DNA of 64,000 nucleotides from Chitinophagaceae bacterium IBVUCB1 (lineage in GTDB: Bacteria; Bacteroidota; Bacteroidia; Chitinophagales; Chitinophagaceae). The DNA lies in NCBI GenBank assembly GCA_002127285.1, contig NFUW01000002.1:1151630-1215629 (forward strand), written 5' to 3'. Of this stretch, positions 1 through 64,000 are shown in pieces. How positions within the stretch are numbered: position 1 is the first letter of the stretch; every line of letters starts with the position of its first letter. The notes beneath the pieces were generated by a model, which was given only the letters and a program-made list of their open reading frames with translations, was not told the DNA's origin and did no database searches. A program made the position numbers and the translations under genes.

Positions 1-1084
1 GGTAACACCGACCATCAGTATTGTATCTAACTTCGGTACGCAGGCTTGTTTGAACACCCCTGTAACGTTTACGGCTACCATCAGCAATGGAGGTTCAGCC
101 CCGTTGTACCAGTGGCGTCGCAACGGCTTGCCGGTAGGAGGCAACAGTGCAACATATATCCTGAACACCCCGAGTACGGGTGATGTGATAAACTGTGTGC
201 TGACGAGTACGGAAGCCTGCCCTTCGCCTGCAAGTGTGACGAGCAACAGCATCACCCTGACGGTGAACCCGGTAGGACTGGCAACAGTAGGCGTACTGGC
301 AAGCCCCGATACCATCATGTGTATGCCGAGCAGCGGGGTGTTATTTTACTCCAACTTTACGAACGGCGGTACCAACCCTCAGTTCCAATGGATAGTAAAT
401 GGTGTGGATGTAACGGGTGGGAATACTCCGACATTCTTTACCAACAGCCTGAGCAGCGGCGATACGGTAGCGGTGCGTATGACCAGCAATGCAACCTGCG
501 TGTTCCCTGCTACCAGCCGTGCGGTGCGCATACTGCAATACCCAAGATTAGCTACAGCAGTTAATATTACGATTGAAGAGCTTGGCAACCAAACCAAACG
601 ATTTACAGCAAATGTAATAAACGGCGGTAGCGCACCTAAGTACCAATGGCTGCGTAACGACAAACCCGTACCAGGAGAAACCAATCCTACATATACTGCT
701 ACAGGATTGAATAACGGAGAGCGGATAAGTATTGAAGTAACGAGCAATGCAATATGCGCCATGCCGCAGATATTGGTAAGCAATGCGTATACGGTAACAA
801 CAGGCATACAGCGAGTAGCAGGTAGTGATGTACAGATAACAACTTACCCGAACCCTGCGGATGCGGTGATACATGTACGCACTGACAAGACGATAAGCGG
901 CAACAGTGAAGTAAGGATACTGGACAAGCTGGGACAGGTAGTAGCGGTGCAGAAGGTGAACAGCCTGAAAGCAGGCGAAGCCATCAGTGTCAGCACAGGG
1001 CATCTGGCAGCAGGTACTTACACCATACAGGTGGTGAATACCGAACACAGCTTCATCTACAATGCAAGGTTTACCAAACTGTAA
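1..1084 (+). CDS. Secreted Ig-like repeat protein with T9SS type A sorting domain (5' partial)
   Basis: The frame is open from base 2 to the stop at 1082-1084 with no credible start, so this is the C-terminal 360 residues of a longer protein. I see three repeats of about 90 residues with a QW.(R/V)NG core, a TGD or SGD turn and a TS..C segment, the pattern of Ig-like/PKD-type modules in Bacteroidota surface proteins. The last 80 or so residues form a T9SS type A sorting domain: it opens with a TTYPNPA motif, contains VRILDKLGQ, and ends with LAAGTYTIQV and a basic FTKL tail. Such domains direct export through the outer membrane and are then cleaved. The third repeat looks more AT-rich and more divergent than the first two. 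Ligand and function are unknown. A strong terminator follows. Confidence 0.85.
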   Translation, partial: VTPTISIVSNFGTQACLNTPVTFTATISNGGSAPLYQWRRNGLPVGGNSATYILNTPSTGDVINCVLTSTEACPSPASVTSNSITLTVNPVGLATVGVLASPDTIMCMPSSGVLFYSNFTNGGTNPQFQWIVNGVDVTGGNTPTFFTNSLSSGDTVAVRMTSNATCVFPATSRAVRILQYPRLATAVNITIEELGNQTKRFTANVINGGSAPKYQWLRNDKPVPGETNPTYTATGLNNGERISIEVTSNAICAMPQILVSNAYTVTTGIQRVAGSDVQITTYPNPADAVIHVRTDKTISGNSEVRILDKLGQVVAVQKVNSLKAGEAISVSTGHLAAGTYTIQVVNTEHSFIYNARFTKL

Positions 1085-1105
1085 ATAAACTAATACGACA
1101 ACAAT

Positions 1106-1137
1106 AGAAAAAGGCTCTGTAATAAGAGCCTTTTTCT
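1106..1137 (+). terminator. Rho-independent terminator of the T9SS-secreted protein gene
   Basis: A 13-bp perfect inverted repeat lies at 1106-1118 and 1125-1137 around a 6-nt loop. It has an A run on the left and a T run on the right, so it could work in both directions. Confidence 0.85.
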
Positions 1138-1229
1138 ATTTTGCACCATAACTGTACATCATAAAATAACCATAACCTTATATTAGATTAGCAGTATAAA
1201 ATACAGGCAACGTCATTAATCAAGCTATT

Positions 1230-3143
1230 ATGTCTTACGCATATCAGATAAAAACAAAAAGAGAATACAATGAAGCCTATAAAAAAAGTATTGAAGACCC
1301 TGAAGCTTATTGGGAAGAGGTAGCGGCATCGTTTATCTGGAAGAAAAAATGGGAAAAAGTATTAGAGTGGAATTTTACCGCACCTGATATCAAATGGTTC
1401 AAAGAGGCGAAGCTAAACATTACGGAAAACTGTCTGGACAGGCATATTGAAGCAAATGGCGACAATCCGGCAATTATATGGGAGCCCAACAACCCGGATG
1501 AAAAACATCGTGTTATTACTTATCGTCAACTGCATAAGGAAGTGATGCAATTTGCCAATGTACTGAAGCATAACGGTGTACAAAAAGGAGACAGGGTTTG
1601 TATATACATGGGCATGGTACCCGAACTGGCAGTAGCAGTATTAGCATGTGCACGTATCGGTGCAATTCATTCAGTAATATTCGGAGGCTTCAGTGCACAG
1701 AGTATTGCAGACAGGCTACAAGATGCACAAGCATCTTTTATCGTTACCTGTGATGGTTCTTACAGAGGCAATAAAGTGATACCCCTAAAACCCGTCATAG
1801 ACGACGCGCTGGCACAATGCGATACAGTAAAAAAAGTAATCGTATTGAACAGAACACATACACCCGTCAGCATGATAAAAGGAAGAGATGTTTGGTGGGA
1901 GGATGAAATGAAAAAAGCAGAACTATCCGGAAACCTGCAATGCAATGCAGAAGAAATGGATGCAGAAGACCCGCTATTCATCCTGTATACATCGGGCTCT
2001 ACCGGCAAACCCAAAGGGGTAGTACATACATGCGCAGGGTATATGGTTTATACTGCGTATTCTTTTGTAAACGTATTTCAATACACGCTTGGTGATGTAC
2101 ATTTCTGCACCGCAGACATAGGCTGGATAACAGGCCACAGTTATATTTTATATGGCCCATTGTGTGCAGGTGCCACATCGCTGATGTTTGAAGGCATACC
2201 GACTTGGCCTGATGCAGGCAGGTTTTGGGATATTGTTGACAAGCATCAAGTAAACATACTGTACACCGCGCCCACAGCCATTCGCAGCCTGATGGGATTT
2301 GGGATATCGCCTATTGAAGGGCATCAACTGACTAGCCTGAAAGTTTTAGGAACTGTCGGTGAGCCTATTAATGAAGAAGCATGGCATTGGTATAATGAGA
2401 ACATAGGCAAAGGGCGTTGCCCGATAGTAGATACTTGGTGGCAAACAGAAACAGGCGGAATTTTGATATCAAACATGGCAGGCATTACACCTGCTAAGCC
2501 AGCACATGCCACATTACCCTTACCTGGTGTACAACCAGTTTTGGTAGATGAGCATGGAAATGAAATAACAGGCAATAATGTAAACGGGAATTTATGTATT
2601 AAACATCCGTGGCCATCTATACTACGCACTACATACGGAAACCATGAGCGTTGCAGAACTAACTATTTTGCTACATACCCCAACTTGTATTTTACAGGCG
2701 ATGGTTGCTACAGAGATAATGATGGCAACTACCGCATTACAGGCAGGGTAGATGACGTGTTGAATGTAAGCGGGCATAGAATAGGAACAGCAGAAATTGA
2801 AAATGCAATCAATATGCATACAGGCGTAATTGAAAGTGCTGTAGTCGGTTATCCGCACGACATTAAGGGACAAGGCATATATGCGTATGTTGTATGCAGC
2901 AATATACATGGCGATGAAACAGAAATGCGTGGCGATATAACACAGACTGTAACTCGCATTATAGGAGCTATCGCAAAACCAGATAAAATTCAACTTGTTA
3001 ATGGTTTGCCCAAAACAAGAAGCGGAAAAATAATGCGCCGTGTATTAAGAAAAATAGCAGAAGGTGAGACTTCAAACTTCGGTGATACCTCTACCCTATT
3101 AGACCCAGGTATAGTTGAAGAAATAAAAAACGGAAAAATATAA
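1230..3143 (+). CDS. acs: Acetyl-CoA synthetase (AMP-forming)
   Basis: This enzyme activates acetate with ATP and CoA to acetyl-CoA through acetyl-AMP, in the cytoplasm. The 637 residues cover the full ANL-family fold at nearly the usual length. The N-terminal ACAS domain is followed by the P-loop-like A3 motif TSGSTGKPKG at residues 254-263 and the A5 motif DTWWQTETGG starting at 401. Next come the hinge region with TGDG and GRVDDVLNVSGHR, and the C-terminal SGK motif. Lys600 matches the lysine that is acetylated and needed for adenylation in Salmonella Acs. The gene stands alone: a terminator precedes it and a shared terminator separates it from the tRNA. Start at 1230 is an ATG that opens directly into conserved sequence. 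Confidence 0.97.
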   Translation: MSYAYQIKTKREYNEAYKKSIEDPEAYWEEVAASFIWKKKWEKVLEWNFTAPDIKWFKEAKLNITENCLDRHIEANGDNPAIIWEPNNPDEKHRVITYRQLHKEVMQFANVLKHNGVQKGDRVCIYMGMVPELAVAVLACARIGAIHSVIFGGFSAQSIADRLQDAQASFIVTCDGSYRGNKVIPLKPVIDDALAQCDTVKKVIVLNRTHTPVSMIKGRDVWWEDEMKKAELSGNLQCNAEEMDAEDPLFILYTSGSTGKPKGVVHTCAGYMVYTAYSFVNVFQYTLGDVHFCTADIGWITGHSYILYGPLCAGATSLMFEGIPTWPDAGRFWDIVDKHQVNILYTAPTAIRSLMGFGISPIEGHQLTSLKVLGTVGEPINEEAWHWYNENIGKGRCPIVDTWWQTETGGILISNMAGITPAKPAHATLPLPGVQPVLVDEHGNEITGNNVNGNLCIKHPWPSILRTTYGNHERCRTNYFATYPNLYFTGDGCYRDNDGNYRITGRVDDVLNVSGHRIGTAEIENAINMHTGVIESAVVGYPHDIKGQGIYAYVVCSNIHGDETEMRGDITQTVTRIIGAIAKPDKIQLVNGLPKTRSGKIMRRVLRKIAEGETSNFGDTSTLLDPGIVEEIKNGKI

Positions 3144-3170
3144 TATCATTAATCCGTCCCTTAAAATGAA

Positions 3171-3204
3171 AAAAGCCTTGAAAGTGTTTACTAACAAGGC
3201 TTTT
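3171..3204. terminator. Bidirectional terminator between acs and tRNA-Gln
   Basis: A 10-bp perfect stem AAAAGCCTTG (3171-3180) pairs with CAAGGCTTTT (3195-3204). There are T-rich tracts on both sides when read on either strand, so it can end acs on the plus strand and the tRNA transcript on the minus strand. Confidence 0.8.
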
Positions 3205-3217
3205 AACTTTTTACTAG

Positions 3218-3288
3218 TAGTCCGACCTGGATTCGAACCAAGACTAACTGAACCAAAATCAGTTGTGCTACCATTACACCATCGGACT
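3218..3288 (-). tRNA. tRNA-Gln (anticodon TTG)
   Basis: Read on the minus strand, the 71-nt sequence folds as a cloverleaf. The acceptor AGTCCGA pairs with TCGGACT, leaving an A discriminator base. The anticodon stem is ACTGA/TCAGT with loop TTTTGGT, giving anticodon TTG. The T arm is CTTGG-TTCGAAT-CCAGG. CCA is not encoded. A TACCTTTG -7 element lies about 20 nt upstream (3309-3316). Confidence 0.95.
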
Positions 3289-3308
3289 AACTGGTGTCAT
3301 TGGGATGG

Positions 3309-3316
3309 CAAAGGTA
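3309..3316 (-). promoter_or_regulatory. -7 promoter element for tRNA-Gln
   Basis: Minus-strand TACCTTTG matches the Bacteroidota -7 consensus TAnnTTTG and lies 20 nt before the mature tRNA 5' end. Confidence 0.5.
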
Positions 3317-3411
3317 ATGGCTGAGGCTAAAACTGACAAACTTTTATCACAAATATTTTTTTGAAATAAATAACAATCGGGGGATAAATATAGCGCTTAC
3401 TGGCACTAACA

Positions 3412-3419
3412 TACATTTG
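3412..3419 (+). promoter_or_regulatory. -7 promoter element for mrdA-rodA
   Basis: TACATTTG matches TAnnTTTG and lies 58 nt before the mrdA start. It would give a leader of about 50 nt for the mrdA-rodA transcript. Confidence 0.4.
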
Positions 3420-3477
3420 AAAATCATGTTTTTAGAGTAGGTTTGCAATCAGTACCCGTTATTAATACTACAATCAG

Positions 3478-5502
3478 ATGTCTTTAGCGGCAAACCCGCG
3501 CCAGTTCGTTATCCGCATTATTTTTATCAGCATGGCTGCCATCATGCTGCTGCGCCTCTTCTTTCTGCAAGTGGTAGAGGATAAGTACAAAGTGATGGCC
3601 AATGATATAGCTATTTTTCGCAAAGTTGTGTACCCGCCTCGCGGTGCTATATTAGACCGTAAAGGCAAGCCCATGCTGTATAACGAGCGTGTGTATGACT
3701 TGCTGGTAACACCTGCAACGGTTAACAAATCACTCGACACCAACTCGCTATGCGATGTGTTGGGCATCACCCAAGAGGCATTTACCAAAATGCTTACACG
3801 TACCCGCATCAAAAGCGGACCTATGCGCAAGGGGGTGTTTATAGAAGAAATGAGTGCGCAGCAAACTGCCCGTTTTCAGGAAAACATGTACAATTTCCCC
3901 GGATTTGAGATGGCAGAACGCTTTCGCCGCACCTACCCAAATGCCAGTGCGGCATTGATGCTTGGGTATATAGGAGAAGTATCTCCTGAAATGCTGAAAA
4001 AAGAACAATACGCATCGTACCAGCAAGGAGACTATACAGGCATGAATGGGCTGGAACGTAGCTACGAAGATGTGCTGCGCGGGCAGCGTGGTGTTCACTT
4101 TTTGGAGCGCGATAACTTTAACCGACCAAGAGAACCTTATAAAGGCGGCGCATTGGATACACCTGAAATAGCCGGTAAAAATCTGGAGCTATACCTGGAT
4201 GCAGACTTGCAGGCATTGGGCGAAAAGCTGATGCAAAACAAACTTGGCAGCGTAGTGGCTATAGACCCCAAAACGGGTGGTATACTTGCGATGGTTAGCG
4301 CACCCAACTACGACCCCAACCTGCTGCGCGGCACCGAACGTACCAAAAACTACAGTAAGCTATACCGCGATGCTACTAAACCATTACTGAACCGTGCTAC
4401 ACAAGCCTATTACCAGCCGGGGTCTACGATGAAGCCCATGACGGCACTCATGGCACTGGATGTGGGTGTTATCAACCCATCATTTGGTTATCCGTGCGGT
4501 GGTGGTTATTATGCTTGCGGCAAGCGAATTGGCTGTACGCACAGTGGTGGCGGGCACGCTGCTAACCTGCGTGTGGCATTAGCCAATTCTTGCAATGCGT
4601 ACTTTGTACACATCTTCAGGCTGATAGCTGATGCTAAAAAATATGGCGGCGTTAAAAAAGGTGTGCAGGTGTGGCATAAATACTGCAACGATTTCGGGTT
4701 TGGTAAACCAACCGGGGTTGACATACCTTTTGAAATGAGTGGCAAAGCCCCTGATACCAATACATACAACAAAATGTATAACGGCTCATGGAACTCCTGT
4801 ACCATGTTGTTTGTAGGTATGGGACAGGGAGAGATAGCACTGACACCCATACAACTCGCCAATGCCATGTGCATCATTGCCAACAAAGGATATTATTATA
4901 CACCCCACTTTGTAAAGTCTATTGGCAACAATCCCAAAGACCCGTTATTGTTACCATATCTGAAGAAACACGTTGTAACGCATATACCCGACACTTTTTT
5001 TGATGTAGTAGCAAAGGGTATGCAAGATGTGGTAGAACGCGGCACGGGTACTGTAGCCCGTATGGATGGCATAGAAATATGTGCTAAAACAGGTACGGTA
5101 GAAAACAAAGCCGTTGTAAACGGACAGGCTATGAAGATGAAAGACCACTCCGTATTTGTGGCTTTTGCGCCGAGGGTGAACCCCAAAATAGCGATAGCTG
5201 TAGTGGTAGAAAATGCAGGCTTTGGTGCTACATGGGCAGGCCCCGTTGCCAGCCTGATGATAGAAAAATATCTATTGGATAGCGTATCGGGCAAGCGGAG
5301 GCATTTGGAACAAAAACTATACAACGCCAATCTTGTAAACAGATATACCTATGCCATAGACTCTGCACAGCGACTAAGGGATGCCTTGCGAAGAGAAAGA
5401 AAAGAAGAAGAGAAACGCATTGCCGATAGCACTGCCCGTGCAAGGGACTCTATACGTGCCATTCGTTTCTTCAACAAACATTATATCAAAAACAACAAAT
5501 AA
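3478..5502 (+). CDS. mrdA: Penicillin-binding protein 2 (elongasome transpeptidase)
   Basis: A class B PBP that cross-links peptidoglycan with RodA during side-wall growth. One N-terminal membrane anchor (about residues 10-32) is followed by a pedestal/dimer domain. The transpeptidase domain has the three active-site motifs: S316-T-M-K319, S371-C-N373 and K537-T-G539. A Cys-rich, Gly-rich loop between the first two motifs (around residues 343-360) looks like the loop I recall from other Bacteroidota PBP2s. The C-terminus is a charged, probably helical tail. The 674 residues are within family range. rodA follows after 17 nt, so the two are very likely one operon. mreB, mreC and mreD, which often precede this pair, are not present upstream. 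Confidence 0.95.
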   Translation: MSLAANPRQFVIRIIFISMAAIMLLRLFFLQVVEDKYKVMANDIAIFRKVVYPPRGAILDRKGKPMLYNERVYDLLVTPATVNKSLDTNSLCDVLGITQEAFTKMLTRTRIKSGPMRKGVFIEEMSAQQTARFQENMYNFPGFEMAERFRRTYPNASAALMLGYIGEVSPEMLKKEQYASYQQGDYTGMNGLERSYEDVLRGQRGVHFLERDNFNRPREPYKGGALDTPEIAGKNLELYLDADLQALGEKLMQNKLGSVVAIDPKTGGILAMVSAPNYDPNLLRGTERTKNYSKLYRDATKPLLNRATQAYYQPGSTMKPMTALMALDVGVINPSFGYPCGGGYYACGKRIGCTHSGGGHAANLRVALANSCNAYFVHIFRLIADAKKYGGVKKGVQVWHKYCNDFGFGKPTGVDIPFEMSGKAPDTNTYNKMYNGSWNSCTMLFVGMGQGEIALTPIQLANAMCIIANKGYYYTPHFVKSIGNNPKDPLLLPYLKKHVVTHIPDTFFDVVAKGMQDVVERGTGTVARMDGIEICAKTGTVENKAVVNGQAMKMKDHSVFVAFAPRVNPKIAIAVVVENAGFGATWAGPVASLMIEKYLLDSVSGKRRHLEQKLYNANLVNRYTYAIDSAQRLRDALRRERKEEEKRIADSTARARDSIRAIRFFNKHYIKNNK

Positions 5503-5519
5503 TACTGCAATAACCATAC

Positions 5520-6845
5520 ATGAGCGCACAGGGAAAATCATTATTCAGCAGGCTTGATACAACTACATTGGTACTGTATCTGTCGCTGGTATGTATAGGC
5601 TTACTGGCAGTTTTTTCGGTAGAATACCGCAGTACGGATGCAGGCATTTTCCTGATGCATAAAAACTATATGCGGCAACTTGTGTGGTTGGGCATATCCT
5701 TATTCGTTGGCTTGTTGATTGTATTTACGGATAGTAAATTTTTTTCCTCATTTGCATATTTGTCTTATACTATCGGCGTACTATTGCTTGTCGTCACCAT
5801 CTTTGCAGGGGTTGATGTAAAAGGGTCTCATTCTTGGCTGGGCTATGGTAATGTAAGGTTTCAGCCGGGCGAAGTTTGTAAGATTTTTACATCGCTGGCA
5901 TTATCCAAATTCCTGTCATCGCCCGAAACGAATTTCCAAACATTGCGACACCGCATTATGGGTGCGGCATTCGCTTTAGTACCTGCCATACTCATCATAC
6001 TGCAAAGCGAAACAGGATTGGCATTAGTCTATTTCTGTTTCTTTCTGGTGATGTACAGAGAAGGCTTGCCCAATATCATCCTCATTATCGGTTTTTCTTT
6101 AGTAGCACTTACGCTGGCTACACTATTAGTTGATAGATTGGCACTATTTGTTATCATCACTACGTTGGCTGCATTGGCAGGCTATATGATACGCCGCGAC
6201 CTGAAACGCAACCCATCTGCTCGCATATTACTGGTTGGTGCATGGCTGATATGTATTCTTTTCTCTCAGGTGATGGTGCCTGTATTGTTTAAATATGTAT
6301 TGCAAAAACACCAGATAGAACGCATCTACTCTACCCTTGGACAAGATGTACCCGATAGCTACCTGAAAGCAGGGCAAAAGAAAGATGAAAAGAAAAAAGG
6401 AAATGTATCTGACTACAACGTAAAGCAATCTAAAATAGCCATCGGTTCTGGCGGCTTCTTTGGCAAGGGCTTTCTGAATGGCACATCTACCAAAAACGAG
6501 TTTGTACCAGAGCAGCATACCGATTTTATTTTCTGTTCCATTGGCGAACAGTTTGGTTTCTTCGGCAGTGCCATACTCATTGCTTTATACCTGTCGCTTA
6601 TGTTGCGCATATTGTATCTGGCAGAGCGGCAGCGTTCATCGTTCAGCCGTATTTATGGCTATTGTGTGGCATCCATACTGTTCTTTCACTTTGCCATCAA
6701 TATATCCATGACCATCGGCATAGCACCTGTTATTGGTATCACGTTACCATTCCTTAGCTACGGTGGTTCTTCGTTGCTATCGTTCAGCATACTTATGTTC
6801 ATACTCCTTCGCCTCGACTCTGACAGGCAGGTAATGATACGCTAA
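5520..6845 (+). CDS. rodA: SEDS peptidoglycan glycosyltransferase RodA
   Basis: Integral membrane polymerase that makes glycan strands from lipid II and pairs with PBP2. The 441 residues contain about ten hydrophobic segments. SEDS hallmarks are visible: FQPGE in the early loop, a PEQHTDFIF segment in the large periplasmic loop region, and the LSYGGSSLL signature near the C-terminus. A polar, Lys-rich loop at about residues 280-305 is typical for the extracytoplasmic loop. The position 17 nt after mrdA supports RodA over FtsW. Confidence 0.95.
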   Translation: MSAQGKSLFSRLDTTTLVLYLSLVCIGLLAVFSVEYRSTDAGIFLMHKNYMRQLVWLGISLFVGLLIVFTDSKFFSSFAYLSYTIGVLLLVVTIFAGVDVKGSHSWLGYGNVRFQPGEVCKIFTSLALSKFLSSPETNFQTLRHRIMGAAFALVPAILIILQSETGLALVYFCFFLVMYREGLPNIILIIGFSLVALTLATLLVDRLALFVIITTLAALAGYMIRRDLKRNPSARILLVGAWLICILFSQVMVPVLFKYVLQKHQIERIYSTLGQDVPDSYLKAGQKKDEKKKGNVSDYNVKQSKIAIGSGGFFGKGFLNGTSTKNEFVPEQHTDFIFCSIGEQFGFFGSAILIALYLSLMLRILYLAERQRSSFSRIYGYCVASILFFHFAINISMTIGIAPVIGITLPFLSYGGSSLLSFSILMFILLRLDSDRQVMIR

Positions 6846-6857
6846 CGCTTTGTAACG

Positions 6858-6865
6858 TACATTTG
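6858..6865 (+). promoter_or_regulatory. -7 element adjacent to the MBL hydrolase start
   Basis: TACATTTG (TAnnTTTG consensus) ends 7 nt before the ATG at 6873. Initiation at the usual spacing would give a leaderless or nearly leaderless mRNA. Confidence 0.35.
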
Positions 6866-6872
6866 CAGCGCA

Positions 6873-7619
6873 ATGGCACAAGTATTTCCGTTATCAGAGG
6901 GTGTATTTACGATTGGGCATGACAAACAGTTTGTACCGTTCGATACTGCAAAAGATGAATTGAATGAACGACCCAAAGGCTCTTTATTGGTAGAGGTATT
7001 GCCGTTTTTGGTGATAACAAAACAAGATGTAATCGTATTTGATACAGGGCTGGGCTTTAAGAACAACAACGGTGAATTGCAGATACACGACAACCTGCGT
7101 CATAATGGCTACGAGCCCGAACAGGCAACAAAAGTACTGCTTTCTCACCTGCACAAAGACCATGCAGGATGCCTGACCTACGAAGACAATAACGGGATGA
7201 TTAAAACCACATTCCCCAATGCGCAGTATTATATCTATCGTCCGGAAGCAGATTATGCATTGCGTACAGGCTATCCGTCTTATCATCCAGATGAGATAGA
7301 GCCACTGCTTTCTACAAAGCAAGTACACTGGCTGGATGGCGCAGAAGGCATGATAGACGGCTATATCAAATACATGCATACTGGCGGTCATTCTCAGCAG
7401 CACATCGTATATCTTATTGACGACGGAAACGATAAAATCTTCTTTGGCGGCGACGAAGCACCACAACTGAAACAAATGAAGATAAAGTATGTGGCTAAGT
7501 ACGACTATAACGGCAAGCTGGCTATGGAACTACGCGAAAAGTTTGCAGCACAAGGCAAAGAAGAAGGATGGCAATTTCTGTTCTATCACGATGTACATAG
7601 CCCTGTCGCAAAACTGTAA
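6873..7619 (+). CDS. MBL-fold metallo-hydrolase
   Basis: A metallo-beta-lactamase-superfamily hydrolase of 248 residues. The metal-binding motif HLHKDH is at residues 92-97 (His92, His94, Asp96, His97). A later GGHS motif and GGDEAPQ supply the remaining expected ligands (third His and bridging Asp). No signal peptide is visible, so it is probably cytoplasmic. The overall look is glyoxalase II/lactonase-like, but the substrate cannot be named. It follows rodA after 27 nt and carries its own candidate -7 element. Its stop codon directly abuts the stop of the converging gene at 7620. Confidence 0.88.
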   Translation: MAQVFPLSEGVFTIGHDKQFVPFDTAKDELNERPKGSLLVEVLPFLVITKQDVIVFDTGLGFKNNNGELQIHDNLRHNGYEPEQATKVLLSHLHKDHAGCLTYEDNNGMIKTTFPNAQYYIYRPEADYALRTGYPSYHPDEIEPLLSTKQVHWLDGAEGMIDGYIKYMHTGGHSQQHIVYLIDDGNDKIFFGGDEAPQLKQMKIKYVAKYDYNGKLAMELREKFAAQGKEEGWQFLFYHDVHSPVAKL

Positions 7620-8063
7620 TTAACGCATAGGCCTGCGTCCGCCGCCATTTTCGCGCCTTTCTCTCAATTGTTGCAGTAGCATTTTCTTAAACTCGCGCTC
7701 GGCTTCTATCAAAGCTGCCAATTGCTTGGGGCTGATGACTTTCAGAAATTCATCTTTATACTTTTTGCGCAGTGCCAATATTTTTTCCTGCATTTCTATA
7801 TCATCATCTACACTGCGTAGTGGCTCATCTGTTGTCTCTACTGCCCCACCTCGTCTGTATTGACGCACAATGTCGCTACGTTCTTCTTCAAAACGATTAT
7901 ATATAGGCCAGAATTTGGCAGACTGCTCTGTCGTTAGTTGCAGTTTATCGGTGATGTAGGCTACTTTTATAGCACGTACACGCTCCATACGCTTGGCTGG
8001 CTGCGCATTAGCTGCTATAGCAAACACCAGTATAGCAATGATGATATGTACTACCCTTCTCAT
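7620..8063 (-). CDS. Small exported Spy/CpxP-like protein in ECF operon
   Basis: A 147-residue protein with a signal peptide ending near ANAQ, followed by a charged, mostly helical domain. It contains KLQLTTEQSAKFWPIYNRF and a LAALIEAEREFKKML helix, resembling the LTxxQ-type periplasmic proteins of the Spy/CpxP kind; that assignment is weak. The C-terminus is Arg- and Gly-rich. The ATG at 8063 is preferred over an upstream in-frame TTG because it opens directly onto the signal peptide and avoids overlap with the gene before it. It is third in a minus-strand set behind an ECF sigma factor and an anti-sigma-like protein, which suggests envelope stress monitoring. Confidence 0.75.
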   Translation of the reverse strand: MRRVVHIIIAILVFAIAANAQPAKRMERVRAIKVAYITDKLQLTTEQSAKFWPIYNRFEEERSDIVRQYRRGGAVETTDEPLRSVDDDIEMQEKILALRKKYKDEFLKVISPKQLAALIEAEREFKKMLLQQLRERRENGGGRRPMR

Positions 8064-8077
8064 TTCCTTTTGCAATA

Positions 8078-8755
8078 TTATAAATTCATGGTTGTTTCGT
8101 CCCAATCGTTTTCGTTCAGGTAATCTTCTATTTCTTTTTCACTCAATTTTTCTGTCAGTGCGCCTACATCGCCTGCTTCCAGTGTAGCTGCTATTGCATC
8201 CATTTCAAACTCGTCAATGTGCATCTCCACATATTGGCTGATGCTGTCTTTGGGTAACATGGCAAGCTGCGCTTGTGGTGTAGCTGTAGGTACATTACCT
8301 AAATACCTGAACAAACCAAAACCCACACCTAACAATAAAATGGCGGCGGCAGCCCAACGTATAGTTTTCCAAACAGGTAGCTGTATAGCCTTAGTTTGCT
8401 TAGGCGCTTCTGCTTCCCTTGCTTTAGCAATCATCATTTCGGGCAGGTTATCAAAATAGCCTTCAGGTACTATATAAGTCGGTTCTTTGATTTGCGACAA
8501 TACAGGCTCGTTTATTGTAGCCAATACATTAGCTGCCAGATGTTCAAAATATCCGTCGGGCACTTCATATGGCATAACTATCGGCAAATGCAATACAGGC
8601 TCTTGCTGTATGTCTATCTTCACCGCATTAACCACCATACCTGCCAATGCATCAAAATAACCGGCAGGCACCTCGTACGGCATGGTACGGGGTGCATCTA
8701 CCAGTGTACTGTTCAGTTCCCTCAACTCTTGTATGATGTCGTTTGCACTACTCAT
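8078..8755 (-). CDS. Putative membrane anti-sigma factor with three VPxGYF repeats
   Basis: A 225-residue protein encoded 33 nt after the ECF sigma gene, the usual place for its anti-sigma factor. The N-terminal half carries three copies of a VPxGYF motif (residues 29-34, 65-70 and 96-101), each followed by a short helix starting with (D/E)xL. One transmembrane segment lies at about 133-150. The C-terminal 65 residues are acidic and would be periplasmic. I see no zinc anti-sigma HxxxCxxC motif, so the type is different from classical ZAS proteins. The anti-sigma role is inferred from position and topology. Confidence 0.65.
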   Translation of the reverse strand: MSSANDIIQELRELNSTLVDAPRTMPYEVPAGYFDALAGMVVNAVKIDIQQEPVLHLPIVMPYEVPDGYFEHLAANVLATINEPVLSQIKEPTYIVPEGYFDNLPEMMIAKAREAEAPKQTKAIQLPVWKTIRWAAAAILLLGVGFGLFRYLGNVPTATPQAQLAMLPKDSISQYVEMHIDEFEMDAIAATLEAGDVGALTEKLSEKEIEDYLNENDWDETTMNL

Positions 8756-8788
8756 CTGTCATATTAGACCATTAATAGTCTTATTCGT

Positions 8789-9352
8789 TTAATCTTGTAT
8801 CAAAAATGCTTCTACCTTCTTTACCGCGTGGTGATACGATGCTTTCAAAGCACCAACAGACGTATCCAACACGGCAGCCATTTCTTCATAAGGCATTTCA
8901 TCATAATACCTTAGATTAAATACAACACGTTGCTTTTCGGGCAGCGACTGTATGGCCATTTGCAGCTTCCATTCAATTCTGTTAGCATCATAGCCTTTTT
9001 GCGCTACCAGTTTATTACTCCAAGCCGATTCTTGTTCGGGCAATGCGGCAGAAGCCCTACGTTTTTGCTGCTCAATCCACGTCAGTGTTTCGTTGGTAGC
9101 AATACGGTATAGCCATGTGTACAGGTTGGCCTCTTGCCTGAAGTCGGCAAGGTTTTTCCATACTTTAATAAACACATTCTGCAATATATCATTCGTATCC
9201 TCATGCTCGGCAACCATGCGCCTGATATGCCAATACAAACGCTCCTGATATTTGCGTACCAGTTGGGTAAAAGCCGGTTCTCTCGTCTTTTCGTCCTGAA
9301 AAGAAGCCAGCAGTTCAGCATCGTCCGTATGTGCAGCAGCCATTGGGGGCAT
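8789..9352 (-). CDS. ECF-family RNA polymerase sigma factor
   Basis: A 187-residue sigma-70 family factor with region 2 and region 4 only. Region 2 runs through the LVRKYQERLYWHIRRMV and DILQNVFIKVWKNL segments to WLYRIATNETL. Region 4 has LPEKQRVVFNLRYYDEMPYEEMA and a helix-turn-helix ending in ALKASYHHAVKKV. It is transcribed divergently from fmt and heads a sigma/anti-sigma/exported-protein set on the minus strand. Start 9352 is an ATG; a second in-frame ATG at 9343 is possible. Confidence 0.92.
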   Translation of the reverse strand: MPPMAAAHTDDAELLASFQDEKTREPAFTQLVRKYQERLYWHIRRMVAEHEDTNDILQNVFIKVWKNLADFRQEANLYTWLYRIATNETLTWIEQQKRRASAALPEQESAWSNKLVAQKGYDANRIEWKLQMAIQSLPEKQRVVFNLRYYDEMPYEEMAAVLDTSVGALKASYHHAVKKVEAFLIQD

Positions 9353-9432
9353 GTATCCGAAGGCGGTTTGAAAGATAGACTATCAAAAGATAGGAAAGTT
9401 TAAGCAATGTCCGAAAAATCTGTTTCGTGTAG

Positions 9433-9440
9433 TAGCTTTG
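9433..9440 (+). promoter_or_regulatory. -7 element for fmt
   Basis: TAGCTTTG matches TAnnTTTG. It overlaps the most upstream in-frame fmt codon (TTG, 9438), which argues that translation starts later, at ATG 9447 or 9456. Confidence 0.4.
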
Positions 9441-9455
9441 CAGGCTATGATTGGC

Positions 9456-10376
9456 ATGCAGGATGTAAAGATTGTTTTTTTTGGTACGCCCGATTTTGCA
9501 GTGGCTTCGTTGCGCGCGCTGGTAGAAGCAGGTGCAAATATAGCAGCCGTTGTTACCGCACCAGACAAACCTGCTGGCAGGGGTATGCAACTGCAAGCAT
9601 CGGCTGTAAAACAATATGCAATAGCCAACAACTTGCGCGTATTACAACCCGAAAAACTGAAAGCCCCTGATTTTATTGCCGAACTGGAAGCCATCCATGC
9701 CCACCTGCAAGTAGTGGTAGCCTTCCGTATGCTGCCCGAAGTTGTATGGAATATGCCGCCGATTGGCACTATTAATGTACACGCATCGCTGCTGCCTCAA
9801 TATAGAGGTGCTGCTCCTATCAACTGGGCTATCATTAATGGCGAAACGGAAACAGGTGTTACTACCTTCAAGCTGCAACACGAAATAGATACGGGCAACA
9901 TACTACTGCAAAGCAAAATAGCCATACTACCAGAAGACAATATAGGCAGCCTGTATCAAAAGCTGATGGTCGAAGGCGGCAAGCTATTGGTTGAAACCGT
10001 TAAAGGATTGGCAGCAGGTACTATTAAAGAAATACCACAGGCAAATATCACCACCGAAATAAAACATGCGCCAAAAATATTTAAGGAACACACCCTGATA
10101 GATTGGGAAAAAGACGTGGTTAGTATTCACAATCTTGTGAGGGGTATGTCGCCCATACCTGCCGCATATACCATGCTGCAAGGCAAGGTGTTAAAAATTT
10201 ATGCCTCTCATTTCCAAACCGCAGCACACCAACAAGCATTGGGAACGTACGACACAGATAGCAAAACCTATCTGCGCTTTGCAGCAAATGGCGGGTGGCT
10301 GTATGCAGATGAATTGCAGATAGAGGGTAAAAAGCGTATGTCTGTGGTAGATTTCCTACGAGGTTTTCGCGCTTAG
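9456..10376 (+). CDS. fmt: Methionyl-tRNA formyltransferase
   Basis: Formylates initiator Met-tRNA using 10-formyl-THF. The protein opens with KIVFFGTPDFA, the formyltransferase N-terminus, and carries the signature SLLPQYRGAAPIN with the preceding NVHA segment (catalytic Asn and His). The C-terminal OB-like tRNA-binding domain follows. From the ATG at 9456 it is 306 residues, close to the family length. An ATG at 9447 would add three residues; an upstream TTG at 9438 overlaps the candidate promoter and is unlikely. The last 21 nt overlap the 3' end of aroQ on the other strand. Confidence 0.96.
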   Translation: MQDVKIVFFGTPDFAVASLRALVEAGANIAAVVTAPDKPAGRGMQLQASAVKQYAIANNLRVLQPEKLKAPDFIAELEAIHAHLQVVVAFRMLPEVVWNMPPIGTINVHASLLPQYRGAAPINWAIINGETETGVTTFKLQHEIDTGNILLQSKIAILPEDNIGSLYQKLMVEGGKLLVETVKGLAAGTIKEIPQANITTEIKHAPKIFKEHTLIDWEKDVVSIHNLVRGMSPIPAAYTMLQGKVLKIYASHFQTAAHQQALGTYDTDSKTYLRFAANGGWLYADELQIEGKKRMSVVDFLRGFRA

Positions 10377-10796
10377 TGTATCAGCAAAATACTGCGTAGC
10401 CAATGCATAGCCCTGCAAGCCAAGCCCAGTGATGCTACCTACACATTTAGCGGCTGTATAAGACGTTTTTCGGTATTCTTCCCTTGCGTAGATGTTGGAT
10501 ATATGTACTTCTATCACAGGTATGTTAATGGCTGCTATGGCATCTGGTATGGCAATGCTGGTATGTGTATATGCACCCGCATTCATCACAATGCCGTCTA
10601 TCTTGCCCCTGCAGGTATGCAAAAAGTTTATCAGCTCGCCCTCAATATTGCTTTGGTAATACGTAAATGCTACATGCGGAAACTGCTGCTCCAGTATTTT
10701 GTAATATGCATCCAGCGATTGTCCGCCATATATATCTGGCTCCCTTGTGCCCACAAGGTTCAGGTTAGGACCATTTACAATAGCTATTTGCAGCAT
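10356..10796 (-). CDS. aroQ: 3-Dehydroquinate dehydratase, type II
   Basis: Third step of the shikimate pathway: dehydrates 3-dehydroquinate to 3-dehydroshikimate. The 146-residue protein has the full type II signature: NGPNLNLVGTREPDIYG with the catalytic Tyr, QSNIEGELI, NAGAYTHTSIAI with catalytic Asn/His region, and EVHISNIYAREEYRK with the catalytic His. Length is typical for the dodecameric enzyme. Its 3' end overlaps fmt by 21 nt, tail to tail. It is divergent from the MarR gene with only 44 nt between the starts. Confidence 0.96.
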   Translation of the reverse strand: MLQIAIVNGPNLNLVGTREPDIYGGQSLDAYYKILEQQFPHVAFTYYQSNIEGELINFLHTCRGKIDGIVMNAGAYTHTSIAIPDAIAAINIPVIEVHISNIYAREEYRKTSYTAAKCVGSITGLGLQGYALATQYFADTLSAKTS

Positions 10797-10840
10797 CTTT
10801 TTTGTATTTTACGCAAGATAAGAAAAAGGCAAACCTGTTT

Positions 10841-11299
10841 ATGCCAACAATAGAAGAACTGATAAAAACCAAGCCAATTACAGACCCGTATGCACGGGCT
10901 ATGCTCAATATTATATACACGGGCAGTTGGTTGGTAAACAATGTGAACCAGACGCTAAAGCCGCATGGCATTACAGAACCGCAATACAATGTGTTGCGCA
11001 TACTACGTGGACAAAACGGTGAAGCCATGAACCTGTTTGAAATACAAAACAGGATGCTGCAACGCATGTCAAACGTATCAAGACTGATAGATAAGCTGCT
11101 GGATAAAGGATTGGTAGAAAGGAAAGAATGCGAAGAAAACAGGCGTATGGTTGATATCCGCATTACGCAAGCAGGCTTATCGCTATTGGAAACAGTAGAA
11201 GTACCCCTCGCTGCTCACATGAACAATATGTCAACCAAGCTGAAGAAAGAACATGCTGCGCAGCTTGCACAATGGCTGGATGCGCTGCACGACGATTAA
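10841..11299 (+). CDS. MarR-family transcriptional regulator
   Basis: A 152-residue winged-helix regulator. Residues from [15 protein letters not shown] through [32 protein letters not shown] give the MarR winged helix with the conserved DRR-like wing (here ENRRMVDI). Flanking helices would form the dimer interface. The ATG at 10841 is preferred; an in-frame TTG at 10802 would add 13 residues of poor quality. The gene ends inside the region upstream of xerD and may be cotranscribed with it. The ligand and targets are unknown; a divergent aroQ promoter lies immediately upstream. Confidence 0.9.
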
Positions 11300-11322
11300 A
11301 CACACACAACAACATACTGCCC

Positions 11323-12225
11323 GTGTGGGAAGCATACCTGAAAGGTTTTAAGGCGTACCTGCAACTGGAACGCTCCATGTCTGACAATACAGTAGAAGCA
11401 TACCTGCACGATGCACAGATGCTGAACGATTATATACTGTCTGCCGAGGGTAGCACGGCACTCGAAGATATTACACTCAAACACCTGCAATCTTTCCTTG
11501 CACATATTAACGAGTTGGAACTTAGTGCGGGTACACAGGCTCGCATCATTAGCGGCATCAAGTCTTTCTTTGGCTACCTGCTATTGGAAGAAGTAACGAA
11601 AACAGACCCGTCTGAACTGCTGGAAGCACCAAAGCTGAAACGTGCATTGCCCGAGTTTTTGAGTGTGGACGAAATAGACCAGCTATTTGCGGCCATAGAC
11701 CACAGCACACCGGAAGGGCAGCGCAACCGTGCCCTGCTCGAAACCATGTATAGCTGCGGCCTGCGTGTTAGCGAAGTCATCAGCCTGCAACTAAGCAACC
11801 TGTATCTGGATGTGGGCTTTTTGAGAGTGATAGGTAAAGGAAATAAAGAACGCCTTGTACCCATTGGCGAAACGGCAGCCAAACAAGTGAGGCTGTACAA
11901 AGACCATGTGCGCAGTTTTATCAACATCAAAGCGGGGCACGAAGACATTTTGTTCCTCAACAGGCGGGGTGCAGCCCTTTCTCGTGTGATGGTTTTTATC
12001 ATACTTAAAGAGTTGACTATCAAAAGTGGTATCAAAAAAAACATCCACCCACATACTTTGCGCCATTCATTTGCTACCCATCTGGTAGAGGCTGGTGCCG
12101 ACCTAAGGGCTGTACAAGAAATGATGGGACATAAGAGCATTACTACTACCGAAATATACACACACCTTGACAGGAGCTACCTGCGCCATACATTAGAGAA
12201 ATTTCATCCTCGCTTTGGCAAATAG
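11323..12225 (+). CDS. xerD: Site-specific tyrosine recombinase XerD
   Basis: Resolves chromosome dimers at dif together with XerC. I place the start at the GTG at 11323, giving 300 residues. With this start the six catalytic residues are Arg148, Lys172, His244, Arg247, His270 and Tyr279, the same numbers as in E. coli XerD. An upstream ATG at 11272 would add 17 residues of no family resemblance and overlap the MarR gene. The N-terminal SAM-like core-binding domain begins with a [19 protein letters not shown] segment. No attachment sites or phage genes are nearby, so this is the housekeeping enzyme and not an integrase. Confidence 0.93.
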
Positions 12226-12282
12226 TTTTTAGTACTTTAGTGCTCGCTCTCCCCCAAAGCAAGCAACAAACTAAACAATGAA

Positions 12283-13521
12283 ATGACACAACAGTTAGGG
12301 GCGTTTTTAATACAGTTAATCATTATTATAGTCACCTCTCGGGTGTTTGGTTATTTCTTCAAAAAAATGGGGCAACCCACTGTAATGGGCGAAATATTGG
12401 CGGGCATATTCTTAGGCCCATCCATCTTAGGTGGCATCTTCCCTGTATATCTGGATACGATATTCCCCCCAGGCTCACTTGATACCATGCGCATCCTCAG
12501 CCAGATTGGCCTGATACTCTTCATGTTTGTGGTGGGTATGGAGCTAGACCTGAATGTATTGAAAACAAAAGCGCGTACTGCTATTACCATCAGCAACTCC
12601 AGCATCATCATACCATTTTCACTTGGTGTACTGCTCGCATATTTTCTACACGATTATTATGCCCCTGTAGATGCTCCGTTCTACGCATTTGCCTTATTTA
12701 TGGGTATTGCCATGAGCATTACTGCATTCCCCGTATTGGCAAGGATATTGCGCGAACGCGCCATGCGCGATAAACGCATCGAAGCCATAGCCATGACCAG
12801 TGCCGCCATCAACGACGTAACGGGATGGGTAGCCCTTGCGTTTGTAATAGCCATCATAAAAGCTCACTCATTCTCAAATTCAATATATACATTACTTGCT
12901 ACAGTAGGTTATATGGTAGTAATGGTATTTGTGATACGCCCGTTGATGAACAGGTTTGCAAAAGCCAAGAAAACAAATTTCATAAAACAATCTACCGTTG
13001 CTATTATATTCATTGTAATGCTATTAAGCTCTTTATGTACAGAGTTGATAGGTGTACATGCTTTATTTGGCGCATTTATGGCAGGTGTTATCATGCCGCA
13101 AGAGTGGGACTTCAGACAAATCATTACCGACAAAATAGAAGACGTAGCACTGATATTATTACTACCGCTTTTCTTTGTTATAACAGGCTTGCGTACACAC
13201 ATCAATGCCGTAAATACACCTACGCTATGGGCTGTTACAGCCCTGATAATATTTGTAGCCGTACTTGGCAAATTAGGGGGTAGTGCATTGGCTGCTAAAA
13301 TAACGGGCGAAAACAACTACAACAGTTTATCTATTGGTGCACTTATGAATACACGCGGGCTGATGGAACTGGTTATCCTGAATATCGGTTATGAACTGAA
13401 AATATTGTCGGACGAAATATTTACCATGATGGTAATAATGGCTCTGGTAACCACATTCATGACTACTCCACTACTGTCTTTACTCGACAAGGTGTACAAG
13501 AAGAACCCTCGAACCGATTAG
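12283..13521 (+). CDS. CPA2-family cation:proton antiporter
   Basis: A 412-residue integral membrane protein with about 12 hydrophobic segments. The start GQPTVMGEILAGIFLGPS is the typical first core helix of Kef/Nap-type CPA2 exchangers. The pair Asn-Asp in AAINDVTGW, after SITAFPVLARIL, is the ion-binding ND motif of electrogenic Na+/H+ or K+/H+ antiporters. There is no C-terminal TrkA-N (RCK) domain, unlike KefB/KefC. Ion specificity cannot be read. Its stop codon overlaps the stop of the converging GT2 gene by 4 nt. Confidence 0.9.
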   Translation: MTQQLGAFLIQLIIIIVTSRVFGYFFKKMGQPTVMGEILAGIFLGPSILGGIFPVYLDTIFPPGSLDTMRILSQIGLILFMFVVGMELDLNVLKTKARTAITISNSSIIIPFSLGVLLAYFLHDYYAPVDAPFYAFALFMGIAMSITAFPVLARILRERAMRDKRIEAIAMTSAAINDVTGWVALAFVIAIIKAHSFSNSIYTLLATVGYMVVMVFVIRPLMNRFAKAKKTNFIKQSTVAIIFIVMLLSSLCTELIGVHALFGAFMAGVIMPQEWDFRQIITDKIEDVALILLLPLFFVITGLRTHINAVNTPTLWAVTALIIFVAVLGKLGGSALAAKITGENNYNSLSIGALMNTRGLMELVILNIGYELKILSDEIFTMMVIMALVTTFMTTPLLSLLDKVYKKNPRTD

Positions 13522-14255
13522 CCTTTCTTTTGGTAATCGCCGCGCGAAAAGAATTTTTCAATCAGGCAGTAGAGAAACACAAAGAAATACCTGCTACCCA
13601 TTTCCTTTATCTTCAGGTTAGATGTGCCGTATTTTCTATTCGTCCAGCTATTGGGCAATACAGTGAACGAATATCCTCTTATAATGGCTTTTAATGATAG
13701 CTCCAGCGTTAGGTTGAAGTGTGGCGACAAGATAGGAGCTAAGCCTTTGATGGTTTCTTTTTTATACATCTTAAAGGCATTGGTGAAATCGTTGTATGGT
13801 ATCCTGAATACCATACGCACACCATTATTCACGAGCCTGTTCAGTATCAGTTTGTGGCGCGGATAGTCTATTATTTTTCCACCCTTCATAAACCTGCTGC
13901 CAAAAACACAATCACTATCGGTCTCGACCATCTTTTTGTAAAAGGCGACTAAATCGTCAGGCGAATCAGACATATCAGCCATCATAATAGCCACACAATC
14001 ACCCTGAAACTTCTCTAATCCGTAACGAATGGCATAACCAAAACCATTGGGGCCTGCATTGGTATAATAAACAAGCGTGGGTATTGATTTAGCAAGCTTT
14101 TCAAGGGTTTGTAACGTGCCGTCTTTAGAGTTATCGTTCACTACAACTAACTCGTGCGGTACTTGCGCTTCATGCAGCTTTGCATAAATCTGCGGCAGAG
14201 ACTCAGGCAGCGATTGCTCCTCGTTATATGCAGGTATGACTACAGATAGCTTCAT
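13518..14255 (-). CDS. Family 2 glycosyltransferase (DPM1-like)
   Basis: A 245-residue GT-A glycosyltransferase. It opens with LSVVIPAYNEEQSLPESL, then VVNDNSKDGT as the nucleotide-binding part and MADMSDSPDDL with the metal-binding Asp residues. The fold and the lack of long C-terminal membrane segments resemble dolichol/undecaprenyl-phosphate mannosyltransferases, although a short hydrophobic helix (FFVFLYCLIEKFF) near the end may attach to the membrane. It follows the epimerase gene at 14259 by 3 nt on the same strand, so a role in building a lipid-linked sugar for a surface glycan is likely. Confidence 0.88.
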   Translation of the reverse strand: MKLSVVIPAYNEEQSLPESLPQIYAKLHEAQVPHELVVVNDNSKDGTLQTLEKLAKSIPTLVYYTNAGPNGFGYAIRYGLEKFQGDCVAIMMADMSDSPDDLVAFYKKMVETDSDCVFGSRFMKGGKIIDYPRHKLILNRLVNNGVRMVFRIPYNDFTNAFKMYKKETIKGLAPILSPHFNLTLELSLKAIIRGYSFTVLPNSWTNRKYGTSNLKIKEMGSRYFFVFLYCLIEKFFSRGDYQKKG

Positions 14256-14258
14256 ATA

Positions 14259-15329
14259 CTATGCCTGCACGCGCGACAGGAATGCTTCATGTATTTGTGT
14301 CAGTATATCTTCTATATTGTAATGCAGCTTCCAATCGGGGTAGTGTGCTTCAAATTTAGAGGTATCACTTACCCACCATATATGGTCGCCTATGCGGTTT
14401 GTTTCAGAATACTGGTAGTTCATCGGCCTGCCTGTTATTTTCTCACACATCTGTATAGCCTCTGCCATAGAGCAGTTAGAAAAACGTCCGCCGCCTGCAT
14501 TATATACTTCTCCCTGACGTGGTGCCTGATGGAAGTGCCAGAACATATTTACCAAATCCCAAGAGTGAATATTATCGCGTACCTGCTTGCCTTTATAGCC
14601 AAACACTGTGTATTTATCGCCTGTAATAGCACACTTCATCAGATAAGAGAGGAAACCGTGCAGTTGTGTACCACTATGCTTTGGTCCTGTAAGGCATCCA
14701 CCACGAAAGATGCCCACATTCATGCCAAAGTATTTACCATACTCTTGCGCTACAACATCTGCAGCTACCTTTGATGCACCAAACAGTGAGTGTTTGGTGT
14801 TATCAATGCTCATATTCTCGTCAATCCCTTTGGCAAAGTACGGATGCGTTTCAGCAATTTCCCAGCGGTGTTCCTGTTCTACCAACGGCAGGTAGTTGGG
14901 TGTGTCACCATATACTTTGTTGGTAGATGTAAAAATGAAAGTAGCCTCAGGGCAATGCTTGCGGGTTACTTCCAGCATATTAATAGTACCGTTAGCGTTT
15001 ACGGTAAAATCCGTAATCGGTTCACGAGCTGCCCAGTCGTGGCTTGGCTGTGCTGCCGTATGCACTATCAGCTTAATATCTTTACCGTATTGTGCAAATA
15101 TTTTATCCAGTGCATCTATGTCGCGTATATCGGCTGCATGGTGTTCAAAATTGCTGATTGCATTTACCAATCGTTGTGTATTCCATTCGGTAGATGCATC
15201 TGCACCAAAAAAGCGCATACGCATATTGTTATCTATGCCTATTACCTTATCAAACTTTTCAGCAAAAAACTCAACCGACTCACTACCAATAAGCCCCGAA
15301 GAACCCGTTACAACGCAAACCTTAGACAT
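14259..15329 (-). CDS. NAD-dependent epimerase/dehydratase, CDP-paratose 2-epimerase-like, with Phe in place of catalytic Tyr
   Basis: An extended short-chain dehydrogenase/reductase of 356 residues. The Rossmann motif GSSGLIG is at the N-terminus and [11 protein letters not shown] supplies the conserved Thr/Ser region. [14 protein letters not shown] and EVYNAGGG are C-terminal sugar-nucleotide-binding motifs of CDP-paratose 2-epimerase-like enzymes. The YxxxK catalytic motif reads FGASK: Phe stands where Tyr is expected while Lys is kept (checked in the codons, TTT). I recall related proteins with a similar segment, so the change may be a family trait, but I cannot verify it. It forms a unit with the downstream GT2 gene and has a -7 element 36 nt upstream. 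Confidence 0.85.
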
Positions 15330-15365
15330 ATATGATAATAATTACTACTACAATTAGAATTTGTG

Positions 15366-15373
15366 CAAAGGTA
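15366..15373 (-). promoter_or_regulatory. -7 element for the epimerase-GT2 pair
   Basis: Minus-strand TACCTTTG matches TAnnTTTG and lies 36 nt before the ATG at 15329, within an AT-rich divergent intergenic region of 248 nt in which I see no other feature. Confidence 0.5.
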
Positions 15374-15577
15374 TATTATTTTTATCCGCAATGCTATGTT
15401 AATCAAATATGACTTTTGTAATTGAGTACCGTTAATAACAACCTAGTATTTATACCTATAAACTTGTCATTAAAACTTTAAGCTTTAGAAACTTGATAAT
15501 AAATATCCATACATTTACGGCAAATTATTTCAAAATATACTTAATCATCTAAAAACAGCTAATGTTTAGCACGAATA

Positions 15578-16459
15578 ATGCAATTTGAAAATAAATTACG
15601 GAAACTGATTATTGAGGCAGTTGGCAGCAGCTATCTAAAAAAGTTGACGGAGCTGAACGAAAGTGATAGTATGTTCCGCATAATAAAAGTAATTGTTTAT
15701 TACGCAGCATACTTTGCGATGTACTTTTATGCAATAAAACTTCCTTTACCTTATTTCGTAATATTGGCATTGGGTATGTGGTGTGTATTGGTAATTAATT
15801 TTAATAGAATAAACGTAATTACACACGATGCCTCACATTATCAGATTTTCAACAATAAAAAAATGAACGATAATATTGTTAACTTTTTGTGCGCATATAC
15901 ATGCCTGCACGATGTTCAACAATACAGAAAGTCTCATAACGTTCATCATCGTTCTCTGCATACTGACGAAGACCCTGATACTGAATTTTACTCATTGAAT
16001 GTAAAAAAAGTACTATCAGACCTACTTCTCATTACATTTGCAAAACAGCTGTTGTATAATACCAGTAAAGTTAAAAAATCAGTATTTGTATACTTATTCC
16101 AGCTAATTATTTTAAGTTCTTTTTACATGATTAATGATGATGTACCGGCAGCGATTTTGCACTACACCATCTTTTTCTTTTATCCAATGACAGGATTATT
16201 TGTCCTTGTAATTAGAATAAGGACACACATCCAGCATTACTCCGAAAGCAACAGTACAATATCAAGAACAACACTACCGTCTTTTGTAGAGAAGCTGTTT
16301 ATAGGCCAAAAGATGGAATACCATATGGAACACCATTTATTTCCAGGAATACCATATTACAATCTGATTGCATTACACAAAAAACTATCAGAAACCCTGT
16401 ACAAAGACGCTGAGTTCAATAGTCTGATTACTAAAACATATTTTACTGATGTACATTGA
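15578..16459 (+). CDS. Membrane fatty acid desaturase-family protein
   Basis: A 293-residue di-iron membrane enzyme. The three His boxes are present: HDASH, HNVHH and HMEHH (with HLFPGIPYYNL after it). Four or so hydrophobic segments flank the boxes. This is the FA_desaturase fold, which includes lipid desaturases and hydroxylases, so the substrate (acyl chain, sphingolipid base or carotenoid-like lipid) is open. The sequence is clearly more AT-rich than flanking genes. It overlaps the next gene, a methyltransferase, by 11 nt, so the two are probably translated together. The setting is between sugar epimerase and glycosyltransferase genes. Confidence 0.85.
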   Translation: MQFENKLRKLIIEAVGSSYLKKLTELNESDSMFRIIKVIVYYAAYFAMYFYAIKLPLPYFVILALGMWCVLVINFNRINVITHDASHYQIFNNKKMNDNIVNFLCAYTCLHDVQQYRKSHNVHHRSLHTDEDPDTEFYSLNVKKVLSDLLLITFAKQLLYNTSKVKKSVFVYLFQLIILSSFYMINDDVPAAILHYTIFFFYPMTGLFVLVIRIRTHIQHYSESNSTISRTTLPSFVEKLFIGQKMEYHMEHHLFPGIPYYNLIALHKKLSETLYKDAEFNSLITKTYFTDVH

Positions 16460-17396
16460 TCTGCAAAAAAGGAACTGTCCGTTATGCAACGACGCAAACA
16501 GCAAATTTCTTTTCTCATCAAAAGATTACAGATACCATTCTGTAGAAAATGAGTTTGAGTATAGTGAGTGTACTAAATGCCAACATATATTTTTGAGCAC
16601 ATACCCTAAAAAAGAGGATGTTGTAAAGCTGTACCCACCTACCCTAATGAATTACGGAGATATTGAAACGTCAAATAGCATTGGTTATAGGGTTAAAAAT
16701 CATCTCGACTTTATTAATATCAGAAATACGATTAAAAAAACTGGTATTCAAAAAATAAGTGCTTTGGATATTGGATGTGGTACTGGGCTGTATTTGGATC
16801 AGCTTAAAAAACTGAATGGACACATAGCCATAGAAACACTGGAAGGCATGGAAATAAGCGAACATGCTTGTCAGGTAGCAAAGGGGAAAGGTTACACCAT
16901 ACATCAATGCCTGTTAGAAGATTTTCAAACGGACAAGAAGTACAACGTAATCATCATGCAGCAAGTAATAGAACACCTACACGACTTAGATGCAAGTTTC
17001 AAGATACTCTCCAAGCTACTAAGCCCAGATGGTATATTAATCATTGAAACCCCTAATATGAACTGCCTAGACAGAGCTATATTTAAAAAATATTGGGAGG
17101 GCTACCACACACCTAGGCATTTTAATCTATTTAGAAAAAAGTCATTCGGAACTTGGCTTGGCAAATATAGCTTCGCTATACATGAGATGAAACTGAAAAT
17201 AAAACCCGTGCATTGGATATATAGCTTCCAAAATATGCTGATAGTAAATGGTGATAAAGAAAAAGGATTGGCAAGATTCTTTACATATAAAAACACGTTC
17301 CTGTTGCTCTTCTTTACACCGTTCGACCTGTTTCAAATACTATTTTTACGAAAATCATCTGATGTGCAGTATATCCTAAAAAAGAAAGACAGCTGA
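16449..17396 (+). CDS. SAM-dependent methyltransferase with N-terminal zinc ribbon
   Basis: A 315-residue class I methyltransferase. Four Cys at the N-terminus (CPLC near residue 10 and CTKC near 41) form a probable zinc ribbon, as in the methyltransferases of sugar and polyketide clusters. Motif I is ALDIGCGTGLYL, followed by the post-I acidic region and VIMQQVIEHLHD. The later ETPNMNCLDR and YHTPRHFNLF segments are common in this group. The C-terminal hydrophobic patch (FLLLFFTPFDLFQILFL) may bind membrane. It overlaps the desaturase gene by 11 nt. Substrate unknown; a lipid or glycan is likely from context. Confidence 0.85.
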   Translation: MYIDLQKRNCPLCNDANSKFLFSSKDYRYHSVENEFEYSECTKCQHIFLSTYPKKEDVVKLYPPTLMNYGDIETSNSIGYRVKNHLDFINIRNTIKKTGIQKISALDIGCGTGLYLDQLKKLNGHIAIETLEGMEISEHACQVAKGKGYTIHQCLLEDFQTDKKYNVIIMQQVIEHLHDLDASFKILSKLLSPDGILIIETPNMNCLDRAIFKKYWEGYHTPRHFNLFRKKSFGTWLGKYSFAIHEMKLKIKPVHWIYSFQNMLIVNGDKEKGLARFFTYKNTFLLLFFTPFDLFQILFLRKSSDVQYILKKKDS

Positions 17397-17418
17397 TACA
17401 ATTACATACTGCACAGTT

Positions 17419-19284
17419 CTATTTACTAATATTATAGCGTATTACTTCTATGTTTTTAACAAAGTAATCTGTGTGGCAACTTAAGGATAGCGAAGTGATT
17501 TTTCGTTTAATACCCTTATTTATATAAGCTGTAAAGGATGTATTACCATCAATAAATGCAGCTACAAACATTCCTGCTTGTAGCATTTCAGCAGATGTTT
17601 TATACGTCTTTGCACTTCCATCGTCCAGAGTCATTACAAGTTTTATTTCTTGTGCCCTGTTCAGGAATGTGTTCAATCTACCCTTATTATTTTCAGATAT
17701 TTTGATTTTGATAAAATCTGATCCCTGAATAAATACTTTATCACTTATTGCATAACTTTCCGTTTTAATAGTATCAAATTTTGTTGCGACAGGATTTGTA
17801 CCATTTCTTTTCAACAACAGCACTTGTCTATCTCCCATCAAGAAAGAGTCGGCAACTTTGTAATTATTTGCTATAAAAATATTAGCTCTGCAATCATCAA
17901 AAAAAGCATATCTGCCGTCAATCGTTGCATACTCGTACAATAAGTAATCTGAGGGTTTTGTATATAGATGATTTTCGTTTACTAATTGAAGTTTTTCAGT
18001 AAATGCACCAATTGACTGAAACATAGGGCGAGGGGTGTAAGTTAGCTTATTTTCTATAGCGCATGCTGCATCCCAAGGAAACACATCTACTGTATGTCCT
18101 TTTAACTGTAGCAATACATTAAGAGGAATTTTTCTGCTATTTTTTTCTTCTGGCTTATTATTATATTGTGCAATACCCGATATGTAAGACAGCTTAGGCT
18201 CTATCTTGCTTTTAGCCAATACCAATGGAGTGCGCATACGTGCGTCAAATAGCATTAGCAATAAAATATACATTCCGGTAAACCTTAACAACCATTTTTG
18301 TAATCCTGCATCAACAGTAAACACACCTGTAAATAATATAAGAGAAGAAGACGAAAAGAATTCAAGATAATGCCCCCAATCATTCCTTGAAATAGCCTGC
18401 TTTCTTAAAAGTACTATGAATATGCAGGCAACACCTGCAAAGAAAATATGTTCATATTTTTTATGTCTTACGGCATTGATGACTATCCATCCATACAACA
18501 TCATCAATACAACCGCCAGTATATTGATTTTCATCTCAACTACTTTATACTTATCACTTTCTATCGACATGACACCAACATAGCCTTTCACAATTTCTGC
18601 AGCGGCAATAAAATAACCATACAAAGAGACATTCAACAACCATGCAAGCAACAATATGATAATGGCAGACGCACCTACATACAGCCCTGCATTCAGTAGT
18701 TTTATCTTTTTTTGAAGAAGCATCAACACCTGTAGTGCACCAAATAAGAAAATGCTTATCAGTCCTGTATTCAGCTTCATAAACAAAGCCAAAGAAATAC
18801 AACACACAAGTATAACGTAGTTCAATATATTAGGATGGTCATACAAACGTCTCATCCAATAAACAATAAAGAACATGAGCAGCCAAGGTGTACTGCCTGA
18901 CATGGTATATACTATACACAAACAAAACAACAAAAAAACAGCTAACCATTTTTGCGAAGCATTATTGATGTAAGACTTAAAGACAATGAATAAATTGACT
19001 ATAACGAACAAATCAAAAAGAATAAAAACATAGGATGGGATGCCATAAGACACCCGTGTTTCTAAAAACCCAAGCGGTCCGTAGGTATAAACAATATCTT
19101 TACCCCATACGTATTTGTGCAGTAATGCATGGTTCAGCATTATTTGCCACGATGGGTCTAAACTTTGCATCGAGTCCCCAGAATGGGGTATAATTGGATA
19201 TTTGTAAAATGGCACATTAAAAACAAGTAGTACCAGTAAAAAAGAAACAATATTTACCCAATGCTTTGATACAAATTGCTGCAT
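17419..19284 (-). CDS. Large polytopic membrane protein, GT-C glycosyltransferase-like
   Basis: A 621-residue protein with about 10-12 hydrophobic helices in the first 390 residues and a soluble C-terminal part of about 220 residues. The first loop after helix 1 holds SGDSMQSLDPSW, with acidic residues where GT-C enzymes place catalytic Asp/Glu. It is followed by WGKDIVYTYGPLGFLE, a motif I recognise from uncharacterised bacterial membrane proteins but cannot tie to a named family. GT-C membership is inference from topology. It is AT-rich, converges with the methyltransferase gene, and lies 16 nt downstream of the second epimerase gene on the same strand. Confidence 0.6.
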   Translation of the reverse strand: MQQFVSKHWVNIVSFLLVLLVFNVPFYKYPIIPHSGDSMQSLDPSWQIMLNHALLHKYVWGKDIVYTYGPLGFLETRVSYGIPSYVFILFDLFVIVNLFIVFKSYINNASQKWLAVFLLFCLCIVYTMSGSTPWLLMFFIVYWMRRLYDHPNILNYVILVCCISLALFMKLNTGLISIFLFGALQVLMLLQKKIKLLNAGLYVGASAIIILLLAWLLNVSLYGYFIAAAEIVKGYVGVMSIESDKYKVVEMKINILAVVLMMLYGWIVINAVRHKKYEHIFFAGVACIFIVLLRKQAISRNDWGHYLEFFSSSSLILFTGVFTVDAGLQKWLLRFTGMYILLLMLFDARMRTPLVLAKSKIEPKLSYISGIAQYNNKPEEKNSRKIPLNVLLQLKGHTVDVFPWDAACAIENKLTYTPRPMFQSIGAFTEKLQLVNENHLYTKPSDYLLYEYATIDGRYAFFDDCRANIFIANNYKVADSFLMGDRQVLLLKRNGTNPVATKFDTIKTESYAISDKVFIQGSDFIKIKISENNKGRLNTFLNRAQEIKLVMTLDDGSAKTYKTSAEMLQAGMFVAAFIDGNTSFTAYINKGIKRKITSLSLSCHTDYFVKNIEVIRYNISK

Positions 19285-19300
19285 AATAATAATCTCTGTT

Positions 19301-20365
19301 TTACCCCATCAACAAAGGCTTCAAAATCTGTTCATTGTTTTTAATCCAGGTATATATGTCCGCAAAAATGTCCTTAGCGGTTTTTTCAGGCTTCCACCCT
19401 ATCTCCTGCTCTATTCTTGTATTGTCTGATATGTAAATACGCAAATCGGCAGGGCGGTTTTCTTTTACACTTGCCATTTCTATTTTGTTGCCCGTTATCT
19501 CGCTGCATATCTGCGTCATTTCCAGCAACGATGCCGAACCAGCTAAGCCTCCACCTGCATTATACACTTTCCCGTCAAATCGTTCTATCTCATGTATCTG
19601 TATATCTACTAATCTAATAAGGTCATCTATATGCAGCATATCGCGCACTTGCTTGCCCATGCCGCCGTAGCCAATATAGCCCAGGCCTTTTTGCCAATAA
19701 TGCCTTGCTATCCACAGCGTTACCACACCTTGGTCAGTCTTGCCCATTTGGCGAGGCCCTGCTATTACACCAAAGCGTGTTACGGCTGCTTTCAATCCGT
19801 AAAACTCTGCATATTCTTTTATCAGGTATTCGGCTGCCAGTTTGGTAGTGCCGTAAAAAGAACGTGCTGCATCAAGCGACAGTGCCTCTGATATGCCTTT
19901 TGAGCTGATGCCCGCTATTGCCTGCTTATCTGTAAATGAAAAACGGGTAGCTTCTTCTACATAATCCGCATTCTCTATCAGACTGATGGGATATACCCTG
20001 CTGGTTGAGAGGAATATCAGCTTTGCCTTATGCTTGATACAGGCATTAAAGCAGTTGATAGAGCCAACGAGATTATTATTAATTACATAATTGGGCGATC
20101 CATCCAAGCCACTCATTACAGATGGCTCTGCCGATGCTTCTATCATACAGTCGAACGCGCCAAGCTGTTCTAAATCCTCAGGGTTACGAATATCGCCATG
20201 TACAAACTCTATTCCGTATTGTTTAAAATCAAGCAGGTTCAGTTCAGAGCCTCTGCGTTTCAGGTTGTCGAATATAACGAAAGAATATGCAGGGTATTTT
20301 TCCTTCAGCCTGATGGCAAGGTTAGAGCCTACAAAGCCTGCACCACCTGTTATCAATATTTTCAT
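19301..20365 (-). CDS. NAD-dependent epimerase, CDP-paratose 2-epimerase-like
   Basis: A 354-residue extended SDR enzyme with the N-terminal motif GGAGFVGSN and STSRVYP in the Ser/Thr region. An intact catalytic YGTTK stands at the YxxxK position. GKQVRDMLHIDDL and KVYNAGGG are C-terminal motifs. It shares these last motifs and its length with the gene at 14259, so the two are paralogs, but this copy keeps the catalytic Tyr. Likely an epimerase for a nucleotide-activated (di)deoxysugar such as CDP-paratose/tyvelose; exact substrate not certain. It precedes the GT-C-like gene by 16 nt. Confidence 0.87.
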   Translation of the reverse strand: MKILITGGAGFVGSNLAIRLKEKYPAYSFVIFDNLKRRGSELNLLDFKQYGIEFVHGDIRNPEDLEQLGAFDCMIEASAEPSVMSGLDGSPNYVINNNLVGSINCFNACIKHKAKLIFLSTSRVYPISLIENADYVEEATRFSFTDKQAIAGISSKGISEALSLDAARSFYGTTKLAAEYLIKEYAEFYGLKAAVTRFGVIAGPRQMGKTDQGVVTLWIARHYWQKGLGYIGYGGMGKQVRDMLHIDDLIRLVDIQIHEIERFDGKVYNAGGGLAGSASLLEMTQICSEITGNKIEMASVKENRPADLRIYISDNTRIEQEIGWKPEKTAKDIFADIYTWIKNNEQILKPLLMG

Positions 20366-20426
20366 GCTGTCAATTAATCAGCAGTAAAACTACTCGTTTT
20401 GCCTTAATAAGCTAATTAATACAGCA

Positions 20427-22946
20427 TTACCATTCTGCGCCCTTGTCTCTGTTGCTGATGCCTATAGCTGCTGTTGGATCTAAACCTATGCGAATGCCAT
20501 AGGTTTGCTGGTTCAGATTATTCCACGAATACACAAAATCTACCCGCAAAAAGCGCAATGCTTTATAGCCGAGGTTATCAATACCGCCAAATGCCTCTAT
20601 ATAGTAGTTGTTGGCATTTACAAAAAACGTGTTAGTACCCGTTACCAAATACCACCTTGCCTGCCTTAGTAGCGGTATTTTATTGGTAAGCAGCCCTTTC
20701 AGGTAATACTCAAGGTGCAGCTCTCCATACAATTGTTGCGTATTGCTATACCTGTAGTAGGTAGCTAATTGAAAGCTGTTGATATAAGGTGCCGCCAACA
20801 GCAACTGGTTATCTGCCAAATGCATCATATCGGGCAGGCCAACATATTTACTATTAAGAAAACCACCAGCCGCTATTTTGTACGATATACTGCCTGCTAG
20901 TTTCAGGTTCATGTCATCTTCTATACTGAAGCGCCATTTATCAAAGTCAGCCACGCTATTGGCAATACCCGCAATAGCTTTTTGGTATTGCAGCCTGAAC
21001 AATGGCATATTGCTGCTATTAGCTACTTTGTACTCGGGGTACAGCGTATAGGTATAGCCCGGCCTGTAGGCTATGTTCAGGCTTAGCAATGCGGCATCGT
21101 GCTGTCCCCAGCCTAATCCCTTTAACGGAGCAGGTGTATTATCCGTCAGTTTCGATTCTTTTGCCCATGTATAGCCGATTGTATTTTCTACTGGCAGGCG
21201 GCGTTGGTAGTCTGCTTTTACCGAAAAGCTAAACCCATTACCAAAGCTGTGGCTATACGTAAGTGCACCATTCATGCGTTCATACAGCTTCATATGGTTC
21301 TGCCCAAGTACCAGTGTGGTATAGGTATTGTATAATGGCGTTACGGTGCTTTGGTTGTTGAATTGGAAGATGTATTTACCACCCTCTATACCGATACTCC
21401 AATACCTGCCACGCCATTTTTTATTGTATTTGGAATACGCAACTTTTGCTATGGCGTTAAAATGTGTATTAGCAAAGCCGTAACGGGCAGCCAGCTTACC
21501 TGTCAGGTATTGCGATGTATCAATATTATGTACCCACCATAACTTGGGCGTTAGATTGAGCCCCTCAACTGTATTGTAATTAATAAAGCCATCCAGCAAC
21601 GAATTGGTATTGAACCTATGTTTATACCCTTTGGTAGAAAAACCGTACCCGCGCATCAACAGCGACATCGCATCAAACTTGTTCCGCTTTTTACGCATAC
21701 TGTCCAGATACTTAGGGTCTTCGTACTTGATTCGTACGCTGTCTTTTTCTTTATAGTCTTTTATTTCTGCATCGTTTAGCGGAACTGGGCGGTTTTGTGT
21801 CCAATAACTACTGTCTTTTTTATTGGCATCGGCCATGTAGCTGCTGCTTATCTTATCGCTGAATATCGTATCAGGTATTGCCCCGTTTACATCCTGCTTA
21901 TTATAAATTGTTACGAAATACCCAGATATATCAAACCCGAATATTTTGATAGATGGATACAGCACTTGATTTTTAATAACCCATGTATCTTTTTTCAGTG
22001 GTAGGTGCAGTTGCTCTACCCGCAGGGTATCCAGCATTTCCAGATTGGCTTTCTGTGTTACATACAGGTCGAGGCTGTATATAGCCCAATCGTCTTCCAC
22101 TATATATATATACCCGTCAAACAGGGGTTCGTACAAGCGGCGGGGTATCACTTTTATCTTATCTATCACATAACCGTTTTCTCTGAATTCGCCCTCGTAT
22201 TTGTATTTGTAATACAGCAGCGCATTCTCGCTGATGGGCGATATAAACCCGCGCGGATTGATGCCTTGAAATACGTTCACGTTGTTTTCGTAAAACGTAA
22301 CAATGGGCGGCATCTTCGACATACCTAATCCATTAGGGTCGCCGCTTTCGCGTACGGCTTTGATGATAGTACGTTCTTTATTGCCTCTGGCATAATAAAT
22401 AGCTTCTTCTTCGCAAAGGTATAATATGCCCTTGCCTGCGCTATCCACACCCAAGTCTTCTTTTTCAATCTTCTGCCCCATGATGCGCTTAGGTGTTTTG
22501 CGTGTACCCAGCAGCCCTTTCAGGTATATCTCGCTCTGGAAAGATTTTACCTGTTCCAGATGAAACTTGCGTCGCTTAATGGCTTTGCGGATGATGGCGT
22601 ATGCAGGGTCTTCGGCATTGGCCTTTACTACAAAGTCTTTCATTTGCAGTGTTTGTTCTTTTAGCACAAAATCATAAGTAACGGTCTCTGCACCTTTTAT
22701 GGTAGCCGTATATACTTTGGGCTGAAAGCCCATAAACTGGGCTGTTACCTTATGTGTGCCTTGCTCCAACGCCAGTGTATATTCACCCTCAGCATTCGCA
22801 GCAGTACCTACAGTGGTACCTTGTATATATACAGTGGCAAACGGCAGGGGTTCACCTTTTTCATCTTTTACCGTACCCTTCAGCACACCGGCAAGGGTTA
22901 TGTATGGCAGCAAGAGCGCAATAAGCAGGTATATGTTTTTATTCAT
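20427..22946 (-). CDS. DUF5686 outer-membrane-type protein with carboxypeptidase-regulatory-like domain
   Basis: An 839-residue protein with a signal peptide (about residues 1-19). A beta-sandwich CarboxypepD_reg-like domain (about 20-95, starting GVLKGTVKDEKGEPLPFATV) comes next, then a long region matching DUF5686 as I know it from Bacteroidota. The C-terminal half is rich in alternating aromatic/polar strands and ends in a typical outer-membrane barrel strand pattern. There is no TonB box or plug domain that I can see, so it is not a standard SusC receptor. Likely an outer-membrane barrel of unknown function. It is monocistronic as far as visible. Confidence 0.8.
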   Translation of the reverse strand: MNKNIYLLIALLLPYITLAGVLKGTVKDEKGEPLPFATVYIQGTTVGTAANAEGEYTLALEQGTHKVTAQFMGFQPKVYTATIKGAETVTYDFVLKEQTLQMKDFVVKANAEDPAYAIIRKAIKRRKFHLEQVKSFQSEIYLKGLLGTRKTPKRIMGQKIEKEDLGVDSAGKGILYLCEEEAIYYARGNKERTIIKAVRESGDPNGLGMSKMPPIVTFYENNVNVFQGINPRGFISPISENALLYYKYKYEGEFRENGYVIDKIKVIPRRLYEPLFDGYIYIVEDDWAIYSLDLYVTQKANLEMLDTLRVEQLHLPLKKDTWVIKNQVLYPSIKIFGFDISGYFVTIYNKQDVNGAIPDTIFSDKISSSYMADANKKDSSYWTQNRPVPLNDAEIKDYKEKDSVRIKYEDPKYLDSMRKKRNKFDAMSLLMRGYGFSTKGYKHRFNTNSLLDGFINYNTVEGLNLTPKLWWVHNIDTSQYLTGKLAARYGFANTHFNAIAKVAYSKYNKKWRGRYWSIGIEGGKYIFQFNNQSTVTPLYNTYTTLVLGQNHMKLYERMNGALTYSHSFGNGFSFSVKADYQRRLPVENTIGYTWAKESKLTDNTPAPLKGLGWGQHDAALLSLNIAYRPGYTYTLYPEYKVANSSNMPLFRLQYQKAIAGIANSVADFDKWRFSIEDDMNLKLAGSISYKIAAGGFLNSKYVGLPDMMHLADNQLLLAAPYINSFQLATYYRYSNTQQLYGELHLEYYLKGLLTNKIPLLRQARWYLVTGTNTFFVNANNYYIEAFGGIDNLGYKALRFLRVDFVYSWNNLNQQTYGIRIGLDPTAAIGISNRDKGAEW

Positions 22947-23040
22947 GCAGGCATTAGTTTGGCTTTGGCGGGTTTATGGCAATATAAACCTGCACTCATT
23001 CCGTACATCGAAATAAGTAAATAAAAGTTACAAGTTTTTG

Positions 23041-23676
23041 CTAAAATAATCCGTTTATCTGCGCATCAATGCGGCGCACCACTTCAGCAAAGTCTTCGTC
23101 GTTCTCTGCAAAGTTGTTTTTATCTACATCTATCACCAGCAGCGGACCGTCGTTATACTTCTCTATCCACTTATTGTAAAACTCGTTCAGGCGTTTCAGA
23201 TAATCCAGCCTGATGTTCTCTTCATACTCTCTGCCCCGCTTTTGTATCTGGTCTACGATGGTTGGTATAGATGCTTTCAGGTATATTAGCAGGTCGGGCG
23301 GATTCACCAATTTTTTGAGGGTTGAAAACAACGATGAATAGTTTTCAAAATCGCGCTTGGTCATCAGTCCCATCTCATACAGATTGGGGGCAAAGATATA
23401 GGCATCTTCAAAAATGGTACGGTCTTGTATCACGCTTTTTTTACCATTGCGTATATCCAGCAATTGCTGCAGGCGGTTGTTCAGAAAATACACTTGCAGG
23501 TTGAACGACCATCGGTGCATATCCTCATAAAAATCTACCAGATACGGATTATGGTCTATATCCTCAAAATGCGGTTCCCACTTAAAGTGCTTAGCCAGTT
23601 TGGTGGTAAGCGTGGTTTTGCCCGAGCCTATATTGCCCGCTACCGCTATATGTTTGATTGTATTTTTTTGCGCCAT
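23041..23676 (-). CDS. Deoxynucleoside kinase
   Basis: Phosphorylates deoxynucleosides for nucleotide salvage. The 211-residue protein opens with the P-loop GNIGSGKT (residues 14-21). The DRTIFEDAYIFAPNL segment is the ERS/DRS-type motif binding the deoxyribose, and YLKASIPTIVDQIQKRGREYE is the lid/LID Arg region. The ATG at 23676 is chosen; an earlier in-frame start at 23724 would place coding sequence inside the trpS terminator region. Base specificity (dA/dG type versus dC/dT) is not decided by sight. It lies 88 nt after trpS with a terminator between. Confidence 0.9.
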   Translation of the reverse strand: MAQKNTIKHIAVAGNIGSGKTTLTTKLAKHFKWEPHFEDIDHNPYLVDFYEDMHRWSFNLQVYFLNNRLQQLLDIRNGKKSVIQDRTIFEDAYIFAPNLYEMGLMTKRDFENYSSLFSTLKKLVNPPDLLIYLKASIPTIVDQIQKRGREYEENIRLDYLKRLNEFYNKWIEKYNDGPLLVIDVDKNNFAENDEDFAEVVRRIDAQINGLF

Positions 23677-23731
23677 AATCTCCGCTACCGCGAAATTGTG
23701 CTGTAAGATATAAATACCTGTCATAAAAAAA

Positions 23732-23756
23732 CAGCCCTCTCGGCTTGAGAGGGCTG
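23732..23756 (-). terminator. Rho-independent terminator of trpS
   Basis: A 10-bp perfect stem (23732-23741 with 23747-23756) with a 5-nt loop is flanked by A and T runs. It lies directly after the trpS stop on the minus strand. Confidence 0.9.
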
Positions 23757-23764
23757 TTTTTTAT

Positions 23765-24763
23765 CTAATAATAATGTATGCCTATTAGCTTTCGTGCCAT
23801 AGCTATGGTTTGCGATGCGCTGGCTCTTGCCTTTTCTGCCCCTTCTCTCAATATCTTTTGTATGCGGGCTTCATCTTTTTGCAGGTCGGCAGCTTTTTCG
23901 CGGATGGGGGCTATGAATTGCACCATATCCTCTGCCAGTTGTTTTTTCATATCGCCGTAGCGGATGCTGCATTCGTTGTAGGCTTTCTTGTAGCTATCTA
24001 CCGTTTCAGCAGCAGACACAAGGCTCATTAGCTGAAAGATGTTTTGTATATAGTCGGGCATTTCGCTGTTGGGCTCTGTAGGGCCAGCATCGGTTTTTGC
24101 CTTCATCACTTTTTTGCGGATGGCATCATCATCATCTGCCAGATACAAGGTGCTGTTCACATTCTCACTCTTGCTCATTTTGCCCGTACCGTCCAGACTG
24201 GGTACTTTTATCAGGCTGTCGCCGTAGTTGAATGGATATGGCTCCGGAAACAACTCGCCATAGCGGTTATTATATCGGTTGGCAAAATTGCGCGCCATTT
24301 CTACGTGCTGCTCTTGATCTTTGCCTACAGGCACTTTTACGGCGCGATGTATCAATATATCTGCCGTCATTAGCACGGGGTAGGTCAGCAAGCCTGCATT
24401 CACATTATCGGGCTGCGTGCGTACTTTATCTTTAAAGGTTGGTACTTTTTCCAGTTCGCCTTTATATGCCAGCATATTCAGCATGAGGTATAGCTCGGGG
24501 ATTTCGGGCAAGTCGCTCTGTGCATACAGGGCTACTTTATCGGGGTCTAATCCGCAAGCCACGTTTTCTGCCACTACACGGTACACATTACCACGCAGGT
24601 CTTTCGGGTCGGGATGGGTGGTTAGCGAGTGATAGTCTGCTACGAAGAAGTAGCAATTAAACTCATCTTGCATACGCACATAATTGCGCATGGCACCAAA
24701 ATAATTGCCCAAGTGCAAAAAACCTGTAGAACGTATGCCGCTAACAACAATCTCTTTACTCAT
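23765..24763 (-). CDS. trpS: Tryptophanyl-tRNA synthetase
   Basis: Charges tRNA-Trp. A class Ic synthetase of 332 residues from the ATG at 24763; an in-frame upstream codon at 24775 would add four residues. The HIGH-like motif is HLGN at residues 17-20 inside TGFLHLGNYFGA. The KMSKS motif is exact at 195-199, and GKDQEQHVE is the usual Trp-adenylate pocket segment. Length is normal. The gene is bracketed by terminators, one upstream for the M56 gene and one downstream. Confidence 0.97.
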   Translation of the reverse strand: MSKEIVVSGIRSTGFLHLGNYFGAMRNYVRMQDEFNCYFFVADYHSLTTHPDPKDLRGNVYRVVAENVACGLDPDKVALYAQSDLPEIPELYLMLNMLAYKGELEKVPTFKDKVRTQPDNVNAGLLTYPVLMTADILIHRAVKVPVGKDQEQHVEMARNFANRYNNRYGELFPEPYPFNYGDSLIKVPSLDGTGKMSKSENVNSTLYLADDDDAIRKKVMKAKTDAGPTEPNSEMPDYIQNIFQLMSLVSAAETVDSYKKAYNECSIRYGDMKKQLAEDMVQFIAPIREKAADLQKDEARIQKILREGAEKARASASQTIAMARKLIGIHYY

Positions 24764-24786
24764 AACGGGCTGCAAGATACAAAAAG

Positions 24787-24814
24787 AAAAATCCTCTCGT
24801 GGGAGAGGATTTTT
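24787..24814 (-). terminator. Rho-independent terminator of the blaI-M56 operon
   Basis: A 12-bp stem (24787-24798 with 24803-24814) around GTGG, with A/T runs, sits 18 nt after the M56 stop and before the trpS start. Confidence 0.85.
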
Positions 24815-24831
24815 AATACAGTATTTGCTGA

Positions 24832-26313
24832 TTATTTTCTTTTGTTCTGCTCTTTTTTAAACCGTTCAATTTCAGCCTCTACTTCTTGTTGCTGTTTTTG
24901 CAGTTCTTGTTGTTGCTTTTCTATTTCTTTTTTGTTCTTTGACAACTCTTGTAAATGTTTGCTTAAGTTATCTTCAAGTTTAGACAATTGTTCCCTTTGT
25001 ACTTCATCATAATATTCAGATATATTTTGAATTTCTTTTTGATAAGACTTCTGTTTCCATTTATCCGATTTAGTTGTTGCAATTTCTACTGGTTCGCAAT
25101 TCATAACTGTATGCTCAGGACTTGGCTCATCTATAAAAAAGATGGGAGATGGTGGTATGCTATCAGGCAATTTGAAATTAATTGGCAATATTAGTTCGAC
25201 AGCTACTTTTTTGCCATTTTTTTCAGCAGGCTTCAAAATCTCCATTTTTTCTACAACACGCTTTGCTTCTTTAGATAATATGGGGTTAGCATCTTTTGTT
25301 TTTACTTGCACGTCTTTTATCTTTCCGTTTTCGTCAACAATAAATCCAATATCTACCTTACCTTCAATATTATTATCAATAGCTTCTTGGGGATAATTCA
25401 ATGTCCTAAACAAAAAGTCTTGATAGTCTCCTTTAAACAAAGGCATTTTATCAACCTCTCCTGCTTTCATCACTTCCCACTTCTTCGCCTTACAACTCTG
25501 CAAAGCCACTACATTAAACACTACAATACCTGCGGCAAACAAAGCTGCTACACCAAACACAATAGCCAGCGGGCTCTTCCTTTTTTTCAACATCATGATT
25601 CTTCTTTTTAAAGGGTGGATATTAAATGAATGTGTAAATGGTAGCGTACAGGTGCTGAATGTATTTGACAGCAACAACTCGCCATAGGTTTTGGCATCTA
25701 CATCTATCGCCGCATCCGCCTGAAACTCATGTACCTGCCGTAGTTCTTTTTTGATGGCATATAGAAACAGATTGGGCCACACAATACATTGCAGCAGGTT
25801 GATGAGCAATAAATCGGCCGAGTGGCGCATACGCAGGTGTGCGGCTTCATGTTCTATCACTGTCTCGTGTGCTTCGGCATCGGGCAATACAATATACCTG
25901 CCCCAGCTACCCGGCCCATATCCTGTATTCAGTAGCAAGGTATAACCCTTGTATGGTTGCTGTTCGCTGCGCCTTGCCATGCGTTGCAGCCTGATGTACT
26001 TAACCGCCATCACTATCAGCAGCAGGCAAGCCACTGCGGTGTATATAATCAATGCCACATCTACCGTATTGCGCACATGCGGTGCTATGTTGCCGCCCAC
26101 TGTTATTTCTGGCAGGCGAAAGTTCATCACTTCATTGCGTTGCCAATAGGTAGCAAGCGAGGGTAGTTTAATAAACGGCAGCAACAAGGGTAGCAACGAT
26201 GCAAGCAGCAGGTATGCCCTGTTGAATGTATGTATAGGTCTGTTGCGCAGCAGCAACATATAGATGGCATATAGTATGCCCGTATAGCAAACGACTTGTG
26301 CAATGTATAGCAT
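24832..26313 (-). CDS. M56 (BlaR1-type) metallopeptidase with TonB C-terminal domain and coiled-coil tail
   Basis: A 493-residue membrane sensor-protease. Transmembrane segments lie near residues 1-20, 33-50, 87-105 and 245-270. The zinc motif HEAAH is at 155-159, followed by a later HEFQAD (195-200) with a probable third ligand. After the last helix comes a TonB C-terminal-like domain (about 280-375; LNYPQEAIDNNIEGKVDIGF) in the periplasm. The last 80 residues form a Lys/Gln/Glu-rich coiled coil with QQQ runs. There is no penicillin-binding sensor domain, so the signal is not beta-lactam by the BlaR1 route. It starts 5 nt after blaI and would cleave that repressor on sensing. The tail is unusual for the pairing. 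Confidence 0.85.
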   Translation of the reverse strand: MLYIAQVVCYTGILYAIYMLLLRNRPIHTFNRAYLLLASLLPLLLPFIKLPSLATYWQRNEVMNFRLPEITVGGNIAPHVRNTVDVALIIYTAVACLLLIVMAVKYIRLQRMARRSEQQPYKGYTLLLNTGYGPGSWGRYIVLPDAEAHETVIEHEAAHLRMRHSADLLLINLLQCIVWPNLFLYAIKKELRQVHEFQADAAIDVDAKTYGELLLSNTFSTCTLPFTHSFNIHPLKRRIMMLKKRKSPLAIVFGVAALFAAGIVVFNVVALQSCKAKKWEVMKAGEVDKMPLFKGDYQDFLFRTLNYPQEAIDNNIEGKVDIGFIVDENGKIKDVQVKTKDANPILSKEAKRVVEKMEILKPAEKNGKKVAVELILPINFKLPDSIPPSPIFFIDEPSPEHTVMNCEPVEIATTKSDKWKQKSYQKEIQNISEYYDEVQREQLSKLEDNLSKHLQELSKNKKEIEKQQQELQKQQQEVEAEIERFKKEQNKRK

Positions 26314-26318
26314 GGCTG

Positions 26319-26699
26319 TTATTTTTTATCGGGTGATTGTTTTAATTCTTTCAGTATGGCTTCCAGTTCCTGCACGGTAATGTCTTTCTCTTGCGCAAAG
26401 AAAGAAAGCATACCCGCGAAAGAGCCGTCAAAGTATTTGGATACAAATTGTTTCATTGTTTTTTTGCTATACTCGTCTTTTTGTATCAATGGATGATAAC
26501 GGTTCGATTTCCCGAACGACTCATATCCCACAAAGCCTTTATCGCATAATATCTTAATAATGGTGCTCACGGTATTGTAATGCGGCTTAGGGGCTGGCAG
26601 CAAGTCAACGATGTCTTTTACAAAAGCATGCTCCAGTTGCCATAGCGCCTGCATGATTTCTTCTTCTGCTTTGGTCAGTGTTTTTTGCGGCTTTTTCAT
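26319..26699 (-). CDS. BlaI/MecI-family transcriptional repressor
   Basis: A 126-residue winged-helix repressor. LTKAEEEIMQALWQLEHAFVKDIVDLLP starts the BlaI/MecI/CopY domain, then NTVSTIIKILCDKGFVGYESFGKSNRY gives the recognition helix and wing. The C-terminal helix dimerises. The ATG at 26699 is used; a TTG nine bases upstream lies within the operator array and is unlikely. The partner M56 protease follows after 5 nt. Autoregulation is supported by the three palindromes immediately upstream. Confidence 0.93.
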   Translation of the reverse strand: MKKPQKTLTKAEEEIMQALWQLEHAFVKDIVDLLPAPKPHYNTVSTIIKILCDKGFVGYESFGKSNRYHPLIQKDEYSKKTMKQFVSKYFDGSFAGMLSFFAQEKDITVQELEAILKELKQSPDKK

Positions 26700-26707
26700 G
26701 TCGTTCA

Positions 26708-26761
26708 ACTAATGTTTTAGTAAACCTACTAACTATTTAGTTTACAAACTAATTTTTTAGT
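26708..26761. promoter_or_regulatory. Triple operator of the BlaI-type repressor
   Basis: Three perfect palindromes of the form ACTAA-N4-TTAGT start at 26708, 26728 and 26748, exactly 20 bp apart with 6-bp spacers. They begin 9 nt upstream of the blaI start. The minus-strand sequence TTAGTTTG, a near match to the -7 consensus TAnnTTTG, falls at 26744-26751 between and within the second and third copies, so bound repressor would cover the promoter. The spacing of about two helical turns favours binding on one face. Operator function is inference. Confidence 0.7.
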
Positions 26762-26808
26762 TGAAATTATTTTTATTTACCCACCAATGACAATTCGATT
26801 AAATGATT

Positions 26809-26816
26809 TAGATTTG
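26809..26816 (+). promoter_or_regulatory. -7 element for the ZIP transporter gene
   Basis: TAGATTTG matches TAnnTTTG, 25 nt before the ATG at 26842. It lies 48 bp beyond the last BlaI-type palindrome, so divergent regulation by the same repressor is possible. Confidence 0.45.
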
Positions 26817-26841
26817 TCTAAATTTATTTTTAGGCATTTTA

Positions 26842-27666
26842 ATGGAAGCGATAACCGAGTATTTCATCAGCATAGGCCCTGTTTACAGCGCATTGATAGC
26901 TACTGTATTTACATGGTTGGTAACGGCTGCGGGCGCATCGTTGGTATTCTTTTTCAAAACCATGCATCGCGGTGTACTCGATACCATGCTCGGCTTTACA
27001 GGCGGTGTAATGGTAGCAGCCAGCTTCTGGAGCTTGCTTGCTCCCTCTATAGAAATGTCTGAACGGATATTCCCGTCTATGAAGTGGATGCCTGCTGCGG
27101 TTGGTTTCCTTACAGGTGCTATGTTCATCTTCGTACTCGATAGGTTTACGCCACACCTGCACATCAATTTTGGTGTAGAAGAAACTGAAGGTGTCAAAAC
27201 CAAACTGCACCGCACTACCCTGCTCATACTTGCCATCACACTGCACAATATACCCGAAGGCTTGGCTGTTGGCGTAATATTTGGCGCAGCAGCAGAGGGT
27301 ATGCCCGATGCTACCATAGCAGGCGCTATTGCATTAGCCATCGGTATCGGCATACAAAATTTCCCGGAGGGTATTGCCGTAGCTATGCCGCTACGCAGGC
27401 ATGGCGTAAGCCGTTTCAAAAGTTTTTGGTACGGGCAGCTGTCTGCCATAGTAGAGCCGATAGCGGGCGTGCTGGGCGCGTTGGCAGTTATATATATACA
27501 ACCCATACTACCTTTTGCACTGGCATTTGCTGCAGGTGCCATGATATTTGTAGTAGTAGAAGAAGTAATACCCGAAACCCAGCGCGATAAATATACCGAC
27601 CTATCCGTACTCGGGTTCATTGGCGGCTTTGTAGTGATGATGATACTGGATGTGGCATTGGGTTGA
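26842..27666 (+). CDS. ZIP-family divalent metal transporter (ZupT-like)
   Basis: A 274-residue membrane protein with eight hydrophobic helices, importing Zn2+ or related divalent cations. The binuclear metal-site motifs are present: HNIPEG in helix IV, NFPEG in helix V, and the later EPIAG and EEVIPE segments. A short His-poor loop between helices III and IV (about residues 98-125) contains LDRFTPHLHIN. It is divergent from the blaI-M56 operon with 142 nt between the starts. The metal cannot be decided; GufA/ZupT proteins often have broad specificity. Confidence 0.92.
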   Translation: MEAITEYFISIGPVYSALIATVFTWLVTAAGASLVFFFKTMHRGVLDTMLGFTGGVMVAASFWSLLAPSIEMSERIFPSMKWMPAAVGFLTGAMFIFVLDRFTPHLHINFGVEETEGVKTKLHRTTLLILAITLHNIPEGLAVGVIFGAAAEGMPDATIAGAIALAIGIGIQNFPEGIAVAMPLRRHGVSRFKSFWYGQLSAIVEPIAGVLGALAVIYIQPILPFALAFAAGAMIFVVVEEVIPETQRDKYTDLSVLGFIGGFVVMMILDVALG

Positions 27667-27728
27667 TAAACAAAATGGAATATAATTATAGGTTTTACCG
27701 ACCTTTAAGTATCAAAAACACTACTATT

Positions 27729-28100
27729 ATGTTCATCAAATGGATAATCATATTATTGGCCGTGCTCAATTTCGGTTTCATGGTTTTTGACGGTAGCCGC
27801 GCATTGGCTACCGGTGATTATATACGCCCCAAAGCAGGGCAACACGCAGGGCAGCTTGGCCCGTGGAGCAAGGCAGTCAGCACCATCGGCATCAACCCAG
27901 AGGGTACGCCCATGAAGGTGATATTTGTACTATGGGGGCTGGCAGGTTTATACATTACCTATGCTTTTCTGCAAAACAAACCATGGGCTTGGCAGGCTAT
28001 GCTGGTATTCAATATCGCGTCGCTATGGTATGCCATGATGGGCACCATGAGCAGCGTAATACAAATCGCATTGCTGATTATTTCAAAAATGCTGCGATAA
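27729..28100 (+). CDS. Small membrane protein of unknown function
   Basis: A 123-residue protein with about three hydrophobic segments (around residues 3-20, 60-80 and 85-120). The segment between the first two contains a polar stretch with LATGDYIRPKAG and GPWSKAV. I do not recognise the family. The ATG at 27729 opens straight into the first helix; upstream in-frame starts at 27675 or 27663 would add a polar extension and crowd the ZIP stop. It follows the ZIP gene by about 60 nt, possibly cotranscribed. Confidence 0.7.
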   Translation: MFIKWIIILLAVLNFGFMVFDGSRALATGDYIRPKAGQHAGQLGPWSKAVSTIGINPEGTPMKVIFVLWGLAGLYITYAFLQNKPWAWQAMLVFNIASLWYAMMGTMSSVIQIALLIISKMLR

Positions 28101-28115
28101 GCCCCTGCTGATAAT

Positions 28116-28123
28116 TATCTTTG
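28116..28123 (+). promoter_or_regulatory. -7 element for glyA
   Basis: TATCTTTG matches TAnnTTTG and lies 22 nt before the glyA ATG. Confidence 0.5.
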
Positions 28124-28145
28124 CTACCCAAACAAGAATTGATAC

Positions 28146-29423
28146 ATGCAACGAGATACCGCCATTTTCGGGTTGATACATGAGGAATTGGAACGCCAAC
28201 GCCGCGGGTTGGAGCTGATAGCTTCTGAAAACTTTACCAGCGCACAGGTAATGCAGGCTATGGGCAGTGTGATGACCAATAAATATGCCGAGGGCTACCC
28301 CGGCCGCCGCTACTATGGCGGTTGCGAGGTGGTAGATAAAAGCGAGCAACTGGCGATAGACCGTGTAAAAGAAATATTCGGCGTGGACTATGCCAATGTG
28401 CAGCCACATAGCGGTGCACAGGCAAATGCCGCCGTTATGCTTGCCTGCCTGCAACCCGGCGATACCATTCTGGGGCTCGACCTGAGCATGGGCGGCCACC
28501 TGACGCATGGCTCTCCCGTCAATTTTTCGGGCAAGTTGTATAATGCCGTACACTATGGTGTGCGCAAAGAAGACGGGCTGGTAGATTACGACCACCTGGA
28601 AAAACAAGCCACCGAACACAAACCCAAAATGATTATTTGTGGCGCATCTGCGTACAGCCGCGATTGGGATTATGCCCGCATCCGTGCTGTTGCCGATAAA
28701 ATAGGCGCATTGCTACTGGCAGATATTTCTCACCCGGCTGGGTTGATAGCTAAGAAGCATCTCAATTCACCTTTCGAGCATTGTCATTTCGTTACCACTA
28801 CTACGCACAAAACGCTGCGCGGCCCTCGTGGCGGTTTGATTATGATGAAAACCGATTTTGAAAACACATGGGGCGTAAAAGGGCCAAAGGGCGAAACACG
28901 CACACTCAGCCAGATGCTCGACCTTGCCGTATTCCCCGGCACACAGGGTGGCCCGTTGGAGCATGTGATTGCTGCCAAAGCCGTTTCATTCTACGAAATA
29001 CTGCAAGCCGATTTCGGTGCATATACACAACAGGTTATCAACAACGCACAAGCTGCGGCCAAAGCATTGCTCGATAAAGGTTACAACATTGTATCGGGCG
29101 GAACGGACAACCACCTGCTGCTGATAGACCTGCGCAATAAAAACATCAGTGGTAAGAAGGCGGAAAACACATTGGTACATGCCGATATTACCATCAACAA
29201 AAACATGGTGCCATTTGATGATAAATCACCGTTCATTACATCCGGCATACGCATAGGTGTACCGGCTGTTACTACACGCGGACTGAAGGAAGAACATATG
29301 ACCGATATTGTAAACTGGCTGGACCGTGTATTGATGGCACCCGATGATGAAAATCTGATAAAAACTGTGCGCGGAGAGGTGAACGAGTTTATGCAACAAT
29401 TCCCCCTCTACCCCGAAATGTAA
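28146..29423 (+). CDS. glyA: Serine hydroxymethyltransferase
   Basis: Interconverts serine and glycine with tetrahydrofolate. The 425-residue PLP enzyme has [11 protein letters not shown] and the [13 protein letters not shown] substrate-loop motif at the N-terminus. The [10 protein letters not shown] region holds the PLP-binding Asp and His, and Lys222 in [14 protein letters not shown] is the internal aldimine lysine. Fold type I length and motif order are normal. A rho-independent terminator follows. No glycine riboswitch fold is visible in the 45 nt upstream. Confidence 0.98.
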
Positions 29424-29442
29424 TTTTTAACCGATAATACAC

Positions 29443-29479
29443 AAGCCGCCTGTTTAGAATAACCTTAACACGGCGGCTT
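29443..29479 (+). terminator. Rho-independent terminator of glyA
   Basis: Stem AAGCCGCC (29443-29450) pairs with GGCGGCTT (29472-29479), with a 21-nt loop and T-rich sequence after it. Confidence 0.75.
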
Positions 29480-29483
29480 TTCT

Positions 29484-29491
29484 TATTTTTG
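29484..29491 (+). promoter_or_regulatory. -7 element for the 29540 gene, inside the glyA terminator T tract
   Basis: TATTTTTG matches TAnnTTTG, starts 4 nt after the glyA terminator stem, and lies 48 nt before the next ATG. Confidence 0.4.
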
Positions 29492-29539
29492 TAGCTTCAT
29501 GCACTATGCCTCGGGCATATATGCACTAACAATATATAC

Positions 29540-31783
29540 ATGAATCGTACGCATTTATTTTTTCTGCTCCCCCTGTTGGCTTGTATGCTCTCCTTCCATA
29601 CCGAAGCACAAACACTGAGAACAAAAAAGAAAGACGAAAAGAAAAAAGAACCCAACATCTACGAACTGGATACCCTGCTGCAACCCATACCCCGCAACAG
29701 GCAGATGTGGCACGATAAAATAGACCACGAACAAAACCGTGCCGATATTACAGACGGCGTATCGCGCAATAAAGAGCTATACTATACAGACGATTCTGTT
29801 ATCAATGCTGCACTGAATACCGCTATGTTCCCTGTTATAGACCAGATGCAGAAGATGGTAGAAAACCTGCCAACTAAATCGAGAGATGCAGTTACTGACA
29901 ATCAGGAAAAAATACGCTGTATCAAAGCCATCAATCAAATGCTGATAGCATTTAATGCAGATGTAAAAGCAGACCCTGTTTTGTATCGCAAGCAGATATA
30001 CAATATGCGCGACCTCATCATTGCCCGCAATGAAGGTACGAGTATGGACTTTGTAAAAAAGAATGTCAACTTCCAAACACTCAATAACGTAAAGTACTTA
30101 TTTGAAGCGAATGCCCCCGAGCGTGTTTTCATATTTACTGAAATGGGCAAGCAAGAGCCGCAGAGCATGATAAAACGCCTGAGCGAGTTTGCCAGTGAAA
30201 GCTATGCCGATGATGTGATAGCAGCAGCAGCCAAAGTAGTACCTAATGAACTGTTCAACTACGCATCATCTACCAACTACACGCTGAGCAATGCCGTTAG
30301 GCGCAGTAAAGACCCGTTGGTGCAAACTATTGTGCGTATATCGCAGGAGTCTAAATCGCCATTGAAAGCCATGCCTTTCCTCAACGATATACATACCAAC
30401 AAAAAAACAATAGCCGAGATAGACCAGATAACCGCCAACCACGATTTGTTTTATCAAAACCTTGTAAGGCTGAAACTGGAACAGGTATCACTTGGTGGCG
30501 ATACTTATACCGACGAGTTGAAGTATCGCGGTATGAAGTATGTACGCGAAATGAACGACCTGCATGAGGCCAAAGACCCGATACGCTTTAAGTGCATCGA
30601 AAAATTTCCGCCCGAGGTACTGTACTTTATTATGGTGTACGGGCAAGACGAAATATATACCAGCAGTTTCCTCGGCACCTACAACCGTATGCTGGAACGC
30701 ATGAAACCCATGACGGGCGACCAGTTGCTGGATAAAGTACACCGCGACAAGTTTCGCACATTCATACGCATGTGTGCGGGCTACAACACACTATCCTCTT
30801 TCCTTGGCACTATGGAAGCTGAAAATAAAAACAACCTGATGCGGAGCTTTATAGCAGGGCTGGAGCAGGGCAAGGAAGATGATTTGGAAGACGCGGTAGA
30901 TGTGGCAGATGCTTTTGGCAGTATTGAAGACTCTGCTCTGGCAGGCTTTTTAGAAAAGCAGGTAAAAGATAATTACGAGGCATCGTATAAATACCGCAGC
31001 AAGAAGGGGGTTATCGTGTACGGCTTGCTCGCTACATTGTTCGAGGGATTGAAAGGTATGGACAGCACTACAGCGGCCTTGCAGTCAGACAAACTGAATC
31101 TGCCGCCTATCAGCACGGTGATGAACAAAAACCTTGTTAACGATTCAGGCATTGTGTATCAGCAGGTATTCTTTTATGGCGATGAAGATGGTAAAGTATC
31201 TTATGGCAGCTTCCTCGGCAATTTCCCTAAAGACAAATGGCGCATTGTAACCAACAAATACTGGAGCGAGATAACATCGCTGCAAGGCAAAAAATTAGTG
31301 ATATATGCTAACCTGCCAATACCCGAGCCCGGTGATGAAGAAGCACAAAAAGCGTTGCGCAATTATTTAGATAGCCTTAAAATTCATCCCACAGTTGTAG
31401 TGCATCGCGGGCATAGCTACCACTTGCCGCTAACGATAGACCAACTGCAACGCGAAACAAAAATAGTGATGCTCGGCTCTTGTGGCGGTTATCACAATCT
31501 GGGCAAAGTACTCGACCACTCGCCCGATGCACATATCATATCATCCAAACAAGTAGGCTCCATGAGTGTAAATGAGCCTATTATCAAAACCATCAATGAC
31601 CAACTACTGGCTGGCAACGATGTGGATTGGATAACATCTTGGCGCGGGCTCAATGGTTACTTTTCCGTAAAGGGCAGAGAGAAACCCAAAGAAATGTTTG
31701 ACGACTATATACCACCGCACAAAAACCTCGGTGCTATCTTCATCAAAGCATACCGCAAAATGCTGAGTGGTTTTGATGAATAA
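29540..31783 (+). CDS. Large exported protein with possible clan CD-like His/Cys dyad (function unknown)
   Basis: A 747-residue protein with a signal peptide ending near TEAQ (about residue 24), then a Lys-rich stretch and a long, mostly helical, charged region with no family I recognise. Near the C-terminus two motifs are suggestive: TVVVH622RGH625SYH, a His after a hydrophobic strand and next to Gly, and IVMLGSC648GGY, a Cys after a second hydrophobic strand. This arrangement is like that of clan CD cysteine peptidases (gingipain, caspase, CHAT). The 23-26 residue spacing is shorter than the roughly 30-50 known to me. No T9SS sorting domain is present. It is followed 16 nt later by the PPK2 gene. 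Catalysis is inference only. Confidence 0.6.
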   Translation: MNRTHLFFLLPLLACMLSFHTEAQTLRTKKKDEKKKEPNIYELDTLLQPIPRNRQMWHDKIDHEQNRADITDGVSRNKELYYTDDSVINAALNTAMFPVIDQMQKMVENLPTKSRDAVTDNQEKIRCIKAINQMLIAFNADVKADPVLYRKQIYNMRDLIIARNEGTSMDFVKKNVNFQTLNNVKYLFEANAPERVFIFTEMGKQEPQSMIKRLSEFASESYADDVIAAAAKVVPNELFNYASSTNYTLSNAVRRSKDPLVQTIVRISQESKSPLKAMPFLNDIHTNKKTIAEIDQITANHDLFYQNLVRLKLEQVSLGGDTYTDELKYRGMKYVREMNDLHEAKDPIRFKCIEKFPPEVLYFIMVYGQDEIYTSSFLGTYNRMLERMKPMTGDQLLDKVHRDKFRTFIRMCAGYNTLSSFLGTMEAENKNNLMRSFIAGLEQGKEDDLEDAVDVADAFGSIEDSALAGFLEKQVKDNYEASYKYRSKKGVIVYGLLATLFEGLKGMDSTTAALQSDKLNLPPISTVMNKNLVNDSGIVYQQVFFYGDEDGKVSYGSFLGNFPKDKWRIVTNKYWSEITSLQGKKLVIYANLPIPEPGDEEAQKALRNYLDSLKIHPTVVVHRGHSYHLPLTIDQLQRETKIVMLGSCGGYHNLGKVLDHSPDAHIISSKQVGSMSVNEPIIKTINDQLLAGNDVDWITSWRGLNGYFSVKGREKPKEMFDDYIPPHKNLGAIFIKAYRKMLSGFDE

Positions 31784-31799
31784 CAAATAACATAACTCT

Positions 31800-32546
31800 A
31801 TGGCAAAAATCAAACTGAATAAAGTATCAACCAAAGCACCCAAAAACTGGGATAAAGACGCTACCAAAAAGAAACTGGCAGCCATACAGGGCGAACTGGA
31901 CGAACTGCAAAACCTGCTGTATGCCGAGTGTAAACACAGCATACTGGTAGTGATACAAGGCATGGATGCCAGTGGCAAAGACGGGCTGATACGCGATGTA
32001 TTTGGCTGTATGAACCCACAGGGCGTACAGGTTACATCATTCAAAGTGCCTACGCCCGAAGAATTGAGCCACGACTTTCTTTGGCGCATACACGAGCATG
32101 CACCTGCCAAGGGTATGATACAGGTCTTCAACCGTTCTCATTACGAAGATGTACTGGTAACGCGTGTACATAAATTAATAGACGATAAAACGGCACTAAA
32201 GCGCTTGGCTGCTATCAACGATTTTGAAAACTTGCTGGCAACGCACAATAATACGCATGTCATCAAGCTATACCTGCACGTATCGCGAGAAGAACAATTA
32301 GCGCGTTTACAAGAACGCATGAAAGTGCCGCAGAAGATGTGGAAGTATAATGCCAAAGACATTGAAGAATCGAAACTATGGGATGTATATATGGGTTATT
32401 ACGAGGAAGCATTTGCCAAATGCAATAACCCTGAATGGAACATCATCCCTGCCGACCAGAACTGGTATAAATCTTACCTCGTAGCCAAACTACTGCGAGA
32501 TGCATTGGCGAGTTTTAAGATGAAATATCCGGGGCTGAAAAAGTAG
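31800..32546 (+). CDS. Polyphosphate kinase 2 family protein
   Basis: Transfers phosphate between polyphosphate and nucleotides. The 248 residues carry the PPK2 Walker A motif GMDASGKDG, then RSHYEDVLVTRVH as the Walker B/lid region, and HVSREEQLARLQERM. The MKVPQKMWKYNAKDIEESKLWD segment is common to PPK2 proteins. No second kinase domain is present. Length suits a single-domain PPK2; whether it prefers AMP, ADP or GDP is not visible. It lies 16 nt after the large exported protein gene and 4 nt before an orphan. Confidence 0.93.
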   Translation: MAKIKLNKVSTKAPKNWDKDATKKKLAAIQGELDELQNLLYAECKHSILVVIQGMDASGKDGLIRDVFGCMNPQGVQVTSFKVPTPEELSHDFLWRIHEHAPAKGMIQVFNRSHYEDVLVTRVHKLIDDKTALKRLAAINDFENLLATHNNTHVIKLYLHVSREEQLARLQERMKVPQKMWKYNAKDIEESKLWDVYMGYYEEAFAKCNNPEWNIIPADQNWYKSYLVAKLLRDALASFKMKYPGLKK

Positions 32547-32550
32547 CAGT

Positions 32551-33126
32551 ATGTTTTCTGAGATTGAGTACTCTATCGAACAACAAGATTTAATCGAATG
32601 TCTAAACCCTTTGAAAAGCACCTATGCTATTGATATAACTATATTAGAATCAGACGAATCAATTATTGACATTTACAAAAGTTCATTAGAGGCAGCATTA
32701 ACTGGCATCCAGATTTTTTCTAAAAGAGTTAAAAATCATTATTTTGTTTATACGGACGTTACGCCTGTCGCACAGGAAATATCATTTAGTGAATTTATAG
32801 GTAATGGAGTAGATATTGAAACACTAAGGCTAACCAAGAGAGATTTCAATTCAAAAAATAATGAAGGTCTTGCATACGCTTTGTTCTGCACGCCTTATCG
32901 TTCATGGGAAGTTAGCAATGAGGATAATTTACTTTTTAGAAAGTTTTTATCTGTATTTATTTTTGTACCGCCAATTATAGAAACGAAATACATTATCTAT
33001 AAATGGAGTGATGACTGGTCAAACTATTTTGATGTAGGAAAAGAATGGTGGGGTACTTTCTTTTGGACTTTATATGATAAAACTACTAACCATATAACCG
33101 TAATCGCTGCCTCTACAACTGACTAA
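32551..33126 (+). CDS. Uncharacterised AT-rich 191-residue protein
   Basis: A soluble protein of 191 residues, acidic overall, with no signal peptide. The C-terminal part has several aromatic positions (WSDDWSNYF, WWGTFFWTLYD) and ends in IAASTTD. I recall similar endings in uncharacterised standalone proteins that sit near polymorphic-toxin immunity genes, but cannot confirm this. Base composition is visibly more AT-rich than neighbours. It starts 4 nt after PPK2, so it may be cotranscribed, and its stop overlaps the converging hydrolase stop by 4 nt. No function is assigned. Confidence 0.7.
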   Translation: MFSEIEYSIEQQDLIECLNPLKSTYAIDITILESDESIIDIYKSSLEAALTGIQIFSKRVKNHYFVYTDVTPVAQEISFSEFIGNGVDIETLRLTKRDFNSKNNEGLAYALFCTPYRSWEVSNEDNLLFRKFLSVFIFVPPIIETKYIIYKWSDDWSNYFDVGKEWWGTFFWTLYDKTTNHITVIAASTTD

Positions 33127-33983
33127 CCCACAAAGTTCCTGATAGCCGCATTCACCAGATGCGGCTTTTCTAATTGCAGAAAATGCCCGCATTGGGGTAT
33201 CATGTCAAGTTGTGCATTGGGCATTTGCATTACGCCGTCTTCGGCAATATGCGCCGTTGTTACAGGGTGTATCCATCGGTTGGGTATCAGCGCATCCCGC
33301 TCGCCATATAGTACCAATGTGGGTTGTGTTATCTGGTGCAGCTTATCAAACACGGGTTCATCCAGCATGCCGTTTACGCAGGCATCTATCATCTGCCTGT
33401 AGTTGCGAACGGAGTGAGAACGCATAATGTGTATCAACTCTTCCACCATTTCGTCAATATGCTGCGGGTATTTAAAAAAACTGGTACGTATGCTTTGGCG
33501 CAGGCTGTTTTCTTCAGTGCTGAACATATCAAGCATAGATATGGTCGATTTATACATCGAGCTTTCCATAGGGCTGAAAGTTTCAAAGCCAGCTGGTGCG
33601 CAGAGTATAAGCTTGGTTGCCGCTTGCGGCATATTTTGCAGCAAGTGCATCACCACCTGTCCGCCCATAGAGTGCCCCGCCAATATTACGTTTTGCAATT
33701 TCAGTTGTTGCATGAAATCGTACACACAACCCGCAAAAAAATGGATACTGTAATCATGCCTGCCCCTATCAGAATATCCATTGCCGGGCAAGTCTATCGC
33801 TATGCAACGATAATGTTTTTTCAGTTCATCTATCTGGTATTGCCAGCTACGCCCGTATGTAGCCAACCCATGCACAAACAAAATGGTTTGCCCGCCACTA
33901 CCCTCGTCTATATATGCTATGTTGCTGCCGTTAGATAGCTTTACATGGTGCAAAGCATACGGATGTTTGGATGTATGTATCAA
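33123..33983 (-). CDS. Alpha/beta hydrolase
   Basis: A serine hydrolase-fold protein of about 286 residues. The oxyanion/strand motif ILFVHGLATYGRSW, nucleophile elbow GHSMGG, acid-region LYGERDALIP and final CGHFLQLEKP (catalytic His) are in the right order. No ATG lies near the N-terminus. The reading frame extends upstream to 34025, but a terminator hairpin (34014-34036) occupies that stretch, so I choose the TTG at 33983 (AGGA a few bases before it). Substrate unknown. It follows phaC on the same strand; a polyester- or ester-hydrolysing role is possible but unproven. Confidence 0.85.
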   Translation of the reverse strand: MIHTSKHPYALHHVKLSNGSNIAYIDEGSGGQTILFVHGLATYGRSWQYQIDELKKHYRCIAIDLPGNGYSDRGRHDYSIHFFAGCVYDFMQQLKLQNVILAGHSMGGQVVMHLLQNMPQAATKLILCAPAGFETFSPMESSMYKSTISMLDMFSTEENSLRQSIRTSFFKYPQHIDEMVEELIHIMRSHSVRNYRQMIDACVNGMLDEPVFDKLHQITQPTLVLYGERDALIPNRWIHPVTTAHIAEDGVMQMPNAQLDMIPQCGHFLQLEKPHLVNAAIRNFVG

Positions 33984-34013
33984 TTCCTGTCTTAAATATC
34001 TTTCAATATAACA

Positions 34014-34036
34014 AAAGGTGCGCAATGCGCACCTTT
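34014..34036 (-). terminator. Rho-independent terminator of phaC
   Basis: AAAGGTGCGC (34014-34023) pairs perfectly with GCGCACCTTT (34027-34036), followed on the minus strand by a T-rich run. It lies 57 nt after the phaC stop at 34093 and argues against hydrolase translation starting upstream of it. Confidence 0.8.
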
Positions 34037-34092
34037 AATATTCATCAATAATCCTTATTAACTGATTAACCTATCAACTAATCAACAAAACA

Positions 34093-35145
34093 CTATCCCC
34101 TCTCAATCACCCACTTAGCTACGGCAGGTGCCAGTTCTTTCTGGCTTTTGCCGCCTACAAACACGCCAATGTGCCCGCCGGGGAAAGGATATTCTTTCTT
34201 GTCCTTACTGCCGATGGCATCCATAATAGGCAATGTGCTTTCGTTGGGTATGATGTTATCATCCGTAGCATACACGTTCAGGAAAGGCACCGTCATGTTT
34301 TTCAAATCTACAGGGCGGCCACCCAATTGCATTTCGCCTTTTATCAGCTTATTATCACGGAAGAGGTCTTTGATATACTTGCGATACATTTCGCCGGGTA
34401 TGGCTGGCAGGTCGCCCTTCCATTTTTCCATACGCAAAAAGTTCTCCATCTTGTCTTTATCGCCAAGGCTATCCATTACGCCCAGATATTTGCTGATGTT
34501 CATGCTTGGTTTCAGCATACCGAATGCGCCATCTACCATTTCGCCCGGTACAGTACCTACCGCATCTACCATCGCATCTACATCTATATGCTTCGTCCAG
34601 CGATACAGCATACAAGTATTGGTGCTGAATTCGTATGGAGCAACATACGTAGTCAGCGACTTCAGTTTTTCAGGATACAATGATGCATATATCATACTGA
34701 ATGTACCACCCTGACAGATGCCCATTTTGTGTATCTTATCTACCTTGTTGCTCTTGCGTACAAAGTCCACCGCATCGTTCATATAGCCGTCTATATAGTC
34801 TTCCATTGTCTCGTAGCGGTCGGCTTTGGTTGGGTAGCCCCAATCCATGATGTATATATCCAGCCCTTCTTCCAGTAATTTCTTCATCAGGCTGCGGTCT
34901 GGCTGCAAGTCAAGCACATCGTGCCTGTTCAGCATAGCGAACGATACCAGCACGGGTGTTTTGCACTTAGCGGGTGTTTCGCGGATGTAGTGATACATCT
35001 TAACGTGTCCGCTGCTCCACACCAATTCTTTGGGTGTAGTAGCTAACTGTACATCATTCATGTTTTGCAAAGTCTCGTAGCCTTTTGCCAGTTTGTGCGA
35101 TGTAGAAGTCAGTTCTTCCACCATTCCTGCGGGGTTCCAATTCAT
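34093..35145 (-). CDS. phaC: Class III polyhydroxyalkanoate synthase catalytic subunit PhaC
   Basis: Polymerises (R)-3-hydroxyacyl-CoA into polyhydroxyalkanoate. The 350-residue length fits class III PhaC. The lipase-like box is GICQGG with the catalytic Cys at residue 144, followed by the catalytic Asp in VYATDDNIIPNE and His in FPGGHIGVF. LDIYIMDWGYP is the usual strand before the box. Class III enzymes normally need PhaE, but no phaE, phaA or phaB is visible nearby. The gene appears to be transcribed alone, with a terminator after it. Confidence 0.9.
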   Translation of the reverse strand: MNWNPAGMVEELTSTSHKLAKGYETLQNMNDVQLATTPKELVWSSGHVKMYHYIRETPAKCKTPVLVSFAMLNRHDVLDLQPDRSLMKKLLEEGLDIYIMDWGYPTKADRYETMEDYIDGYMNDAVDFVRKSNKVDKIHKMGICQGGTFSMIYASLYPEKLKSLTTYVAPYEFSTNTCMLYRWTKHIDVDAMVDAVGTVPGEMVDGAFGMLKPSMNISKYLGVMDSLGDKDKMENFLRMEKWKGDLPAIPGEMYRKYIKDLFRDNKLIKGEMQLGGRPVDLKNMTVPFLNVYATDDNIIPNESTLPIMDAIGSKDKKEYPFPGGHIGVFVGGKSQKELAPAVAKWVIERG

Positions 35146-35320
35146 ACTCTTTAAAAATTTTGCGCGAAGTTATTAAATAATTTACAAATAGGTGCAATTA
35201 CACCATTTTAACCTCATCAAATTAGGGGTTTGCCGCGTAATAACAAACAGAATTAAATAAAGGGAATGTGTATTGTGTGCAGAGCGGGAATATCCAACCT
35301 ATATTATTAAAAAGAACAAT

Positions 35321-35343
35321 CCCCACCTCTTTGCAGAGGCAGG
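35321..35343 (-). terminator. Probable terminator of the 35376 lipoprotein gene
   Basis: An imperfect hairpin has inner stem CCTCT (35326-35330) with AGAGG (35335-35339) and an outer CCC/GGG extension. A T-rich run follows on the minus strand. The rest of the 230-nt gap to phaC shows nothing else. Confidence 0.6.
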
Positions 35344-35375
35344 GACGTCATCAAACAAAACAAACGAGTTGTGGT

Positions 35376-35963
35376 TTAATATCCTATTGTTCCATTAATA
35401 TTACTCAGCACGGCGGTGTTGGGGTTGCTAAGGGGCACAGTCATGGTGCCGGTAAAGCTACCCGTAGCATTTGCGAATCTGCCTGTACCACCTGTAAATT
35501 CAGCTTCCAACGTGCCTGTTGCTACTCCTTGTGCGGTGAAGTATAAATCGTAAGGCGGTATGTTACAAAATATCTGGTCGCCGTTGGCTGCGGTAAAACT
35601 GGCGCATTGTGCCGTTATGCGGTTGCCAACATAATTGCCATTGACAATAATAGGGGCAGCGCAGGTTTTATTTTTGGCTTTCAGCAGGCCCATATGGGTT
35701 ACGGTGCCCGTTCCTTCAAAATCTCCCAGTGGTATCAATGGCCCGCAGTTGCAAGGCAAGCCCAATGATGTATTGAGTTGATACGTCAGGCTGCCTTTAA
35801 ATGGCCTTGATGTGCTTTTGCCCGCACTACCTGTAGTTAATGATGCATCTTCTGTGATGATAGTTTCGGTAGTAGGAGATGTTGTATGATTAGTTGCCGA
35901 ACGCTTGCTGCAGCTTACAGCAATTATAGATATTGCCGCTATGTATAAAAAACTGTTTTTCAT
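35376..35963 (-). CDS. Predicted lipoprotein of unknown function
   Basis: A 195-residue protein with a lipoprotein signal peptide: MKNSFLYIAAISIIAV then SC, with the Cys at about residue 18 as the lipidated residue. A Ser/Thr-rich linker follows. The mature domain has four or more Cys (PCNCG, TCAAP, QCASF, IFCN) that could form disulphides, and ends in Gly-rich beta-type repeats (GGTGRFANATGSFTGT), the style of allene-oxide-cyclase-like or Ig-like barrels. I do not recognise the family. The ATG at 35963 opens onto the signal peptide; an upstream in-frame extension is ignored. Confidence 0.8.
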   Translation of the reverse strand: MKNSFLYIAAISIIAVSCSKRSATNHTTSPTTETIITEDASLTTGSAGKSTSRPFKGSLTYQLNTSLGLPCNCGPLIPLGDFEGTGTVTHMGLLKAKNKTCAAPIIVNGNYVGNRITAQCASFTAANGDQIFCNIPPYDLYFTAQGVATGTLEAEFTGGTGRFANATGSFTGTMTVPLSNPNTAVLSNINGTIGY

Positions 35964-36113
35964 AAAAGAACAATTGAAGTGAAATGAAATAAACGATGTG
36001 CTAAGGTGCGACGGATAACAAGTTAATAACAAATACCACCCCTGCGTTAACAACTGTTTTACAAGCTGTTAACTACCAATTAACATAGTGCTGGCTACTT
36101 ATAGGCATAAAAA

Positions 36114-36137
36114 AATCCCGCCACGATGGGCGGGATT
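36114..36137 (-). terminator. Rho-independent terminator of rplS
   Basis: A 9-bp perfect stem (36114-36122 with 36129-36137) has a 6-nt loop and a run of T on the minus strand after it. Confidence 0.85.
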
Positions 36138-36158
36138 GTAATATGATAACCGAATGGC

Positions 36159-36524
36159 TTATTTCGCCACTGCGATGTATTTCTTTTCTTTGATACGTGC
36201 AGATTTACCCTGACGCTCACGCTGATAGAACAGTTTAGCACGGCGTACACGACCTGTTTTGTTCACCTCGATAGAATCGATATTAGGTGAAAATAATGGA
36301 AACAGACGCTCAACACCTACACCGTCAGACATTTTGCGAACAGTGAAAGTTTGCGTAAAACCACGTCCCTGACGCTTGATAACATCACCTTTGAATGCCT
36401 GAATACGCTCTTTAGCGCCTTCAATAATTTTATAGTTAACGGTTACGTTATCACCAGCTTTAAACTTCGGAAATTCTTTCTTCCCTGTCATCTGCTCATG
36501 TACAAATGCTACTACGGTATCCAT
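36159..36524 (-). CDS. rplS: 50S ribosomal protein L19
   Basis: Sits at the interface of the large and small ribosomal subunits. The 121 residues show the L19 pattern [29 protein letters not shown], then [29 protein letters not shown] and the basic [22 protein letters not shown] tail. The ATG at 36524 is the natural start. A TACTTTTG -7 element lies 21 nt upstream. It is last in the minus-strand set rimM-trmD-rplS, 80 nt after trmD. Confidence 0.98.
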
Positions 36525-36545
36525 GTTAGTATTATTTTGGGACTG

Positions 36546-36553
36546 CAAAAGTA
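36546..36553 (-). promoter_or_regulatory. -7 element for rplS
   Basis: Minus-strand TACTTTTG matches TAnnTTTG, 21 nt before the rplS ATG; it would allow rplS expression apart from trmD. Confidence 0.4.
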
Positions 36554-36604
36554 ATAAATAATCTATTACAAACAAATAAAATTAACCCCTAACGCCTAAA
36601 GGGG

Positions 36605-37279
36605 CTAAGGCTCCATATCGGGGCGGCGCTCCTTGGTACGTTGCAGGCTTTGTTCGTGGCGCCATTCATCTACTTTCTTAGGATCGCCGCTTAGCAGCAC
36701 ATCGGGCACTTTCCACCCGCGAAAGTCGGCAGGGCGGGTATATACGGGCGGTGCTAGCAACCCATCCTGATAAGAGTCGAACAGGGCAGATGTTTCGTCA
36801 TTCAGCACTCCCGGTATCAGCCTGCCAATGGCATCTACCACTACGGCTGCTGCTAGTTCGCCTCCGCTTAGTACATAGTCGCCAATAGATATTTCAAGGG
36901 TTACGAAATGCTCCCTGATGCGTTCGTCTATACCTTTATAATGGCCGCAGATAATCATAAGATTGCACTTTAGCGACAATCTGTTAGCCATTTTCTGGTC
37001 GAACTGCTTGCCATCAGGCGTCATATATATTATTTCATCGTATGTGCGCTCGCTTTGCAGCTTCTCTATCAGTACAGCCAATGGTTCGGGCATCATCACC
37101 ATCCCTGCCCCTCCGCCAAACTGGTAATCATCTACCTGCGCTTGTTTATAGGGCGTATAGTCGCGCAGGTTGTGTACCTGTACATCCAGCAGCCCCTTTG
37201 CCTGCGCCCGCTTCATAATAGAATGGCTGAATGGGCTTGCCAGCAAATCGGGCACAACGGTTATGATGTCAATTCTCAT
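36605..37279 (-). CDS. trmD: tRNA (guanine37-N1)-methyltransferase
   Basis: Methylates G37 next to the anticodon to prevent frameshifting. The 224-residue SPOUT enzyme has [11 protein letters not shown] at the start, [14 protein letters not shown], the SAM-knot segment [14 protein letters not shown], and [12 protein letters not shown]. The [28 protein letters not shown] segment near the end completes it. It lies between rimM and rplS on the minus strand, as in many bacteria. Confidence 0.97.
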
Positions 37280-37281
37280 TT

Positions 37282-37320
37282 AGTAGAAAGTAGTTAGTCT
37301 TAAGTCAATAGTAGAAAGTA
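37282..37320 (+). repeat. Two copies of an 11/12-bp repeat beside rimM (left flank)
   Basis: AGTAGAAAGTA occurs at 37282-37292 and TAGTAGAAAGTA at 37309-37320, in the trmD-rimM gap. Inverted copies lie on the other side of rimM at 38058-38090. Confidence 0.6.
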
Positions 37321-37410
37321 TAAAGTAATGGGGGTTGGGATTTGTTCTCTGGAATTTGGATTTTAGATTTAGGAATTCCCCATTTCAGGTTTTCCGTTTT
37401 GCCTTTTGAC

Positions 37411-37920
37411 TTACTGCAAGTACACTTCCAGCAGCCCCTCGGGCAAATCTACACGCACAAACTTATTGCGCATATTTACCTCTACCAGTATATCATCCAC
37501 CAACGGTATCAACACCTCTTTACCCTCAATCGTCAGCTTTGCCAGCCATTGATGCCCTGTTTGCAGTACATCTTCTATCGCGCCCAGTCCGTCTTTTTCT
37601 CTATCTACCAGATTGAAGCCTATCCACATCAGCGGTGTGTCGTTCTTTACATCTTTCAGCACATCTTCTTTTACATACACCTGCTTGCCTACCAATTTCT
37701 TAGCCGCCTCTACCGTCGCTATATCTTCTACCGTTACAATATATTCCTCATGGTTCGATGCCTTGGCTGTAACTACGAAGTAAGGTATCTGGCTGTCTTT
37801 CCTCACCTCTACAAACAATACTGCACCCTGTAGCAGCCAGTTGCTCTCGCCTGCTACATGCTTAAAAATCATGCCGCCCTGCAAGCCATGTGTAGCCACT
37901 ATCTTACCAATTCGTATCAT
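37411..37920 (-). CDS. rimM: Ribosome maturation factor RimM
   Basis: Binds S19 in the 30S subunit and helps 16S rRNA processing. The 169 residues open with MIRIGKIVATHGLQGGMIFKHV, the RimM N-terminal beta barrel. The PRC-barrel domain follows, with HQWLAKLTIEGKEVLIPLVDDILVEVN near the C-terminus and the FVRVDLPEGLLEVYL ending typical of RimM. The ATG at 37920 is chosen; an upstream TTG is not needed. rpsP (S16), often directly upstream, is absent. A TACCTTTG -7 element ends 6 nt before the start codon. Confidence 0.93.
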   Translation of the reverse strand: MIRIGKIVATHGLQGGMIFKHVAGESNWLLQGAVLFVEVRKDSQIPYFVVTAKASNHEEYIVTVEDIATVEAAKKLVGKQVYVKEDVLKDVKNDTPLMWIGFNLVDREKDGLGAIEDVLQTGHQWLAKLTIEGKEVLIPLVDDILVEVNMRNKFVRVDLPEGLLEVYLQ

Positions 37921-37926
37921 CGGCTG

Positions 37927-37934
37927 CAAAGGTA
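37927..37934 (-). promoter_or_regulatory. -7 element immediately before rimM
   Basis: Minus-strand TACCTTTG (TAnnTTTG) leaves only 6 nt before the rimM ATG, predicting a leaderless or very short leader. Confidence 0.45.
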
Positions 37935-37960
37935 AATGATTTTTTTAAGGGATAAGGTAA

Positions 37961-38005
37961 GAGGAGTGAGGAATGAGGAGTGAGGAGTGAGGAGTGAGGA
38001 GTGAG
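37961..38005. repeat. Heptamer tandem repeat (GAGGAGT)
   Basis: Six tandem copies of a 7-bp unit run from 37961 to 38002, the second being GAGGAAT, plus a partial seventh. They lie between rimM and the 38088 gene, a stretch with no coding potential that I can see. Confidence 0.9.
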
Positions 38006-38057
38006 TTAAAAATAAAGGATGATTATAACTAAGGTCTTACTCCTTATACCTAATATA

Positions 38058-38090
38058 TACTTTCTACTCGCTACTAAATACTTTCTACTA
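38058..38090 (+). repeat. Two inverted copies of the rimM-flanking repeat (right flank)
   Basis: TACTTTCTACT at 38058-38068 and TACTTTCTACTA at 38079-38090 are the reverse complements of the repeats at 37282 and 37309. Confidence 0.6.
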
Positions 38091-38585
38091 AAAGTAACCT
38101 AAGTAAAATTTGGAATAAGTAGTGTACTCGATATTCAGTTCATCGCCCTCGCCCATTTGGCGATAGTCATCGGCACTTACTTCTATGCTCAGTTTTACGG
38201 GCGATGTCAGATAGATGTAGTAGGTATTATTGTGCGGCATGTATTGCTTGCGGGTAATGTGTACGCGCTCTATGGTTTTAGTGCCTTTCTTTATATCTCT
38301 GCGCACACGGCGCAGCGTATTGTGGTATGCCACATATACAATACTACCCGAAAATGTGGCGAGAAACAATACACCACCAAAATAGTATTTATAAGAAAAA
38401 GGATCTTCAACCCCATTCATCGCCCTGAACCAAGCTATCAGAAACGGGCAGGCAAAGCAGAACACCAACAGTATGCGGACGATTTTATAAAACTGCGCAC
38501 TTTCTTTTTGCAGCTTGTTTTGCAGAAACGCGCGCTCCTCATCTTCCAATGGTTCGTTGTGCCTGTATGTTTGCAATGCGTTCAT
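38088..38585 (-). CDS. Two-helix membrane protein of unknown function
   Basis: A 165-residue protein with a short charged N-terminus. Two transmembrane helices lie at about residues 36-53 and 70-88, and a soluble C-terminal part of about 75 residues has a beta-rich look (ERVHITRKQYM, YYIYLTSPVKLSIEVSADDY). I do not recognise the family. It lies 11 nt after the M32 carboxypeptidase gene on the same strand and is likely cotranscribed with it. The stop overlaps the flanking repeat. Confidence 0.75.
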   Translation of the reverse strand: MNALQTYRHNEPLEDEERAFLQNKLQKESAQFYKIVRILLVFCFACPFLIAWFRAMNGVEDPFSYKYYFGGVLFLATFSGSIVYVAYHNTLRRVRRDIKKGTKTIERVHITRKQYMPHNNTYYIYLTSPVKLSIEVSADDYRQMGEGDELNIEYTTYSKFYLGYF

Positions 38586-38596
38586 TATCTCTCGCT

Positions 38597-40108
38597 CTAT
38601 AATCCGTAGATGCCTGCATACTTCTGCCCGGCATATTGCATGAATGTATTAAAATCGAGCCCCTTGCCCGTAATGCGTTTGCATAGTTCTTCAGATGTAT
38701 ATCGCCTGCCGTATTGATGCACTTTGCCTCGCAGCCAATCCGTCAATCCCGTCAGCCTGCCGTTGGTTATATCATCGTTCAGGCTGCTTATCTCTTGTGC
38801 TGTCTGCTGATAAAACTGCGCCGCGTAAAAACTACCCAGCGAATAGGTAGGGAAATACCCGAAGCTGCCATGCGCCCAATGCACATCTTGCAACACACCC
38901 GTTTTATCATCTTTTGCCGAAACACCTAAATATTTGTCATACATGCTGTTCCATGTTTCGGGCAGGTCTTCGGTATATAGCTCGCCGCTTATCAGGTCTT
39001 TCTCTATTTCATAACGTATCAGCACATGAAAATGGTATGTTACCTCGTCTGCCTCAGTGCGTATCAACGATGGCTCTACTTTGTTCATCCCCTTGTAAAA
39101 ATCATCTACCGTTACATCCTGCAACTGTTGTGGAAAGTATTGTTGCAACATGGGGTAGAAATGGTGCCAAAACAATCGTCCTCGCCCTACATTGTTTTCC
39201 CATAGGCGAGATTGTGATTCGTGTATACCAAGCGATGCCGCCGCACCAAGCGGTAAGCCATATTGTGCTATCGGCAGGCCTTGCTCATATAGCGCATGGC
39301 CGCCCTCGTGTATGCTGCTCCATAGCAGCGATGCGTAGTTATCTTCATCTACCCTTGTAGTAACACGCACATCCGTAGGCGCAAAGGATGTAGTAAACGG
39401 ATGCTCCGACATATCTTGCCTGCCTGCCTCAAAATCATAACCCATAGCCAGCAGCACATCTATAGAAAAATCCCACTGCTGTTGTTTAGGATAATGTTTG
39501 TTAAAGAAACTATCATCTACCTGCGTTGCCTGTTTAATTTTATTTAATAGCGGTGGCAGTTGTTGCTTTACATCACCAAACACCGCATCCAGCAGGGTTA
39601 CATTTGCGCCCTTTTCATACTCATCCAGCAGGGCATCGTATGGGTGCTTGTCGTAGCCATACATATCTGCCTGTTGTTTTTTCAGGGCTATCATTTTATC
39701 CAGCTCAGGGGCATAGATGCTGAATTTATTTTCCTTTCTCGATTGTATCCACGCATTATAACTGGCACTCGTTTGTTGCGTGATGGCTTCTACAAATGCG
39801 GGTGTCAGTTGTTTGTTTTTATTATAGTCTTCAAGGCTTAGCACTACATTTCGCTTCTCATCATCAGTCAAATCGCCCCTGCCAGCCAGTTCTGTCAGCA
39901 GGTTGCCATAAGGTTCAGCCGTCAGCATTTCGTGCGCCAGCGATGCCAATGTAGCCAGTTGCCTGCCACGCACCTCAAAGCCCTTTGCAGGCATATACAC
40001 TTCCTGATCCCAACCCAATACGGCAGATGCATTGTTCAGGTCTGCCGCTTTTTGTGCTATCTCTTTATAAGCAGCATACAGGTCTGCACTGCTTTTTATT
40101 ATTTCCAT
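38597..40108 (-). CDS. M32-family metallocarboxypeptidase (Taq-type)
   Basis: A zinc carboxypeptidase of 503 residues. The HEXXH motif is HEGGH at residues 267-271 in SIHEGGHALYEQG. It is followed about 30 residues later by IHESQSR, the family signature that contains the third zinc ligand region. No signal peptide is visible, so it is probably cytoplasmic, acting in peptide turnover. Length and motif order match Taq and Pfu carboxypeptidases. It lies 23 nt downstream of relA/spoT on the minus strand. Confidence 0.94.
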   Translation of the reverse strand: MEIIKSSADLYAAYKEIAQKAADLNNASAVLGWDQEVYMPAKGFEVRGRQLATLASLAHEMLTAEPYGNLLTELAGRGDLTDDEKRNVVLSLEDYNKNKQLTPAFVEAITQQTSASYNAWIQSRKENKFSIYAPELDKMIALKKQQADMYGYDKHPYDALLDEYEKGANVTLLDAVFGDVKQQLPPLLNKIKQATQVDDSFFNKHYPKQQQWDFSIDVLLAMGYDFEAGRQDMSEHPFTTSFAPTDVRVTTRVDEDNYASLLWSSIHEGGHALYEQGLPIAQYGLPLGAAASLGIHESQSRLWENNVGRGRLFWHHFYPMLQQYFPQQLQDVTVDDFYKGMNKVEPSLIRTEADEVTYHFHVLIRYEIEKDLISGELYTEDLPETWNSMYDKYLGVSAKDDKTGVLQDVHWAHGSFGYFPTYSLGSFYAAQFYQQTAQEISSLNDDITNGRLTGLTDWLRGKVHQYGRRYTSEELCKRITGKGLDFNTFMQYAGQKYAGIYGL

Positions 40109-40131
40109 GTATTATTGTTATGTACTGTTTA

Positions 40132-42384
40132 TCACTCCTGCACTTCCAATCGCTCTACGGTGTTGATACCTTCTAATGCCACAAGGCGTTGACATAGATT
40201 GTCCAACTCTTCCCTGTCGTGTACATATACCATAATGGTGCCGTCAAAAATACCATCGCTGGTGTCTATACTTATAGAACGCATATTCATCTTCAGTTCG
40301 CCCGATATGACGTTGGTTATCTTTTGTATCACACCCACATCATCCAGCCCCAGTATGCGTACACCACTCAGGAAAGATATTTCCTTATTCTTAGCCCATT
40401 TGGTTTTCACTACCCTATGCCCGTAGTGTGCCAGTAGCTGCGCGGCATTGGGGCAGTCGGTACGGTGTATCTTCAACCCCTCTCCCGATGTGATGAAGCC
40501 AAACACATCATCGCCCGGTATGGGTTGGCAACACTGCGCCAGTTTGTAGAGTATTTTATCAGAGCTTTCGCCAAAGATGATAAGTTCCCCGCCTTTATTG
40601 GGCTTGTGCTTGTGCAGGTCGTCGGCATGCGCTGTAGGCTTATGCTCTATCTTAACTTCTTTTACAGGCTGATGAAGCTTATCGCCCTGTACAATAAATT
40701 CTTTCAGCTCTTTTACATCTATACTGCCTACTGCTATGGCATAGCACAAATCGAGCGACGATTGTTTTTTGAAATGCGCGCATAGCTCGTTGATGTTGTG
40801 GGCAGACATGGGCAGCTTCATGTGCTCCATCTTGCGTTGCAATATCTCTTTGCCGTCTTCCGCAATTTTACGCTTTTCTTCTTTCAGGTAATACTTAATG
40901 CGCGACTTTGCCTTGCCCGTTGTTACGAAGCCCAGCCAGTCTTCGCTCGGTTTCTGCTTGGCAGATGTAATAATTTCTACCTGATCGCCGCTTTTTATTT
41001 CGTGGCTCAGTGGCACCAAACGATAATTCACTTTCGCACCAATACAACGTGCGCCCAATTCGGAGTGTATATCAAATGCAAAGTCAAGTGCGGTAGCACC
41101 TTTTGGCAGCACACGCATCTCGCCCTTGGGAGTGTAGATGTATATTTCTTCTGTAAAAAGGTCGAGCTTGAAGTCTTGCAAAAAGTCGAGCGTATCCGTA
41201 TCGGGGTTGCTCAGTATATCGCGCAGGTGTTGCAGCCAGCTATCCAGTTTACTTTCCTGTGGTGATGGTGCACCCTCTTTATATTTCCAGTGCGCTGCCA
41301 GCCCTTTCTCCGCTATCTCGTTCATACGGGCAGAACGTATCTGCACTTCTACCCATCGCCCGCCTTGCCCCATCACCGTAGTATGCAGCGCCTCGTAGCC
41401 ATTGCCTTTCGGCATACTTATCCAGTCTCGCAGGCGTTCGGGGCTTGGTTTGTAAAAATTGGTGATGACGGAATACACGCGCCAGCAGTCGTCTTTCTCT
41501 TTGTCTTGCGGCGAATTGAGGATGATGCGGATGGCAAACAAATCATACACTTCCTCAAACGCTACATGCTTGGTGCGCATCTTGTTCCATATAGAGTGTA
41601 TGGCTTTGGGGCGGCCGTATATTTCAAAGTCGAGTCCCAACTCCTGCAATTCTTCTTTTATAGGGCGGATAAATTCGTTGATGTATCTGCTGCGTTCGCG
41701 CTTGGTTTCTTTCAGCCCTTGTGCTATCTCCCAATACACTTCGGGTTGGGTATATTTCAATGCAAGGTCTTCCAGTTCCGATTTTATCTCGTACAATCCC
41801 AACCTATGTGCCAGTGGCGAATAGATGTAGGTCGTTTCAGACGAAATTTTTAATTGCTTTTCACGGCTCATGCTTTCCAGCGTGCGCATATTGTGCAGCC
41901 TGTCGCCCAGCTTTATCAGTATCACACGCGGGTCATCCGCCAATGTCAGCAATATCTTACGAAAGTTCTCAGCCTGTACGGTGGTGTCTGCCTTCAGATC
42001 TACCACATTGGATATTTTGGTGAGACCGTCAATTATTTTGGCATAGTTGCTGCCAAACTCTGCACTTATATCATCCAGTGTCATCTCGGTATCTTCTACC
42101 ACATCGTGCAGCAGCGCGCAGATGGACGATGTAACACCGAGCCCAATTTCTTCTACCACTATCCTTGCTACGGCAAGCGGGTGCAGTATGTATGGCTCGC
42201 CCGATTTGCGACGCATATCTTTATGTGCATCTACCGAAATCTCGAATGCACGGCGCAGCAGTTTTTTATCCCCTTTTTTGATGCGGTGCTTCAATGCGCG
42301 CAGCAATGCCCTGTACTCGCGGAGTATCAGTTTCTTTTCGTCTTCCTCATTCAGATTGTATGCTTCTGTTTCTATCGTATCCAT
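40132..42384 (-). CDS. Bifunctional (p)ppGpp synthetase/hydrolase RelA/SpoT
   Basis: Controls the stringent response. The 750 residues carry, in order, an HD hydrolase domain with HD at 93-94 in LLHDVVED and KLGDRLHNMRT, so hydrolysis is likely active. The synthetase domain has GRPKAIHSIWNKM, YDLFAIRII and MPKGNGYEALHTTV. A TGS domain (about 405-465; IYIYTPKGEMRVLPKGATALDF) and a C-terminal ACT domain follow. Bacteroidota usually carry one or two RSH proteins of this design. It is followed by the M32 gene and preceded by a short DUF1801 gene. Confidence 0.96.
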   Translation of the reverse strand: MDTIETEAYNLNEEDEKKLILREYRALLRALKHRIKKGDKKLLRRAFEISVDAHKDMRRKSGEPYILHPLAVARIVVEEIGLGVTSSICALLHDVVEDTEMTLDDISAEFGSNYAKIIDGLTKISNVVDLKADTTVQAENFRKILLTLADDPRVILIKLGDRLHNMRTLESMSREKQLKISSETTYIYSPLAHRLGLYEIKSELEDLALKYTQPEVYWEIAQGLKETKRERSRYINEFIRPIKEELQELGLDFEIYGRPKAIHSIWNKMRTKHVAFEEVYDLFAIRIILNSPQDKEKDDCWRVYSVITNFYKPSPERLRDWISMPKGNGYEALHTTVMGQGGRWVEVQIRSARMNEIAEKGLAAHWKYKEGAPSPQESKLDSWLQHLRDILSNPDTDTLDFLQDFKLDLFTEEIYIYTPKGEMRVLPKGATALDFAFDIHSELGARCIGAKVNYRLVPLSHEIKSGDQVEIITSAKQKPSEDWLGFVTTGKAKSRIKYYLKEEKRKIAEDGKEILQRKMEHMKLPMSAHNINELCAHFKKQSSLDLCYAIAVGSIDVKELKEFIVQGDKLHQPVKEVKIEHKPTAHADDLHKHKPNKGGELIIFGESSDKILYKLAQCCQPIPGDDVFGFITSGEGLKIHRTDCPNAAQLLAHYGHRVVKTKWAKNKEISFLSGVRILGLDDVGVIQKITNVISGELKMNMRSISIDTSDGIFDGTIMVYVHDREELDNLCQRLVALEGINTVERLEVQE

Positions 42385-42465
42385 AGGCTATACTATGTAA
42401 TTTACGAAGAAAGTAAGGAAAAGGAAAGAGCATCCTATAAACACCCGTCAATACAGGTTTTTGCC

Positions 42466-42906
42466 TTACGCCTTTTTAATTTTAGAAATAGTTTTGCCGA
42501 TTGATTTTGTTGGTTTGTCCATATCCTGTATGGCAAAATCAATAGCTTCTTGTATCAAGGCTTTTATTGTGGGATTTTTATAATCACTTTGCTTCTTTAT
42601 ATCTACATGCCTTATCAGATTGCCTGTGCCAGTTAAAACATGGTTTGGGTCTTTCAAAAGTGTGCCTTTATTGAAGCCCAAATTCAAATGATTGGTATAA
42701 ATCGGTATCATACAAAACGCATCCGATAGTTTATCTGAAATAGAAAACACACTCGTCAGTGCGTGCGTATGGTATATCAACTCGTTACAATCAGGATATA
42801 AGTCTAATATATATTGACGCAAACCAGTAAATAACTTAATTAGTTCTTGATTTTTAAAGTCAAGTAATACTTGAAAGTCATCGTGAATAGGTCTTACAAT
42901 TTTCAT
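42466..42906 (-). CDS. DUF1801-domain protein
   Basis: A 146-residue protein. YTNHLNLGFNKGTLLKDPNHVLTGTG followed by RHVDIKK matches the DUF1801 (YdhG-like) pattern I know: a small alpha/beta domain with an acidic groove. The C-terminus is a Lys-rich tail. It stands between the PorW-like gene and relA/spoT, and is AT-richer than either. Function unknown. Confidence 0.75.
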   Translation of the reverse strand: MKIVRPIHDDFQVLLDFKNQELIKLFTGLRQYILDLYPDCNELIYHTHALTSVFSISDKLSDAFCMIPIYTNHLNLGFNKGTLLKDPNHVLTGTGNLIRHVDIKKQSDYKNPTIKALIQEAIDFAIQDMDKPTKSIGKTISKIKKA

Positions 42907-42953
42907 GATTATATTTTATCGTAGATTATTAATGACCAATGCAAACTTCAATC

Positions 42954-45900
42954 TTATTTATAATTGGCATTATAAAACTGCAGATAGGCTTTCATATCTT
43001 TTTCTGCTACCAATTTGATGTAGTTGGTTGCTGAGATAGGTATTATCTGGTATTCGCTCTGTTGATACTCACGGAATATCTGCCCCGTAGCCCGTAGCGA
43101 ATTGATATAGATACGCGCTGCTGCCAGATTGCGGAACGATTTGGTCGTTATAATGCTTTGGCTGGATGTTAGCGGAGTTTGGTCGGTCGTTAGTTTCAGT
43201 TCGTTAAACTTAAAGCTGTTGAAATCACTCATCGCTGCCTTCACTCCGGATGAACGCTGGTCTGTAGCCCCGAACACGAACATCACATAATGCTCCTCTA
43301 CCTGCTTGTAGGTATAGGCAGCAGGTATGGGTGTAGCAGGCACATCTGCCATACCAGTAGCATCTGCCATTTTAGGTATAGGTGCTTTAGATGCTGCCGA
43401 TGTATCTGCGGCACTTCCACCTGCTTTCACCTCACCGGTTATCGGCGAGCCGCCCGATATTTTGGGCCTGCTGTCTTGTATATATTTCAATACCGCATCT
43501 GCCCACGGGCGCAGCGAATCTTTGGGATAACTGCTGATGAATTGGCGCACCAAAGTATCTGCCTCGTCGTGTTTCTTCATGCAGGCAAGTGTCAGCCCTT
43601 CCAATATAGTATAGCGTTTGGTGTAGCGTGGATTGCTGTAGTTTGTTTTCGCCAGCAATATGTTGCGCATTGCAGCATCGCATTGCCTGTCCAACACCAT
43701 ATTATAGGTTTCTTCGTAGATGCGTGCCACCTCTTCGTCTGTAACCATCGCCATGCCTTTGCTTTCAGACGGCTTTACTAATGGTGCCCACTTACTATTG
43801 GGGTACAGGGTTATCAGGTCGTTGGCATATCGTTTGGCATCTTCCAGCCTGTTTTGCCTGATGGCTATCAGGTAGCGCACGTATAGTTCCTCAGCTTTAT
43901 GCTCATGGTTAGGGAAACGTTTATTCAGGGTGTCTAAGTTTTTGATGGCAGGCGGATAGTCTTCCAAATCTTTCACATATGCATTGGCTACATCCATATA
44001 CGCACGTCTTATGCCAAAACGCAACTCTTCTATCGCTTCTTCGTTTTTGGGTATCAATGCTATCAGGGCTTCTTCCGTCGGCAATCCGTTTTCATCGCGC
44101 TCTATATCGTCTTCTGCATTTGCCGTCGTGTTAGTGTTATTCGTTGCACTGCTATTGCCCGATGCTGCCGCGCTGCGCCGCCAGTTATCTGCCAGTTGGC
44201 GATTGCCCCACTTGCGTTTGAATTCGTTAATGCCTTGCTGCACCAGTACAGGGTTGGCAAAATACCAGTTGGTATACGGATTGCTCTTATCGCCACCGTT
44301 GTTGGTATTGCCTGCACCGCCGCCACCACCTTGCGCCGTCGGGTTTTCTGCCTTAAAGATGCTGTCTGCACGTTGCTGCTCCAGTTTGCGGATGTATTTC
44401 CTTACTTCGGCACGCATGTCTTTATCGCTCATCATGCCAAGCGCTATCAGGCTATCGTTTGTTTTTATCAGCAGCAATGGGTTGGTGATGCTGGTAAGTG
44501 CCATGCTGCGTTTTACGGCAAGCAAAGCAAGGCTGTCGTTGGGCAGCACATTAGCAAGTGCCGCCGCACTGTCGTAGGCCGACTTAGCATCCACATACCT
44601 GCCCGCATTATAATATATACCTCCCAGCGTAGCATAAGACAATACTTTTTGCTTAGGCGTAGTGCGCGATGATTGCAAGCCCTGCGACAAATAACTGATA
44701 GCATCTTCGTTATTACCCGCATTGGCAGACAGCCTGCCGAGTACATAATACACTTGTTCGTAGTAGGGTGTGTACTTACCGTCTTTCAATACTTTTTTCA
44801 GCGACGCGATGGTTTCGCCTTGGTCGCCACCTGCATACATCAGGCTATTCGCCATATTCTTTCTTGCCTGAAAATCCATTTCAATTTTCGGGTTCAGGTC
44901 TATTACTTTTTTGAAGCTGGCTGCCGATGCGGCGTACTCGCCACGGCTCTGCTGTATCTGCCCCGCTATAAAGGCGGCGCGCATCTGTACCCAGTCGGGC
45001 AATTCCCTATCATTAGCTGCTATTACTAATTGGTCGGCTGCGGCTTTACGGTCGTTTTGCTGCAGGTAGATGAAGGCTTTCTCTAATGCCAGCCTTCCTT
45101 GCAGCTCTTTGGGGAAGTTGGGGTCTGTTTCCAGCAAGTCAAGAACCGATTCTGCATTACCTTCTTGTTTCATCTGTGTGTAAGTACGCGATAGCCATAA
45201 CAAAGCCTCATTGTGTACGGTATGGTGCTTCAAAAAGTCGAAGAATACTTTTTTATCTTTTTGAGCAATGGATAATTCCTTACCAGCCTTCTTTGTATAT
45301 ACACTGCTATTATCGTTAGGCTTTCTCTTCTTATCTCGCAGGGTGAGTTCGTACCTGAATGCCGCCGATGCTTCTTTATAATTGCCCTTGTAATAATATG
45401 CCTGCCCCAGCAACAGATACAGGTCATCTCCCCACTTGGTACGCGGGTCGTGTAGCTGTATGCCAATGGATGCTTTGTATATGATACTATCCATATCTGC
45501 CGACAACATAGCAGAGTCCTTATCGGGGTTGAAGGGGAATAATGCCAATAGTGAGTCGTAATTATCTTTCTTCGTTCGCAGCATATTGGCTATCGCCTCA
45601 TCCATCTTCCTGTCTGCGTTGAAGTAGTAGTTGTAATGCGTAAAGGTATTTTGCACTATACGCCGCGGCACGCTCCACCGTTTTTTCAGCATCTTCTCGT
45701 TGGTGTAGGCTTTTTGCTTTTTCTTAATCTTCAGTTCAAATGCCAGTTGTTGTTTCTGTTCCCGTTCTTTCTCTTTTGCCTTTAACGCTTTCTCTCTTTT
45801 TTCTTTCACTTTGGCAAGACTGTCGCTACTCAGTTTGCGCTTACCTGCAAGGCTATCCGTTTTCACCTTGCGTGTTTTGGCAAGGCTATCGGTTTTGGCT

Positions 45901-46715
45901 TTGCGCAGCTTCGCAAAGCTGTCTGCCTTTGCTTTGCGGCCTTTTGCAAGGCTGTCATTAAATATTTTTCGCTTTTTCGTAATGCTGTCCATCCGCATTT
46001 TCTTCACTACGGCTACACTATCGGCAAAGCGTTTGCTTTCTCTGTATTTGCGACGTGCCGTCAGGCTATCGGTTCTTTTTTTCTGTATAGCGCGCACACT
46101 GTCCATGCTTTTCTTGCGTATGGCTATGGCACTATCAGTAGTCTTTTTGCGCACTGCTTTGGCACTATCCAGTTTTGCCAGCCTTACGGTTTGCAGGGCT
46201 TTAGCTTTTGCCATCCTTGCCTTCTCTACACTATCCGTATATCGCTTGCTTTCTTTGTATTTGCGTATGGCTGTCAGGCTATCCGTACGGCGTTTGCGTA
46301 TCTTGGCTATGCTATCGGCACTGCGCTGGCGGCTTGCCTTCAGGCTGTCTGTATAGCGTTTTTGCTGTGCCTGCCTTGCGGCTGTTTCTTTGGCTCTTGC
46401 TTTGGCAAGGCTGTCGCGGCTTTTTTCCTGTTGCTTGCGCTGGGCTTCCTGCGCTATGGCTTTTTCTTTTGCAGCAGCCTCTTTGGCTTTTTCGTTTTGC
46501 TTGCGTGCGGCGGTTATACTGTCTTGTTTTTGCTGTTGCTGTTTGGCCTTTTCTTTGGCAGCGGTTTCTTTGGCTTTTTCAGCTTCCTGCTGCTGTTTGC
46601 GCACGGCAGCAAGGCTGTCTTTGTTACTGCTTCTGTTTTGGGCAATAGCTAATTGGCTGCCCGCCATGCTGCAACATAGTATGATGATAAAAAATAATAT
46701 TTTACGAGGGCTCAA
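42954..46715 (-). CDS. PorW/SprE-like T9SS protein with hendecad Asp-Ser repeat extension
   Basis: A 1253-residue protein with a signal peptide (SPRKILFF then a hydrophobic core, ending LAIAQ). A 300-residue highly charged helical region comes next, with an 11-residue repeat carrying one Asp-Ser each, phased from Asp101 to Asp298. The RRIVQNTFTHYNYYFNADRK segment and the Lys-Asp-Tyr block after it match the PorW/SprE family of T9SS proteins as I recall it. TPR-type repeats and a C-terminal domain follow. No ATG is near the N-terminus; the TTG at 46715 is chosen because it opens onto the signal peptide (a TTG at 46757 is also possible). PorW links to the motor/translocon of T9SS. There is no clear lipobox, unlike PorW of Porphyromonas. 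Confidence 0.75.
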   Translation of the reverse strand: MSPRKILFFIIILCCSMAGSQLAIAQNRSSNKDSLAAVRKQQQEAEKAKETAAKEKAKQQQQKQDSITAARKQNEKAKEAAAKEKAIAQEAQRKQQEKSRDSLAKARAKETAARQAQQKRYTDSLKASRQRSADSIAKIRKRRTDSLTAIRKYKESKRYTDSVEKARMAKAKALQTVRLAKLDSAKAVRKKTTDSAIAIRKKSMDSVRAIQKKRTDSLTARRKYRESKRFADSVAVVKKMRMDSITKKRKIFNDSLAKGRKAKADSFAKLRKAKTDSLAKTRKVKTDSLAGKRKLSSDSLAKVKEKREKALKAKEKEREQKQQLAFELKIKKKQKAYTNEKMLKKRWSVPRRIVQNTFTHYNYYFNADRKMDEAIANMLRTKKDNYDSLLALFPFNPDKDSAMLSADMDSIIYKASIGIQLHDPRTKWGDDLYLLLGQAYYYKGNYKEASAAFRYELTLRDKKRKPNDNSSVYTKKAGKELSIAQKDKKVFFDFLKHHTVHNEALLWLSRTYTQMKQEGNAESVLDLLETDPNFPKELQGRLALEKAFIYLQQNDRKAAADQLVIAANDRELPDWVQMRAAFIAGQIQQSRGEYAASAASFKKVIDLNPKIEMDFQARKNMANSLMYAGGDQGETIASLKKVLKDGKYTPYYEQVYYVLGRLSANAGNNEDAISYLSQGLQSSRTTPKQKVLSYATLGGIYYNAGRYVDAKSAYDSAAALANVLPNDSLALLAVKRSMALTSITNPLLLIKTNDSLIALGMMSDKDMRAEVRKYIRKLEQQRADSIFKAENPTAQGGGGGAGNTNNGGDKSNPYTNWYFANPVLVQQGINEFKRKWGNRQLADNWRRSAAASGNSSATNNTNTTANAEDDIERDENGLPTEEALIALIPKNEEAIEELRFGIRRAYMDVANAYVKDLEDYPPAIKNLDTLNKRFPNHEHKAEELYVRYLIAIRQNRLEDAKRYANDLITLYPNSKWAPLVKPSESKGMAMVTDEEVARIYEETYNMVLDRQCDAAMRNILLAKTNYSNPRYTKRYTILEGLTLACMKKHDEADTLVRQFISSYPKDSLRPWADAVLKYIQDSRPKISGGSPITGEVKAGGSAADTSAASKAPIPKMADATGMADVPATPIPAAYTYKQVEEHYVMFVFGATDQRSSGVKAAMSDFNSFKFNELKLTTDQTPLTSSQSIITTKSFRNLAAARIYINSLRATGQIFREYQQSEYQIIPISATNYIKLVAEKDMKAYLQFYNANYK

Positions 46716-47229
46716 CTGTATTGTACCGCTTTTTGCTTCAATAATGTATAACTGCAAACTGCCCCAAATTATTATACCTGCAAGTAATTTGCAGGTATAT
46801 ATTAAGACACCTTACATATCCTTCAAAAATAGCAAAATCCCCTTAAAACAGGAATGGCTTTTATCAGGCTTCTTATAATGATAATATACATTTCAATATC
46901 AAGCGTTTATTTCGTATTTTTGTTATTTATAAAATGATGTTAAAAAACCATGAAAGGAAAATACAAATACCAATACCCAAATGCCGGATTTGATGCTCTT
47001 GATGCATCGGCAACAAAAATACGCCTCGCGAAAAACGGCAACAAAACGAAACAATTTGCGAAATTAACACTGTAAAACAATTAAATATACATAGCAAAAT
47101 AAAATTATTTGTTTTACATAGCTACCAACAACCCATTACAACAATCCCTATATTAATTTAACCAAAAGGACACACTAAAAAAATTGTGTTCATCATTCCT
47201 AAATCTTAATTTACACTCCCTTTCGCAAT
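46716..47229. other. AT-rich intergenic region of 514 nt
   Basis: Between the PorW-like gene and the 47230 gene, on divergent strands. It holds one small open frame (46950-47075) and otherwise AT-rich sequence with A runs. No hairpin, repeat or consensus -7 element stands out. Confidence 0.6.
46950..47075 (+). CDS. Possible small basic protein, 41 residues
   Basis: ATG to stop TAA encodes 41 residues, beginning MKGKYKYQYPNAGFDALDA and ending in a Lys-rich QFAKLTL. It has normal-looking codons and sits alone in an otherwise AT-rich gap, 148 nt before the start of the next gene. No family match that I recognise. It could be a chance frame; there is no ribosome binding site that I can see. Confidence 0.3.
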   Translation: MKGKYKYQYPNAGFDALDASATKIRLAKNGNKTKQFAKLTL

Positions 47230-47688
47230 ATGAGCAAGCCGGCAAAACGCAGAGATATTTTCAAACGGCTCAATACACACTACCGTTTGGTGTTTATTGA
47301 CGATGTGTCTTTGCAGGAAGTCGCCTCGTTCAGATTGACGATGCGGAAACTGTACATACTATTCAGCAGCATCTTCGTATTTGTAATCGTTGTAACGGTT
47401 GCTATACTGCTGTTAACCCCTCTTAAGTATTACATACCCGGCTACGCAGGTGGCAGCGACAGGCGCGAGATTATACAGTTGAAACACACGGTTGATTCCC
47501 TTGCCGATTTAACCGCCGCACAAGAAGCGTTTTATAACAATATGCGCGATGTAATATCGGGCGATGTAAAAACAAAACGCGATACCGCTATGCTGGATAT
47601 GAAACGTGTGAATCAGGAAGCGATGAACAACCTCGTACCTATGAATGATGAAATAAAAAAAGGTGCATTGCAACCTGCAAAAAAATAA
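47230..47688 (+). CDS. Membrane protein resembling the N-terminal part of Bacteroidota M23 peptidases
   Basis: A 152-residue protein. A polar N-terminus (HYRLVFIDDVSLQEVASFRL) leads into one transmembrane helix (about residues 40-63), then TPLKYYIPGY and an external charged, partly coiled segment. The N-terminal half looks like the start of M23-type cell-wall peptidases that I know in this phylum, but no M23 catalytic domain (HxxxD, HxH) follows, in this or other frames. The stop at 47688 is 5 nt before the AtpZ-like GTG, so the genes are probably cotranscribed. Either a stand-alone membrane factor or a truncated peptidase. Confidence 0.7.
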   Translation: MSKPAKRRDIFKRLNTHYRLVFIDDVSLQEVASFRLTMRKLYILFSSIFVFVIVVTVAILLLTPLKYYIPGYAGGSDRREIIQLKHTVDSLADLTAAQEAFYNNMRDVISGDVKTKRDTAMLDMKRVNQEAMNNLVPMNDEIKKGALQPAKK

Positions 47689-47692
47689 AGCA

Positions 47693-47905
47693 GTGAAAAA
47701 CGAAAAGCCAACCAATAGCATGATGCGCTATGCAGGCCTCGCAACACAATGGATGGTGATGCTGGCATTGGCAGTATGGGCAGGTTGGTGGCTCGACAAA
47801 CAAACAGGATGGAAGTTTCCGTTGTTCATCGTATCGCTGCCGCTGATAGCTTTATGCGTATCGCTGTGGCAGTTGGTAAAAGAATTTAATACACCGAAAA
47901 AATGA
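47693..47905 (+). CDS. AtpZ/AtpI-family small membrane protein
   Basis: A 70-residue protein with two hydrophobic helices and a loop with WWLDKQTGWKFPLF, the pattern of AtpZ/AtpI proteins associated with F-type ATP synthase assembly. The GTG at 47693 is preferred, 5 nt after the previous stop; an ATG at 47663 would overlap that gene by 26 nt. Its stop overlaps the next start (ATGA). The main ATP synthase genes are not in this window, so the pair is detached from atpB-atpE-atpF here. Confidence 0.75.
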   Translation: MKNEKPTNSMMRYAGLATQWMVMLALAVWAGWWLDKQTGWKFPLFIVSLPLIALCVSLWQLVKEFNTPKK

Positions 47906-48276
47906 GTAAACAATTTTTGATAACCACCATCGTAGCTTTTGCCATACTTACAGGCATATTTCTGTATATGAAGACTGCTGCCCCTGCGTTTGACTTTGCT
48001 GCTATGATGGGTGGCAATATACTGATGGTGGTATTGTCATCGGTTAGTTATTTGATGGTTACCAAACAAATAAAGAGCCGCCCCGAAGCGTTTGTTAGAG
48101 GGGTGTATTCGGGTACATTTCTGAAACTGTTAGTGTGTATGGCTGCTATATTGATATATGTAATGGCCAATAAACCCAACATACATAAGCCCACGTTGTT
48201 TGTGCTGTTCGGCATCTACATCGTTTACACAGTTATCGAAACAACTACATTATCTAAATTGGCAAGAGTGAAGTGA
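47902..48276 (+). CDS. Small membrane protein linked to the AtpZ-like gene
   Basis: A 124-residue protein with four hydrophobic segments. It overlaps the AtpZ-like stop by 4 nt (ATGA), so translation is probably coupled. In Bacteroidota an unnamed membrane protein often lies between AtpZ and the ATP synthase a subunit; this one matches that position and topology. The C-terminus (YIVYTVIETTTLSKLARVK) ends in a basic tail. Confidence 0.7.
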   Translation: MSKQFLITTIVAFAILTGIFLYMKTAAPAFDFAAMMGGNILMVVLSSVSYLMVTKQIKSRPEAFVRGVYSGTFLKLLVCMAAILIYVMANKPNIHKPTLFVLFGIYIVYTVIETTTLSKLARVK

Positions 48277-48277
48277 T

Positions 48278-48922
48278 ATGAAAAGGCAGGAGACATCTAT
48301 TTATCATTTAAAACATTTCTTACCCGAAAATACATTCGATTTGGTGGCTCCTTATTTTATGAGCCACACCATACACCTGACACTGACGCGCGAACGCAAA
48401 TCGGTATTGGGCGATTACCGCAACCCTACTAAAGATGAGCCTTTCCATCGCGTAACGGTCAACATCACACTCAATAAATACAGCTTTCTGATAACGCTGC
48501 TGCATGAGCTGGCACATATGCTCACCTACAATCATTTTAAAAATGATGTGCCGCCGCATGGCAAAGAATGGAAAACACAATTCCGCCATGTGCTGATACC
48601 ATTTATAGGCAAGCAGATTTTTCCTGCCGATGTAGAAAAAGCATTGATAGCCTATCTGCGAAACCCCGCAGCCAGTACGTGTACCGACCCTGCTTTGTAT
48701 AAAGCATTGTACCGCTACGACGAAAAGAAGCCCGGCTATTGTCTGGTAGATGATCTGGAAGAGGGGCATTGGTTTGAAATGGAAGATGGCAGCCTGTTTG
48801 AAGTAGTGGAACACCTGCGCACACGCAGCCGTTGCCGCGATTTGATAACACGTAAGATGTATTACTTCCAAGGCATAATAGAGGTAAAGCACGTAAGGCG
48901 GGACAGGCGTAAAATAGCCTGA
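48278..48922 (+). CDS. SprT-like zinc metallopeptidase-domain protein
   Basis: A 214-residue protein with the HEXXH motif HELAH at residues 76-80 in LITLLHELAHMLTYNHF. It is followed by HGKEWKTQFR, the SprT-family third-ligand region (WxxxF). The protein continues with a Zn-ribbon-poor C-terminus. SprT and SPRTN-type proteins act on DNA-associated proteins; here the role is unknown. It begins 1 nt after the preceding stop, so it is probably in the same transcript as the AtpZ pair, though functionally separate. Confidence 0.85.
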   Translation: MKRQETSIYHLKHFLPENTFDLVAPYFMSHTIHLTLTRERKSVLGDYRNPTKDEPFHRVTVNITLNKYSFLITLLHELAHMLTYNHFKNDVPPHGKEWKTQFRHVLIPFIGKQIFPADVEKALIAYLRNPAASTCTDPALYKALYRYDEKKPGYCLVDDLEEGHWFEMEDGSLFEVVEHLRTRSRCRDLITRKMYYFQGIIEVKHVRRDRRKIA

Positions 48923-48967
48923 AATATATTCACCCGATTTTTCACCCCGCGGAAATCTTAGATATGA

Positions 48968-48989
48968 TATAAAACAATATTGTTTTATA
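48968..48989. promoter_or_regulatory. 22-bp perfect palindrome upstream of the M13 peptidase gene
   Basis: The half site TATAAAACAAT at 48968-48978 is repeated inverted to 48989 with no spacer. It ends 1 nt before a TACTTTTG -7 element (48991-48998) and covers the region where the upstream promoter part would lie. An operator is likely by position. Confidence 0.55.
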
Positions 48990-48990
48990 C

Positions 48991-48998
48991 TACTTTTG
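48991..48998 (+). promoter_or_regulatory. -7 element for the M13 peptidase gene
   Basis: TACTTTTG matches TAnnTTTG, 22 nt before the ATG at 49021. Confidence 0.5.
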
Positions 48999-49020
48999 GC
49001 ATCTTAAATATTATACTACA

Positions 49021-51072
49021 ATGATGAAACTGAAGCATTCTATTCTTGCAGGCGTTGCGCTGGTGGCAATGGCATCGTGCGGAGAAGGTGGTGGTGGCGA
49101 CAAAGCTGCATCAGCCCGCAAACTGCTCGACCCTGCTAATATGGATACCACCATACGCCCCGGCGATGACTTCTTTATGTATGCCAACGGCACATGGCTG
49201 AAGAACAACCCCATACCCGGCGACCAAACACGCTGGGGCAGCTTTAACGAACTGCAAGAGAACAACTATAAAGCACTGCGCGCCCTGCTGGATGCAGCGG
49301 CAGCTAATAAGAGCGCAGCCAAAGGCAGTGCCGACCAGAAAGTGGGCGACCTGTATCGCAGCGGTATGGATAGCGCAGCGATAGACAAAGCAGGCATCAC
49401 CCCACTGAATGGTGTGCTGGCACGTATAGACGCGCTGACGGATGCCAATGCTGTGCTGAATGAAATAACGAAAGGACATACGGAAGGCAATACACAAGTA
49501 TTTGGCTTCTATGTATCGCCCGATGATAAGAATGTAACCAAGCAGATACCGCAGTTTATACAAAGCGGATTGGGTATGCCCGACCGCGATTTCTACTTCA
49601 ATAAAGACGAGCGCAGTGCCAAGATACGCGATGCATATAAAGCCTATCAGGTAAAGATGCTGGGGCTGATGGGTATGGACAGCACAACTGCTAAGAAAGA
49701 TGCGGCTGATATATACGCGCTTGAAGAAAAGCTGGCTGCTGCATCTATGACACGTGTAGAGATGCGCGACCCTTATAAGTTGTACAACAAATTCAATAAA
49801 GAAGGGCTGAACAAACTAACGCCCGGCATGGATTGGAATACCATCTTTACCAATCTGAAAATCGGCAGTCAGGATTCTTGCATAGTGGCTACTCCCAAAT
49901 TCTTTGCAGAGGTGAGCAAGCAACTGAAAGCTACGCCTGTAGATGTGTGGAAGAAGTACCTGAAGTTTCATACCGTAAACGACGCGGCTCCGTACCTGAG
50001 CAGCAATTTTGATAAAGCACGTTTTGATTTCTATGGCACGGTAGTACGCGGGCAGAAAGAACAAAAGCCTCGCTGGCAGCGTGTATTGAATGTAGTGGAT
50101 GGCTCTGTAGGCGAACTGCTGGGGCAGATGTATGTTGACAAACACTTCAAACCCGAAGCTAAAAAGCGTATGCTTGAAATGCTGGACAACCTGCAAACTA
50201 CATACGGCGAGCGCATCAAACGCCTCGACTGGATGAGTGATGTAACCAAGCAGAAAGCATTGGGCAAGCTGGCTACTTTCATCCGCAAAATAGGCTACCC
50301 TGATAAATGGCGCGACTATGGCAAACTGGAAATAGGTGGCAACGACTATGTAAAGAACATCATGGCGGCTTCTGCTTTCGAGTACGACTATATGATAAAC
50401 AAACTGGGCAAACCTGTTGATAAAACAGAATGGGGCATGACACCGCCAACGGTGAATGCGTACTACAATCCTGCCTTCAACGAAATCGTATTCCCTGCGG
50501 GCATACTGCAATACCCTTTCTTTGATATGGATGCAGACGATGCGGTAAACTATGGTGGTATAGGCGCGGTGATAGGCCACGAGATAACGCACGGATTTGA
50601 CGACCAGGGCCGCCAGTACGATGCAGATGGCAACCTGAATGATTGGTGGACACCCGAAGACGCTGCTAAGTTTAAAGAGAAAACCGACATCGTTGTAAAA
50701 CAATATAACAGCTTTACAGTACTCGATACCGTACACATCAATGGTGAATTGACACTGGGCGAAAACCTGGCAGACCTTGGCGGGCTGGCAATTGCTTATG
50801 AAGCATTTAAGAAAACCAAGCAAGGGCAAAGCACCGATAAGATAGATGGCTTTACACCCGAGCAGCGTTTCTTCCTTAGCTGGGCGCAGGTATGGCGCGC
50901 CAACACTACGCCCGAAGAGGCTTTCAACCGTATTAAGACAGACCCGCACTCGCCCAACCTATGGCGTTGCAACGGGCCGCTTAGCAATATGCCGGAGTTC
51001 TATCAGGCATTCGGCGTAAAGCCCGGCGACAAAATGTATCGTGCAGAAAACGAGCGTGTACGCGTGTGGTAA
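49021..51072 (+). CDS. M13-family (neprilysin/PepO-like) metalloendopeptidase lipoprotein
   Basis: A 683-residue secreted zinc peptidase. The signal peptide ends at an AMASC lipobox, so lipidated Cys is expected near residue 20. The zinc motif HEITH is at residues 520-524 and the ENLAD motif at 581-585 supplies the third ligand. NAYYNPAFNEIVFPAGIL (substrate-binding NAYY) and the C-terminal RVW (family-conserved) are present. Cleaves peptides in the periplasm or at the surface. A palindromic operator candidate and a -7 element lie upstream. A terminator follows. Confidence 0.95.
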   Translation: MMKLKHSILAGVALVAMASCGEGGGGDKAASARKLLDPANMDTTIRPGDDFFMYANGTWLKNNPIPGDQTRWGSFNELQENNYKALRALLDAAAANKSAAKGSADQKVGDLYRSGMDSAAIDKAGITPLNGVLARIDALTDANAVLNEITKGHTEGNTQVFGFYVSPDDKNVTKQIPQFIQSGLGMPDRDFYFNKDERSAKIRDAYKAYQVKMLGLMGMDSTTAKKDAADIYALEEKLAAASMTRVEMRDPYKLYNKFNKEGLNKLTPGMDWNTIFTNLKIGSQDSCIVATPKFFAEVSKQLKATPVDVWKKYLKFHTVNDAAPYLSSNFDKARFDFYGTVVRGQKEQKPRWQRVLNVVDGSVGELLGQMYVDKHFKPEAKKRMLEMLDNLQTTYGERIKRLDWMSDVTKQKALGKLATFIRKIGYPDKWRDYGKLEIGGNDYVKNIMAASAFEYDYMINKLGKPVDKTEWGMTPPTVNAYYNPAFNEIVFPAGILQYPFFDMDADDAVNYGGIGAVIGHEITHGFDDQGRQYDADGNLNDWWTPEDAAKFKEKTDIVVKQYNSFTVLDTVHINGELTLGENLADLGGLAIAYEAFKKTKQGQSTDKIDGFTPEQRFFLSWAQVWRANTTPEEAFNRIKTDPHSPNLWRCNGPLSNMPEFYQAFGVKPGDKMYRAENERVRVW

Positions 51073-51122
51073 TGTGTTTAGTTGATTGGTTGACTTGTTG
51101 ATTAGTTGACCTGATGATATGC

Positions 51123-51148
51123 AAAAGCAAGCCTTGTGGCTTGCTTTT
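51123..51148 (+). terminator. Rho-independent terminator of the M13 gene
   Basis: An 11-bp perfect stem (51123-51133 with 51138-51148) has a TTGT loop. Its right arm is the start of a 27-bp sequence repeated at 51844-51870. Confidence 0.75.
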
Positions 51149-51168
51149 GTCATTGTGGGGTAAAGATG
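51142..51168 (+). repeat. 27-bp repeat, first copy
   Basis: This 27-bp sequence is identical at 51142-51168 and 51844-51870. In both cases it begins within a terminator arm and continues through a G-rich GTGGGG and AAAGATG, in front of the genes at 51243 and 51978. Confidence 0.85.
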
Positions 51169-51242
51169 TAAACTAAGATACCGCAGTACCCAAAAAGAAT
51201 ATAAACTTTGCTGTAATGATGCAGGCATTTAAAACTACCTAT

Positions 51243-51803
51243 ATGAAAAAGCAAATACTAATAATGTTGTTGTGTATTACAACTGCTATGCAGGCCGCAG
51301 CACAAACAGGTGGCATATCCGGCACCGTTCTTAATGAGAAGAAAGAACCTGTTGTGGGCGCTTTTGTAGAAGTAACAAAAGGCGGACATAAAGAAATGTC
51401 CACCGTTACCGACCAAGAGGGCAACTATATATTAAAGCCATTGCAGCCGGGTAAGTATGATGTCATAGTGAAGTATGCTCGATACAAAATAGTAAAAACC
51501 AAAGATGTGATGGTTTATCCTGATAGCAATACGATTATGAACTATCAAATGGAACTTGATCCAAACTTTATAGAAAGACATGATTATTCAACCGGAACTA
51601 CCCAAGACACAACAATAGATATTATTTATTCTACTGATATTGATAAGATGCCTACACGGACTGTTGCTCCAAGTTCAAGTTATGAACATAGACATGATTA
51701 CGGAAGGTCATATGGACCGTTAAATTCATGTGGTCCAAGAGCACGCAAGTACAAACAAAATAGTCTTGAAAAGAAGAAGAAGAAGAGATGGCTATTCTTT
51801 TAA
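51243..51803 (+). CDS. Exported carboxypeptidase-regulatory-like domain protein
   Basis: A 186-residue protein with a signal peptide starting MKKQILIMLLCITTAM and ending QAAAQ. A beta-sandwich domain with ISGTVLNEKKEPVVGAFVEV and YILKPLQPGKYDVIVKY, the CarboxypepD_reg-like fold, follows. The C-terminal 80 residues are Ser/Thr/Tyr-rich and end in a Lys-rich run KKKKKRWLFF, which is unusual. The ATG at 51243 is preferred over one at 51216. It is closely related in signal peptide to the next gene (MKKQIL then a similar core). Function unknown. Confidence 0.75.
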   Translation: MKKQILIMLLCITTAMQAAAQTGGISGTVLNEKKEPVVGAFVEVTKGGHKEMSTVTDQEGNYILKPLQPGKYDVIVKYARYKIVKTKDVMVYPDSNTIMNYQMELDPNFIERHDYSTGTTQDTTIDIIYSTDIDKMPTRTVAPSSSYEHRHDYGRSYGPLNSCGPRARKYKQNSLEKKKKKRWLFF

Positions 51804-51824
51804 TTGCTATAGTTGATAATACTC

Positions 51825-51850
51825 AAAAGCAGGCTGTATAGCCTGCTTTT
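51825..51850 (+). terminator. Rho-independent terminator of the 51243 gene
   Basis: An 11-bp perfect stem (51825-51835 with 51840-51850) has a GTAT loop, followed by the second copy of the 27-bp repeat. Confidence 0.75.
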
Positions 51851-51870
51851 GTCATTGTGGGGTAAAGATG
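51844..51870 (+). repeat. 27-bp repeat, second copy
   Basis: Identical to 51142-51168. It ends 107 nt before the vWA gene start; the first copy ends 74 nt before the 51243 start. Confidence 0.85.
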
Positions 51871-51977
51871 CGGGAATAGATACATGGTTCTGTCATTAAT
51901 AAAATGTTTTTGATACGGTCGTATGGAAACTGCAAATATGCTGCATCATACAGATGAACGTTATAAAATTCATGTGT

Positions 51978-53939
51978 ATGAAAAAGCAAATTCTATTGTG
52001 GGTGTTGTGTTTGCTGGCAAGCATCAACGCTATCGCGCAATCGGGCGCAATCAAAGTTACAGTTACATCACAAAGCCAAACGGTAGGCAATGCCTATGTA
52101 CAAATACTTGGGCAAAACATTAAGACAGACAAAAAAACGGATGCAAAAGGTGTTGCAACCATCAGCAATTTACTGACTGGCAAATACAACATTACAGTAA
52201 GCAAAGCAGGATATACTACTGCAAAGGCATACACAACAGTAGAGCAAGGGCGCACGTCTCTGGTAAACTTAGTGCTGCAAACAGCCTCACAAAACCTACA
52301 GGAACAGGAAATCAAAACACTGGAAGCAGCCAGTGCTGAAAGACATAAAGGCAAACCACGTTCAACACATAAAAAAGACATCATCGCTTACGAAGACATG
52401 GCAGCACCTGCTGCTGGAATGGCAGATGTGCGGAGTGTATATAAGATGCAGGCACCTGTTTACTACAACCCCAGCACCGAAAGCTACAAAAAAGAAAAAG
52501 AGAACGACTTTATGAGTGTGCGTGCTAATCCGCTTTCTACCATGAGTGTGGATGTGGACAGAGCATCATACAGCAATATCCGCCGCTTCATCAACGGGGG
52601 GCAGATGCCGCCTGCCGATGCTGTACGTGTAGAGGAGATGATAAACTATTTTGACTACAACTATCCGCAGCCCGAGGGCGATAAACCGCTTGCCATTGTA
52701 ACCGAACTGACAGACTGCCCGTGGAAGCCGCAACACAAGCTGCTGCACATAGGTATGCAGGCGCGCACCATCCCTACGCACAACCTGCCGCCCAGCAATC
52801 TGGTATTTCTGGTAGATGTATCAGGCTCTATGAGCGAGCACAACAAATTGCCGTTGGTTATCTCATCGCTCAAAATGCTGACATCAAAACTGCGGGCGCA
52901 AGACAAAATATCCATCGTAGTATATGCAGGCAGCGCAGGGCTTGTATTACCCGCTACGGCAGGCAATCAAAAACGCACCATTATGAATGCGCTCGACAGA
53001 TTGCAGGCTGGTGGCTCTACCGCAGGTGGTGCAGGCATCAAACTGGCATACAAAGTAGCGATGGAAAACTATGTGCGTGGCGGCAATAACCGTGTGATAC
53101 TGGCTACCGACGGCGACTTCAACGTAGGCATAAGCGGCGACAATGAAATGGAAACGCTGATAACCAAAGAACGCGAAAAGGGCATCTACCTTACCTGCCT
53201 CGGCTATGGCATGGGCAATTACAAAGACAGCAAGATGGAAGTGCTGGCAGATAAGGGCAATGGCAACTACGCTTATATTGATAGTGAGCAGGAAGCAGAA
53301 AAGACATTGGTAAGAGAGTTTGGCGGCACCATCTTTACATTGGCAAAAGACGTGAAAGCTCAGATAGAGTTCAACCCTGCGTATGTGCAGTCTTACAGAT
53401 TGGTAGGTTATGAAAACCGCCTGCTGAATGAAGAAGACTTTACTGACGATAAGAAAGACGCGGGTGATATGGGTTCCGGCCATAGCGTTACCATCATATA
53501 CGAGCTAATACCTGCGGGCGTACAGAGCAGCGATGTGCGCAACGTAACACCCCTCAAGTATCAGCAGCGTGGTGCGGCTTACCCCAGCATCATTAATCAT
53601 AATACGGGAGATGAGTTGGCAACTATTAAATTCAGATACAAAAAGCCCAATGGCAATACCAGCAAAGAGATAGTACATACCATAGCCAACAATACCGTTA
53701 AGCTGCAGCAAGCAGATGAAAATGCCCGCTTTGCTACATCGGTAGCTATGTTTGGCATGCTGCTCAAAAACTCGCCACACAAGGGTAGCAGCAGTTATGA
53801 TAAAGTGCTGCAACTGGCACGCAACAGTATGCACCACGATGCCGAAGGCTACCGTGCAGAGTTTGTAACACTGGTAAAGAAAGTGAACAAGACAGATGAT
53901 GTAGTAGCAAGCGGCGGATGGTATGAGGAAGAGGAGTAG
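51978..53939 (+). CDS. Von Willebrand factor A domain protein (YfbK-type) with N-terminal carboxypeptidase-regulatory-like domain
   Basis: A 653-residue exported protein. The signal peptide (MKKQILLWVLC, ending AIAQ) is followed by a small CarboxypepD_reg-like domain (about residues 20-95). A region with FMSVRANPLSTMSVDVDRASYSNIRRF is typical of the vWF_A N-terminal domain. The vWA domain has the MIDAS motif DVSGSMS, then GGSTAGG and TDGDFNVG, so it can bind metal. A C-terminal domain similar to the DUF3520 region follows. The ATG at 51978 is chosen (51954 is also in frame). Such proteins are thought to act in the cell envelope; role unknown. Confidence 0.85.
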   Translation: MKKQILLWVLCLLASINAIAQSGAIKVTVTSQSQTVGNAYVQILGQNIKTDKKTDAKGVATISNLLTGKYNITVSKAGYTTAKAYTTVEQGRTSLVNLVLQTASQNLQEQEIKTLEAASAERHKGKPRSTHKKDIIAYEDMAAPAAGMADVRSVYKMQAPVYYNPSTESYKKEKENDFMSVRANPLSTMSVDVDRASYSNIRRFINGGQMPPADAVRVEEMINYFDYNYPQPEGDKPLAIVTELTDCPWKPQHKLLHIGMQARTIPTHNLPPSNLVFLVDVSGSMSEHNKLPLVISSLKMLTSKLRAQDKISIVVYAGSAGLVLPATAGNQKRTIMNALDRLQAGGSTAGGAGIKLAYKVAMENYVRGGNNRVILATDGDFNVGISGDNEMETLITKEREKGIYLTCLGYGMGNYKDSKMEVLADKGNGNYAYIDSEQEAEKTLVREFGGTIFTLAKDVKAQIEFNPAYVQSYRLVGYENRLLNEEDFTDDKKDAGDMGSGHSVTIIYELIPAGVQSSDVRNVTPLKYQQRGAAYPSIINHNTGDELATIKFRYKKPNGNTSKEIVHTIANNTVKLQQADENARFATSVAMFGMLLKNSPHKGSSSYDKVLQLARNSMHHDAEGYRAEFVTLVKKVNKTDDVVASGGWYEEEE

Positions 53940-53993
53940 TATAGTATATAGTGTCAGGAGGAGACTCCTGACAACACATTCATAAGATTAAAT

Positions 53994-54025
53994 ATAGCGG
54001 CGGGGTGTGCATGCCCTGCCGCTAT
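53994..54025. terminator. Bidirectional terminator between the vWA and histidine kinase genes
   Basis: ATAGCGGC (53994-54001) pairs with GCCGCTAT (54018-54025), extended inward by GGG/CCC with a 1-nt bulge. A T-rich run follows on the plus strand. A second perfect 8-bp inverted repeat with a GAGA loop (53953-53972) lies nearby but has no T tract. Confidence 0.65.
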
Positions 54026-54029
54026 CCTT

Positions 54030-56108
54030 TTATGCCATTGGCAATTGCACATAGAACGTAGTACCCTGCCCTGCTACGCTATCGAACCATATTTTGCCGC
54101 CATGCGCTTCCGTTATTTGTTTGGATATAGACAGACCTAAACCGTAGGGCTGCTCTCCCGATGTGCCAAAGCGTTTAGCATCTGTAAACAGGTCAAAGAT
54201 TTTATCCTTTATCTCATCGGGTATGCCAATGCCTGCATCTTTGATTGTAAAGAGCAAGCCATTTTCATCCGCACTGCAAGCAACGGTTATCACTTGTGCC
54301 TGCGGACTGAATTTGATGGCATTGGTTATGAGGTTCGTCAACACCCTACCGATTTTTTCTTTATTCAGGCTGGCTACTATGTTTTCGGCAGGCAGTTGCA
54401 ACAGTATATTTTGTTGTTTTTCTGCTGCTTTAAATTTTAGCAGTTCTACTGTATTAGCAATCAAGGCATGTACGTCAACAGGAGTTTTCTCCATTTTTTC
54501 GGCATGCAAGGTTGCAATTTCCAACAGGTCTTTAGTAAGTGCCAGCGCGTTGTTGCAAGAGTCTTTGAGCAAACCGAGGTATTCTTTTTGTTCGGCAGAT
54601 AAGCCATGTGCGTCAGTTTCTATCAGTTCTGCCAGTGCCAGTGTAGCGTTTACAGGGCTACGCATATCGTGCGATACTGCTTTCAGTATGCGGTCTTTCT
54701 CTTTGTCAGACAGGCTGATGCGTTCCAATGCTTTTTCCAGTTGCATTTTTTGATAGCGCATATTGGTAGAGAGGCCTGTTAGTTCCTTTAAATGCCTGCG
54801 GGTGATTTTAGCATTGCGGTATATAAGGAAAGCGATGGCAAATGTTGCGATACAAGCAAACAGGGCAATGAAAAGATAGAGCATACGCATCCCTTCTTTT
54901 TTCTTCATAGTCCATATGGTCGTTTCGCCATCCATTAGTTTGATGCGTTCTCTGAAATCGAGATGCCACGAGCCCCTGCGTTCATCTTCCAGCGAATCTT
55001 TCAGTTGCTGATACGCATTGAGGTAGTCGTATGCCTGCTGTTTATTGCCTGTGTGTGTGTAGTAGGCAGCCATCATTTTTGTCCATGCAGCACGCAGTGC
55101 ATCATCTTTGTGATTGTATAAATAAGTACCTACCTGCTGTGCTAAAACGAAAGCATCTGCATAACGCTGCTGACCAATGTATAAATCTGCCAGCTTCACC
55201 TTTACTAAATGCACCTCTGAACATGATGCTTCGTTCTTGTTGATGGTATCTATACTTAGCAAATAATACCGCTCTGCTTCGGCTATTTGCCCCTTGGCTG
55301 CATATACATCTCCTATATTGCCAAGCAAGTAGGCTTCTATCTTTTCGGCATAGTCTATATTTTTCCATTTGCCTTGCCTTATGTGTCGGCCAACATAAGC
55401 CGATGCCTGTTGGTAATAATACATGGCGCTATCCGGCATATTGATATGCTTGTAGCACAAGCCGATATTGCCCAGTACCTCTTGTTGACGATAAGCATGG
55501 TTCGTACCGTCATTGCATACTTCCAATTCTGCATTGGCAAGCAAGAAGCTGTTGATGGCATCTTTGTATTGCTCATTATTATACAATATCATACCCAGCC
55601 TGTAGTCGTAACGCGCCAGCAGGCAAGAGTCGTTGATGTTGTTAGCCGCATTGCGGCCTTTGTAGTAATACCTGTAGGCGTTGTCGTAATCCTTTTTGTG
55701 AGAGAGGCGGTCGCCTTTGTAGTAGTTGGCACTTGCATACCTGCGCTTCAATTCAATATGCTGCGGTTCTGCGCCGAAAAGTGCCAGCATACTATCTACG
55801 TAGCGCATTGATTTTTCGTTATCGCGTATGTTAGAATAGCGTTCGCTGTAGAAATGGTAATATTCATACTTATCTACCACAGTAGGCGCAGGCAGGTTTC
55901 GCAATGCTGCATCTGCCGTAGCAAAGGATGCAACTGTATCGCCCTTTACCCACAAATCGTAGCCTTGTTTCAGGGCCGCATCCATAGCGGGGGTTAATAC
56001 CTCGTCGCCGCTATTTACCTGCCCGCCCTGCTTGCAACTCTGGAGCAGCAGTAAGACCAGTATGGCAGCCCACGATATTGACAGTATGTTCCGCCCCTTA
56101 GTTATCAT
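54030..56108 (-). CDS. TPR-containing sensor histidine kinase
   Basis: A 692-residue membrane kinase. An LQSC lipobox-like signal ends near residue 26. A periplasmic TPR region (about 60-395; repeats with YYKGRNA, GNIGLCYKHINMPDSAMYYYQQA and similar) precedes one transmembrane helix (about 405-425), a short coiled coil and the HisKA domain. The phosphoacceptor is His480 in AVSHDMRSPV. The HATPase_c domain shows the N box (NLITNAIKF), GxG (DAGIGIPDE) and G2 (YGLGLSISK). There is no receiver domain and no response regulator gene next to it. The ATG at 56108 is used; an upstream GTG is less likely. Confidence 0.92.
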   Translation of the reverse strand: MITKGRNILSISWAAILVLLLLQSCKQGGQVNSGDEVLTPAMDAALKQGYDLWVKGDTVASFATADAALRNLPAPTVVDKYEYYHFYSERYSNIRDNEKSMRYVDSMLALFGAEPQHIELKRRYASANYYKGDRLSHKKDYDNAYRYYYKGRNAANNINDSCLLARYDYRLGMILYNNEQYKDAINSFLLANAELEVCNDGTNHAYRQQEVLGNIGLCYKHINMPDSAMYYYQQASAYVGRHIRQGKWKNIDYAEKIEAYLLGNIGDVYAAKGQIAEAERYYLLSIDTINKNEASCSEVHLVKVKLADLYIGQQRYADAFVLAQQVGTYLYNHKDDALRAAWTKMMAAYYTHTGNKQQAYDYLNAYQQLKDSLEDERRGSWHLDFRERIKLMDGETTIWTMKKKEGMRMLYLFIALFACIATFAIAFLIYRNAKITRRHLKELTGLSTNMRYQKMQLEKALERISLSDKEKDRILKAVSHDMRSPVNATLALAELIETDAHGLSAEQKEYLGLLKDSCNNALALTKDLLEIATLHAEKMEKTPVDVHALIANTVELLKFKAAEKQQNILLQLPAENIVASLNKEKIGRVLTNLITNAIKFSPQAQVITVACSADENGLLFTIKDAGIGIPDEIKDKIFDLFTDAKRFGTSGEQPYGLGLSISKQITEAHGGKIWFDSVAGQGTTFYVQLPMA

Positions 56109-56256
56109 GTATATCACCCACTTTTTTAGCGGGCAGAACTAAATATAGGGCATTAAGGATAAACAAGCAATTTAATATATCATGGCTAAGGCCAAATTAA
56201 ATTTCATGTCAATTCCCCAGCCTGAAGGCAGGGGTTAATATAAAGTTTTGTTCAAC

Positions 56257-56838
56257 TCACACTCCCACATTAGCCCTGAACATTTTGACGGCTATGGCAA
56301 GGAGTATAACGCCAAAAAACTTGCGCACTACTAATATGCCCGACTGCCCCAATAAACGCTCCAGAAAATTGAGGGAGCGCAGGGTGAGAAATACGAATAT
56401 CAGGTTGACGAAAATAGCTATCAGGATATTGTAGGCATGGTAGCTTGCCTTTAAAGACATAATAGTAGTGAGCGTACCCGACCCTGCTATCAGCGGGAAA
56501 GCGATGGGTACTACATTGCCCGATTTGTTATCTTTCTCCGAACGGAAAATCTCTAAGCCCAATACCATTTCCAATCCCAATACAAATATCACGATGCTAC
56601 CTGCTATGGCAAAGGAATGAATATCCAACCCCATGAAGTTGAGTACCTGCTCGCCGATGAAGAAGAACAGCAGCATTAATGCACCAGATACAGTTGTAGC
56701 CTGTACAGCACTAATGTCGCCCATTTTCTTTTTCAGCGTCAGCAGCACGGGTATAGAACCCAGCATATCTATTACTGCAAACAGTGCGAAAGACACAGTA
56801 AATATTTCAGATATATCAAATGCGTTGCCCATGCTCAT
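56257..56838 (-). CDS. MarC-family integral membrane protein
   Basis: A 193-residue protein with six hydrophobic segments. FALFAVIDMLGSIPVLLTL at the start and IAFPLIAGSGTLTTIMSL in the middle are typical of MarC proteins (UPF0056). The family is of unknown function; E. coli MarC is no longer thought to confer drug resistance. The ATG at 56838 is preferred; one at 56832 is also possible. A TACCTTTG -7 element leaves 4 nt before the start codon. It is divergent from pepT. Confidence 0.85.
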   Translation of the reverse strand: MSMGNAFDISEIFTVSFALFAVIDMLGSIPVLLTLKKKMGDISAVQATTVSGALMLLFFFIGEQVLNFMGLDIHSFAIAGSIVIFVLGLEMVLGLEIFRSEKDNKSGNVVPIAFPLIAGSGTLTTIMSLKASYHAYNILIAIFVNLIFVFLTLRSLNFLERLLGQSGILVVRKFFGVILLAIAVKMFRANVGV

Positions 56839-56842
56839 GTCG

Positions 56843-56850
56843 CAAAGGTA
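56843..56850 (-). promoter_or_regulatory. -7 element immediately before marC-like gene
   Basis: Minus-strand TACCTTTG (TAnnTTTG) is 4 nt from the ATG at 56838, predicting a leaderless mRNA. Confidence 0.45.
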
Positions 56851-56916
56851 CAATAGTTAAAAAGGATGGCATAAGTTGAGGGCAGAATACTAATTTTACG
56901 CACTCAAAAGCAAGGC

Positions 56917-58167
56917 ATGTCAATCAGTAATTATAAACATACGGCGGCAGAAAGGTTTATGCGATATGTGCAGGTAGATACACAAAGCGACCCTGCATCG
57001 CCCGCACAGCCATCTACCGAAAAACAAAAAGACCTGAGCAGGATATTGGTGGAAGAACTGAAAGCCATAGGCATAACCGATGCTAAACTGGACGAACATG
57101 GCTATGTGTACGCTACTATACCTGCTACAAGTAACAAAAACGTGCCCGTACTTTGCTATTGCAGCCACGTAGATACTGCCCCCGATTGCAGCGGTGCAGG
57201 TGTAAAACCCATACTGCATACAAACTACAATGGCAGCGATATTGTATTGCCTGATGATACAAGTGTCGTCATCAGCACCAAAGAACATCCATACCTGAAA
57301 GAAAGGATTGGCGACGACATCATAACCGCAAGCGGCACTACCCTGCTGGGTGCAGACGACAAAGCAGGTGTTGCCATCATTATGGACCTTGCCAACTACC
57401 TGATACAGCACCCCGAAATACCTCACGGTGTCATACGCATACTCTTTACCCCCGACGAAGAAATAGGGCGTGGCGTGAATAAAGTGGATATGCAAAAACT
57501 GGGTGCGCAGTATGGTTATACACTTGACGGTGGTGAGCGCGGGCATATGGAAGGCGAAACCTTTAGTGCAGATGGCATGAAGGTTACATTCCACGGTATC
57601 AGCGCGCATCCGGGGTATGCAAAAGACAAAATGGTGAGTGCCATCAAAATAGCAGCAGCATTTGTAGATAAACTGCCACGCAACGAGTGGTGCCCCGAAG
57701 TAACAGAAGGAAAGCAGGGCTTTGTACACCCTGTGCAAATAGAGGGTGTATTGGAAAGGGCGAGTGTATCATTCATCGTGCGCGATTTTGATACGGCTAT
57801 GCTTGCCAAACACGAAGAACGCCTGAAAGCATTGGCAGAAGAAACGATTAAAGAGTTTCGCGGCAGCAGCTACGAATTTGTAGTAACGGAGCAATACCGT
57901 AATATGAAAGAAGTGTTAGACCATCATCCGCAAGTGATGGACTATGCGGAAGAAGCCTATAAACGTGCAGGTATGCAACCCGTGCGTATGAGTGTGCGTG
58001 GTGGCACAGACGGCTCTCGCCTGTCTTTTATGGGGCTACCTTGCCCCAACTTGTTTACCGGCGAAATGGGCATACATAGCAAGCAGGAGTATGTGAGTGT
58101 GCAGGACATGGAGAAGGCTGTAGAAACACTGGTGGAGTTGGCAAGGGTGTGGGAAGAGAATAGTTGA
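56917..58167 (+). CDS. pepT: Peptidase T (tripeptide aminopeptidase)
   Basis: A di-zinc aminopeptidase of the M20 family that removes N-terminal residues from tripeptides. The 416 residues carry HVDTAPDCSG (zinc His and catalytic Asp), LLGADDKAGVA (bridging Asp) and TPDEEIGRG (catalytic Glu and ligand). LDGGERGHMEGETFSADG and ISAHPGYAKDKM (dimerisation domain) follow, with IHSKQEYV near the end. Length is typical of PepT rather than other M20 enzymes. Confidence 0.97.
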   Translation: MSISNYKHTAAERFMRYVQVDTQSDPASPAQPSTEKQKDLSRILVEELKAIGITDAKLDEHGYVYATIPATSNKNVPVLCYCSHVDTAPDCSGAGVKPILHTNYNGSDIVLPDDTSVVISTKEHPYLKERIGDDIITASGTTLLGADDKAGVAIIMDLANYLIQHPEIPHGVIRILFTPDEEIGRGVNKVDMQKLGAQYGYTLDGGERGHMEGETFSADGMKVTFHGISAHPGYAKDKMVSAIKIAAAFVDKLPRNEWCPEVTEGKQGFVHPVQIEGVLERASVSFIVRDFDTAMLAKHEERLKALAEETIKEFRGSSYEFVVTEQYRNMKEVLDHHPQVMDYAEEAYKRAGMQPVRMSVRGGTDGSRLSFMGLPCPNLFTGEMGIHSKQEYVSVQDMEKAVETLVELARVWEENS

Positions 58168-58271
58168 CTATGATTTCCATGATTAAGGAATGATTACTAT
58201 GATATGCTTTATTATGGAATGATTCCTTAGATTTATTTTATACAGTTTAATAAGACAATAATACATAGCAT

Positions 58272-58781
58272 ATGAATGCTCAATTAAAAACGGTTTTGCT
58301 GACGGTGCTGACGCTTTCGGTTTTTACCATCGCGCTGGTAGAACTGAGTGGCGTTAGCAGCACTGCCCTGTTCAATAAATATAAAATAGGCAATGGCGGT
58401 GCACATACCCACGACCCTGAACTGGGTGAGGTGCAACGTAAAGAAAACGAGGCGAAGGCCATGCCAAAGACTAAAATTGAATTTGCTGAAACCCGTCACA
58501 ACTTTGGTACTATTAAAGAGGGGGAGAAAGTAAAACACGCTTTTAAATTCAGGAACGCAGGCGATAGCCCGCTGCTGGTATATAATGTGGTAGCAGGCTG
58601 CGGATGTACTACCCCTACATGGACAAAAGACATCGTACTGCCGGGGCAAGAGGGCGAGATAATGGTAGAGTTTAACAGCGAGAACAGACCGGGGCATCAG
58701 TCTAAAAACGTATTGGTATACTCCAACGGGCAGGAAGAGTCCATCTCTATTGGTTTTGATGTAGATGTAGAAAAGAAATAA
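58272..58781 (+). CDS. DUF1573-domain protein
   Basis: A 169-residue protein with one N-terminal hydrophobic segment (about residues 7-27). An Ig-like DUF1573 domain follows: AETRHNFGTIKEGEKVKHAFKFRNAGDSPLLVYNVVAGCGCT, then VLPGQEGEIMVEFNSENRPG. The CGC in the motif is the family hallmark. It probably acts in the periplasm. Its stop codon overlaps the next start by one base (TAATG), so the two genes are probably translationally coupled. Role unknown. Confidence 0.88.
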   Translation: MNAQLKTVLLTVLTLSVFTIALVELSGVSSTALFNKYKIGNGGAHTHDPELGEVQRKENEAKAMPKTKIEFAETRHNFGTIKEGEKVKHAFKFRNAGDSPLLVYNVVAGCGCTTPTWTKDIVLPGQEGEIMVEFNSENRPGHQSKNVLVYSNGQEESISIGFDVDVEKK

Positions 58782-59665
58782 TGACAACAGCAAACGCAAC
58801 ATTCGGGCAACAGGTGAAACACTATTTATCGCTGATAAAGTTCAGCCACACGGTGTTTGCCCTGCCATTTGCCATGATAGGTTTTTCATTGGCTGTGGTT
58901 AAAGATGGTTATACATTCTCATGGGCGCTGTTTGCCAAAGTATTGCTCTGCATGGTATTTGCCCGCACGGCGGCTATGGCTTTCAACCGCTATCTGGACC
59001 GTCGCTTTGATGCGCTGAACCCGCGTACCGCAAAACGCGAAATACCTGCAGGCATCATCAAACCGCAAAACGCACTTTGGTTTACCATTGCTAATGGCAC
59101 ATTATTTATTGCTACTACTTATTTCATCAACGAACTGTGTTTTTACCTCTCATTTGCATCCTTATTCATCATACTGTTTTATAGCTATACCAAACGTTTC
59201 ACAGCATTGTGCCATCTGGTGCTGGGGGTTGGCTTGTCTATATCACCATTAGGTGCATATCTTGCCGTTACAGGCGCTTTCAGCATTATACCCGTGTTAT
59301 TTTCACTAACTGTACTGACGTGGGTATCGGGCTTTGATATTATTTATGCCCTGCAAGACGAAGACTTTGACAAGAGCCAGCAACTACACTCTATACCCGC
59401 CGCGCTTGGCACTTCCCGTGCGCTGATGGTATCAAATATATTGCACGTATGCTCTGCACTGTTTGTTATCTATGCAGGTATCAGTGGCGATTTTCACTTT
59501 ACCTACTGGATAGGTGCGGCTGTATTCATCGGCTTGCTGTTATATCAGCACTTACTTGTAAAGCCAAACGACCTGAGCAAAGTAGGCATAGCGTTTGCCA
59601 ACACCAACGGCATTGCCAGCATTGTCTTTGCCATTTTTACAATTATTTCTTTCTTTTTAGTATAA
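58781..59665 (+). CDS. UbiA-family prenyltransferase
   Basis: A 294-residue integral membrane prenyltransferase. The first Asp-rich motif is NRYLDRRFD (Asn-x3-Asp-x3-Asp) in AFNRYLDRRFDALNPRT, and the second is in DIIYALQDEDFD. About eight helices are visible. This matches 4-hydroxybenzoate-octaprenyltransferase-like proteins, often the MqnP/UbiA-type enzyme of futalosine menaquinone synthesis in Bacteroidota; the exact acceptor is not certain. Its start overlaps the DUF1573 stop by one base. dapB follows after 7 nt. Confidence 0.9.
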   Translation: MTTANATFGQQVKHYLSLIKFSHTVFALPFAMIGFSLAVVKDGYTFSWALFAKVLLCMVFARTAAMAFNRYLDRRFDALNPRTAKREIPAGIIKPQNALWFTIANGTLFIATTYFINELCFYLSFASLFIILFYSYTKRFTALCHLVLGVGLSISPLGAYLAVTGAFSIIPVLFSLTVLTWVSGFDIIYALQDEDFDKSQQLHSIPAALGTSRALMVSNILHVCSALFVIYAGISGDFHFTYWIGAAVFIGLLLYQHLLVKPNDLSKVGIAFANTNGIASIVFAIFTIISFFLV

Positions 59666-59672
59666 GCAACGT

Positions 59673-60404
59673 ATGAATATAGCACTGATAGGATATGGCA
59701 AAATGGGCAAAGCCATTGAAGAAATAGCTACCGAACGCGGACACCATATAGTGCTCCGAATCAGTACTGCCAACCGCCACGATATGACGGACGAAAATCT
59801 TGCGAAAGCAGATGTTGCTATAGAGTTTACCAACCCTGAGGCTGCTAAAGAAAACGTACTTAGCTGCTTAGATGCAGGTACATCGGTAGTATGCGGCTCT
59901 ACAGGATGGAACGAGGGAGTGAGCCATGCTAAAATGAAAGCTGTAGAAAAAGGTAAGGCTTTCTTGCAGGCATCTAATTTCAGCATTGGCGTAAATATCT
60001 TTTTTGAGATAAACAAAGCATTGGCATCGCTGATGAACGAACAACCGAGCTACGATGTGGTGATGGAAGAAATACACCATCTGCAAAAGAAAGACTCACC
60101 AAGCGGCACGGCTATAACACTTGCAGAGCAAATCATAGCCAACCTGCAACGCAAAAAACACTGGACTGAACATAATACAGACAATCCTGAAGTGATACAC
60201 ATAAACGCACTTCGCGAGGAAAATGTACCGGGTACGCATAGCATCAAATACACATCTTCCATTGACGATATTGAAATCATACACACGGCGCATAACCGAA
60301 AAGGCTTTGCGATGGGAGCAGTACTTGCTGCGGAATACATCAATGGTAAACAAGGTATTTTTGATATGCGCGATGTGCTGGGGCTGAAGAAAGTGGAGAT
60401 GTAG
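59673..60404 (+). CDS. dapB: 4-Hydroxy-tetrahydrodipicolinate reductase
   Basis: Reduces hydroxytetrahydrodipicolinate in lysine and peptidoglycan (meso-diaminopimelate) synthesis. The 243 residues have the Rossmann motif GYGKMGKAI, the substrate motif SNFSIGVNIFF, and the DapB signature EEIHHLQKKDSPSGTA with the catalytic His and Lys. Length is typical. It sits 7 nt after the prenyltransferase gene and is probably cotranscribed. Confidence 0.96.
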   Translation: MNIALIGYGKMGKAIEEIATERGHHIVLRISTANRHDMTDENLAKADVAIEFTNPEAAKENVLSCLDAGTSVVCGSTGWNEGVSHAKMKAVEKGKAFLQASNFSIGVNIFFEINKALASLMNEQPSYDVVMEEIHHLQKKDSPSGTAITLAEQIIANLQRKKHWTEHNTDNPEVIHINALREENVPGTHSIKYTSSIDDIEIIHTAHNRKGFAMGAVLAAEYINGKQGIFDMRDVLGLKKVEM

Positions 60405-60429
60405 TATTATCTTGGAAAAAAACAAAAAT

Positions 60430-60879
60430 ATGTCACCGCAAGTCACATCACTAATAATATTTTCTGTTTTCGTACTGATTGCTGTACTATATACTTTAAC
60501 ACTTTATCGCACATTATTAAGCATCAATGTATCTAACAGAAAAATCAGTCCAACATTAGTATGGTTATTGTTAATTCCTATATTCCACCTTGGATGGCAT
60601 CTTCTTCTTGTGATAAAGATATCTGATTCAATTACTGCTGAGTATGTTAGTAAAGGCACAGCATTACCAGAATTTAGAGCAGGTTATGGAACAGGTATAA
60701 TAGCATCTATAATTTGGATTCTATGTTTTCTAATAAATACATACAATACCATCAGAGGTACGGAACTGACAGTACTTATTTTCTTGAACGGCATCCTTAG
60801 TATTATTGGCTTTATTTTATGGATAGTCTATTGGGCGAAAATTGGTAGTTATCGACGGAAAATAATTGCGCTGCAATAA
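60430..60879 (+). CDS. Four-helix membrane protein of unknown function
   Basis: A 149-residue protein with four hydrophobic segments. The middle loop has SDSITAEYVSKGTALPEFRAGYGTG. It is AT-rich relative to neighbours and lies 25 nt after dapB. I do not recognise the family. The ATG at 60430 is chosen; a TTG at 60412 would add six polar residues. Confidence 0.7.
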   Translation: MSPQVTSLIIFSVFVLIAVLYTLTLYRTLLSINVSNRKISPTLVWLLLIPIFHLGWHLLLVIKISDSITAEYVSKGTALPEFRAGYGTGIIASIIWILCFLINTYNTIRGTELTVLIFLNGILSIIGFILWIVYWAKIGSYRRKIIALQ

Positions 60880-60927
60880 CAAAACCTACTCGTCTCTGGC
60901 AAGTATTAGGCACTATTGCCCAGCCAT

Positions 60928-61030
60928 AGCAGTCATACCGAACGCAGAGAGGTATCTGCTGAAAGGTGGTGGTGTAGCTGATACCTGCGTTGGAAACGTT
61001 GTACCTTAGCATCCTCGTTGCAAACGAGGA
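60928..61030. repeat. Inverted-repeat element in intergenic gap
   Basis: Two inverted repeats are close together. AGCAG, two bases and ATACC (60928-60939) face GGTATCTGCT (60951-60960). A perfect 8-bp hairpin, TCCTCGTT (61012-61019) with AACGAGGA (61023-61030) and a GCA loop, follows. The first resembles short dispersed palindromic repeats that I know from Bacteroidota genomes. No promoter or coding use is visible. Confidence 0.5.
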
Positions 61031-61084
61031 CGAGAGGGTACTTTTATACAAAAACATATTACATTAGTAAAAACAAATAACAAA

Positions 61085-61660
61085 ATGCAGACAAATAGAG
61101 AGATTTCTGCAAAATATGATAAATGGATTATCAAACTAATAATTAAGAGGAAAGCTTTTTTTGTATTCTGGGGTAATGATAAGACGGATGAAGATAAAAA
61201 TAAAATGCTCTTAGACTCTGATGACAACTTACTATTATTTAAGAGCCCATCTGCAGTGCTGTCGTACCTCGGCAAAAAGAAATCCTTGTTTGACGATAAA
61301 AACATACGAAAGTGGCACAAGGATTTCAAAAAGCCCGGGCGTGCGGATATTATAATAGATATAGACCTTTTACAAAATGCAATACTAGAATTTGAAAATA
61401 GAGCAATCTTTGAAGAATTAATTAATGCATGGAGCATCGTTGATGACTATGCATACCAAACAGAGAATAAAAAAATGTTGAAAATATGTCAATCAAAACA
61501 AATAAAGAACCTGTTTGATTTAAATTGTAACATGTACCTATGGACAAGTATTGAAAAGAATGTTCAAAAAAACATGAAGATATTAGATGAGGAAAAAGTA
61601 GTTGAGCTACTAGAAAAGTTGTATGAGTTATTCATCGAGAAAGTAGTGATAACAAAATAG
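61085..61660 (+). CDS. Uncharacterised AT-rich 191-residue protein, immunity-like
   Basis: A soluble protein of 191 residues. It begins with a basic N-terminal helix and FFVFWGNDKTDEDKNKMLLDSDDN, followed by LFDDKNIRKWHKDF. It has many helices and a Lys/Glu-rich C-terminus. The style resembles small standalone immunity proteins that I have seen near contact-dependent or polymorphic toxins, but no toxin gene is nearby. The AT-rich base composition differs from neighbours. No function is assigned. Confidence 0.7.
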   Translation: MQTNREISAKYDKWIIKLIIKRKAFFVFWGNDKTDEDKNKMLLDSDDNLLLFKSPSAVLSYLGKKKSLFDDKNIRKWHKDFKKPGRADIIIDIDLLQNAILEFENRAIFEELINAWSIVDDYAYQTENKKMLKICQSKQIKNLFDLNCNMYLWTSIEKNVQKNMKILDEEKVVELLEKLYELFIEKVVITK

Positions 61661-61670
61661 ATACAAACAA

Positions 61671-61695
61671 AAAACCCCGCTCATCACGGGGTTTT
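61671..61695. terminator. Bidirectional terminator
   Basis: AAAACCCCG (61671-61679) pairs with CGGGGTTTT (61687-61695), with a 7-nt loop. It separates the convergent gene at 61085 and the S9 peptidase gene. Confidence 0.85.
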
Positions 61696-61698
61696 CAA

Positions 61699-63840
61699 TT
61701 ACTTCAAATACGTATCAAAGTAGTCAGTTATCTTCTGCATCAGGTGTATGCGGTCTTTGCCGCGTACGTTGTGCTCGTAGCCGGGGTACACAAAATAATC
61801 TACCTGCACGTTTTCATCCACTGCTTTCTTTATAAAGTTGATGGAGTGTTGCCATACTACGGTGGCATCGTCTGTACCGTGTATCACCAGCAGCTTACCT
61901 TGCAGGTTTTTTACTTTGGTCAGCAGGTTGGCATCTTCGTAGCCCTGCGGGTTTTGCTCAGGGTGTTTCATATAGCGTTCTGTGTACATTATCTCGTACA
62001 TCTTCCAGTCCATCACGGGGCCACCTGCAACACCTACTTTAAACACGCCGGGGTGGCGCAGCATCAGCGATGTAGTCATAAACCCGCCAAAGCTCCAGCC
62101 ATGCACGCCCATACGGTTGGCATCAACAAACGGCAGCGACTTCAGATAGTCCACACCACGTAGCTGGTCTTTCATCTCTATCGTACCCAGTCTGCCCCAT
62201 ATCGCGCTTTCAAAATCGTAGCCACGGTTGGCACTGCCGCGCCCATCCATCGTAAACACTACATAACCACGCTGCGCCATATACTCGTACCATAGATTAC
62301 CACTTTCGGGAAACGTATTGCGTATCAACTGCACATGCGGGCCGTTGTACAGGTACACCACAACAGGGTACTTCTTACGCTCGTTGAAGTTGGTGGGCAA
62401 TATCAGCTTGCCGTATAGTGGTGTACCATCGCCCGCATACAGGGTGATGTTGCGCACCTCGGGGCGGTCATAATCTGCCAGCGTGTTAGGCGCATCCAGC
62501 AGCGTTTCGCTGTAGCCGTTGTTTGTACCTACTACCATTGTGCGTTTGGGCACGCCTGCACCACTATATACATCATATATATACTCGCCGCTTTCGTTGG
62601 GCAGGGCAGTATGTACGCCTGCACCTATATCTATACGGCGCATATTGCCATTGTTCCAGTTAACGGTATAGCTATGCTTTTCCATCGGGCTTTCTTTGGC
62701 AGCAGCTACAATGATTTGCTGGCGTTCTTTATTCATGCCCAGTATATCGTTTACCACCCACTTGCTTTTGGTCAGTTGTTGCAGCATCTTGCCCTGTGTA
62801 TTGTACAGGTACAGGTGCATATATCCATCGCGCTGGCTCCACCAGATGAATTTATCATTGCTTTCGGGCAAGAAAGTCATGGGGTGCAATGGCTCTGCAT
62901 ATTTATCGCTGCCTTCTTCAAACAATGTTTTTACAAACAGTCCTGTTTCGGCATCGTACTGGTTCAGCCATATATGGTCTTGCGCACGGTTTACGATGGC
63001 TATAAACACAAATCGTTCATCGGGGCTCCAGCTAATGTTGGTTAGGTATTGGTCTTTAGGGCCTGCGGTTTGTAAGGTTATTGTCTTGCCGGAACGGATG
63101 CTGTACACACGCAATTGCACGGTGTGCGATGTGCCGCCTGCCATCGGGTATTTTACGTTTTCATTTACCGCAGGTGTTACCAACCAATTCACAACGGGAT
63201 AGTCTGCCACCATTGTTTGGTCCATATGGTAGTATGCCAGCTTATTGCCATTGGGCGAAAAGAAGATACCACCCTCTATGCCAAATTCGTTTCGGTGTAC
63301 GTTGGATGCACCGTTGGTGATGTCTTTGTCCTTATCGTCAGTTAGTTGCAGGGTTTGCTTGTCCTTATTGATGAGGTACAGGTTGTTATCTATTGTATAA
63401 GCTATGTTCAGGCTCTTATCTATTACCGTATTAGCAGCTTTCTCAGGCAGGCTCACCCAGTTTTCCCACATGTAGCCTGCGGCGGTCTTAGTACCTTTTT
63501 TCAAATCGTTCCCCGTCTGAAAATACACATAGCCTTTGTCTATCCACTTCATAGCAGGTATGCCTTTCAGCTTGCCGCCAATAGCTTCGTTCAATTCTTT
63601 CAATCGCAATACAGTATCTACTTTACCATCAGGAAAGCTTGTGCTGAACCATGTATCATTAGCTACTTGATACATATTGTTGGTAGCAGGCTCCCAGCTT
63701 ACTTGTTTCAGCCCCTTGGGAGCCAGTGTACCCGTCATGCCATTGGTAGCCTCTGCCATGGTAAACTGCTTTTTCTGTGCATGGGCTGCTACTGCCATCA
63801 ATGCCATGCCTGCCAATGCAAGCTGTTTTATATGCTTCAT
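61699..63840 (-). CDS. S9-family (dipeptidyl peptidase IV-like) exported serine peptidase
   Basis: A 713-residue exported peptidase. The signal peptide ends near AHAQ (residue 22). An N-terminal eight-bladed beta-propeller (DPPIV_N) spans about residues 90-460, followed by the alpha/beta hydrolase domain with Ser583 in GWSFGG. Asp657 (or 658) in HGTDDATV and His690 in YPGYEHNV complete the triad. This matches DPP-IV-type enzymes that cleave X-Pro or X-Ala dipeptides from N-termini, although exact specificity is not read. It is periplasmic, divergent from the next gene. Confidence 0.94.
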   Translation of the reverse strand: MKHIKQLALAGMALMAVAAHAQKKQFTMAEATNGMTGTLAPKGLKQVSWEPATNNMYQVANDTWFSTSFPDGKVDTVLRLKELNEAIGGKLKGIPAMKWIDKGYVYFQTGNDLKKGTKTAAGYMWENWVSLPEKAANTVIDKSLNIAYTIDNNLYLINKDKQTLQLTDDKDKDITNGASNVHRNEFGIEGGIFFSPNGNKLAYYHMDQTMVADYPVVNWLVTPAVNENVKYPMAGGTSHTVQLRVYSIRSGKTITLQTAGPKDQYLTNISWSPDERFVFIAIVNRAQDHIWLNQYDAETGLFVKTLFEEGSDKYAEPLHPMTFLPESNDKFIWWSQRDGYMHLYLYNTQGKMLQQLTKSKWVVNDILGMNKERQQIIVAAAKESPMEKHSYTVNWNNGNMRRIDIGAGVHTALPNESGEYIYDVYSGAGVPKRTMVVGTNNGYSETLLDAPNTLADYDRPEVRNITLYAGDGTPLYGKLILPTNFNERKKYPVVVYLYNGPHVQLIRNTFPESGNLWYEYMAQRGYVVFTMDGRGSANRGYDFESAIWGRLGTIEMKDQLRGVDYLKSLPFVDANRMGVHGWSFGGFMTTSLMLRHPGVFKVGVAGGPVMDWKMYEIMYTERYMKHPEQNPQGYEDANLLTKVKNLQGKLLVIHGTDDATVVWQHSINFIKKAVDENVQVDYFVYPGYEHNVRGKDRIHLMQKITDYFDTYLK

Positions 63841-63948
63841 ACTGCTGATTTGATAACTGAGGGCTGAAATTATTGAATATCAGCCAAAAACCTATCCCCC
63901 GTTTGGGGGCGTGCAAAACAATTTTATGTGTATGTTCGTTTATAGTTT

Positions 63949-64000
63949 ATGTTTCGATTAGCCATTGCATTACTGCTGTTATTACCTGCTATTGCCCGCG
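63949..64000 (+). CDS. Start of an exported protein gene (3' partial)
   Basis: ATG at 63949 begins MFRLAIALLLLLPAIAR, a typical signal peptide; the window ends within it. Upstream is a CCCCC-GTTT-GGGGG hairpin (63896-63909). The product cannot be identified. Confidence 0.5.
   Translation, partial: MFRLAIALLLLLPAIAR

Follow-up and report, generated by a model that had tools for sequence, protein, structure and literature searches.

What is the role of a long, charged N-terminal extension that carries an Asp-Ser pair at nearly every 11th residue and stands in front of a conserved part of the type IX secretion system (T9SS)? The question is raised by a gene in the window, i.e., the 64,000-nucleotide stretch of the Chitinophagaceae bacterium IBVUCB1 genome analysed here (contig NFUW01000002.1). 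The preliminary description called its product PorW/SprE-like, and this identity is borne out by the NCBIfam equivalog profile for PorW/SprE (NF052312), which scored 431.3 bits against a cut-off of 250, with its best stretch at residues 497-1072. The protein also matched SprE in the PDB (8gl8_I, E 1.5e-24) and several TPR families (Pfam TPR_2, E 6.6e-15, and others), and the T9SS translocon protein SprA is encoded in the same genome (TIGR04189, 2568.8 bits; cut-off 200). An orthologous TPR core is thus common to this protein and known PorW/SprE, a periplasmic T9SS lipoprotein represented by chain I of 8gl8; unlike the latter, the window protein adds about 300 residues of jointed, Asp-Ser-bearing hendecad helix before the core, and its lipobox is doubtful. 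Residues are numbered from the TTG at 46715; the reading frame stays open upstream to a TTG at 46757. The features of the gene are listed in Table 1.

Table 1. Features of the PorW/SprE gene, in coordinates of the window
Feature	Coordinates	Strand	Basis
PorW/SprE orthologue, 1253 aa counted from TTG 46715	42954..46715	-	NCBIfam NF052312; PDB 8gl8_I
Signal peptide, probably type I; putative cleavage between ...LAIA and Q	46641..46715	-	Read from sequence
N-terminal arm, residues 33-154; length varies in homologues; predicted helix	46254..46619	-	AlphaFold helix 33-154
Joint 1, 16-residue unit DSLTAIRKYKESKRYT, residues 145-160	46236..46283	-	Joint pattern; helix break 155-156
Middle segment, 55 residues = 5 hendecads, residues 161-215	46071..46235	-	Joint-to-joint distance
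Joint 2, 16-residue unit DSLTARRKYRESKRFA, residues 216-231	46023..46070	-	Joint pattern; helix break 226-232
Last segment, residues 232-344	45684..46022	-	Joint-to-core distance; AlphaFold helix 233-344
18 Asp-Ser motifs, candidate O-glycosylation sequons	45819..46619	-	Positions; published motif
Conserved TPR core of SprE, residues 346-1253	42957..45680	-	NCBIfam; TPR families

Asp-Ser (DS) occurs at residues 33, 65, 101, 123, 134, 145, 161, 183, 194, 205, 216, 232, 243, 254, 265, 276, 287, and 298, which include every position given in the preliminary description. Eleven of the 17 successive distances equal 11; when residues 21-330 were shuffled 20,000 times with the DS pairs kept intact, at most five such distances arose, a number reached in 10 shuffles. 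At lag 11 the residue autocorrelation reaches 0.30, compared to 0.07-0.13 at lags 1-10 and 12-16. The DS spacing is far beyond chance. Several details reported earlier had to be adjusted: the repeat itself stands, but the span 45861-46415 is too short, as DS287 (45857-45852) and DS298 (45824-45819, minus strand) lie outside it; a single double step of 22 holds from Asp123, but there are two counted from Asp101 (101 to 123 and 161 to 183); and one DS per repeat from Asp101 holds except for two in-phase units that lack it. Both 16-residue steps carry the local sequence that had been described (TDSLTA, then RKY(K/R)ESKR).

Among the 81 homologous N-termini read, the window's own included, the arm was present in 60, from 21 genera, and absent in 21, all from other genera. 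The repeat pattern thus recurs in relatives, and the extension is conserved while its repeat number varies, with 9-25 DS per arm. The 21 short forms agree with the view that PorW-type proteins need not carry such an extension. The repeat is real and conserved. On a tree built from the first 175 core residues, the arm required two changes, or one in 44% of the bootstrap trees; a single origin of the arm is possible on this tree. A profile of the rods matched proteins in 11 of 298 genomes at the order level (E 1e-6) and 14 of 395 at the phylum level (E 1e-3); within the sensitivity of this uncalibrated profile, all SprE rods found (9 of the order-level and 2 of the phylum-level matches) came from the same family, and the rest were chance matches or unrelated proteins with repeats or linkers. 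Some of these linkers, in proteins that we take to be OmpA-like (L121), rhodanese-like (L128, L130, and L137), or SPOR-like (L136), resemble the arm in being charged and in repeating DS-hydrophobic, but they are short and do not belong to SprE; the set is skewed to DS because a DS-rich profile retrieved it. Used as a protein query against its own genome, the arm matched only itself, with no second DS array, and a 464 kb sample, some 14% of the genome with 369 genes, contained no further predicted protein that had eight or more D[ST] and a repeated spacing of 11. The rod profile gave a best E of only 0.16 against PDB sequences.

At the 16-residue steps the arm has a joint that is conserved and recurs at regular distances. 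The joint pattern was detected in all 60 rods and in none of the 21 short forms, and the distance between joints is 71 residues (55+16) in 41 of the 45 rods with two or more joints; that from joint to core is 114 in 45 of 60. The part between the first DS and the first joint ranges from 16 to 202 residues, with 29 distinct values among the 60 rods, a few of whose frames are cut or start late. In the window protein, the last segment consists of six hendecads with seven DS motifs, followed by a basic helix free of DS. Two AlphaFold runs, both of monomers with the same six relatives as input, gave models of moderate confidence (mean pLDDT 69.0 and 65.6; pTM 0.21 and 0.23), and both interrupt the helix at both joints. 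The continuous long helix proposed earlier is therefore not borne out, and the jointed architecture of the arm is well supported. Packing of the segments was not seen in these monomer models, and a Foldseek search with both models returned nothing below E 0.001, the matches being mainly TPR and other helical-repeat proteins. A mirror-symmetric hairpin, considered for the 18-residue steps of one homologue (L054), was rejected: the insert sits equally far from the C-terminal end in each segment and is not mirrored, which argues for duplicated segments and leaves the hairpin unproved.

The 11-residue phase had been attributed to a hendecad-type helix, and the hydrophobic moment, computed over 66-residue segments, agrees: it peaks at 98 degrees (0.77) and falls to 0.71 at 100 and 0.41 at 102 degrees. 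The nonpolar stripe is narrow, formed by positions 3 and 6 counted from Asp, and in an 11/3-helix geometry computed from the unit profile the Asp faces away from it. LEA group 3 proteins, alpha-synuclein, and apolipoproteins likewise form amphipathic helices of 11-residue repeats. The arm shares the 11/3 period and a Lys/Arg-rich make-up with these and with hendecad coiled coils, but differs in its kept D-S, its conserved 16-residue joints, and the absence of a Pfam match (searched up to E 10).

Why, then, is D-S kept? According to PMC8729774 and PMC12871550, the O-glycosylation motif of Bacteroidota is D(S/T) followed by A, I, L, V, M, or T, and the former describes an extended motif that permits DSF. 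Judged by sequence, the kept triplet D-S-[AILVMT] is this sequon. In 50 non-redundant rods of the 60, with 791 DS, a few of which may precede the true start (e.g., L044 and L062), the third residue belongs to the motif in 761 (96.2%), or in 778 with S, G, F, and C added; in the window protein, 17 of 18 DS read D-S-[L/I/V/A], the exception being DSF at 265. The preliminary description did not mention the match. D, S, and the third residue also tend to be lost together. Counted over 718 units in phase, which were limited to steps of 11, 22, and 33, D is lost with S 5.28 times as often as expected (100 seen, 18.9 expected), D with the third residue 4.05 times, and S with the third residue 3.65 times, compared to 0.86-2.25 times for ten control pairs; with one rod per genus (308 units) the values are 5.38, 3.35, and 3.02, and those of the controls 0.97-2.45. 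Part of this co-loss is general decay, because units without DS are also weaker at position 6 (0.83 falls to 0.53).

Other observations also favour glycosylation. SprE of F. johnsoniae carries O-glycans, and these are called important for its stability in a figure legend of PMC10994853. In 41 SprE cores we counted 300 DS (65 expected) and 117 DT (44 expected). Within the 464 kb sample, DS-phi is enriched 1.86-fold in 84 crudely assigned signal-peptide proteins compared to 0.89-fold in 171 cytoplasmic ones; against glycosylation, DT-phi enrichment is similar in the two (1.51- and 1.31-fold). By simple rules, a hydrophobic stretch and an ...AQ ending, the window protein is probably exported. The arm thus resembles Bacteroidota O-glycosylation substrates in its signal-peptide pattern and the third residue of its motif; it differs in that its candidate sites are spaced 11 residues apart, ladder-like, along predicted helices and use no Thr in the arm.

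The absence of Thr sequons from the arms speaks against glycans. After the first DS of each rod there are three DT against the 791 DS, all of them DTR or DTK and none a full sequon; five DT-phi precede the first DS, in four rods. This lowers the glycan claim without excluding it, because one site need not use both Ser and Thr. Helical context explains the absence only in part: the DT fraction is lower in helical surroundings of SprE cores (4/70 in the most helical class) and of signal-peptide proteins (35/93 vs 49/82, p 0.004, with a cut chosen post hoc) but not of other proteins (88/161 vs 72/125, p 0.63), and in the most helical class of the rods it is 0/569. In the 27 units that kept D and lost S, Ala replaced it 14 times and Thr once, as if a small residue might be wanted there.

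These Ser and Thr counts speak for a purely structural hendecad arm, in which D and S would be kept for helix packing and salt bridges and have no glycan role; D1 would pair with K4 and the preceding K8, and Ser would be the small residue beside the nonpolar stripe. The moment at 98 degrees, the fixed segment lengths, which suggest packing, and the unit profile (81% of 453 units have R at position 7 and 57% have K at position 8) point the same way, as does the use of Glu instead of Asp in 35 of 134 non-DS units, i.e., not rarely once Ser is also lost. However, Glu stands beside a kept Ser in only 3 of the 134, whereas an Asp needed for salt bridges alone predicts this to be common; nor does packing account for the co-loss above other pairs or for a triplet that equals a sequon known to be in use on SprE. 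We consider this structural reading possible but doubtful.

The charge of the arm, net +64 over 320 residues, and its 11-residue repeat, as in alpha-synuclein or apolipoproteins, would also suit an amphipathic helix lying on the inner face of the outer membrane and replacing the lipid anchor of other SprE proteins. A lipobox with an acylated Cys is stated for all PorW/SprE members in PMC8754138. Yet, in line with a lost anchor, a loose lipobox-like pattern was absent in 72 of 81 N-termini; the other nine have it inside the hydrophobic stretch, that of the window being ILCC, not the usual form, and 72 of 81 show an ...[ASGL]Q ending after that stretch, instead of or besides a lipobox. Since 18 of the 21 armless short forms likewise have no lipobox-like match, anchor loss and arm gain are not tied, which weakens the arm as an anchor replacement. 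The narrow nonpolar face, with Arg or Lys in 41% at its central position 10, and the lack of a match to lipid-binding 11-mer families in Pfam, such as LEA or apolipoprotein, make a membrane-lying helix improbable. A basic rod with affinity for anionic peptidoglycan or lipopolysaccharide, akin to what was first suggested, is quite improbable as well: it draws on the same charge in a protein with a signal-peptide pattern, but the arm has no Pfam domain, the strict D-S is left unexplained, and glycans, if present, would mask the charge; none of the results speaks for an arm that spans the peptidoglycan. Functionless low-complexity drift or a recent repeat expansion would fit the variable length of the N-terminal part and is very improbable, as D, S, the joints, and the lengths of the segments persist from genus to genus, whereas codons and the remaining positions vary (12% of the Ser codons are TCN, and 42 of 50 rods use both codon families), and Tandem Repeats Finder reported no 33-base array over the DS region.

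Taken together, we favour, at a probability of just under one half, a jointed 11/3-helical arm that bears a ladder of O-glycans and may serve next to the SprA pore as a spacer or strut. The arm would make up the start of mature SprE, after the signal peptide and ahead of the translocon-seated TPR core, as an 11-residue, three-turn helix with a narrow nonpolar stripe, which the 16-residue joints (two in the window protein) would split into a variable N-terminal part and two near-fixed segments that may pack against one another or against a partner. Once Sec has exported the protein, the general system of Bacteroidota would attach an O-glycan to the Ser of every D-S-hydrophobic triplet, and the resulting ladder, with about 9-25 glycans, would make the very basic helix stiffer and protect it in its putative strut role. 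Slightly more tentatively, the arm may represent a new structural element, a glyco-hendecad with a sequon in nearly every 11/3 repeat, which would equip the type IX translocon with a jointed, glycan-laddered arm whose geometry is fixed and imply an enzyme that accepts Ser but hardly Thr in helices.

If this is true, a secretion machine would contain a helix on which glycans are naturally arrayed at regular intervals. Glycans are known to matter for the T9SS, and the Bacteroidota O-glycan transferase is still undiscovered (PMC12871550); with 9-25 similar sites per chain, the arm would offer a simple test bed for this O-oligosaccharyltransferase and for how it chooses between Ser and Thr. A core T9SS part comes in at least two forms in one family, one of them with a jointed arm of 300 residues.

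The protein carrying the Asp-Ser (DS) array is an orthologue of PorW/SprE, as the preliminary description had proposed: it scored 431.3 bits against the NF052312 profile (cut-off 250), matched TPR families, and aligned over residues 524-1048 with the solved SprE chain 8gl8_I (E 1.5e-24). All DS positions listed in that description are present and the array stands as described, except that its span omitted the last two DS pairs (45857 and 45824); the 22-residue step also exists, but it is not single, as a second one leads from residue 101 to 123. Eleven of the 17 successive DS distances are 11 residues, versus at most five in every one of 20,000 shuffles that kept DS pairs intact. At 320 residues, the mature N-terminal arm of the window protein carries a net charge of +64.

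Coordinates of the arm-bearing gene and of other features (in the window unless a locus is named)
Feature	Position	Strand	Profile
PorW/SprE gene, 1253 residues from TTG 46715	42954-46715	-	NCBIfam NF052312
Divergent neighbours: 152-aa protein without Pfam match, ATPase_gene1 (AtpI-like), protein matching only MgtE, below threshold	47230-48276	+	
GAGGAGT tandem repeat (seven-base unit, about six copies)	37961-38005		
Another repeat	38050-38089		
OmpA-like protein, locus L121 from another family of the same order	L121:1132-1686	-	

Using the SprE core (residues 346-1253) as the query, we obtained matches in 15/15 genomes at genus level, that of the window among them, and in 231/244 at family level. 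The N-termini of 81 proteins were then read: the 15 of the genus, 26 from other family members with loci, and 40 more among the matches listed, picked first by score (some fragments, near relatives skipped) and then as a spread. Of the 231 family matches the set includes 70, and the genus search adds 11 congeners; the remaining 161 family matches lie outside the counts, and two of them (genomes G045 and G204) also have the array. The 11-residue phase looked for in homologues is present in part of the set: an array of at least nine DS pairs occurs in 60/81 N-termini, from 21 genera, whereas the other 21 (short forms), from 18 other genera (counted by labels), have 0-1 DS before the core. The named relatives are Chitinophagaceae bacterium LGM1, a Flavipsychrobacter MAG, Taibaiella soli, an uncultured Taibaiella MAG, and a Bacteroidetes MAG. 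A profile built from 13 rods (arms) detected SprE rods in 9/298 order-level and 2/395 phylum-level genomes, all inside the same family and none outside it; its other matches (2 order, 12 phylum) were other proteins or chance. Two changes are required to explain the rods on a tree built from the first 175 core residues, and one change in 44% of bootstrap trees.

DS-rich repeats or linkers were also seen in other proteins. In the OmpA-like protein, a short linker repeats the DS hendecad of the arm (RDSLANARKTK RDSMAAARKAK MDSIALARKAK), and loci L120, L124, and L126 hold the same protein of a family member, a long repeat protein other than SprE with 25 D[ST] pairs spaced 11 residues and nested in a larger repeat. 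Elsewhere in the phylum, L128, L130, L136, and L137, a sample skewed by the DS-rich search profile, encode what we take to be rhodanese-like and SPOR-like proteins, whose charged linkers contain several DSL/DSI (in L137 also DT).

Across 453 units from 50 non-redundant rods, the 11-residue consensus is D S [LVITMA] x x [VAI] R K x x x, and position 7 is Arg in 81%; Gly and Pro account for only 0.3% and 0.1% of rod residues. In 66-residue segments, the hydrophobic moment is highest (0.77) at 98 degrees per residue, which is the value for an 11/3 helix, and falls to 0.71 at 100, 0.41 at 102, and 0.26 at 104 degrees, in agreement with the hendecad-type period suggested earlier. The 16-residue steps, or joints, have their own signature, approximately DSLAAIRKY[KR]ES[KR][RHK]Y, with Tyr at place 9 in 88%, Ser at 12 in 92%, and Tyr at 15 in 81% (84 units). 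A simple joint pattern was found in 60/60 rods (43 with two, 15 with one, and 2 with three) versus 0/21 short forms. The joints are 71 residues apart in 41 of the 45 rods with at least two (89 in the other 4), and the last joint lies 114 residues from the core in 45/60 rods (103-232 in the remaining 15), and each of these two common values spans 15 genera. Ahead of the first joint, by comparison, 29 different distances from the first DS were counted, and their range (16-202 residues) is inflated by a few frames that are truncated at a contig end or have a DS upstream of the true start (L021, L031, L044, and L062). Hence, two arm segments are nearly fixed in length, and the N-terminal part is variable.

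The single continuous helix expected from the repeat was not borne out by AlphaFold, which gives three helices broken at both joints: residues 33-154, 157-225, and 233-344 in the window protein, and 17-72, 74-143, and 151-263 in that of Taibaiella soli. The breaks fall at the Ser of the joint's ES pair or start at that pair. The two models are not independent, as both runs used the same six sequences, and they reach moderate overall confidence (mean pLDDT 69.0 and 65.6; pTM 0.21 and 0.23); in the window model, pLDDT is 87 for the block at joint 1 and 58-60 for the blocks around joint 2. Foldseek with these models returned nothing useful.

A passage of PMC8754138 states that a lipobox is common to all PorW members. 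At odds with this, 72/81 N-termini have no match to a loose lipobox pattern, and in the other nine, including the window's ILCC, it lies inside the hydrophobic stretch; an ...[ASGL]Q ending occurs in 72/81. By simple rules, family SprE proteins (L001-L015, L019-L084), with or without the arm, mostly have a type I-like signal peptide ending in ...AQ. Because most short forms (18/21) also lack the lipobox pattern, the arm does not, judging from these N-termini, appear simply to replace a lipid anchor.

Passages of PMC8729774 and PMC12871550 describe a phylum-wide O-glycosylation motif on exported proteins, D(S/T)(A/I/L/V/M/T), extended to S/G/F/C, with a slight preference for Ser; Glu cannot stand in for Asp in B. 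fragilis and seldom does so elsewhere. In the rods, 761/791 DS pairs (96.2%) are followed by A/I/L/V/M/T. Across 718 in-phase units, Asp and Ser were lost together 100 times versus 18.9 expected (5.28x), Asp and the third residue 4.05x, and Ser and the third residue 3.65x, compared with 0.86-2.25x for ten other position pairs; with one rod per genus, the values were 5.38x, 3.35x, and 3.02x versus 0.97-2.45x. The triplet therefore behaves largely as one motif; units without DS are weaker at other positions too. Ser is encoded through both codon families in 42/50 rods. In 464 kb of this genome (the window and 20 stretches, with genes and signal peptides called by simple rules), DS-phi triplets reach 1.86x the expected number in 84 crudely assigned signal-peptide proteins, 0.89x in 171 cytoplasmic proteins, and 1.72x in 113 others; for DT-phi, the values are 1.51x, 1.31x, and 1.70x.

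The lack of Thr sequons in the arms counts against glycosylation of the DS serines. After the first DS the arms contain 3 DT versus 791 DS, and all three DT precede Arg or Lys, leaving no Thr sequon; five DT-phi, in four rods, lie before the first DS, and 41 SprE cores have 117 DT-phi versus 300 DS-phi. In the 27 units that have lost Ser but retain Asp, Ala is commonest (14) and Thr occurs once, and Glu takes the Asp place in 35/134 non-DS units, only 3 of them next to a kept Ser. These observations suggest either that Ser is a small residue with a structural job beside the nonpolar stripe, or that Thr within a helix is a poor substrate for the glycosylating enzyme. In favour of the second option, DT is rarer in helical surroundings of signal-peptide proteins (35/93 vs. 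49/82, p 0.004, cut set afterwards) and not in the remaining proteins (88/161 vs. 72/125, p 0.63), and it makes up 4/70 in the most helical class of SprE cores. Even so, the rods have 0/569 in that class, lower than the cores (p 0.0001; sequences related).

PorW/SprE, SprE glycosylation, and hendecad helices are already known. Searches of open-licence papers gave no match for hendecad with type IX secretion, and no title or abstract opening describing such an arm either in the two matches for PorW with coiled-coil and Bacteroidetes or among the top-ranked matches of the other searches, which is not proof of novelty. Collectively, the repeat and sequon facts are best joined by a jointed 11/3 helix that would present one candidate O-glycosylation site in nearly every repeat and would be cut by its joints into fixed segments. 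In the place that the lipid anchor takes in other SprE proteins, the arm may act beside the pore as a spacer or strut stiffened by glycans.
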